This document shows positions 1 through 37,545 of a stretch of 37,545 bases of DNA, piece by piece. Position 1 is the stretch's first letter. Each line of letters starts with the position of its first letter. Both the position numbers and the translations under genes were made by a program. Origin of the DNA: Bacillota bacterium. GTDB lineage: Bacteria; Bacillota; Clostridia; Peptostreptococcales; Anaerovoracaceae. The notes under the pieces were generated by a model that worked only from the letters and a program-made list of their open reading frames with translations, made no database searches and had not been told where the DNA came from. The DNA lies in contig JAQXSU010000129.1 of assembly GCA_029219125.1 (NCBI GenBank), forward strand, positions 1 to 37,545. Reading direction: 5' to 3'.

Positions 1-1
1 C

Positions 2-379
2 TGCAAGGCACGGTGCGTGAAGCTGGTGGAGAATGAAGAAGGACGGCTGCTGCCGGTTATCGATGAGCGGGGCTGCAATAAATGCAATGCCTGCAGACTC
101 TACTGCCCGCTGTTTAACCCGGTGGATCTGCCGGATTTTGACGACTGGTATGAGTTTAACGAAGAATATTACAAGCGGGATATGCCGCCGGTTTACCGGC
201 AGACCATGCGCAGCGCGAAGACGGGACAGCATACGGAGTTTGTGGGAACCCTGTGCCAGATTGCGGCACTGAAATCCCTGATGGGAGACCGTCTGCGGCC
301 GAATCTGGTGATCTATCCGATGATCTGCACCGAAGAGACCCGGGAAAAGTACGGATGCCGGGAGTGTGCATTTTATTAA
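2..379 (+). CDS. C-terminal part of a 4Fe-4S protein, coenzyme F420 hydrogenase/dehydrogenase beta subunit (FrhB)-like; 5' end outside window
   Basis: Frame open to the window start (CKARCVKLVENE...); ferredoxin-like CNKCNACRLYCP; FVGTLCQIAALKS resembles the F(V/S)GTPCQIAGLK motif of FrhB-like proteins. Confidence 0.5.
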   Translation, partial: CKARCVKLVENEEGRLLPVIDERGCNKCNACRLYCPLFNPVDLPDFDDWYEFNEEYYKRDMPPVYRQTMRSAKTGQHTEFVGTLCQIAALKSLMGDRLRPNLVIYPMICTEETREKYGCRECAFY

Positions 380-388
380 GTTTTTCTA

Positions 389-417
389 TTGACAAGTGTA
401 TATGAATGTTATATAGT
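389..417 (+). promoter_or_regulatory. Sigma-A type promoter of the GntR-ABC operon
   Basis: TTGACA (389-394), 17-bp spacer, TATAGT (412-417). Confidence 0.75.
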
Positions 418-440
418 GTACTTATCCAATAAGTACACTA
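414..440. promoter_or_regulatory. Inverted-repeat operator, probably for the adjacent GntR/YtrA regulator
   Basis: TAGTGTACTT-atccaat-AAGTACACTA, perfect 10-bp arms, overlapping the -10 element. Confidence 0.75.
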
Positions 441-465
441 TTGTTTTTCCCGGGAGGTATATTTA

Positions 466-849
466 ATGGATATCATTATCAGCAATACATCCAGCACGCC
501 CATCTACGAGCAGATCACCTCGCAGGTGAAGGCACAGGTCATGGACGGCACTCTGAAGCCGGGGGACTCCATCCCCTCCATGCGCGCCCTGGCGAAATCC
601 CTTCACATCAGCGTCATCACGGTGCAGCGGGCCTATGAAGACCTGCAGAAGGACGGCTTCATCGAGACAGCCGTGGGAAAGGGCAGCTTCATTTCCGCTG
701 CCGGTTCCGACTTCTGGCAGGAAGAGCAGCAGCGCATGGCCGAAGAACACCTGGCGAAGGCCGCTGACATCGGACGGAAATGCGGCATCAGTCTGGCGAA
801 GATGAAGGAACTGCTGGAACTGTTTTATGAGGAGGATTCAGATTTATGA
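466..849 (+). CDS. GntR family transcriptional regulator, YtrA subfamily
   Basis: N-terminal wHTH (PIYEQITSQVKAQVMDGTLKPGDSIPSMRALAKSLHISVITVQRAYEDLQKDGFIETAVGKGSFI); short C-terminus; adjacent to ABC genes. Confidence 0.92.
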   Translation: MDIIISNTSSTPIYEQITSQVKAQVMDGTLKPGDSIPSMRALAKSLHISVITVQRAYEDLQKDGFIETAVGKGSFISAAGSDFWQEEQQRMAEEHLAKAADIGRKCGISLAKMKELLELFYEEDSDL

Positions 850-1724
850 ATACCATTTCGAATACAGCAAATGCGCTGGAGATTCGCGGTCTGCGGAAAG
901 ACTTCGGCGATTTCAGTCTGCAGGATGTGGACCTGACCGTACCTGCCGGATCGGTGGTGGGCCTGATCGGAGAAAACGGCGCAGGCAAGACCACCACCAT
1001 TAAGACCGCCATGGAGCTGCTTCACAGAGACAGCGGCAGCGTGAAGTTTTACGGAAAAGAGCTGGCGGAGGATCCCAACGGCATCCGTGAGAAAATCAGC
1101 GTGGTTTTCGACACGCCCCATTTCAGCCCGAATCTGAACATGAAACATGCGGAAGCCATCTGCAGTTCCATCTACCGCAGCTGGGACCATCAGACGTGGG
1201 AAACCTGCATGCGGAAGTTCAATCTGCCGCAGAAAAAACCGCTGAAGGACTTCAGCAAGGGCATGAAGATGAAGTTTAATCTGGCAGTGGGCCTGTCTCA
1301 CCATGCCAGCCTGCTGATCCTTGACGAACCCACATCGGGCCTGGATCCCGTCATGCGGGACGACATACTGGACATTTTCCTGGACTTCATGCAGGACGAA
1401 AGCCATGCGATTCTGCTGTCCTCCCATATCACAACCGACCTGGAAAAGATCGCAGACTACATCGCATTCCTCCACGAAGGGAAACTGATCTTCTGCCTGC
1501 CGAAGGACCAGCTGCTGTACCAGTACGGCGTGATACGGTGCAGTCGGTCGGATTTTGCAAAGATCCGTCCGGAAGACATGGTGGCATGGCGCATGGAAGA
1601 CTACCAGTGCAGCGTGCTGACGTGCGACCGGCAGGGGGCCGGAAGGAGATATCCGGAGCTGGTCATCGATGCACCGACCATCGAAGAGATCATGCTGTTT
1701 TATGTGAAAGGAGAGCGGAAATGA
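846..1724 (+). CDS. ABC transporter ATP-binding protein
   Basis: Walker A GENGAGKTTT, signature-like FSKGMKMKFNLA, Walker B LLILDEPTSGLDP; overlaps the upstream stop. Confidence 0.95.
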   Translation: MNTISNTANALEIRGLRKDFGDFSLQDVDLTVPAGSVVGLIGENGAGKTTTIKTAMELLHRDSGSVKFYGKELAEDPNGIREKISVVFDTPHFSPNLNMKHAEAICSSIYRSWDHQTWETCMRKFNLPQKKPLKDFSKGMKMKFNLAVGLSHHASLLILDEPTSGLDPVMRDDILDIFLDFMQDESHAILLSSHITTDLEKIADYIAFLHEGKLIFCLPKDQLLYQYGVIRCSRSDFAKIRPEDMVAWRMEDYQCSVLTCDRQGAGRRYPELVIDAPTIEEIMLFYVKGERK

Positions 1725-2359
1725 AGGGGCTTATTCTAAAAGATATCTGCAATCAGCTGGGGCAGCTGAAGGCATTCGCCATGATGCTTGTGATTTTTAT
1801 CGTCTGTTTCGCTACTTCGTCGGAAGGCACGCTGATTATCATGTGCGCGGTGTACGCCACGGTGATGGTCATCAGCAATCTGGCTATGGACGAATCCTGT
1901 CAGTGGGAAATTTTCGCCCTGACCATGCCGGTGACCCGGCGTCAGCTTGTCCTCGCAAAATATATCGTCGCCATTTTCTATGCGCTGCTGGGGATTGTGG
2001 TGGGTACGGTGGCTACGCTGGCAATCCGGCTGTTTGGCATTAGTTCGGGAGAAGCAACCCTCTGGGAGCTGCTGCAGATTTCCCTGATCGGTATCGTCAT
2101 CGCGGCTATTTTCATCGCCCTGCTGCTGCCGGTGGACTTCAAGTACGGCGTGCAGAAGGGACGCCTGGTGCTCTTCGGCGTGGCGGCCTTCATCGGCGGA
2201 GGCGGCGTGCTGCTGTCCGGAAAAGAAGAGATGCTGGACGGCTTCTTCCGCCGGTTCAGCGGCACAGCCGACGGGCTGTTTTTCGGTGCGCTGACGCTGC
2301 TGCTGCTTCTGATTTCCTTCACCATCAGCAGCCGGATCATGGAAAAGAAGGAATTCTGA
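1721..2359 (+). CDS. ABC-2 type membrane permease
   Basis: Start ATGAAGGGGCTTATTC after GGAGAG; multiple hydrophobic segments; ATGA-type overlap with the ATPase gene. The 1538 ORF start is an in-frame upstream extension. Confidence 0.82.
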   Translation: MKGLILKDICNQLGQLKAFAMMLVIFIVCFATSSEGTLIIMCAVYATVMVISNLAMDESCQWEIFALTMPVTRRQLVLAKYIVAIFYALLGIVVGTVATLAIRLFGISSGEATLWELLQISLIGIVIAAIFIALLLPVDFKYGVQKGRLVLFGVAAFIGGGGVLLSGKEEMLDGFFRRFSGTADGLFFGALTLLLLLISFTISSRIMEKKEF

Positions 2360-2396
2360 CCGGAACCTCTTCCTTTCAGGATGATTCTGTGATACA

Positions 2397-2430
2397 ATAC
2401 CTTTGGTCATTGGACCGAAGGTATTTTTTA
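2397..2430 (+). terminator. Rho-independent terminator after the GntR-ABC operon
   Basis: ATACCTTTGGTC-attg-GACCGAAGGTAT followed by TTTTTT. Confidence 0.85.
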
Positions 2431-2442
2431 TAGAAATATTTC

Positions 2443-3753
2443 ATGGAAACAGGTAAGGAAAAAAGAATGGGTGAAAATATACTGGAAAAAGTGAAACAGC
2501 TGGAAACGCTGTTCAGCAAATATGAAATCACAGGCAGGGAGCTGATGCAGGTCCGTACCCTGGCAGAAAAGATAGAAAAGCAGGAAATGACTGTCTCCGT
2601 CATCGGTCAGTTCAAACGGGGAAAGAGCACCCTGGTAAACGGCATTCTGGGGGATAAGGTGATGCCGGTGGGCATCGTGCCGGTGACTGCCGTGGTGACC
2701 ACCGTGAAGTACGGTGAGGAAAAGACCGCGAGAGTGCATTTTGAGAATGGGGCGGTGGTGACCTGCGGCTTCGATGACATCGGTGGATATATCAATGAGC
2801 AGGAAAATCAGGACAACCGTCTCGGCGTTTCCCGGGTGGAGCTTTCGGTGCCGGCGAACTTCCTGAAGACGGGGATCACCCTGGTGGACACGCCGGGCGT
2901 GGGCTCGGTCCATCAGAAAAACTCCGACGCAGCATACGCCTTCGTGAAGGAGAGCGATGCGGTGATTTTTCTGCTGTCGGTGGACAGCCCCATCAACCAG
3001 ATCGAGATTGACTTCCTCGAGAAGACCCGGGCGTTTGCCTCGAAATTCTATTTCGCCGTCAATAAGGCGGACATCGTGGACGAAGAAGATCTGGAGGCCT
3101 ACCTGACCTACTGCCGCCGGCTCATCGCCAAACTGATGGAAGTGGACGAAATACAGCTGTTTGCCGTCAGTGCGAAGAAACAGACCGGCCTCACCGAACT
3201 GGAAGAAGCGGTGGAGCGGGACTGCCGGCAGAAGGCGGCGGACATCATACAGGCGTCTGTGCGGCTGAAGCTGCGGGACATCGTCCAGAGTGCGCTGAAT
3301 CAGATCACCCTGTACCGGACTGCTCTCAGCATGACCGGGGACGAATTCGAAGAAAAGTTCGATCAGATGCACCAGACCTTTACGGCGGTGCAGGAAGAGG
3401 CGGCAGCCTTCGGGCAGGAGTTTGCCGGAAACGGAGCCATGCTCCAGGCTCAGCTGAACCAGTTCAAGAACCAGCTTTCGGACAAAGTACAGCAGCTGTT
3501 TGGCATCGAGTACCATTATGATCTGCCGGAGGTGGAGCTAGACGAAACGGCAGTGGGCAGCGACCTGGATCAGGCGGTGTTCCTCCAGCAGACCGAAAGG
3601 CTGTGCGAAGATCTGTCCCGAACGCTGAACACCATCTTTATGTACCGGGAAGAAAACGCCTATACGGTGGTGCGCCGCATCAACGACCTGAACCGGCTGG
3701 TGCGGAGCCTGGCACGGATGCGCAGCGAGCTGGCAGCAGAACCGGCAGAATAG
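2443..3753 (+). CDS. Dynamin-family GTPase
   Basis: G1 FKRGKSTLVNG, G3 DTPGVGS, G4 NKAD, C-terminal helical region. Alternative start at 2467. Confidence 0.85.
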   Translation: METGKEKRMGENILEKVKQLETLFSKYEITGRELMQVRTLAEKIEKQEMTVSVIGQFKRGKSTLVNGILGDKVMPVGIVPVTAVVTTVKYGEEKTARVHFENGAVVTCGFDDIGGYINEQENQDNRLGVSRVELSVPANFLKTGITLVDTPGVGSVHQKNSDAAYAFVKESDAVIFLLSVDSPINQIEIDFLEKTRAFASKFYFAVNKADIVDEEDLEAYLTYCRRLIAKLMEVDEIQLFAVSAKKQTGLTELEEAVERDCRQKAADIIQASVRLKLRDIVQSALNQITLYRTALSMTGDEFEEKFDQMHQTFTAVQEEAAAFGQEFAGNGAMLQAQLNQFKNQLSDKVQQLFGIEYHYDLPEVELDETAVGSDLDQAVFLQQTERLCEDLSRTLNTIFMYREENAYTVVRRINDLNRLVRSLARMRSELAAEPAE

Positions 3754-3776
3754 AAAAAATCTTTCCTTTCAGGGGG

Positions 3777-3805
3777 TTACATAATATCAGACTTTGTGAT
3801 AGAAT
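3777..3805 (+). promoter_or_regulatory. Putative promoter of the cobalamin-riboswitch operon
   Basis: TTACAT, 17 bp, TAGAAT, just upstream of the aptamer. Confidence 0.5.
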
Positions 3806-3831
3806 AAGAGCGGTATGAGAACTGAAAATTC

Positions 3832-4009
3832 TTTTCATGTTCTTTCTTTCCGGTATCTGCCGGATCGAGAGCTAAGAGGGAAGCAGGTGAGATTCCTGCA
3901 CGGTACCCGCCGCTGTATGGGAGGAGTTCCGGCCGGATGCCACTGGAAACGCAGTTTCCGGGAAGGTGGTCGGGATGATGATACCTGAGTCAGAAGACCT
4001 GCATGAAAA
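3832..4009 (+). ncRNA. Cobalamin (adenosylcobalamin-type) riboswitch aptamer
   Basis: Conserved core: AGAGGGAAgcaGGTGAGATTCCTGCaCGGTaCCCGCCGCTGT ... GCCACTG ... GGGAAGGtggtcgggaTGATGAtaCCTGAGTCAGAAGACCTGC; possible P1 TTTTCATG/CATGAAAA. Confidence 0.93.
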
Positions 4010-4061
4010 AACTGTAGGCCGCGGTGACTCGGCTGAATCAGAGAAAAGCATTGAAAAAACG

Positions 4062-4089
4062 GGCTGCAGCTTTTGCTGCAGCCTTTTTT
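4062..4089 (+). terminator. Expression-platform terminator of the cobalamin riboswitch
   Basis: GGCTGCAGC-tttt-GCTGCAGCC-TTTTTT. Confidence 0.9.
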
Positions 4090-4118
4090 AAACGGGGAAA
4101 GCAGCATCGGAGGGTAAC

Positions 4119-4988
4119 ATGGACGAAAAAGAACTGGAAAAGCAGCTGAAAAGAAAGAAACTGCGAAAATACATTATACTTGCCCTGGCAGCTGCCATGG
4201 CAGTTTACGGCATCGTACACCTGACCGTGGAGGGAAAGGATGCAAAGCTGGCTGACGGACAGGGAAACCTTCCGGTGGCAGAAAGCCTGACTGCGGACGG
4301 AGACGCTGACAACAGCAGGTCAGAGACAGAAGAAAACGGAAAGAACGAAGAAGGCAGCGATGCGGAAGACGAGACTGCTTCCGGGCAGAAGGATGAGAAA
4401 ACAGAAACTAAGGGCAGTGCTTCCGGAAGCAGCGGATCAGAATCTGCGAAAAAAGATCCTGCCGGAAGCAAGGATGCCGGCGGCAAGACTTCACAGGAGC
4501 TGAAGGTTGACAACAGTGAAGATCCTACGGCTTCCAACAGCGGCAACAGCGCGTATCGGCCGAAGGAGCCGGAGAATGTGACGGTGACCATCAGCATCAG
4601 TTGTGCGACCCTGGCCGGTGACATGAGCAAGCTGGAAAATCCGGCGATCCGGGATTACATTCCGGAGGACGGGTGGATCCTGAAAACCGTGTCTTACGCA
4701 GGGACGACAGAGAACACCGTGTTTGATGTGCTCAACACCGTCTGCAGGAACAATGACATACAGCTGGAATTCAGCTATACGCCGCTGTATGAATCCAATT
4801 ATATTGAAGGTATCAATTATCTGTATGAGTTTGACGGCGGAAACCAGTCCGGGTGGATGTACAAGGTGAACGGATGGTTCCCGAATTACGGCTGTTCTTC
4901 CTATTATCTCAGCGACGGGGATGTGATCGAATGGGTCTATACCTGTGATCTGGGAAAAGATGTGGGAGACAATTCCATGGCAGAGTGA
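4119..4988 (+). CDS. Membrane-anchored DUF4430 (transcobalamin C-terminal-like) protein
   Basis: N-terminal KRKKLRK + TM YIILALAAAMAVYGIVHLTV, ~100-aa acidic/Ser/Gly linker, C-terminal DUF4430-like fold (TTENTVFDVLNTV ... YIEGINYLYEFDGGNQSGWMYKVNGWFPNYGCSSYYLSDGDVIEWVYT). Confidence 0.85.
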   Translation: MDEKELEKQLKRKKLRKYIILALAAAMAVYGIVHLTVEGKDAKLADGQGNLPVAESLTADGDADNSRSETEENGKNEEGSDAEDETASGQKDEKTETKGSASGSSGSESAKKDPAGSKDAGGKTSQELKVDNSEDPTASNSGNSAYRPKEPENVTVTISISCATLAGDMSKLENPAIRDYIPEDGWILKTVSYAGTTENTVFDVLNTVCRNNDIQLEFSYTPLYESNYIEGINYLYEFDGGNQSGWMYKVNGWFPNYGCSSYYLSDGDVIEWVYTCDLGKDVGDNSMAE

Positions 4989-5007
4989 AAATGAAAGGAA
5001 GGAAAAT

Positions 5008-6285
5008 ATGATGAAGAAAAAAGCAATCTCCATACTTCTGATTCTGGCTCTGGTGCTGACACTGTGTCTGGGCAGTATCGGCAGCGTATCGGCTGCCTCC
5101 TACAGCGGAACGAAGACCATCATGGAAAAGATCGGCAGCAGTCTGTATGCGAAAGTGAAAACACCGGCATTCGGCTCCATCGGCGGAGAGTGGCTCATGT
5201 ACGGCTTCGCAGAAGCGGGCTTCAAGCTGCCGGATACTTATGTGAAGTCCTATCAGCAGACCGTGGAACAGGCGCTGGAGGACGGATACCGGGGACAGAA
5301 GGGAATTCTCCATGACAGAAAATATACGGAGTATTCCCGGGTCATCATCGCATATTCCGCACTGGGGCTGGATCCGACCAATATCAGCGGATATAACATG
5401 GTGGAGAAGCTTGCGGATTTTGAGAAGGTTATCTGGCAGGGAATCAACGGACCGATCTGGGCACTGCGGGCCCTGGACAGCGGAGACTACTCGGTTCCAA
5501 AGGTCAGCGGAATCGAGAATGTGACGACCCGCCAGAAGCTGGTGGACTATATCCTGGAAAACCAGCTGTCGGACGGCGGCTGGGATCTCGGCGGCAAAAC
5601 GGCGGATCCGGATCTGACGGCCATGGCACTGGAATCACTGGCGCCGTATTATCAGCAGACGAAGGTAAAGAAGGCCATGGACAGCGCTATCAGCTGCTTA
5701 TCGAAGATGCAGCAGGCAGACGGCGGCTATGCCAGCGTCGGCACCGCCAATCTGGAAAGCTGTGCCCAGGTGGTCAGTGCACTGTCCAATGTGGGGATCA
5801 ACGTCAATGCGGACAGCAGATTTAAGAAAAACGGCAAGTCGGTCCTCGATGCCATGCTGACCTATTACGATGAAAAAGAAGGCGGCTTCCGCCATGTGAA
5901 TTCAGCCGGCGGCGGGTATGAACCTGTCGTAAATCAGATGGCGACAGAGCAGGGCTATTACGCTCTGGCACAGTATTTTGAGAATGTACCGGGTCAGATT
6001 ACCGATGTGAAAGTGTCCAGCCCGAAGGCGAAAAATCTGAAGGTATCATGGACCAGTCAGAAAACGGCAGACGGCTATCAGATCGTGATTGCGTCCAACA
6101 GCAGCTTTACGAAATCCGTGAAGAAAACGACGGTATCGGCCGGCACTGCCAAAACCCGGACGAAAACCATCTCCGGCATGACGAAAGGAAAAACATATTA
6201 TGTGAAAGTACGTGCATATAAGACTGTAAACGGCAGGAAGGTGTACGGACTGTACAGCAGCGTGAAGAAAGTGACTGTAAAATAG
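5008..6285 (+). CDS. Secreted prenyltransferase/squalene-cyclase-repeat (alpha/alpha barrel) protein with C-terminal fibronectin type III domain
   Basis: Signal peptide MMKKKAISILLILALVLTLCLGSIGSVSAAS; repeats such as LVDYILENQLSDGGWDLGG, ISCLSKMQQADGGYA; C-terminal Fn3 (ITDVKVSSPKAKNLKVSW...YYVKVRAYK). RBS AGGAAGG upstream of 5008; the 4945 start is an upstream extension. Confidence 0.85.
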   Translation: MMKKKAISILLILALVLTLCLGSIGSVSAASYSGTKTIMEKIGSSLYAKVKTPAFGSIGGEWLMYGFAEAGFKLPDTYVKSYQQTVEQALEDGYRGQKGILHDRKYTEYSRVIIAYSALGLDPTNISGYNMVEKLADFEKVIWQGINGPIWALRALDSGDYSVPKVSGIENVTTRQKLVDYILENQLSDGGWDLGGKTADPDLTAMALESLAPYYQQTKVKKAMDSAISCLSKMQQADGGYASVGTANLESCAQVVSALSNVGINVNADSRFKKNGKSVLDAMLTYYDEKEGGFRHVNSAGGGYEPVVNQMATEQGYYALAQYFENVPGQITDVKVSSPKAKNLKVSWTSQKTADGYQIVIASNSSFTKSVKKTTVSAGTAKTRTKTISGMTKGKTYYVKVRAYKTVNGRKVYGLYSSVKKVTVK

Positions 6286-7197
6286 ATGAAAGAAATTCTG
6301 AAACAGGGACTGGGGGAAAGCAGCAGTTTTGCATCATTCCATCCCGCCGTAAACTTCATATATTTCGCCATTGTCATCGGGATTACCATGTTCAGCATGG
6401 ATCCGGTGTTTCTGGCTGCGACGCTGGCTGCGGGGTGGTTCTGGTCTCTGGTGCTTTCCGGAAAGAAAGCGCTGAAGTTCAATCTTCTGCTGACATTGCC
6501 CATCGTAATCGTCATGGCTGTGGTAAATACATTGTTCACCCATAACGGAGCGACGGTGCTGTTTTACCTCAACGGCGGCAGAATCACCCTGGAGGCCTTC
6601 CTGTACGGGCTGGCTGCAGCTGCCATGATTTCGGCGGTCATTATCTGGTTTTCCTGCTTCAATGTGGTCATGACGTCGGATAAATTTATTTATCTGTTCG
6701 GAAAGGCGGCGCCTGTGCTGGGACTGACCCTTTCCATGGTGTTCCGGTTTCTGCCGCTTCTCAAAACCCGCTATCAGGAGATCTCCATGGGGCAGAAGTG
6801 TATGGGACGTCATGGGCAGAAAGGGCTCCTGGCCAGGGCAAGGCAGACGGTGAAGGAGGTTTCCATACTGATTTCCTGGTCCCTGGAGGCATCCATTGAA
6901 ACATCAGACTCTATGGAAGCGCGAGGATATGGTCTGCCGGGGAGGACAAGCTTTCATCTGTTCCGGTTTACTCACAGGGACAGAAATCTGCTGCTTGCAC
7001 TGCTGGCAGCAGGGCTTCCGGCGGCGGCCGGATGCATGGCGGGGCTGACCTCGATTTATTATTATCCTAAAATTGCACTTTCATGGGAACCGCTGAAGTT
7101 TGCGGTGCTGGCAAGTTACATCATATTGCTTCTGCTGCCCGCTGTGATTGATTTATCAGGAGAAAAGAAATGGCAAGCATACAAATCCGAAATCTGA
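6286..7197 (+). CDS. ECF transporter transmembrane T component (EcfT/CbiQ family)
   Basis: Polytopic; EcfT-type motif SMEARGYGLPGRTSFH; directly followed by the fused A component. Confidence 0.88.
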   Translation: MKEILKQGLGESSSFASFHPAVNFIYFAIVIGITMFSMDPVFLAATLAAGWFWSLVLSGKKALKFNLLLTLPIVIVMAVVNTLFTHNGATVLFYLNGGRITLEAFLYGLAAAAMISAVIIWFSCFNVVMTSDKFIYLFGKAAPVLGLTLSMVFRFLPLLKTRYQEISMGQKCMGRHGQKGLLARARQTVKEVSILISWSLEASIETSDSMEARGYGLPGRTSFHLFRFTHRDRNLLLALLAAGLPAAAGCMAGLTSIYYYPKIALSWEPLKFAVLASYIILLLLPAVIDLSGEKKWQAYKSEI

Positions 7198-8939
7198 CCT
7201 TTACCTATCCGCTGGCAGATCATCCTGCTCTGAAGCAGGTGAACCTGACGGTGAGCCAGTCTGAGTTTATCGTGGTCTGCGGCAAATCCGGCTGCGGCAA
7301 AAGCACGCTGCTGAGGCAGCTGAAAAAAAATCTGACGCCCTTCGGAGACAGAGAGGGAGAGGTGCTCTATCGCGGGACGGAGGTCAGCGAACTTCCGGAC
7401 CGTCTCAGTACCACCGACATCGGTTTCGTCCAGCAAAATCCGGACAACCAGCTGGTGACGGACAAGGTATGGCATGAACTGGCATTCGGTCTGGAGAGTC
7501 TGGGGCTTTCCAACAGTGCGATTCGCAGACGTGTGGCGGAGATGGCCAGCTTTTTCGACATGCAGAGCTGGTTCAGAAAGGGCGTGGCGGAACTTTCCGG
7601 CGGTCAGAAACAGCTTCTGAACCTGGCATCTGTGATGGTGATGCAGCCGAAGGTTCTGATTCTGGATGAACCGACGTCACAGCTGGATCCCATTGCCGCA
7701 GAGGAATTTCTCAAGACAGTATATAAGATCAACCGGGATCTGGGAACTACGGTGATTATCTCTGAGCACCGGCTGGAGGATCTGATCCCCATGGCGGACC
7801 GGGTGGTGGTCATGGATGGAGGAAGGATTCTTGCGGACGACAGTCCGTGGAAGATCGGCGACTTTCTGGCAGGAGATACGCCGGAAACAAGGCATCCGAT
7901 GTTTTACGGGCTCCCATCGGTGATGAAAATTTACTCAGCCTGCGGCGGCAGCAGGATGGAAAGAGGACTGAAGAGAAGCGAGGACGGAGAGCGGATCGCA
8001 CCGCTGACCATCCGGGACGGCAGACTTTGGCTGGAAGCAGTTCTGGGAGAGCCGGATGAGTCGAAACCGTTTGACATACAGGAGGAAAGCGAATCCCTTT
8101 CTCCGGCACAGGATCCGAAGAAAGAGGAGACTTCCATTCTGACTATGAAGGACGTATGGTTTCAGTATGACCGCGGCAGTGAGCCGGTGCTGCGGGGGCT
8201 GAACCTGGATGTGAAAGAGGGAGAGCTTTTCTGCCTGATGGGAGGAAACGGCGCAGGAAAATCCACGACGCTGAAGGCAGCCGCAGGGATTCTGAAGCCA
8301 CAGCGGGGAAAGGTGACGGTAGACGGACTGACGGTGACGAAGGATAATCTGCCGAAGCTTTCCGGCAGCATCATGGCCATGGTACCGCAGAATCCGCAGG
8401 CGTTGTTCACGGAGATCACGGCAGAGGAGGAACTGGCAGAAGCACTGTATTACCGAAAAATTCCGGAGGCGGAAAAAGCAAAGCGTGTGCGGGAGATGCT
8501 GGATACCATGGAAATCAGCCATCTGGCAAAAACACACCCCTATGATCTTTCAGGCGGTGAGCAGCAGCGGCTGGCCCTGGGAAAGATTCTGCTTCTGGAG
8601 CCGAAATTGCTTCTGCTGGATGAACCGACAAAAGGACTGGATCCATTCTTCAAAATCACGCTGGCGAAAATTTTCGACCGGCTGAAGGCAGATGGCATGA
8701 CGTTGTTCATGGTGTCTCATGATGTGGAATTCTGTGCGCAGTACGGAGACCGGTGCGCCATGTTCTTTGACGGTGAGGTGGCTTCCCAGGGCTGCGCACG
8801 GGAATTTTTCGCGGGAAACAGTTTCTACACCACGACCGCAAACCGGATCGTACGTCAATGGAACAGCAGTCTTGTCACATGGGAGGAGGTGGCTGCATGG
8901 GCAGAACAGAATATGATCCCATCCGAAGAAAGGCAGTAA
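7170..8939 (+). CDS. ECF transporter energy-coupling ATPase, fused A1-A2 (two ABC domains)
   Basis: Two Walker A motifs (GKSGCGKSTLL; GGNGAGKSTTL), two signatures (LSGGQKQ; LSGGEQQR) and two Walker B motifs. Confidence 0.93.
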   Translation: MASIQIRNLTFTYPLADHPALKQVNLTVSQSEFIVVCGKSGCGKSTLLRQLKKNLTPFGDREGEVLYRGTEVSELPDRLSTTDIGFVQQNPDNQLVTDKVWHELAFGLESLGLSNSAIRRRVAEMASFFDMQSWFRKGVAELSGGQKQLLNLASVMVMQPKVLILDEPTSQLDPIAAEEFLKTVYKINRDLGTTVIISEHRLEDLIPMADRVVVMDGGRILADDSPWKIGDFLAGDTPETRHPMFYGLPSVMKIYSACGGSRMERGLKRSEDGERIAPLTIRDGRLWLEAVLGEPDESKPFDIQEESESLSPAQDPKKEETSILTMKDVWFQYDRGSEPVLRGLNLDVKEGELFCLMGGNGAGKSTTLKAAAGILKPQRGKVTVDGLTVTKDNLPKLSGSIMAMVPQNPQALFTEITAEEELAEALYYRKIPEAEKAKRVREMLDTMEISHLAKTHPYDLSGGEQQRLALGKILLLEPKLLLLDEPTKGLDPFFKITLAKIFDRLKADGMTLFMVSHDVEFCAQYGDRCAMFFDGEVASQGCAREFFAGNSFYTTTANRIVRQWNSSLVTWEEVAAWAEQNMIPSEERQ

Positions 8940-9934
8940 AAAAGCGTACTGCAGTTTCTGCGGTGCTGATCTTTCTCGTCATTCCGGTAATCATCGGTCT
9001 GAGCACGATGCTGGACGGCGGAAGCCTGTATATGCTGGGGAGCCTTGCTGTGGTCATCTGCTGCATGGCTCCGTTTTTCATGGTGTTTGAAAAACGGAAG
9101 CCGAAAGCACGGGAGATTGTGCTGGTGGCCATGATGAGTGCCATTACTGTGGCAGCGCATATGTTTTTTCACGTGACAGTACCGCTGCAGATCGGTACTG
9201 CCATGGTTATCATCGCAGGAATTTCCATGGGACCGGAAGCCGGATTTCTGGTAGGGGCACTTTCGAGATTCATCTGCAACTTCTATATGGGCCAGGGACT
9301 GTGGACGCCATGGCAGATGTTCTGCTGGGGACTTCTGGGATTTCTGGCAGGGCTGGCATTTAACAAGGTGGATCTGACGAAGACGACGGATCAGGTGAAG
9401 TCCCGGAGCTTTCATGTGATCATGGGTCCTGTGCTCTGTATGATCGCAGCAGAAGTGGCGGCGTTTGTGACGTTTCTGCTGTGGCCGGGAAGCGAAGCAA
9501 TGGACCTGACCGGCGGTACTTTTTCCGGATTTATGGATGCACTGGGACAGGCAGATGGGCTGCAGGGTATATTGAATGTGCTTGGTATGGTCATCGGATG
9601 GCGGTTTTATGCTTTCGGTGCTGCCGGCCTGATTGCCGGCGTGCTGCTGCAGAGAAAACGGATGCCGGTAGATAACCTGACACTGACCATCTTCACATTC
9701 TTTACAACGGTGATTCTGTATGGAGGACTGATGAACCTCTGTGCCATGTTCACCTCTGCCGGCATCCCGGGCGGCGGCGGAATCAGCTGGAATACGCTGC
9801 GGCTGCTTTACATTACGGGGCTGCCGTATGACCTGGTACATGGTGCAGCAGCGGCGCTGTGCATTTTTCTCATCGGAAATCCCATGATACGGAAAATCGA
9901 GCGAATTAAGATCAAATACGGAATCTATAAATAG
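8897..9934 (+). CDS. ECF transporter S (substrate-binding membrane) component, likely cobalamin/cobamide-specific
   Basis: Polytopic membrane protein with S-component-like AGISMGPEAGFLVGALSRFICNFYMGQG; GGGAGGAGGT RBS 6 bp before ATG 8897; overlaps the A gene. Substrate inferred from the riboswitch. Confidence 0.78.
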   Translation: MGRTEYDPIRRKAVKKRTAVSAVLIFLVIPVIIGLSTMLDGGSLYMLGSLAVVICCMAPFFMVFEKRKPKAREIVLVAMMSAITVAAHMFFHVTVPLQIGTAMVIIAGISMGPEAGFLVGALSRFICNFYMGQGLWTPWQMFCWGLLGFLAGLAFNKVDLTKTTDQVKSRSFHVIMGPVLCMIAAEVAAFVTFLLWPGSEAMDLTGGTFSGFMDALGQADGLQGILNVLGMVIGWRFYAFGAAGLIAGVLLQRKRMPVDNLTLTIFTFFTTVILYGGLMNLCAMFTSAGIPGGGGISWNTLRLLYITGLPYDLVHGAAAALCIFLIGNPMIRKIERIKIKYGIYK

Positions 9935-9953
9935 AAGCGGGAGGATAAAGTAA

Positions 9954-10745
9954 ATGAAGGACCGCATATTTATCGCGACCTTTTCAGACAACGCAGTTTC
10001 GGTGATCCGCAGTTATGGAGTGGGGATTGAACTGAACGATCTGTGCATTTCAGAAAATCTGGATCCGGAGCGGCTGCAGACCACAACGGATGCCATACGG
10101 GAGGAAATCCGCAGTTCCGGCGCAGGAGCGCAGCAGATCATTGCCCATGGACCGTTTACGGAGATCTGTCCGGCCTCCATCGATCACAGAGCGGTGGAGA
10201 TGGGAAGAAGGCGGCTGGATGAGGCGTGGAACGTTCTGCAGGACCTGGGAATCTGCAGGATGGTGGTACATACCGGCTATATCCCTCTGATCTATTATCC
10301 GCAGTGGCAGCTGGAAAAGTCCATTAAATTCTGGAAAGACTTCCTGAAAGATAAACCTTCTGATTTCAGATTATATATTGAAAATGTATTCGAAGATTCA
10401 CCGGAGCAGCAGCTGCAGCTGATCCGCGGGCTGGATGATCCGAGAGTTTCTGCCTGCCTGGATGTGGGTCATGCCCATGCGGTCACGCGGCCGGAATATC
10501 CTGTCTGCCGTTGGATCGAAGAACTGGGACCTTTCATCGGACATTTTCATCTGCACAACAATGATGGAAAGCAGGATCTGCACAGTCCGCTGACGGAAGG
10601 AAACATGAACATGGAAGAAGTGCTCCGTGCCATCGGTACATACTGCAGCCCGGATGTCACCATGACCATTGAAAGCAGAAGCTGTGAAGACAGCGTGCGG
10701 TGGCTTCTGCAGCAGGATAAGCTTCTGCATATGGCAAATTGCTGA
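9954..10745 (+). CDS. TIM-barrel (AP endonuclease 2/xylose isomerase-like) protein; candidate cobamide-remodelling hydrolase CbiR
   Basis: Family-like metal-site segments (VVHTGY, YIENVFED, CLDVGHAH, HFHLHNNDG, TIESR); 20 bp downstream of the ECF S gene in a cobalamin-riboswitch operon. CbiR assignment is contextual. Confidence 0.75.
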   Translation: MKDRIFIATFSDNAVSVIRSYGVGIELNDLCISENLDPERLQTTTDAIREEIRSSGAGAQQIIAHGPFTEICPASIDHRAVEMGRRRLDEAWNVLQDLGICRMVVHTGYIPLIYYPQWQLEKSIKFWKDFLKDKPSDFRLYIENVFEDSPEQQLQLIRGLDDPRVSACLDVGHAHAVTRPEYPVCRWIEELGPFIGHFHLHNNDGKQDLHSPLTEGNMNMEEVLRAIGTYCSPDVTMTIESRSCEDSVRWLLQQDKLLHMANC

Positions 10746-10774
10746 TTGCTATCTGTACTTATATCATGTATAAT
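10746..10774 (+). promoter_or_regulatory. Putative internal promoter for the Cys-rich gene
   Basis: TTGCTA, 17 bp, TATAAT. Confidence 0.5.
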
Positions 10775-10819
10775 GAGTTCGCATAGGAACAATCGAATGT
10801 ATGTTTTGGGGGATGTAAA

Positions 10820-11095
10820 ATGAAAGAAATAAAAACGGAAAATTATAAATTCACACAGCATAAAGCATGTGAGTTCTTCCCATGCCACGATACAAACAAA
10901 CCGGAAGAATTCAACTGCCTGTTCTGCTACTGTCCGCTGTATGCGCTGGGGGATCAGTGCGGCGGCAATTTCAGATATCTGGAGAACGGGGTGAAGGACT
11001 GCTCTTCCTGCATGGTTCCCCATGTGAAGGATAAGGGCTACGATCACGTGATGAGCAAATTCGGCGAAATCATGGAACTGGCAAAAAAGAAATAG
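10820..11095 (+). CDS. Cysteine-rich small domain protein (PF04071-like)
   Basis: CEFFPCH...FNCLFCYCPLYALGDQCGG...GVKDCSSCMVPH cysteine pattern. Confidence 0.85.
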   Translation: MKEIKTENYKFTQHKACEFFPCHDTNKPEEFNCLFCYCPLYALGDQCGGNFRYLENGVKDCSSCMVPHVKDKGYDHVMSKFGEIMELAKKK

Positions 11096-11158
11096 GCTGG
11101 TTTTCGAGGGAATCTGGACGGGACCTTCTTCATACAATAGGCGAAGGAGGTATGGAAT

Positions 11159-11797
11159 ATGTTTCTGGGGATTATCGGAAGCGGAACCATGGGAGCGGTT
11201 CTGCGGGATTATGCGAAAGAAGACGGAACGTTTGATGAGATCGTGATGCTGGAACCTTTATCGGATCAGCCCTGGCCGGAAAAACGGCCGGATCTCCTGG
11301 TGGATTTCAGTCATCCGAAAGCGATCGGAAGGATTTATGATTACTGCCGGAAAAAAGGGGGTAATATACCGGTAGTTCTGGCATCCACCGGATACGGACC
11401 GGAGGAGGAAAAGCTGATCCAGCTGCTGGAAAAAATCTGTCCCCTGGTGCGGAGCAGCAATTTCTCCAGAGGTATGGAGGTCATGAACCGTCTGTGCCGT
11501 GAGGCGAAAAAGGAACTGGGTGATCAGTGTGACATCAGGATGACAGAAGCACATCATACGAAAAAACAGGACCGGCCCAGCGGTACGGCGGTGAGTCTGT
11601 GTCGTGTGCTTGGACTGGATCCTTTTGATGAGAGCCAGGTGCAGAGCCTTCGTATGGGCAGTGTCTGCGGCCAGCATACAGTGTATTTCGCACTGGAGGA
11701 TGAGATTCTGGAGATACGCCATACGGCCATGTCGAAGAAAATTTTCGCCATTGGTGCGCTGGAGGCAGGAAAAAAACTCATGAAGGAATTGACTTGA
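11159..11797 (+). CDS. dapB: 4-hydroxy-tetrahydrodipicolinate reductase
   Basis: N-terminal GIIGSGTMG nucleotide-binding motif; catalytic EAHHTKKQDRPSGTA. Confidence 0.88.
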   Translation: MFLGIIGSGTMGAVLRDYAKEDGTFDEIVMLEPLSDQPWPEKRPDLLVDFSHPKAIGRIYDYCRKKGGNIPVVLASTGYGPEEEKLIQLLEKICPLVRSSNFSRGMEVMNRLCREAKKELGDQCDIRMTEAHHTKKQDRPSGTAVSLCRVLGLDPFDESQVQSLRMGSVCGQHTVYFALEDEILEIRHTAMSKKIFAIGALEAGKKLMKELT

Positions 11798-11864
11798 TGA
11801 AATAAATATGATACAACAGATACACATGATATTTGGGTATTGAATTCACAATGGAGAAAGTAGT

Positions 11865-12488
11865 ATGGAAATTGAACTGAAATATCTGGTGGAGGATTCT
11901 TTCGCCAGAGAGCGTATTTTCGATGACCGGCATCTGCTGGCCCTGACGGACGAAAACGGTCTGGAAACGATTCCCATGAAGGCGGTGTATCTGGACACGG
12001 AAGACAGACAGCTGCTGAAACAGGAAATCGCGTTTCGAGTGCGGTTCGAAGACGAGCGTCTGGTAGCGACCCTGAAATGGGGAGGCGGCGTGGAAAACGG
12101 CCTGCATACCAGAGGGGAACTGAATGTTACAGTGGATGAAGCCTTTCTGTCGGCTCCGTCACTGGATATATTCCGGGGCAGTACGGTCTACGAAGAAGTG
12201 GGACCTCTGCTGGAGGGGAAACCGCTTCTGCCGGTGATGGAAATGGAGTTTGTCCGGAAACAGATGCATATTGATACCGGCAAATCCATCAGCATGCTGT
12301 CATATGATGAAGGAGAAATACGGACCACCTGCGGAAATGCACCGATCTCCGAACTGGAGATTGAACTGTATTCCGGTGACCAGGAAGACATGATTGCCCT
12401 GGGCAGTGAGCTGGCTTCCAAGTATAATCTGAAGCCGGGAAACAGAAGCAAGTACCAGCGTGGGCTGGAATTGCTGGGAATTCTCTGA
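11865..12488 (+). CDS. CYTH domain protein (inorganic triphosphatase-like)
   Basis: Starts MEIELKYLV (CYTH ExExK signature); LDTEDRQLLKQEIAFRVRFEDERLVATLKWGG. Confidence 0.85.
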   Translation: MEIELKYLVEDSFARERIFDDRHLLALTDENGLETIPMKAVYLDTEDRQLLKQEIAFRVRFEDERLVATLKWGGGVENGLHTRGELNVTVDEAFLSAPSLDIFRGSTVYEEVGPLLEGKPLLPVMEMEFVRKQMHIDTGKSISMLSYDEGEIRTTCGNAPISELEIELYSGDQEDMIALGSELASKYNLKPGNRSKYQRGLELLGIL

Positions 12489-12501
12489 TAAAAAAGAAAA
12501 A

Positions 12502-12547
12502 AACTGCTTTTGAGACTGATTTTTTACCAGCAAAGGCGGTTTTTTTT
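12502..12547 (+). terminator. Rho-independent terminator after the CYTH gene
   Basis: AACTGCTTTTG ... CAAAGGCGGTT with two G-U pairs followed by a T run. Confidence 0.7.
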
Positions 12548-12598
12548 CTGACCGGGTGAATAATAAAGTGAAAATGTGGTGAAATCGGAGCATTTTCC

Positions 12599-12627
12599 TT
12601 TACTTTACCAGAAAAACGAGTTATAAT
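12599..12627 (+). promoter_or_regulatory. Putative promoter of tig
   Basis: TTTACT, 17 bp, TATAAT. Confidence 0.5.
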
Positions 12628-12681
12628 ATCATGTAATTGTCTTAGTATAATAAGGTTTCACGAATCAGGAGGATATATTTA

Positions 12682-13965
12682 ATGAAAGCAACTTTTATTT
12701 CCAGAGAGAAGAACGATGTAAAGTTTACCATGGAGTTCACTGCAGAGGAATTCGATAATGCACAGATCAAGGCATATCAGGCTGCCAAAGGCAATATCGA
12801 GATTCCGGGCTTCAGAAAAGGCAAGGCTCCGAGAAGCATCATCGAAAAGCATTTCGGAGAAGGCGTATTCTTCGAAGATGCCATCGATGAACTGTTCAGA
12901 GAAAATTATGTAAAGGCCATCAGAGAACTGGAACTGGACATCATCGACAGCCCGGCAGCAGAATTCACCCAGCTGAAGAAGGGGGAAGGCTTCACTGCTA
13001 CCATCACCGTGGCCTGCTCTCCGATTGTAGAAGTAAAGAACTACAAGGGCGTTGAGATCGAAAAGATTGAAAACGAAGTGAAAGACGAGGATGTGGAAAA
13101 TGACATCAAGAGTCTGCAGAAGAGAAATGCCCGCATCGTCAGCGTGGAAAGACCGGCACAGGACGGTGATACCGTTCTGCTGGACTATGCAGGCTTCGTA
13201 GGTGAAGATCAGTTTGAAGGCGGCACTGCAGAAGGTCAGGAGCTGGTTCTGGGTTCCGGTATGTTTATTCCGGGATTTGAAGAACAGCTGGTGGGCGTAT
13301 CTGCCGGCGAACAGAAGGATGTAGTTGTGACTTTCCCGGAAGAATACCATGCAGAAGATCTGGCTGGAAAGGAAGCAGTATTCCACTGCACCGTTCACGA
13401 AGTGAAGGAAGAGCAGCTTCCTGAACTGGACGATGAATTTGCCAAGGATGTCAGCGAATTTGATACATTAGAGGAATTAAAAGCTTCCACCAGGGAAAGA
13501 CTAGAATCATATGCCAAAGCCGGTGCAGAGAGCCAGATGAAGGACGCTGCAGTAGGCAAGGTTGTGGAGTCCAACGAAGTGGATATTCCGCGCATCATGG
13601 TGGAAGATGAAATCGACAGAATGATGCAGGAGCTGGATCAGCAGATGCGGTATCAGGGTCTGAGCCTGGAGCAGTATCTGGCATTCACGCAGAAGGATGC
13701 TGCTGCATTCCGCGATGAAATCAGAGCAGATGCAGAAAAGGCAGTAAAGACCAGACTGATCATGAACGGTATCGTGGAAGCTGAAAAGTTTGAAGTGACA
13801 CCGGAAGAACTGGAAGAAGAACTGAAGGTTATGGCGATCCAGTATCAGATGACAGCAGATAAGGTGAAAGAACTCATCGGCGAAGAAAACATGAAGTATC
13901 TGGAAAAGGATCTGAAGACGAAGAAGGCGATTGAATTCATCTTCGAAAATGCAGTGATCAAATAA
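12682..13965 (+). CDS. tig: Trigger factor
   Basis: N-terminal ribosome-binding GFRKGKAPRSIIEKHFGEGVFFEDAIDELF; PPIase domain; upstream of clpP-clpX. Confidence 0.96.
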   Translation: MKATFISREKNDVKFTMEFTAEEFDNAQIKAYQAAKGNIEIPGFRKGKAPRSIIEKHFGEGVFFEDAIDELFRENYVKAIRELELDIIDSPAAEFTQLKKGEGFTATITVACSPIVEVKNYKGVEIEKIENEVKDEDVENDIKSLQKRNARIVSVERPAQDGDTVLLDYAGFVGEDQFEGGTAEGQELVLGSGMFIPGFEEQLVGVSAGEQKDVVVTFPEEYHAEDLAGKEAVFHCTVHEVKEEQLPELDDEFAKDVSEFDTLEELKASTRERLESYAKAGAESQMKDAAVGKVVESNEVDIPRIMVEDEIDRMMQELDQQMRYQGLSLEQYLAFTQKDAAAFRDEIRADAEKAVKTRLIMNGIVEAEKFEVTPEELEEELKVMAIQYQMTADKVKELIGEENMKYLEKDLKTKKAIEFIFENAVIK

Positions 13966-14091
13966 GAAAATCAATGCAGGAAACCGCTGCTTCAGCGGCG
14001 GCAGTAAACATAAAACAAGTGGAGCCGGGCGGATTATTTAGTCTTCCCGGCTTCTGTAAAAGATTACCGAAAGAAAGTGAGGGGTATCAGT

Positions 14092-14673
14092 ATGGCATTA
14101 GTACCTTATGTAATTGAACAGACCAGCAGAGGGGAGCGGTCTTATGACATTTATTCCAGACTTTTAAAGGACAGAATCATCTTTCTGGGAGAACAGATCG
14201 ATGAGCATGTGGCCAGTCTGGTGGTAGCGCAGCTGCTGTTTCTGGAAGCGGAAGACAGTGAAAAGGATATCTGCATTTATATTAACAGCCCGGGCGGTTC
14301 TGTGACTGCCGGTATGGCAATCTACGATACGATGCAGTATATCAAACCGGATGTTTCCACGATCTGCATCGGCATGGCTGCCAGCATGGGGGCATTCCTG
14401 CTGTCCTCCGGAGCCAAAGGAAAAAGATTTGCACTGCCAAATGCGGAAATCATGATTCATCAGCCGCTGGGCGGGGTAAACGGACAGGCAGAGGATATTA
14501 AGATCCACGCAGAATGGATCCTCAAGACAAGGGAAAAGCTGAACAGAATCCTGTCGGCCAATACAGGTCAGGATCTTGCCACCATTGAAAAGGATACTGA
14601 CCGTGACAATTTTATGGGTGCAGAAGAAGCCTGCCGATATGGTCTGATCGACAGAGTGATCACATCCAGATAG
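14092..14673 (+). CDS. clpP: ATP-dependent Clp protease proteolytic subunit
   Basis: [33 protein letters not shown]; active-site [21 protein letters not shown]. Start at 14092 preferred over 14077. Confidence 0.97.
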
Positions 14674-14688
14674 CTAGGGGGAATTTGA

Positions 14689-15966
14689 ATGAGTAAATAC
14701 GATGAAAATAAACAGCTGAAGTGCTCCTTCTGCGGTAAGCCGCAGAGTCAGGTACGGAGACTGGTGGCCGGTTCCGGCGTTTATATCTGCGATGAATGTG
14801 TACACCTGTGCATGGACATCATAAATGATGACATAAATGAAGGTAACGCAGCGCCGAAAGAAGAAAAGTACCGTCTTCCGAAGCCAAAGGAAATTACGCA
14901 GACCCTGTCCGATTATGTCATCGGTCAGGATAATGCCAAAAGAGCGCTGGCTGTTGCTGTATACAATCACTATAAAAGAATCAACAATCCGAAAAAAGAA
15001 AAAGAAGGCGATGATGTTGAACTGCAGAAGAGCAATATCGTTATGATCGGGCCGACCGGCTCCGGGAAGACGCTGCTTGCCCAGACGCTGGCAAAAATCC
15101 TTGATGTGCCGTTTGCCATTGCCGATGCCACGGCTCTGACCGAAGCAGGATATGTGGGAGAAGATGTGGAAAATATTCTGCTGAAGCTGCTGCAGGCTGC
15201 GGATTTTGATGTGGAAAAAGCCCAGAAGGGAATCATCTATGTGGATGAAATCGATAAGATCTCCCGGAAGTCTGACAATCCTTCCATCACGAGGGATGTC
15301 AGCGGTGAGGGCGTGCAGCAGGCTCTGCTGAAGATTCTGGAGGGTACGGTTGCCAACGTGCCGCCGCAGGGCGGACGGAAGCACCCGCATCAGGAATTCA
15401 TCCAGTTTGATACGACCAATGTATTGTTTATCTGCGGCGGTGCGTTTGACGGTCTGGACAAGATCATTCAGAGAAGAATGGGTGAGAAGGTTATCGGTTT
15501 TAACTCCGAACAGAAGAACGCCAAAGTGGATGAAAAGGAAATCCTCAAGCTGATCCAGCCGGAAGACCTGCTGAAGTTTGGTCTTATTCCGGAATTCATC
15601 GGCCGTCTGCCTGTGATCGTGACGCTGGAGGAACTGTCCGAGGATGCGCTGATCCGCATAATCCGGGAACCGAAGAATGCGTTGCTGAAGCAGTACAGAA
15701 AGCTGTTTGCAATCGATGATGTAGAACTGGAAATCGAAGATGAGGCGGTACGTGCAGTCGCCCGTAAGGCACTGGAGAGAAAGACAGGTGCCAGAGGTCT
15801 GCGCAGCATTTTCGAAAAGGCTATGACAGAGATCATGTATGAGATCCCATCCAGAGATGATGTGGAGAAGTGCATTATCACGAAAGAAACCATTGAGGAC
15901 GGCAGACAGCCGAAGCTGGTGCTGACCGACGGAAGAATAAAAGAACTGGAAGCTACGGCTTCCTGA
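14689..15966 (+). CDS. clpX: Clp protease ATP-binding subunit ClpX
   Basis: Zinc finger CSFCGKPQ...CDEC; Walker [19 protein letters not shown]+ domain. Confidence 0.97.
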
Positions 15967-15991
15967 ACAGGGGGGCTGTAAGCCCCTTGTT
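15966..15991 (+). terminator. Weak hairpin/attenuator between clpX and lon
   Basis: AACAGGGGGGCT-gta-AGCCCCTTGTT; poor T-run. Confidence 0.35.
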
Positions 15992-16065
15992 CTGATTTCA
16001 CAGCCGAATCTGTTCAGCCGGAATTCCAACGGGCAGGGCAGGAGCAGGCGGGAAGGAGGAGAAAA

Positions 16066-18492
16066 GTGAGCGAATTTGACGAAATGAAAGATGAGCTGCA
16101 TGAAAAAGCGGAACCGGCAGGAACAGCGGAAGCTGCAGAGACAGTGGAACCTGTGGAAGCGGAAGCTGAGGAAGAAACGTCCACGTTTCCCTGCATTCCC
16201 CTCCGAGGTCTGACGATTTTCCCGCGGACCATCATGCATTTTGATATAGGAAGAGAAAAATCCATCAAGGCACTGGATTTCGCCATGAAAAACGGGAAGG
16301 AAATCTTCGTGACTTCTCAGATGGATGACAATATCCTGATCCCTACAGTGGATGATTTCTACCATGTAGGTACGGTGGTTAAAGTAAAGCAGATGCTGAA
16401 AATCCAGGGAGACAGCATCCGTGTGCTGGTGGATGGACAGTACCGTGCGGTACTGAGATCCATATCCTGTGAGGAGCCGTTTCTGATGGCGGAGGTGCAG
16501 GAGGCAGAGATTCTGCCGGCATCCGCTGAGGAAACAGAGATCCAGGCTCTCATGCGTGCAGCGCTGGATAACTTTGACGAGTATCTGGATTATGATACCG
16601 GGCTGAAGGACAGTGCGTATGATGTGGTGGCTGCCATAGAAGAGCCCGGACTCTTTGCAGACACCCTTGCCACACAGCTGAACATCAAGGTATCGCAGAA
16701 GCAGCTGGTGCTGGAAGCTTTCGATGAGAAGGAACGTCTGGAAGTGATGAACCGGATCCTGGTGGAGGAAAACCAGATCCTGGGTCTGGAACGGGATATT
16801 AATCTGAAGGTGCAGGAAAGCATCAAGAATAACCAGAAAGAATATTTCCTCCGGGAGCAGATGAAAGCAATTCAGACTGAACTGGGCGTGGATGAAGATG
16901 CAGGTGAAGAAGCCGATAAGTGGCTTGAAGCACTTGATCAGCTGGGACTTTCGGAAAAAACAGATGAAAAAGTGCGGAAGGAAATCCGGAAATTCCGGAA
17001 GATGGCACCGTCTTCTGCAGAAAGCAGTGTCATTCGCAACTATGTGGAGACCATTCTGGATCTGCCGTGGAACCGGCAGTCCAAGACAAATACAGACCTG
17101 AAAAAGGCGGAGAAAATTCTGAATGAAGATCACTATGGCCTGGAAAAGGTGAAGGAACGTGTGCTGGAATACCTTGCTGTGATTCATCTGTCCAAAGGAA
17201 TCAAGGGTCCGATTCTCTGTCTGGTGGGACCGCCGGGGGTAGGAAAGACCTCCATTGCCCGGTCCATTGCACGGGCAACCGGCAGAGAATTCGTTCGGAT
17301 GTCTCTTGGCGGTGTACGGGATGAAGCAGAGATCCGCGGCCACAGGAGAACATATATCGGCGCTATCCCGGGCAGGATCATTGCTGCCATGCGGGATGCG
17401 GGTACATCCAATCCGGTATTCCTTTTCGATGAAATCGATAAGATCGGTGCGGATTTCAAGGGTGATCCGGCGTCTGCTCTGCTGGAGGTGCTGGATCCGG
17501 AGCAGAATAAGGAGTTTACAGATCATTTCCTTGAAGTTCCGTTTGACTTGTCTAAGGTCATGTTCGTCACGACAGCCAATACCACGGAAACCATTCCAAG
17601 ACCCCTTCTGGACAGAATGGAGGTGATCCAGGTATCCGGCTATACGGAAGAGGAAAAGGTGCATATCGCACAGAAATATCTGATTCCGAAGCAGGCGAAG
17701 GCCCACGGACTGAAGGGAAAGAGCTTTTCCATTACGGAAAAGGGCCTGCGGGATCTGATCAATTACTATACCAGAGAATCCGGCGTCCGGAACCTGGAAC
17801 GGGAGATCGGCAGTCTGTGCAGAAAGGCGGCACGTCAGAAGGTGACGAAAAAGACGGCCAGCTGTAAGATCACACCTGCAAGCCTGGAAAAATATCTTGG
17901 AAAAAAGAAGTTCCATTATGATATAATAGAAGGTGAGAGCGAGGTCGGCGTGGTAACCGGCATGGCCTGGACCCAGGTGGGCGGCGACACGCTGTTTGTG
18001 GAAACTGCCCGCATACCGGGAAGCGGAAAGCTGCAGCTGACAGGGCAGCTGGGAGATGTAATGCAGGAATCTGCCAGAGCGGCAGTGACATATATCCGTT
18101 CCATTGCGGAGGAATACGGACTGGAAGAAGACTTCTACAAGAAGTATGACCTGCATATCCATGTACCGGAAGGTGCAGTGCCGAAGGATGGTCCTTCTGC
18201 CGGTGTGACCATGTTTACATCTGTCGTATCTGCGCTGACAGGGACACCTGTCCGTAAAGATGTGGCCATGACCGGAGAAATCACTCTCCGGGGGAAGGTA
18301 CTTCCGGTGGGCGGCATTAAGGAAAAGGTACTGGCAGCCCACAGGGCCGGTATCCGGACCATTCTGCTGCCGAAGGAAAATGAGCCGGATATTGATGATA
18401 TCCCGCAGAGCGTACGGCGTCAGCTCCATTTCGTGCTGCTGCAGCAGGCGCGCGAAGCTCTGGAGTATGCCCTGGTAAAAGAACAGAAGTAA
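16066..18492 (+). CDS. lon: Endopeptidase La (Lon protease)
   Basis: GTG start after GGAAGGAGG; LON N domain, Walker [16 protein letters not shown], catalytic [11 protein letters not shown]. Confidence 0.97.
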
Positions 18493-18505
18493 GACAGGAG
18501 ACAGT

Positions 18506-19096
18506 ATGTTAAAGATTAAAAAAGCAGAGCTGGAAACCGTAGCAGTGAAACCTGCCCAGTATCCTCCGGATACCATGCCGGAGGTGGCATTCGCAGGACG
18601 ATCCAATGTGGGAAAGTCCTCTCTGCTCAACCTGCTTACGGGAAGAAAGAGTCTTGCCCGTGTCTCGGGAAGCCCGGGAAAGACCAGAACCATCAATTTC
18701 TATAAGGTCAACGATGCCTTCCGCATTGTAGATCTGCCGGGCTACGGTTATGCAAAGGTATCCAGATCCGTAACCGAAAACTGGGGTGAGATGATGGAGA
18801 CCTATCTGCGGGGCAGAGAGGGTCTGAAAAAGGTCATCCAGCTGGTGGATGTACGCCATGCGCCATCCGCACAGGATGTGCAGATGTATGAATATCTGAA
18901 GCATTACGGGCTGGACGGTATTGTGGTGGCGACCAAGGCAGATAAGGTTTCCCGAAATGAACTACAGAAATGTATCCGCGTGATACGAAATACCTTGGAA
19001 CTTTCCCCGGAGGACCTGGTCATTCCCGTATCTGCGCTGAAGCGCACGGGACAGGATATTTTGCTGGGAGAGATTGAGAAACTTTTGGAGGAGTAA
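18506..19096 (+). CDS. engB: Ribosome biogenesis GTPase YihA/YsxC
   Basis: GRSNVGKSSLLNLL, GKTRTINFY, DLPGYGYA; position after lon. Confidence 0.95.
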   Translation: MLKIKKAELETVAVKPAQYPPDTMPEVAFAGRSNVGKSSLLNLLTGRKSLARVSGSPGKTRTINFYKVNDAFRIVDLPGYGYAKVSRSVTENWGEMMETYLRGREGLKKVIQLVDVRHAPSAQDVQMYEYLKHYGLDGIVVATKADKVSRNELQKCIRVIRNTLELSPEDLVIPVSALKRTGQDILLGEIEKLLEE

Positions 19097-19426
19097 ATGC
19101 AGTTCATCAGTTACAGAGTGATTCTCGGCAGGCTGAAAGCCATAAAGGCCATGATGGCTGACAAAACCGTACCGAAAAGGAAAAAGCTTCTTGTGATCCT
19201 GGGGATCATATATCTGTTCCTTCCGGTGGATATTATTCCGCCGGTGCTGTTTCCGTTCGGGTTTCTGGATGACCTGGTTCTGTGGATCTGGATTCTCTGG
19301 CATCTGAAGGATACACTGGATGCATACTGGGTCGGCGAAAAAGTCGATGATTTTTCCAAAAAATATAGTGGAAAAGATCTGGTAGAAGGTGTAGAATTTA
19401 CTGTAGATGATGGAAAGGAGCAGTAA
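19097..19426 (+). CDS. YkvA family protein (DUF1232)
   Basis: YLFLPVDIIPPVLFPFGFLDDLVL matches the DUF1232 motif (Y.l.P.D.iPd..p..G..DD). Confidence 0.85.
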   Translation: MQFISYRVILGRLKAIKAMMADKTVPKRKKLLVILGIIYLFLPVDIIPPVLFPFGFLDDLVLWIWILWHLKDTLDAYWVGEKVDDFSKKYSGKDLVEGVEFTVDDGKEQ

Positions 19427-19429
19427 TAC

Positions 19430-19960
19430 ATGGAGAAGAGCAATATAGTAGGAAATATTCTGTTTACAGAGGAGCAGATCCGCCAGCGCGCTGCGGAAAT
19501 CGGTCGGCAGATTGCAGAAGATTATGCCGGTGAACCTGTCTATCTGATAGGAACCCTGCGGGGTGCTGTGGTCTGGATGGCAGATATCATGAAGGCGATC
19601 CCCAATGAGACAGAAGTGGATTTTGTCATGGCATCCAGTTACGGTTCAGGTACGACGACCACCGGTGTGGTGAAAATCAAAAAGGACCTGGAAGGGGACA
19701 TCTACGGCAAGAATGTGATCATCATCGAAGATATCGTCGATACGGGAACCACGCTGAAGCACCTGAAGGCGTACCTTGCCGACAGGAATCCGAAGAGCAT
19801 CCGTATCTGTACACTGCTGGACAAGCCGTCCAGACGGATTGCAGATATTCAGGCGGATTATATCGGGTTTGAAATCGAGAATCTCTTTGTCATCGGCTAT
19901 GGGCTGGACTATGACCAGAAATACAGAAATCTGCCGTACATCAGCTATCTGGAAGGCTGA
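19430..19960 (+). CDS. hpt: Hypoxanthine phosphoribosyltransferase
   Basis: PRPP motif VIIIEDIVDTGTTL; MASSYGSGTTTTG. Confidence 0.95.
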   Translation: MEKSNIVGNILFTEEQIRQRAAEIGRQIAEDYAGEPVYLIGTLRGAVVWMADIMKAIPNETEVDFVMASSYGSGTTTTGVVKIKKDLEGDIYGKNVIIIEDIVDTGTTLKHLKAYLADRNPKSIRICTLLDKPSRRIADIQADYIGFEIENLFVIGYGLDYDQKYRNLPYISYLEG

Positions 19961-20014
19961 TGCTGATATTGTTTTACCAAATTAAAAATTTACATAAAGG
20001 AGATACAAAAAGAA

Positions 20015-20587
20015 ATGGCTTACGAAGTAAAAATCGGATTATCCAACAAGCACTTACATTTAAGTGAGGAACACATTGAAGCGCTGTTCGGCAAGGGTCA
20101 CCAGCTGACTCCGACCAAGCCGCTGGTTCAGCCGGGACAGTTCGCCTGTGAAGAAAAGGTTGATATCGTAGGACCGAAGAGCACCCTGAAGGGTATTCGT
20201 GTTCTGGGACCTGCCAGAAAAGAAACGCAGGTTGAACTGGCTATGACCGATGCAAGAACCATCGGCATCAAGGCACCGGTAAGAGAATCCGGCAAGCTGG
20301 AAGGAACTCCGGGCTGCAAGATTATCGGACCTTGCGGTGAGATCGAGATCGACCATGGTGTGATCGTTGCATTAAGACATGTTCATCTGAATGATGAGCA
20401 GGCTGCAGAAGCCGGCGTAAAGGACGGCGATGTGGTAAGCATCAAGATCGAAGGTGAAAGAGGACTGGTATTTGACAATGTACTGGTAAGAGCCGGCGTA
20501 AAGCACGAAAGAGAAGTGCATCTGGATACCGATGAAGGAAATGCAGCCGGCTGCGGTCCGGATACTGTCTGCACTATCATTAAATAG
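20015..20587 (+). CDS. PduL-like phosphate propanoyltransferase/phosphotransacylase
   Basis: SNKHLHLSEEHIEALFG...RVLGPARKETQVELAMTDARTIGIKAPVRESG...HVHLNDEQA...KHEREVHLDTDEGNAAG. Confidence 0.92.
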   Translation: MAYEVKIGLSNKHLHLSEEHIEALFGKGHQLTPTKPLVQPGQFACEEKVDIVGPKSTLKGIRVLGPARKETQVELAMTDARTIGIKAPVRESGKLEGTPGCKIIGPCGEIEIDHGVIVALRHVHLNDEQAAEAGVKDGDVVSIKIEGERGLVFDNVLVRAGVKHEREVHLDTDEGNAAGCGPDTVCTIIK

Positions 20588-20611
20588 TGAGAGCACACTG
20601 AAAAAATATTT

Positions 20612-20646
20612 GGAGCAGAAGCAGTTTCTGCTCCATTTGTTTTTTT
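20612..20646 (+). terminator. Rho-independent terminator after the pduL-like gene
   Basis: GGAGCAGAA-gcagt-TTCTGCTCC then ATTTGTTTTTTT. Confidence 0.85.
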
Positions 20647-20772
20647 CGGCAGGAACCGGACAGGCTGTGACCGGAAATGAGTAAGCAAAAGGTATGAAAA
20701 AACAATAGCAAGCTGCATATAACTGTGATATAATAATTTTGTATGAGTAAGTATTGAGAGAGGACGGAAAAC

Positions 20773-21441
20773 GTGAACAGATTAAAAACAGTGAGCAGAA
20801 TCATTTTGATAATTGCAATTCCGATCCTGATTATGACGTTGAGTCAGAACCTGATTTACAGGCTGCCGGATGCATATCTGTATTACTTTAATGATTCCCA
20901 GTGTCTGAATAAGCTTTATCTTTCCATGTCCAATTCGGAAATGGCAGATGCACTGACGGATCTGTTGAACCGGTTTCGGCCGGATCCGGAAACCTTTAAT
21001 ATATACGTAGATACAGGTTATGATGAGCTGGGTATCTTTGACAGCCGGGATGCTTACAATCTTCAGATGATGAAGAAGGCACTGGATATGAGCAGTCTCT
21101 TCTGCATTATCTCGCTGATTCTGGTGACCGCAGTGTATGTTTTTCTTCTGCGTCAGGAAGAAAAGAAAATGCTGCGAACCAGTTTCGTAATCGGGGCGGG
21201 CATTTCCGTGATACTGATGATCGCACAGGCGGTTGTCCTGCCGGCACCTGCCATGAGGGAGCGGATTTTTACAGTGATTGGCGTGCGTCCTTTTTATGAG
21301 GATTCGGCCCTGAGCATGATTCTGACGGACAGTTTCTGGAATATGATCACTGTATTTCTGACCGGCGTTACCCTGATAATCCTTGGCATCACAACGTATG
21401 TACAGTACAGACTGACCCGTCCGCCGAGAATATTTTATTAG
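20773..21441 (+). CDS. Integral membrane protein, DUF1461-like
   Basis: Predicted TM segments with a large extracytoplasmic loop and the C-terminal DSFWNMI element typical of the family. Confidence 0.6.
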   Translation: MNRLKTVSRIILIIAIPILIMTLSQNLIYRLPDAYLYYFNDSQCLNKLYLSMSNSEMADALTDLLNRFRPDPETFNIYVDTGYDELGIFDSRDAYNLQMMKKALDMSSLFCIISLILVTAVYVFLLRQEEKKMLRTSFVIGAGISVILMIAQAVVLPAPAMRERIFTVIGVRPFYEDSALSMILTDSFWNMITVFLTGVTLIILGITTYVQYRLTRPPRIFY

Positions 21442-21481
21442 ATATCAGAGAAAGAAAAAGAACAGAGAGTGAGGGGAATAT

Positions 21482-22027
21482 ATGGTTCTGATTCATCTGG
21501 CAACAGGATTCGAAGAAGTGGAAGCACTGACCGCGGCAGATCTGCTGCGGAGAGCAGAGATAGACTGCCGACTGGTTTCCGTCACAGGGGAACGGGTGGT
21601 TGCGGGTACCCATGGTATTCGCGTGGAGGCAGACTGCCTCTTTGAAGATGCAGACTATGATGCATGTGAGATGATCGTTCTGCCGGGAGGTATGCCAGGT
21701 GCCCAAGGTCTGCGGGATCATGCCGGGCTCGGCAGAGAAATCGTGCGGTTTGCGGAAGAAGGAAAGCCGCTTGCCGCCATCTGTGCCGCACCGCTGGTGC
21801 TGGGGTATCATGACGTGCTTCAGGGACGAAAGGCCACCATTTATCCGGGCATGGAGGAATTTCTCACTGGCGGCATCCATGTGGACAAGCCCGTGGTACG
21901 TGACGGCAGCCTGATCACCGGTCAGGGACCGGCGTTTGCCATGGAGTTTGCTCTGGAACTTGCGGCATTCCTGAAAGGGGAAGAACTTGCGAAAAACATG
22001 CGGAAAGACTTACTTTTGGAAAGATGA
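21482..22027 (+). CDS. DJ-1/PfpI family protein
   Basis: LATGFEEVEALTAADLLRRA; nucleophile elbow AICAAPLVLG. Confidence 0.93.
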   Translation: MVLIHLATGFEEVEALTAADLLRRAEIDCRLVSVTGERVVAGTHGIRVEADCLFEDADYDACEMIVLPGGMPGAQGLRDHAGLGREIVRFAEEGKPLAAICAAPLVLGYHDVLQGRKATIYPGMEEFLTGGIHVDKPVVRDGSLITGQGPAFAMEFALELAAFLKGEELAKNMRKDLLLER

Positions 22028-22036
22028 GAAGAGAAA

Positions 22037-22840
22037 ATGAGTGACAGCTACAAAGTAGATTACCACATTCATTCATGGTACTCCGACGGCACCATGAAGC
22101 CAACAGATCTGGTACGCAGGTACTATGATATGGAATACGACATGATCTCCATTACCGACCACGACGGCATCGACGGCGTACAGGAAGCCCTGATTGCAGG
22201 AGAAGCACTGAAGATAAAAGTGATCTCCGGCGTGGAGCTGGCAGTGGAGCATGAAGGAAAGGAACTGCACCTTCTGGGGTATCAGTTTGATCCGGAGAAT
22301 CCTGCCCTTCGGGCGAAGCTGGAAGAACTGCGGCAGTACCGGGACGAAAGAAATGAAAAAATGCTGGCTAAACTGCAGGAAATGGGATATGCACTGACTA
22401 TGGAGGATCTGAAGCAGAGACCCGGACAGACGTATATCGGGAAGCCGAATTTTGCCCGGGCACTGGCGGCCAAAGGATATATTTCATCTCCGTCAGAGGC
22501 CTTTGCACCGGGAAAACTGCTGGACTCTCCGGAACTGAAAGCCATCAGCCGAAAAAAGATTTCCGCAGAAGAGGCCATTTCTCTTCTGAAGGAAGCAGGC
22601 GGCATGGCAGTGCTTGCCCACCCGATGAAGATTCGAAAACTGGGGCTGCGGGGCAGTGAGGAATTCTGGGAAAACCTGGACATCATGCTGCGGCAGCTGA
22701 AAAAAATGGGGCTCTCCGGGATGGAATGCATATACCCGTCTCACAGTGAAGAGGAAATCATAAAACTGGTGAATCTGGCGGGAAAATACCATCTGCACAT
22801 TACAGAGGGATCCGATTACCATGGGGATGACCTGCAATAA
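22037..22840 (+). CDS. PHP domain phosphoesterase
   Basis: DYHIHSWYSDGTM, ITDHDGIDG, AHPMKI, GSDYHGD metal-binding motifs. Confidence 0.93.
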   Translation: MSDSYKVDYHIHSWYSDGTMKPTDLVRRYYDMEYDMISITDHDGIDGVQEALIAGEALKIKVISGVELAVEHEGKELHLLGYQFDPENPALRAKLEELRQYRDERNEKMLAKLQEMGYALTMEDLKQRPGQTYIGKPNFARALAAKGYISSPSEAFAPGKLLDSPELKAISRKKISAEEAISLLKEAGGMAVLAHPMKIRKLGLRGSEEFWENLDIMLRQLKKMGLSGMECIYPSHSEEEIIKLVNLAGKYHLHITEGSDYHGDDLQ

Positions 22841-22854
22841 GGAGGAGAAGGAAA

Positions 22855-23415
22855 ATGAGTGAGAGAGCAGTTTTTGAAGGAAGGCGGGTTGCCGCGGCGG
22901 TGAGAACGGAAGAAGATTTTACCGAGGCGCTGGAATCAAAGGTCGAAGTGATCTTTATGCAGTACTCCAGCATTCTGACGGTGGAGGATCTGATCCGGCG
23001 ATGCCATGAAGCAGGGAAAAAAATCTTTATCCATATGGATTTTACAGATGGCATCGGCAAGGACCGGGCAGGCCTGGAATACCTGAAAAAACTGGGTGCT
23101 GACGGTATTCTGACAACGAAGACCAGCATGATCCGTCTTGCCAGAGAGCTGGGACTGGCTACGGTACAGCGGTTTTTTATCGTGGATTCCCATTCTGTAG
23201 ACACAGCGGTGGAATCCATCCGCATCGCCAAGCCGGAGATGGTGGAAATCATGCCGGGTGTGGTAGTGAAAAAGATCCGGGAATTCGCAGAACGGGTGAA
23301 TACTCCGATTCTTGTGGGAGGCCTCCTGGAGTTCCGGGAGGAAGTGGACGCTGCACTGGATGCAGGTGCGACGGCGGTTTCCACAGCATGCAGGGATCTC
23401 TGGAACTACAAGTAA
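22855..23415 (+). CDS. Glycerol-3-phosphate-responsive antiterminator (GlpP-like)
   Basis: IHMDFTDGIGKDRAGLEYLKKLGADGILTTK; EIMPGVVVKKI; VGGLLEFREEVDAALDAGATAVSTA. Confidence 0.88.
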   Translation: MSERAVFEGRRVAAAVRTEEDFTEALESKVEVIFMQYSSILTVEDLIRRCHEAGKKIFIHMDFTDGIGKDRAGLEYLKKLGADGILTTKTSMIRLARELGLATVQRFFIVDSHSVDTAVESIRIAKPEMVEIMPGVVVKKIREFAERVNTPILVGGLLEFREEVDAALDAGATAVSTACRDLWNYK

Positions 23416-23467
23416 ATAATGCAGCAATAAACAGCAATATCCAATATATACAACAGGAGGTACGAAG

Positions 23468-25144
23468 ATGAAGATTCAGTTTTGCGGTGCATCCATGGGG
23501 GTAACCGGATCCTGTCACCTGCTTTCCACGGAGAATCATAAGATCCTTCTGGACTGCGGACAGTTTCAGGGCGGGAAAGAGATGGAGAAGCTCAACGAAG
23601 AGCCTTTTCCGTTTGATGCAGAGGAAATCGAATGCGTGCTGCTGAGCCACGCTCATATCGACCATTGCGGCCGTCTGCCGCTGCTGGTAAAGCGTGGATT
23701 CAAGGGCAGCATTTACTGCACAGACGCTACGGCTGATCTGCTGGAGGTCATGCTGAAGGACAGTGCGTATATACATGAAAAGGATGCGGAATGGCAGTCC
23801 AGAAAAAATGCCAGAACCGGTAAGCCGCCGGTGGAACCGCTGTATACAGCCCGCGACGCAGAGGCGGCACTGAAGCTGGTGAAGCCGGTCCTCTACGATC
23901 AGCTGATCGAGCTGAATGAAAGCATGCGTATCGTGTTCAACGATGCCGGACATATTCTGGGATCCGCCATTACAGAACTCTGGGTAGATGAAGGAGAAAC
24001 AACTTCCAAAATCGTTTTCTCCGGGGATCTGGGCGTCATGGACAGACCGATTCTGCGAAACCCTGTGAAGATCAAAAAGGCCGATTATGTCATCATGGAA
24101 ACTACATACGGCAATCGTCTGCATCCGCAGAATGCAACCAGCATCGACCAGTTGATCCAGATTACCCTGAAGACGGTGAAACGGGGAGGCAACGTGATCA
24201 TCCCGTCCTTTGCTGTGGGCAGAACCCAGGAACTGATTTATCAGTTCAACATGTTCTATGAGCAGCATAAGGAATATCAGGAAGATCTGGAAAATGTCAA
24301 TGTCTATATTGACAGCCCGATGGCAACTACGGCTACCGAGGTGTTTAAAAAGAATGCGCAGGTCTTCGATGAAGAGACCAGAAACTATATCCTCAGCGGA
24401 GACAATCCACTGGATTTCAAGAATCTGAAATTCACCAGAAATACAGCGGATTCCCAGATGCTGAATACGGACAGAACGCCGAAAATCATCATTTCCGCCA
24501 GCGGTATGTGCGAAGCGGGACGAATCCGTCATCACCTAAAGCACAATCTGTGGGATGCGAGAAACAGCGTGATTTTCGTGGGCTATCAGGCAGAAGGAAC
24601 CCTGGGACGGTCCCTGGTGGAAGGCGCGAAGGAAGTAAAGCTCTTCGGCGAGACCATCAGCGTCAATGCAGAGATCTATAATCTGGAAGGCTTCTCCGGT
24701 CATGCAGACCAGAAAGGACTGCTGGACTGGCTAGGCGGTTTCCAAGTGAAACCGAAACAGATCTTCCTCGTTCACGGCGAAGCAGACTCCAAGCATGACT
24801 TTGCAGAGAAAATCCGGGAAGTCTATGGCTACGAGCCTGTTGTTATCGAAGGAAATTCCGAATTCGAACTGGAAACAGGCGCACTCCTGAGCAAGGAAGA
24901 GATCATCCGGGATGCCATCGATGAGGATGATGTGGCGAGCCTGAAAGAGAAGATCGCCGATGTGGAAAAGAACCTGCAGAACCTGCTGGAACATACGAAG
25001 GGTGCGGTGAACAGCAGAATCTCCCCGGAGAAGCTGCAGAATATCAACAATATCATGTTGGAGCTGGAAAAGGCATCCCTCAATCTGGGATCTTCCATCA
25101 CAGCAGAAGACAGAGATACTACGCCGCTCAGCGAGCAGAAGTAA
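23468..25144 (+). CDS. MBL-fold/beta-CASP/RMMBL ribonuclease-like metallohydrolase
   Basis: LLSHAHIDHCGRLP; DAGHILGSA; GFSGHADQKGLLDW; LVHGEADSK. Confidence 0.93.
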   Translation: MKIQFCGASMGVTGSCHLLSTENHKILLDCGQFQGGKEMEKLNEEPFPFDAEEIECVLLSHAHIDHCGRLPLLVKRGFKGSIYCTDATADLLEVMLKDSAYIHEKDAEWQSRKNARTGKPPVEPLYTARDAEAALKLVKPVLYDQLIELNESMRIVFNDAGHILGSAITELWVDEGETTSKIVFSGDLGVMDRPILRNPVKIKKADYVIMETTYGNRLHPQNATSIDQLIQITLKTVKRGGNVIIPSFAVGRTQELIYQFNMFYEQHKEYQEDLENVNVYIDSPMATTATEVFKKNAQVFDEETRNYILSGDNPLDFKNLKFTRNTADSQMLNTDRTPKIIISASGMCEAGRIRHHLKHNLWDARNSVIFVGYQAEGTLGRSLVEGAKEVKLFGETISVNAEIYNLEGFSGHADQKGLLDWLGGFQVKPKQIFLVHGEADSKHDFAEKIREVYGYEPVVIEGNSEFELETGALLSKEEIIRDAIDEDDVASLKEKIADVEKNLQNLLEHTKGAVNSRISPEKLQNINNIMLELEKASLNLGSSITAEDRDTTPLSEQK

Positions 25145-25198
25145 CAGCCAAGAAGAGAAAAGAACAGAAAAAACAGATAAGAACAGACGGGGGAATCC

Positions 25199-25843
25199 AT
25201 GCAGAATGTCATCGTAATCGGAATTGCCGGCGGGACAGGCTCCGGCAAGAGTACCATGATCCATAAGATTAAAGAGGAATTTCATGACGATATCGCCATC
25301 CTCAGCCATGATTTTTATTATAAGTCACATAACGAGATACCTTTCGAAGAACGAAAAAAACTGAACTATGACCATCCGGACGCCTTCGATACGGATCTGA
25401 TGATCCGGCATATTCATCAGCTGAAAAACTGGCAGACGGCTGACCGGCCGGTCTATGACTTCACCATTCACAACCGGATCGATGAGACGGTGCGTGTCAA
25501 TCCTGCCAAGGTGGTGGTGGTGGAAGGAATCCTGATTTTCGAGAATAAACAGCTGAGGGATCTGTGTGATATCAAGGTTTTCATCGACACGGATGCGGAT
25601 GTGCGGATCATCCGCCGTATCCTCCGCGACGTGCGGGAAAGAGGCCGGACTCTGGACTCGGTGGTGAGCCAGTATCTGACCACTGTAAAACCCATGCATG
25701 AGCAGTTCGTGGAGCCGAGCAAAAAATACGCGGATGTCATCATTCCGGAGGGCGGCTACAACCGGGTCGCGCTGGAAATGCTCAATGAGAGGATTCATGC
25801 GCTTCTGAAAAAAAGTGAAGAAGAGGGAGGCAGACGCATTTGA
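25199..25843 (+). CDS. udk: Uridine kinase
   Basis: IAGGTGSGKSTM; LNYDHPDAFDTDL; VVVVEGILIF. Confidence 0.93.
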   Translation: MQNVIVIGIAGGTGSGKSTMIHKIKEEFHDDIAILSHDFYYKSHNEIPFEERKKLNYDHPDAFDTDLMIRHIHQLKNWQTADRPVYDFTIHNRIDETVRVNPAKVVVVEGILIFENKQLRDLCDIKVFIDTDADVRIIRRILRDVRERGRTLDSVVSQYLTTVKPMHEQFVEPSKKYADVIIPEGGYNRVALEMLNERIHALLKKSEEEGGRRI

Positions 25844-26733
25844 CCTGGCTTCTGATTCTGGTTCTCTGCATGCTGTGGGGTCTCTCCTTCCTCGGGACGA
25901 AGGTGCTGCTGGATGTCCTGGCTCCCATGGAAATCCTGGCAGTCCGGTGGATGCTGGCGTTCCTTATGTTTGCCCTGCTTGTGGCCCTTCGGGTCATTAA
26001 AGTGGATTACCGGGGCAAGCCGGTGGGAAAGCTTCTGGCTGCGGCGGCTCTGCAGCCATGTCTGTATTCCATCCTGGAAACCTGGGGTGTGAAACTGACC
26101 ACCGCTTCGGAGACCTCGATTTTCATCGCTCTGGTACCGCTGGTGGTTGTGCTCATGAACCGCCTGTTTTTCAAAAGAAATGTCAACAGGAAGGTGCTGT
26201 TTGCCATCGTTCTGTCTTTCGCCGGGGTGCTGGTCTGTGTACTCTTTTCGCCGGATTTTTCGGCGGGCAGCAAGCTGCTGGGGTATCTGATCCTTATCGG
26301 AGCTGTTACGGCAGGCTCGGGCTATACGGTGTATTCGGCTCGTCTCGGCGCAAAATTTACTCCCATGGAGATCACTTTTGTGCTGACCATTGCGGGAAGC
26401 CTGTTTTTCAATGTACTGTCGCTGGCAGAGGGCAACGGTCTGCAGGCTTACACAGTGTTTTTCAGTGACTTCCGGGTCATGGGGGCGCTGCTGTATCTTG
26501 GTATCGGCTGCTCCTGTGTGGCATACATGATTTTCAACTTCGTCTTATCCCGTATGAAGACGGAGATTGTGGCCACTGTGCAGACCAATCTGATCACTGT
26601 TATCGGTGTGGTGGCGGGAATCCTTCTGGGCGGTGAACCCTGGGGATGGCATACTGTGGCGGGACTTCTGATGACCGTTACGGGCATCTGTATTTCGGCG
26701 CTGGAGGACAGCAGGCAGAAAGCATTGCCCTGA
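25840..26733 (+). CDS. DMT superfamily transporter (EamA)
   Basis: TTG start after GAGGGAGG, overlapping the udk stop; ~10 TM segments in two EamA-like halves. Confidence 0.88.
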   Translation: MTWLLILVLCMLWGLSFLGTKVLLDVLAPMEILAVRWMLAFLMFALLVALRVIKVDYRGKPVGKLLAAAALQPCLYSILETWGVKLTTASETSIFIALVPLVVVLMNRLFFKRNVNRKVLFAIVLSFAGVLVCVLFSPDFSAGSKLLGYLILIGAVTAGSGYTVYSARLGAKFTPMEITFVLTIAGSLFFNVLSLAEGNGLQAYTVFFSDFRVMGALLYLGIGCSCVAYMIFNFVLSRMKTEIVATVQTNLITVIGVVAGILLGGEPWGWHTVAGLLMTVTGICISALEDSRQKALP

Positions 26734-26835
26734 TGACAGGGAAATCTGTCCTGATGGCAGAAACAGAAATGTGAAAATGAAATAAGTGGATATACATCGC
26801 AGGACGGGCTTCTGATCTCATCAGGAGGTATCAGA

Positions 26836-27240
26836 ATGAAGGACTATCAGCTAAAGTCTCTCAAGTCCTGCAAACTGCCGGAAACCGTTTATCGTCAGGC
26901 ATTATGGGCGGTGAAGGATCTTCCGCGGATGAAGGAAAAACTCATGGAACTGGAGGAGATGGCAGACTGCCTTCCGTCGGCATATGTGGATATACCGAGG
27001 AAAAGCGGCGGTACGGTCAGTGACCAGACGGCACAGCTGGCCAGCCGGATGGCGAATCTGGCGTTTCGGATTCAGATGATTGAGGGAAGCCTTCAGGCTG
27101 TCCCGGCAGTGTACCGGGATGGGATTCTGGGAAAGCTGGCATATGGCATTCCCTACAGCGACCGCTTTCATGCCAACACATGGAAGCGGTGGCAGCAGGT
27201 CTACCTGTATCAGGTGGCCATGGAGCTGCACTTGTATTGA
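26836..27240 (+). CDS. Orphan phage-type regulator-like protein (ArpU/RinA-like)
   Basis: YVDIPRKSGGTVSDQTAQLASRMANL ... YRDGILGKLAYGIPYSDRFHANTWKRWQQVYLYQVAMELHL resembles phage late-transcription activator families. Confidence 0.5.
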   Translation: MKDYQLKSLKSCKLPETVYRQALWAVKDLPRMKEKLMELEEMADCLPSAYVDIPRKSGGTVSDQTAQLASRMANLAFRIQMIEGSLQAVPAVYRDGILGKLAYGIPYSDRFHANTWKRWQQVYLYQVAMELHLY

Positions 27241-27255
27241 AGGAACAGTTGGGAG

Positions 27256-27302
27256 GAGCCCCATGGGGTGCGGAAGCACCCCATGGGGCTCTTTCTTTTT
27301 TG
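27256..27302 (+). terminator. Strong Rho-independent terminator
   Basis: AGCCCCATGGGGTGC-ggaa-GCACCCCATGGGGCT perfect 15-bp stem then CTTTCTTTTTTTT. Confidence 0.92.
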
Positions 27303-27358
27303 TTGTATTCGCCGGGTTTCATGACAGAAACAGGGAAGCTGTAAATAAATGGACGTTT

Positions 27359-27415
27359 TGTCGTTTGCCGTCGAATACTGTCGGATGTGGGCAAAGTATG
27401 TCAGTTTATGTCGAA
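27359..27415 (+). promoter_or_regulatory. 10-bp-phased array of TGTCG(AA) motifs, Spo0A-box-like
   Basis: TGTCGTT (27359), CGTCGAA (27369), TGTCGGA (27379), TGTCAGT (27399), TGTCGAA (27409). Confidence 0.55.
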
Positions 27416-27452
27416 ATATGCAATAAAATACATGTAAATTTTTTCTAAACTG

Positions 27453-27481
27453 TGCTGAAAGTAACGTTTAAATGTGATAAT
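27453..27481 (+). promoter_or_regulatory. Putative promoter of the Tad operon (extended -10)
   Basis: TGTGATAAT extended -10 (GATAAT 27476-27481) with weak -35 TGCTGA 17 bp upstream. Confidence 0.4.
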
Positions 27482-27526
27482 CTGTTAGTGTTCAGAAATG
27501 GATAAGAAAACAGGAGGTAAGCGGGA

Positions 27527-28123
27527 ATGAAAAAACGAATCGCCGGGCTGATTCTGATTGTGGCATCTCTGGGATGTCTTGGATTCTGGGAATTCTGGGG
27601 AAGGGAACATCTTTCTTATGAGAAAGTTCTGGTTTTCCGCCAGGATACCGCGAGAAACACTGCAGTAGAGGAAAGTATGCTGGAGGTTGTTTTTATGGAA
27701 GAACCACCGGACGGAGCACTGCGGGCAGAAGATGCATCGAGTCTGATGAATCTGGAAACGGTGCAGTATGTTCCGGCGGGGACACCGCTGTTTTCAGAAT
27801 TCTTTCAGGATCCGAGGTTGTCGGTGGGAGGAACCAGCGGACAGTATGTGCTTTCCATTCCCAATCAGTGGCTTCTGTCTTATCCTCAGACCCTGCGGCG
27901 GGGAGATACGGTTCGTTTCTACTGCGAAGAAGAAATCGTGCTTTCTGCTGTGGTGGCTTATGCCAGGGACAGCAGCAATCAGGAGGTGGTATCTGCAGAT
28001 GATGATCGTCTGAAGGCATCTGCACCGGTCAGTCTTGTGGAAGTCATCGTCGACGAAGAAAAAGCTCTGAAGCTGGGAAAGCTGGGAGAGGAAGGAAAGA
28101 AATTTGTCCTTCTGTACAGCTGA
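27527..28123 (+). CDS. SAF-domain/CpaB-like Tad pilus assembly protein
   Basis: N-terminal TM, SAF-like segment (TAVEESMLEVVFMEE...YVPAGTPLFSEFF); first gene of the Tad-like operon. Confidence 0.65.
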   Translation: MKKRIAGLILIVASLGCLGFWEFWGREHLSYEKVLVFRQDTARNTAVEESMLEVVFMEEPPDGALRAEDASSLMNLETVQYVPAGTPLFSEFFQDPRLSVGGTSGQYVLSIPNQWLLSYPQTLRRGDTVRFYCEEEIVLSAVVAYARDSSNQEVVSADDDRLKASAPVSLVEVIVDEEKALKLGKLGEEGKKFVLLYS

Positions 28124-28175
28124 CACGACTGTCGGAGACAGAAGGTAAAAGACAGGAAAGAATGGAAGACGTGAA

Positions 28176-28958
28176 ATGAAGAAATGTGTGGTATTTTATG
28201 GCGGTGACAGTCAGACGGGGACTACCATGATTGCAGTCTCCGCTGCAGAACTTCTGGCAGGTGCCGGGAAACGGATCCTGCTGATCGGAGCATCCTCCCA
28301 TCCCCTGGATCCATGGCTGCCCCAATCTGCGGAAGCATCTCTGGACGATCTTAACCTGGCATTAAAAGCAGGAACACTGTCGGCAGCGGAAATACGTCAG
28401 ACAGTGATGACAGTACGGGGTGTGGATATTTTGCCGGGTATGCGGAGAGGAAGCAGAGACGGCTTTGGGCATGAGGAAATGAAATCGATCTGCGGCCTGA
28501 TATGGGAAGACTATGACTGGATCCTGGTAGACGGAGGGTGCGAACCGGCGTGCGGTCTGACGATGGCTGCGCTGCAATGCGGACAGAAGGCGGTTCTGGT
28601 GCTTACCCAGCAGGAGAAATGCCTTCTGCGGTTTGAGGCAAAAATCAGTGCTCTGGAACGGGCACTTCCGCCGGAGCAGCTGTATGTGGTGAATAAATTC
28701 AATGCTTCCGGGGCATTTTACACAGAAAAAGAAATGGCAGGAAGAATTGGCTGCAGACCGGATGCAGTGAAAACCATTGCTTATGTACCTTTTGGCTGGC
28801 AGGCGGAAATGGACCGGCTTCCTCTTCTGAACCACCGGAAATTCAGAAGAGATATGGAAAAGATCACTGATTGGATCGAGGAGGATGAAGAATTTGATGA
28901 CAGGCGGACAGGAAGAACGATACGAAGGGTTTTATCAGCTTTGCCGCATGGCAGATAA
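28176..28958 (+). CDS. CpaE/TadZ-like MinD/ParA-family protein with degenerate P-loop
   Basis: MinD-like fold; Walker A position reads YGGDSQTGTTM; DYDWILVDGG; followed by TadA. Confidence 0.75.
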   Translation: MKKCVVFYGGDSQTGTTMIAVSAAELLAGAGKRILLIGASSHPLDPWLPQSAEASLDDLNLALKAGTLSAAEIRQTVMTVRGVDILPGMRRGSRDGFGHEEMKSICGLIWEDYDWILVDGGCEPACGLTMAALQCGQKAVLVLTQQEKCLLRFEAKISALERALPPEQLYVVNKFNASGAFYTEKEMAGRIGCRPDAVKTIAYVPFGWQAEMDRLPLLNHRKFRRDMEKITDWIEEDEEFDDRRTGRTIRRVLSALPHGR

Positions 28959-30303
28959 CCTGTTTGAAGAAGACTGGAGGGATACAGATGAGCTGGCCAA
29001 GGCCAGGAAACTGGAGAAAGAAAAACGAGCGATTATGGGATATGAGAAGGAGCGGATGTTTTTCCAGTCCCGGATTGGAGATATGATACGGGAAAGAGGC
29101 TGGCACACAGAGGTCCCGCCGTGGTATGGCAGTCTGGAAGAGGGGATTTTTCATGAAGTATACGGTCTGGCCGGGCTGGCACCCTGGGCATATGACCGAA
29201 CAGAGGAGTATCGGAAGTCATCCTCTGCGAAGCTGATCGGCGACAGGCTCTACTGCCTGATTGACGGAGTTTCTCAGCTGCAGCCTCAGCGCATTCCTGC
29301 AGAGCGTAGGGAGCAGCTAAAGCGTGCATTGCTGCTGGCCACACCCCGGGAACGGCTGGAGGAAGGCTTTCACGAGGTATATCTGCATAATGGGATACGA
29401 ATCACAATTTATTCCGGAGAACGCACGAAAAATGGGCAGGATGTCATGGTATTCCGAAAGTATATCATGGAAGAACTGTCCTTTGAGGAACTGGCAGCTC
29501 TGGGAACGATTCCTGCAGAAGCCATCCCCCTGTTTCGATCTATGATCCGTGTCGGTTTCAATATCCTCATCACCGGACCCGTCCGCTCCGGGAAAACCAC
29601 TTTCCTGCAGGTCTGGCAGAAGCAGGAGGACCCGACGCTGGAGGGACTTGCTGTTTCCACTGATCCGGAAACTCCCTGGCATGACCTGATGCCGCAGGCT
29701 CCCGTCATGCAGCTGGTGGCTGACGGAAAAGAACTGGAGGTTATTTTTAAATCTCTGCTGCGGGGTGATAATGACTACATTCTGCTGGAGGAAATGCGGG
29801 ATGCAGCCGCTTACCGTCTGGCTCTGGAAATCACATCCACCGGCACCATGCGGTGCAAGGCTACCATTCACAGCAGCGGAGCGGTGCAGATTCCGTATAA
29901 GATGGCATCTGCCATATGTGAAACATACGGCGGAAATCTCCAGAATCTGGTGGCACGGGTATTTCAGAATTTTCATCTGGTGTTTCTTTTTCGACAACTC
30001 CCCGGAGACCGGTCACAGAAACGGCTGGCAGAAATCAGTGCATATCGGTACGATGAGGAAGCGGACCAGGTGTCTGTCCATGTGCTCTGCCGTTACATAC
30101 CCGCTGAAGACAGGTGGCACTGGAAAGCCGGCCTGCCATGGCATTCCCTTTATGACGGAGGAATGGACCGGTGGGAGGAAAAGGAGTGGGAGAACATGGA
30201 GAACATCCTGAAAAAACTGGAGCAGCGCAATCCGTTGATGGAAAAGACAACCATTTATCCGCGGTATTACCGGCCGACAGAACGAAGGGAGATACCGGAA
30301 TGA
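28885..30303 (+). CDS. CpaF/TadA-type secretion ATPase (divergent)
   Basis: NILITGPVRSGKTTFLQVW Walker A; ILLEEMRDAAAYRLALEITSTGTMRCKATIHSSG. Alternative start at 28897. Confidence 0.85.
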   Translation: MKNLMTGGQEERYEGFYQLCRMADNLFEEDWRDTDELAKARKLEKEKRAIMGYEKERMFFQSRIGDMIRERGWHTEVPPWYGSLEEGIFHEVYGLAGLAPWAYDRTEEYRKSSSAKLIGDRLYCLIDGVSQLQPQRIPAERREQLKRALLLATPRERLEEGFHEVYLHNGIRITIYSGERTKNGQDVMVFRKYIMEELSFEELAALGTIPAEAIPLFRSMIRVGFNILITGPVRSGKTTFLQVWQKQEDPTLEGLAVSTDPETPWHDLMPQAPVMQLVADGKELEVIFKSLLRGDNDYILLEEMRDAAAYRLALEITSTGTMRCKATIHSSGAVQIPYKMASAICETYGGNLQNLVARVFQNFHLVFLFRQLPGDRSQKRLAEISAYRYDEEADQVSVHVLCRYIPAEDRWHWKAGLPWHSLYDGGMDRWEEKEWENMENILKKLEQRNPLMEKTTIYPRYYRPTERREIPE

Positions 30304-31271
30304 AAAAAGGAATGACAGAGGGAATTCTGCTGATTCTGCTGACAGCAGGACTGGTGACAGCGGTTTTGCCGGAACTGGAGGATCTGTACCGGATGGTCAT
30401 GCACAGGATCACGCTGTGGGGGCGCAGTTTTCACAACGAAGATGACTGGCTGTCTATTCGAAGAGAACAGTATGGAAATCGTTTGCCGGAGCATGTGCGA
30501 AGAATGCTGCAGATGACCCTTTCCCTGGGGACCAGACGCAGCGTTCGGGCATTTTTCCTGCTGTCAGGCGGTATGGCGGTTCTGCTGCTGCTTCTTGCTG
30601 CACGCTGGGTTTCCTTCCTGCTGGCCATGACAGCAGCTATCTGCAGCGGTTCTCTTCCGTATCTGCTGCTGCGGTGTATGGTGCAGGAGCGCAGGGTGGC
30701 CAGTTCTATGGAAGGAGAGGTTCTGGTCACGGAGATTCTGAATCATTATAAGATCCATTACTGCAACATGCAGGAAGCCATCGAGACGGCGGCATTACAT
30801 ATGGAAGATGCGCCTCACAGCAGGCAGCTCCTTCTGAACCTTTCAAGAGGTCTGCAGAAGGCATCTACAGCAGCGGAAATGAAGGGACTGATGGAGGACT
30901 TCCGCTTTTCCATAGGAACGTCCTGGGCGTCGATTCTGACAGAAGATATGTACCTTGCATGTTCATCAGGGCTTCGGGTTACAGATTCGCTCAGCGACCT
31001 GGCTGCATCCATGCGTGAAGCCAGAAAACTGGAGGAATTAAACCGCAGGGAGAATAATGAAGCCCGTCTGATCCTGAAATATCTGGTTCCTGCAGGCAGT
31101 CTGCTGATGACAGTTGGAGGAGTCCGCTTCTTTGGGCTTTCCATGGAAGAATTTCTCAGGTACCAGTTCAGAACCGGACCGGGAATCACATGGTTCCTGC
31201 TGACCTTCGTGACGTATCTTGCGGCCATCTTTGTCCATCTGCTGCTTTCCAGAAGAAAGTTTGATCTTTAA
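30300..31271 (+). CDS. TadB-like membrane platform protein
   Basis: ATGA overlap with tadA; TM pair, GspF-like segment, C-terminal TMs. True start 30300, not 30171. Confidence 0.72.
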   Translation: MKKGMTEGILLILLTAGLVTAVLPELEDLYRMVMHRITLWGRSFHNEDDWLSIRREQYGNRLPEHVRRMLQMTLSLGTRRSVRAFFLLSGGMAVLLLLLAARWVSFLLAMTAAICSGSLPYLLLRCMVQERRVASSMEGEVLVTEILNHYKIHYCNMQEAIETAALHMEDAPHSRQLLLNLSRGLQKASTAAEMKGLMEDFRFSIGTSWASILTEDMYLACSSGLRVTDSLSDLAASMREARKLEELNRRENNEARLILKYLVPAGSLLMTVGGVRFFGLSMEEFLRYQFRTGPGITWFLLTFVTYLAAIFVHLLLSRRKFDL

Positions 31272-31299
31272 ACGTTGACACGGGGAAAGGAGGAAAACC

Positions 31300-31971
31300 A
31301 TGAGGGAAGCTGTGTTTCCTGCATTCTGTCTGCTGCTGTACGGTACGGGAGGACTGAGCTTTTTTATGGGCAGGACAAGTGAGCCGGCTGATCGGAGCAC
31401 TCTGGCGGGATGGATCAGAATGCTGGGCAGAAGAATGAAAGAAAATCTCTCTCTCTGGCCGTCAGCTGCTGCGGCGCTGGAAAAACGACACCGGCAGACG
31501 CAGGGGAAAAAACTGGAGCCGGAAATCTACAACAGCGGTCTGCTTCTGAAAAATCTGGCCCTGACAAGAAAGGAGGCAGCGTTTTCCGCGGACTATCTCT
31601 ATGAAAAGCTGATGGAACATTCCGAAAAGCTCCGCCCTGTTTATGCGGAAATGCTGTCTTTATACCGGGCCGGAAAGGATCGGGATGCCTTTCGGCTGGT
31701 GGCAGAGCGCTGCCCCACCAGGGCGGGAAGAAATTTCAGCCTGGTTCTGGAAAAGGTGGGTACAATCCGACCCGACGAACTGGTGGATCAGATGGAGGTG
31801 TTTCAGGAGATGATACGGCAGCAGAAAATGACAGAAGATATCCGAAGGGTACAGAGAAACAGTCTGATCACCACGGTCATGGCCACTGCAGCGGTATTTC
31901 TGCTGGTCATAGACTTCGCTGTTGTGGTGGTATTCATGCATACCATGACAATACTTGAATTTGTGTTTTGA
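31300..31971 (+). CDS. TadC-like membrane platform protein
   Basis: GspF-like segment (VLEKVGTIRPDELVDQMEVFQEMIRQQKMTEDIRRVQRNSLITTVMATAAVFLLVIDFAVVVVF). Confidence 0.65.
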   Translation: MREAVFPAFCLLLYGTGGLSFFMGRTSEPADRSTLAGWIRMLGRRMKENLSLWPSAAAALEKRHRQTQGKKLEPEIYNSGLLLKNLALTRKEAAFSADYLYEKLMEHSEKLRPVYAEMLSLYRAGKDRDAFRLVAERCPTRAGRNFSLVLEKVGTIRPDELVDQMEVFQEMIRQQKMTEDIRRVQRNSLITTVMATAAVFLLVIDFAVVVVFMHTMTILEFVF

Positions 31972-31987
31972 GAGGAGCGATGAGAAA

Positions 31988-32164
31988 ATGAAAAACCTGA
32001 TCATTATTATCGGAACGATTATACTGGGTGCAATCATCGTAAATACGCTGGTGCTGGGAGACGGAAACTCCCTGAAAACGGCTGCTTCTGATATCATGAG
32101 CCGGGGAACGGCAGCCATTTCAGAAAATCTGACCTTTGGCGGAGCGGCACAGGGAGGCGAGTAG
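31988..32164 (+). CDS. Small membrane protein, candidate pilin/pseudopilin of the Tad operon
   Basis: MKNLIIIIGTIILGAIIVNTLVLGDG..., 58 aa, hydrophobic N-terminus. Confidence 0.6.
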   Translation: MKNLIIIIGTIILGAIIVNTLVLGDGNSLKTAASDIMSRGTAAISENLTFGGAAQGGE

Positions 32165-32165
32165 A

Positions 32166-32324
32166 ATGAAGAATCTGATTATCGTACTGGGGCTGATGCT
32201 GCTTGGCGCTGTCATCTTTCAGATGATGGTCGGTGACGGACCGGATTCACTGAAAAGTACAGTGGCCATGGTAATGCGTCATCAGATCAGTCAGTATGCC
32301 GGTCAGGAGGTGGGTACCCTGTGA
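32166..32324 (+). CDS. Small membrane protein, paralogous candidate pilin/pseudopilin
   Basis: MKNLIIVLGLMLLGAVIFQMMVGDGPDSLKS..., 52 aa; similar layout to the preceding ORF. Confidence 0.6.
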   Translation: MKNLIIVLGLMLLGAVIFQMMVGDGPDSLKSTVAMVMRHQISQYAGQEVGTL

Positions 32325-32758
32325 AAGATCTGATTACAGCGGTGGCTTCTCTGATGCTGCTTCTGCTTTTCGTCCTTCAGTTTGCCGGCAATCAGAACCT
32401 GCATACCCGGATGTTCCGGGCAGATATGGCCATCGAAAACTTCCGGGATGCTGCCGGACTGCAGGGATACATCAGCGATGAGAACCGAAGTCTGCTGTCG
32501 GAAAGCCTTGCAGGGATCTGCGGCTGCAGTCCGGAGGAGATTCTGGTTGAAGCAGAAGACAGCAGGCAGCCGAAGCCGGAAGGCACGCTGCTTCATTACC
32601 GGGTCGGATATCCGCTGAAGGATCTGGTGGCTGCCGCTGCCATGCTGGGCATTTTACCGGAGGAAAACCGTGTCTGGATGGAGGACGAAGGATGGGTAGT
32701 AAGCCGGTTTTACATCTCGGAAAAACCGTCGGTGTCTGAAGAGGAAAATGCAGAATGA
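32321..32758 (+). CDS. TadE/pseudopilin-like small protein
   Basis: GTG start overlapping the previous stop; MKDLITAVASLMLLLLFVLQFAGNQ then a soluble domain. Confidence 0.55.
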   Translation: MKDLITAVASLMLLLLFVLQFAGNQNLHTRMFRADMAIENFRDAAGLQGYISDENRSLLSESLAGICGCSPEEILVEAEDSRQPKPEGTLLHYRVGYPLKDLVAAAAMLGILPEENRVWMEDEGWVVSRFYISEKPSVSEEENAE

Positions 32759-33138
32759 AGAATCTGATCCTGACCATGGGAATCCTGCTGCTCATGATTA
32801 CGGGCATGATATATGACCAGGACTGCAGAAACCTTATAGACACAGAACGGCGGCTGAGATGGGTATGTGAAGAGGCTGCTTACGGAGCCGCCGTAAAGCT
32901 GTGGCGGGAAGGAAAGAGCATGCAGGAGGCAGAAGCTGCGGCAGATGAGATTTTGCAGAGAAATCTGGATCCGGTCCAATGGGAGATGGAAATGAAGGAC
33001 GGCGTTGTGGAAATTCGGGCGGATCTGGGAGAAGCAGATTTCCATCTGCCTTTTCTGCAGGGGCTGGTTCGGGCAGAACGAAAGGAATCATTTGATTTTT
33101 ATGAAAAATTTTTTGGGAAAAGGGCTGAAACATCTTGA
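32755..33138 (+). CDS. TadE/pseudopilin-like small protein
   Basis: ATGA overlap; MKNLILTMGILLLMITGMIYDQD then a soluble domain. Confidence 0.55.
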   Translation: MKNLILTMGILLLMITGMIYDQDCRNLIDTERRLRWVCEEAAYGAAVKLWREGKSMQEAEAAADEILQRNLDPVQWEMEMKDGVVEIRADLGEADFHLPFLQGLVRAERKESFDFYEKFFGKRAETS

Positions 33139-33213
33139 AAAACAGTGCAAAAGCATATAAAATATCTATGTTGTTTTTGTAACTTTGAAATCAGGGAAGA
33201 GAGAAACGAGCCT

Positions 33214-34644
33214 ATGAAAACCAATTATACAAGTCCATTATCCGAAAGATACCCGAGTAAGGAAATGCAGTATCTGTTTTCACCGGAAAAGAAATTCAGA
33301 ACCTGGAGACGTCTGTGGATCGCACTGGCGGAAGCAGAACAGGAACTGGGTCTGGACATTACCAACGAGCAGATTGCCGAACTGAAAGCACACCAGGATG
33401 ACATCAACTACGATGTGGCAAAGGAGCGGGAAGCGCTGGTACGCCACGATGTTATGTCTCACGTCTATGCTTACGGCACACAGTGCCCGTCTGCCAAAGG
33501 CATTATCCATCTGGGTGCTACAAGCTGCTATGTGGGCGATAACACGGATATGATCATTATGGCAGAAGGATTGAAACTGATCCGCGTGAAGCTGGTCAAT
33601 GTAATTTCTCAACTGGCTAAGTTTGCGGAAAAATATAAGGATCTGCCGACCCTGGCCTTTACCCATTTCCAGCCGGCACAGCCGACTACGCTGGGAAAGC
33701 GGGCGACACTGTGGCTGCAGGATCTGGTGATGGACCTTTCCGATCTGGATTATGTGCTGGATTCACTCCGGCTGCTGGGTTCCAAGGGAACCACCGGAAC
33801 GCAGGCAAGTTTCCTCGACCTTTTTGAAGGTGACCATGAAAAGTGCAGAAAGCTGGATCAGCTGATTGCGGATAAAATGGGATTTCCGGGCTGCTATCCG
33901 GTATCCGGACAGACCTATTCCAGAAAGGTGGACAGCCGTGTGGTAAACGTGCTGGCAGGGATTGCGCAGAGTGCGCATAAATTCTCCAATGATATCCGGC
34001 TGCTGCAGCATCTGAAGGAAGTGGAGGAACCGTTTGAAAAGAACCAGATCGGTTCTTCAGCCATGGCATATAAGAGAAATCCGATGCGCAGTGAGAGAAT
34101 GGCGTCTCTGGCCAACTACGTGATCAGCGATGCATTGAATCCTGCCATTACCGCATCGACCCAGTGGTTCGAAAGAACCCTGGACGATTCTGCCAACAAG
34201 CGGATCAGTATCAGCGAAGCATTCCTGGCTACAGACGGCATCCTGCAGCTGTATCTGAACGTTTCCGAGGGTCTGGTGGTTTATCCGAAGATGATCGAAA
34301 GACGGTTGATGGATGAACTGCCGTTCATGGCAACAGAAAACATTATGATGGAAGCCGTTAAACAGGGCGGCGACCGGCAGGAACTGCACGAAAGAATCCG
34401 TGTACATTCCATGGCAGCCGGAAAGATGGTGAAAGAGGAGGGCAAGCCAAACGATCTTCTGGAAAGAATTGCGGCAGACCCTGCCTTTCATATAGAACTT
34501 GAGGCTTTACAGAAGGTTATGAAGCCAGAAAATTTTGTCGGACGAGCACCGCAGCAGACGACTGAGTTTCTAAACGGGGTCATAAAGCCTATACTTGCAG
34601 CCAATGCAGACGTTTTGGGTGCGGAGGCTGAGATTACAGTTTAG
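33214..34644 (+). CDS. purB: Adenylosuccinate lyase
   Basis: GSSAMAYKRNPMRSERM signature; THFQPAQPTTLGKR; followed by purA. True start 33214. Confidence 0.97.
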   Translation: MKTNYTSPLSERYPSKEMQYLFSPEKKFRTWRRLWIALAEAEQELGLDITNEQIAELKAHQDDINYDVAKEREALVRHDVMSHVYAYGTQCPSAKGIIHLGATSCYVGDNTDMIIMAEGLKLIRVKLVNVISQLAKFAEKYKDLPTLAFTHFQPAQPTTLGKRATLWLQDLVMDLSDLDYVLDSLRLLGSKGTTGTQASFLDLFEGDHEKCRKLDQLIADKMGFPGCYPVSGQTYSRKVDSRVVNVLAGIAQSAHKFSNDIRLLQHLKEVEEPFEKNQIGSSAMAYKRNPMRSERMASLANYVISDALNPAITASTQWFERTLDDSANKRISISEAFLATDGILQLYLNVSEGLVVYPKMIERRLMDELPFMATENIMMEAVKQGGDRQELHERIRVHSMAAGKMVKEEGKPNDLLERIAADPAFHIELEALQKVMKPENFVGRAPQQTTEFLNGVIKPILAANADVLGAEAEITV

Positions 34645-34656
34645 GAGGAAAATAAA

Positions 34657-35931
34657 ATGGTCAGAGCAATCGTAGGAGCAAACTGGGGCGATGAAGGCAA
34701 AGGGAAAATTACGGACAGCCTGGCAAAGGAGTCGGATATTGTAGTACGCTTTCAGGGCGGAAGCAATGCGGGACATACCATTGTCAACGAATATGGAAAG
34801 TTCGCACTGCATACCCTGCCTTCCGGCGTATTCTATCAGCACATCACCAGTGTCATCGGCAATGGTGTGGCACTGAATATTCCGATTTTAATCAATGAGA
34901 TCGCGTCTCTGGTGGAACAGGGTGTACCGGCACCCCGGCTTCTGGTTTCCGACAGAGCCCATGTGGTAATGCCGTATCATATTTTATTCGACCAGTATGA
35001 AGAGGAACGTCTGGGAGGTAAGTCCTTCGGTTCTACCAAATCCGGCATCGCACCGACTTATTCCGATAAATATGCCAAGATCGGATTTCAGGTCTGCGAA
35101 CTGTTTGATGATGCATATCTGAAAGAGAAATTAACCAATGTAGTGACCCAGAAAAACGTGATTCTGGAACACCTGTATCATAAGCCGCTTCTGGATGCAG
35201 AGGATCTTTACAAGACTTGTGTAGAGTATCGGGAAATGATTCGTCCGTATGTGGGTGATGTATCCGTATTCCTGCATCAGGCGCTGAAGGAAGGTAAAAA
35301 TATTCTTCTGGAGGGTCAGCTCGGCTCCCTGAAGGATACTGACCACGGCATTTATCCGATGGTCACCAGTTCTTCGACGCTGGCTGCGTTCGGTGCCATC
35401 GGCGCGGGAATTCCGCCTTATGAAATCAAGAACATCACCACGGTTGTGAAAGCTTATTCCAGTGCCGTAGGAGCAGGTCCGTTTGTTTCTGAACTCTTCG
35501 GCGAAGAAGCGGACGAACTACGCAGAAGAGGCGGAGACGGCGGTGAATATGGTGCAACCACAGGCCGTCCGAGACGTGTGGGCTGGTTCGATGCAGTGGC
35601 AACCAGATATGGCTGCAGAATGCAGGGAACGACGGAAATCGCCCTGACAGTACTGGACCCTCTGGGTTATCTGGATGAAATTCCAATCTGCGTGGGCTAT
35701 GAGATTGACGGAAAGGTGACGGAAGACTTCCCGAACACCATCGACTGCAACAAGGCCAAGCCAGTGCTGAAAACCATGCCGGGTTGGAAATGCGATATCC
35801 GCGGCATCAAGGAATTCGATGATCTGCCGGAAGCAGCGAAAAACTATGTGAAGGAAATTGAGCGTCTGGTTGGCTATCCGATTAAATTCGTTTCCAACGG
35901 ACCGGGAAGAGATGATCTGATTCGGCTGTAG
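34657..35931 (+). CDS. purA: Adenylosuccinate synthetase
   Basis: GANWGDEGKGKITD; GGSNAGHTI; YGATTGRPRRVGWFD. Confidence 0.97.
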   Translation: MVRAIVGANWGDEGKGKITDSLAKESDIVVRFQGGSNAGHTIVNEYGKFALHTLPSGVFYQHITSVIGNGVALNIPILINEIASLVEQGVPAPRLLVSDRAHVVMPYHILFDQYEEERLGGKSFGSTKSGIAPTYSDKYAKIGFQVCELFDDAYLKEKLTNVVTQKNVILEHLYHKPLLDAEDLYKTCVEYREMIRPYVGDVSVFLHQALKEGKNILLEGQLGSLKDTDHGIYPMVTSSSTLAAFGAIGAGIPPYEIKNITTVVKAYSSAVGAGPFVSELFGEEADELRRRGGDGGEYGATTGRPRRVGWFDAVATRYGCRMQGTTEIALTVLDPLGYLDEIPICVGYEIDGKVTEDFPNTIDCNKAKPVLKTMPGWKCDIRGIKEFDDLPEAAKNYVKEIERLVGYPIKFVSNGPGRDDLIRL

Positions 35932-35944
35932 AAAGCGGAATCTG

Positions 35945-35964
35945 GTCGGCGAAGCCGACTTTCT
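35945..35964 (+). terminator. Possible terminator hairpin after purA
   Basis: GTCGGC-gaa-GCCGAC then TTTCTT (short T-tract). Confidence 0.5.
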
Positions 35965-36001
35965 TAGCAAAACCTTATAGACATTCCGCCCTCTTTGTCT
36001 A

Positions 36002-36031
36002 TTGACACTGAGGGCTGTCTTATAGTAAAAT
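36002..36031 (+). promoter_or_regulatory. Promoter upstream of the yybP-ykoY riboswitch
   Basis: TTGACA, 18 bp, TAAAAT. Confidence 0.6.
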
Positions 36032-36039
36032 TATAAATT

Positions 36040-36162
36040 GTAAAAGGGAGTAACTGGCACCTTATGGTGTGGTATTTTGCGTCAGGACAATCGGATCTGC
36101 CGTTACTGGGAGCAGAAAGAGGCAGATTGGTTCGCTGATATCTTAAATAGTAAGACTTTTAC
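36040..36162 (+). ncRNA. yybP-ykoY (Mn2+) riboswitch
   Basis: 5' GTAAAAGGGAGTAAC and 3' AGTAAGACTTTTAC match the family ends (AAGGGGAGUAGC ... AGCAAGACCUUU); P1 GTAAAAG/CTTTTAC; P-type ATPase downstream. Confidence 0.78.
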
Positions 36163-36198
36163 CGTATATTTTTATGTATATGGTGGAAGTCTTTTTTT
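36152..36198 (+). terminator. Expression-platform terminator of the yybP-ykoY riboswitch
   Basis: AAGACTTTTACCGTATA ... TATATGGTGGAAGTCTT (17 bp with G-U pairs) then T run; shares the 3' strand of P1. Confidence 0.88.
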
Positions 36199-36243
36199 AT
36201 GGGCTTTTACCGGAATCCCCATTGGGAGAAAGAGAGGAAGCAG

Positions 36244-37545
36244 ATGCAATACTATTTGAAAAGCACAGAAGAAACCATGACGCAGCTTAAGTCACAGAAA
36301 GAAGGCCTCAGCGGAACAGAAGCGCAGACGAGAATGGAAACCTGCGGGAAAAACAAACTGCAGGAAGCGGAGAGAGAATCCCTGCTCCATCGTTTCTTTG
36401 CCCAGATGGCGGATCCGATGATCCTGATTCTGATCGCGGCAGCAGTGATCTCTGGCGTAACTTCGTTTTATGCAGGGGAGAGTTTCGCAGATGTAATCAT
36501 CATTCTTGCAGTAGTCATCATCAACGCGGTTCTGGGCGTTTATCAGGAAAGCAAAGCGGAAAAGGCCATTGAGGCATTGCAGGAGATGGCTGCAGCCACC
36601 AGCAAAGTACTGCGGGACGGAAAGATGATTTCAGTGAAAAGTGAAGATCTGGTGCCCGGCGATGTGGTGATTCTGGAGGCCGGAGATGCAGTTCCTGCGG
36701 ACGGTCGTATTATCCAGTGCGCCAGTATGAAAATAGAGGAAGCAGCCCTCACCGGTGAAAGCGTCCCTGTTGACAAGACAGAAGAAATACTGACCCTCGG
36801 CGATGGAAAGGATGTGCCGCTGGGTGACAGAAAAAATATGGTATATATGGGAAGTACCGTGGTTTACGGCAGGGGAAGCGCAGTGATCACTGCCACCGGC
36901 ATGAAGACGGAAATGGGAAAAATCGCCGATGCGCTGGCAAATGCGGAGGAAGGCAAGACGCCGTTGCAGTTGAAACTGGCCCAGCTTTCCAAAATCCTCA
37001 CGGTTCTGGTTCTTGCAATCTGCGTGGTGATTTTCGCGGTCAGTCTGCTTCGGGCGGACGCAGTGAACGGACTGGTGCTGCTGGATACCTTCATGATCGC
37101 AGTCAGCCTGGCCGTCGCTGCCATTCCGGAAGGGCTGGTTGCGGTGGTAACCATTGTCCTTTCCATGGGCGTCACGAACATGAGTCGGAGAAATGCCATC
37201 ATCCGCAAGCTGACCGCAGTGGAAACTCTCGGGTGTGCGCAGATCATCTGTTCAGATAAGACAGGAACTCTGACCCAGAACAAGATGACTGTGGTGAAGC
37301 ATTATGGTGAGGATGAAGTACTTCTTGCCACGGCGATGGCATTGTGCAGTGATGCGAAGATCGAACCGGGGGATACGCAGGCCACAGGGGAGCCGACAGA
37401 ATGTGCACTGGTAAACTATGCGTATCAGATGAATCTGGATAAAAATGAAATAGAAAGCCGGATGCCGCGGGTGGGCGAAGTACCTTTCGACAGCAGCCGG
37501 AAAATGATGTCCACGATTCATGAGAATTTGTCAGAAGGAAAATAT
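36244..37545 (+). CDS. P-type cation-translocating ATPase (PacL/Ca2+- or Mn2+-type), 3'-truncated by window end
   Basis: Own translation from ATG 36244: MQYYLKSTEETMTQLKSQKEGLSGTEAQTRM..., TGES, PEGL, phosphorylation motif CSDKTGTLTQNKM; no stop before 37545. Confidence 0.95.
   Translation, partial: MQYYLKSTEETMTQLKSQKEGLSGTEAQTRMETCGKNKLQEAERESLLHRFFAQMADPMILILIAAAVISGVTSFYAGESFADVIIILAVVIINAVLGVYQESKAEKAIEALQEMAAATSKVLRDGKMISVKSEDLVPGDVVILEAGDAVPADGRIIQCASMKIEEAALTGESVPVDKTEEILTLGDGKDVPLGDRKNMVYMGSTVVYGRGSAVITATGMKTEMGKIADALANAEEGKTPLQLKLAQLSKILTVLVLAICVVIFAVSLLRADAVNGLVLLDTFMIAVSLAVAAIPEGLVAVVTIVLSMGVTNMSRRNAIIRKLTAVETLGCAQIICSDKTGTLTQNKMTVVKHYGEDEVLLATAMALCSDAKIEPGDTQATGEPTECALVNYAYQMNLDKNEIESRMPRVGEVPFDSSRKMMSTIHENLSEGKY

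Follow-up and report, generated by a model that had tools for sequence, protein, structure and literature searches.

A riboswitch-controlled B12 operon in a clostridial genome ends in a TIM-barrel gene for a probable CbiR-like cobamide phosphodiesterase

The window studied here is a stretch of 37,545 nucleotides from a gut bacterium of the Anaerovoracaceae, contig C129 of a 2.14-Mb assembly that is 86% complete. From the riboswitch to the promoter-like site behind the barrel gene, the features described below lie on its + strand. A cobalamin riboswitch aptamer (RF00174, positions 3834-4020; 101.9 bits, E = 1.4e-24, a full-length model match) controls a B12 operon that ends in the gene of interest, which encodes a TIM barrel. 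Directly after the aptamer comes a terminator-like hairpin of ten pairs, seven of them GC, with a TTTTTT tail (4061-4084), which is a probable attenuator. The operon then continues with genes for a DUF4430 protein with an N-terminal membrane segment (4119-4988; PF14478, E = 2e-19), a secreted alpha/alpha-toroid-like protein with FN3 (5011-6285; fn3 3.7e-6, weak SQHop_cyclase_C and Prenyltrans matches for the toroid), the ECF transporter T component EcfT (6286-7197; PF02361 CbiQ, E = 3.3e-6), a fused double ECF ATPase, EcfA-EcfA' (7170-8939; two ABC_tran stretches, TIGR04520 at 365 bits), and an ECF S component (8858-9934; PF07155, E = 5.4e-17; PF12822, E = 4.9e-8). Riboflavin- and folate-type models match this S component, all below their NCBIfam cut-offs. 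The transporter presumably carries cobamides, since a B12 riboswitch lies upstream and the gene context in relatives points the same way.

Both the DUF4430 protein and the toroid-FN3 protein have a putative role in corrinoid capture, and they form a candidate bacterial capture pair. Side by side, they are reminiscent of the two-domain make-up of animal intrinsic factor and transcobalamin, and the transcobalamin C-terminus is reported to contain DUF4430 (PMC4350170). The pair recurs across ECF operons that have B12 riboswitches.

The barrel gene (9954-10745) starts 20 bases past the S-component stop, with 19 bases in between, and a Shine-Dalgarno-like GGGAGGA lies just 5' of its ATG. An earlier note on this DNA had described an AP-endonuclease-2-like TIM barrel 20 bp after an importer gene. 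This description holds: the open reading frame is intact and encodes 263 amino acids, and Pfam AP_endonuc_2 (PF01261) matches with E = 1.9e-22 and 80.6 bits against a gathering cut-off of 31.1, which places the protein in that superfamily. The gene looks constrained, because its differences from a 74%-identical homologue amount to 0.19/0.17/0.41 at the three codon positions.

A promoter-like site, judged by consensus match only (TTGCTA-17-TATAAT, 10 of 12 positions), occupies positions 10746-10774 and thus begins right after the barrel stop. The genes beyond it are therefore probably a separate unit, and the barrel gene probably closes the B12 operon. The first of them encodes a Cys-rich small-domain protein (PF04071, 10820-11095) that adjoins the barrel gene at locus L031 as well and lies close to it in the riboswitch-rich locus L036; it is possibly B12-linked too. 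The second (11159-11797) encodes a DapB-like protein of 212 amino acids. Its model match starts only at about position 70 and scores 117.8 against an NCBIfam cut-off of 122, as for an N-terminally short dihydrodipicolinate reductase.

AlphaFold2, drawing on 39 relatives, predicts a barrel with confidence (mean pLDDT 96.3, pTM 0.93). The best Foldseek matches of this model in the PDB are TTHB071, MJ1311 and E. coli endonuclease IV, all barrels of AP_endonuc_2 type. Alignment with endonuclease IV (Nfo) rows identifies nine metal ligands of the endonuclease IV type that never vary within the B12-linked clade (H65, H106, E143, D170, H173, H199, D208, H210 and E240), and which we take to form a tri-metal site as in the E. 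coli enzyme. Further residues are near-invariant and particular to this clade: E26, E70, Y114, W118, W127, W187, H197 and H201. The AP_endonuc_2 barrel and the conserved His, Asp and Glu metal-site residues are shared with CbiR. Adjacency to cobamide genes, a third mark of CbiR, is found in relatives (about 20 loci), while the window gene itself adjoins transport genes.

Gene neighborhoods in relatives were compared using open reading frames called by a simple script, neighbor clusters identified with Pfam (CobT, CobU, CobS, a short CobU-like protein and a histidine phosphatase of CobC type), and an Rfam riboswitch scan of nearly all family loci; some loci lie on short contigs. In 21 loci, Vescimonas included, the barrel gene belongs to or adjoins a cobT-cobU-cobS-cobU'-cobC operon on the same strand, usually as the first gene, and in most of them it overlaps cobT or is separated from it by 0-160 bp. 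At L062, cobT is missing and cobU directly follows the barrel gene, and at L065 the operon is interrupted. Judged by coordinates, the gene lies within 6 kb of cobS in 20 of the 41 carrier genomes. A second context places it among ECF and DUF4430 genes, the arrangement seen in the window (L031, L039, L056, L064, L068, L075 and others). In a third, comprising about nine loci, it stands alone some 170-220 bp behind a B12 riboswitch, usually with pcrA and ligA downstream (L032, L034, L035, L036, L037, L040, L057 and L061); L033 is similar, but one gene intervenes. Locus L072 unites the first two contexts on one strand: a B12 riboswitch is followed by DUF4430, toroid and ECF genes, the barrel gene and cobT-U-S-U'-C. 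B12 contexts change at least 11 times on the tree. Thirty-six of the 44 family rows have such a context, and the other eight lack a clear one.

Several features of these neighborhoods deserve separate mention. The short CobU-like gene between cobS and cobC (about 125 codons; L149:3303-3680, L041:5320-5700 and many other cob loci) aligns chiefly with the C-terminal portion of the CobU model and accompanies a full-length CobU in nearly every cobT-U-S-U'-C operon. In seven third-context loci (those listed above except L035), the barrel gene with its own B12 riboswitch stands directly before pcrA and ligA, where read-through would bring these DNA replication and repair genes partly under B12 control. 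Gene lengths at seven loci had suggested a link to methylmalonyl-CoA mutase, but the genes proved to be pcrA, ligA and one for an AIR-synthase-type protein, and the idea was dropped. In an intermediate sister clade, the barrel gene of L131 comes immediately after a radical-SAM gene and a LigB/AMMECR1 gene, and the neighbors at L129 match these in lengths and order.

Of 149 genomes sampled from the family of the window, 41 carry a homologue of the barrel gene. Outside the family it is much rarer: among 342 genomes of the class, 10 have it at E <= 1e-28, and of these ten, four are themselves Anaerovoracaceae, the window's own genome included. One homologue occurs in Vescimonas (Oscillospiraceae). 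Members of the class at 30-34% identity outside the family had no cob neighbors, and distant homologues on plasmids (24-29% identical) are found close to sugar, ABC-transport or glycerophosphodiester genes. Scans of viral contigs with the window protein, and of plasmids and viral contigs with the L078 protein (see below), found nothing.

CobS occurs in 71 of the 149 family genomes and in 40 of the 41 barrel carriers; the sole exception is an assembly that is 70% complete. The Fisher probability of this co-occurrence (p = 1.2e-15) overstates the independent evidence because the sampled genomes are kin, and the repeated switches of context make the stronger case. The barrel gene is found in none of the 75 family genomes that lack both cobS and cbiB. 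Among the CobS-positive carriers, 25 of 40 have CbiB, and 15 have cobS with cbiB and cbiC both missing. A step that yields cobinamide-phosphate would be useful to these 15, and they fit such a step. Among CobS-positive genomes, carrying the barrel gene does not correlate with missing CbiB (p = 0.80), so the gene cannot be viewed as a mere stand-in for de novo synthesis.

Emergencia (Anaerovoracaceae) is among the close relatives of the window genome. The earlier note had proposed a search of this genome for nucleotide-loop genes, and the search succeeded: cobT, cobU, cobS, the short cobU-like gene and a cobC-like gene form one operon on another contig (C294, locus L149), with no barrel gene in front, and cbiB is present as well. 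In two genomes of the same genus (G028 and G106), the barrel gene lies inside that cob operon (L042 and L044). Since the window genome has cbiC in addition to cbiB, it may make corrinoids de novo, and remodeling is not obviously essential to it. Synthesis, import and remodeling may coexist here, as is reported for some Akkermansia strains (PMC7733943). Cobamide-dependent enzymes are encoded in the genome too: a MetH-like corrinoid/pterin methyltransferase, whose domains bind pterin and B12, a protein resembling ornithine 4,5-aminomutase and, next to MutL, a small B12-binding protein.

The most satisfactory explanation, which we hold with reasonable though not high confidence, is that the barrel protein is a divergent, clostridial, CbiR-like cobamide phosphodiesterase that cuts imported cobamides for rebuilding. 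CbiR hydrolyses the phosphoribosyl bond, after which cobT, cobS, cobU and cobC are needed for remodeling in E. coli (PMC7733943). A reaction of this type is proposed for the barrel protein because the same gene set adjoins its family. As a metal-dependent enzyme, it would cut (adenosyl)cobamides in the nucleotide loop as CbiR does. The presumed products are cobinamide-phosphate and the alpha-riboside of the lower ligand; substrate, bond and products are all modeled on CbiR. CobU, CobT, CobS and a CobC-type phosphatase could then rebuild the corrinoid with the preferred lower ligand of the cell. Under B12 scarcity, the riboswitch would allow the barrel gene to be expressed together with the capture and ECF import genes, such that foreign cobamides are imported and stripped. 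The earlier note called CbiR an AdoCbi/AdoCbl hydrolase, which needs a minor correction: the published enzyme turns AdoCbl into AdoCbi-P and alpha-ribazole (PMC7733943) and does not hydrolyse AdoCbi.

It is rather unlikely, yet deserves some weight, that the barrel protein acts in the nucleotide-loop pathway on another compound, such as an alpha-riboside or its phosphate, a cobamide-5'-phosphate or Cbi-GDP. It would then be a phosphodiesterase, phosphatase or isomerase that serves CobT or CobS and does not degrade complete cobamides. The position of the gene directly before cobT in about 20 loci would suit such a role, as would its retention alongside de novo corrin genes in the CbiB-positive carriers, and not only phosphodiesterases but also isomerases and epimerases belong to the superfamily (PMC7733943; Foldseek). 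However, the cob operon already ends in a CobC-type phosphatase, and the loci where the gene stands with import genes, or has a B12 riboswitch to itself, better fit the handling of incoming corrinoid. The full set of nine ligands points to phosphodiester chemistry, though several proteins encoded next to sugar transporters share it.

We consider it improbable that the protein is truly orthologous to A. muciniphila CbiR and has diverged past the profile cut-off. Among NCBIfam models, CbiR (NF041277) matches the window protein best, and every one of the 41 family members matches this equivalog model. With 36.7 bits, the window protein falls far short of the cut-off of 105, which no family member reaches; the best of the 41 has E = 2.5e-14 and about 53 bits. 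Proteins with no visible B12 neighborhood do as well or better. The L078 protein (L141:7441-8250), encoded next to a PHP-domain gene and a sugar-type ABC transporter, reaches 154 bits, the L080 protein reaches 100 bits beside ABC-transporter and FAD-oxidoreductase genes, and several epimerase-like proteins score 45-59 bits. Scores of 37-53 thus carry little functional information, and the equivalog model may over-call. L078 was dropped as a CbiR anchor because its neighbors include no cobamide genes.

In a quick maximum-likelihood tree, the family and intermediate sequences from other contexts group together (99 SH-aLRT), and both Nfo and the better hits of the CbiR profile fall elsewhere. The two hits above the cut-off in the phylum are uncertain stand-ins for CbiR, and this tree, which has long branches and contains no characterised CbiR, does not place the clade relative to the real enzyme. 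The nearest outgroups of the family lie in non-B12 contexts, so activity cannot be transferred by homology. The identification with CbiR itself in the earlier note is thus not sustained: the barrel likely works like CbiR but is no CbiR by profile.

A sugar isomerase or epimerase that lies in B12 operons by chance is very improbable. The fold, weak profile and structure matches to epimerases of the fructoselysine/tagatose type, and the distant plasmid homologues near sugar and glycerophosphodiester genes would agree with it. Chance association accounts poorly for B12 contexts that recur across so many switches on the tree, or for the absence of the gene from genomes without cobS and cbiB. A cobamide role coupled to uptake, which the earlier note preferred to sugar metabolism, is supported by the riboswitch operon, the cob adjacency and the very strong co-occurrence with CobS. 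Identity with the DNA repair AP endonuclease, endonuclease IV, is scarcely credible and was rejected despite the nine conserved ligands and the pcrA and ligA genes downstream in several loci, because the genome has its own Nfo (G000:C234, 273 bits), those loci have a B12 riboswitch directly before the barrel gene, and the protein reaches no Nfo cut-off (TIGR00587), scoring 30 bits on the deoxyribonuclease IV model against 244.

Cobamide cleavage by the barrel protein would have consequences beyond this operon. We suggest tentatively, at somewhat less than even confidence, that a second lineage of remodeling phosphodiesterases arose in the AP_endonuc_2 superfamily separately from CbiR, mainly within one clostridial family, and that some species wired it to a riboswitch-controlled capture and import operon that strips foreign cobamides on entry. 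Lower-ligand exchange determines which B12 analogues can be used by which gut bacteria. According to the 2020 CbiR paper, CbiZ, CbiR and certain CobS proteins are the only characterised bacterial remodeling enzymes (PMC7733943), so Clostridia without CbiZ or a recognisable CbiR would be scored as plain salvagers. If this clade does strip cobamides, B12 remodeling can be predicted for dozens of gut Clostridia, models that derive cobamide sharing from genomes have to be revised, and a whole functional group escapes the present CbiR profile.

Among known systems, the nearest solved structures by sequence and fold are MJ1311 (PDB 3wqo; E = 9e-17) and TTHB071 (3ayt/3ayv; E = 3e-6), although these are only 22-23% identical to the barrel protein. 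A possible cobalamin-cluster link of TTHB071 lends no support: its homologue on a T. thermophilus plasmid has sugar genes and surE for neighbors, and a cobyric acid synthase gene is some 7 kb distant. Endonuclease IV shares the superfamily and the nine aligned ligands, but Nfo rows form a separate clade with support of 100. The ECF-CbrT vitamin B12 transporter, which carries cobalamin and cobinamide (PMC5997447), resembles the window operon in the ECF-type corrinoid import presumed for the latter. In contrast, the S component of the window matches other ECF-S families and sits with DUF4430 and toroid capture proteins and the barrel gene.

The amidohydrolase CbiZ would likewise start lower-ligand exchange on salvaged cobamides, but its sequence is unrelated to that of the barrel protein. 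CbiZ (PF01955) was found in none of the 149 family genomes, and its model does not match the window protein. CbiZ cuts the amide bond next to the aminopropanol (PMC7733943), so its product needs re-attachment by CbiB. The 15 carriers that lack CbiB could not use such a product, whereas cobinamide-phosphate would be usable directly via CobU. The closest functional parallel is CbiR of Akkermansia muciniphila (Amuc_1679; mBio 2020, PMC7733943), which has the same fold and His/Asp/Glu metal-type ligands, adjoins cobT, cobU and cobS, is frequently linked to transport genes and occurs in genomes without CbiZ. The barrel family differs from it in a sequence far under the curated cut-off, in its restriction mainly to one clostridial family and Vescimonas, in the gene order barrel-cobT-U-S-U'-C, and in its place in ECF operons led by B12 riboswitches.
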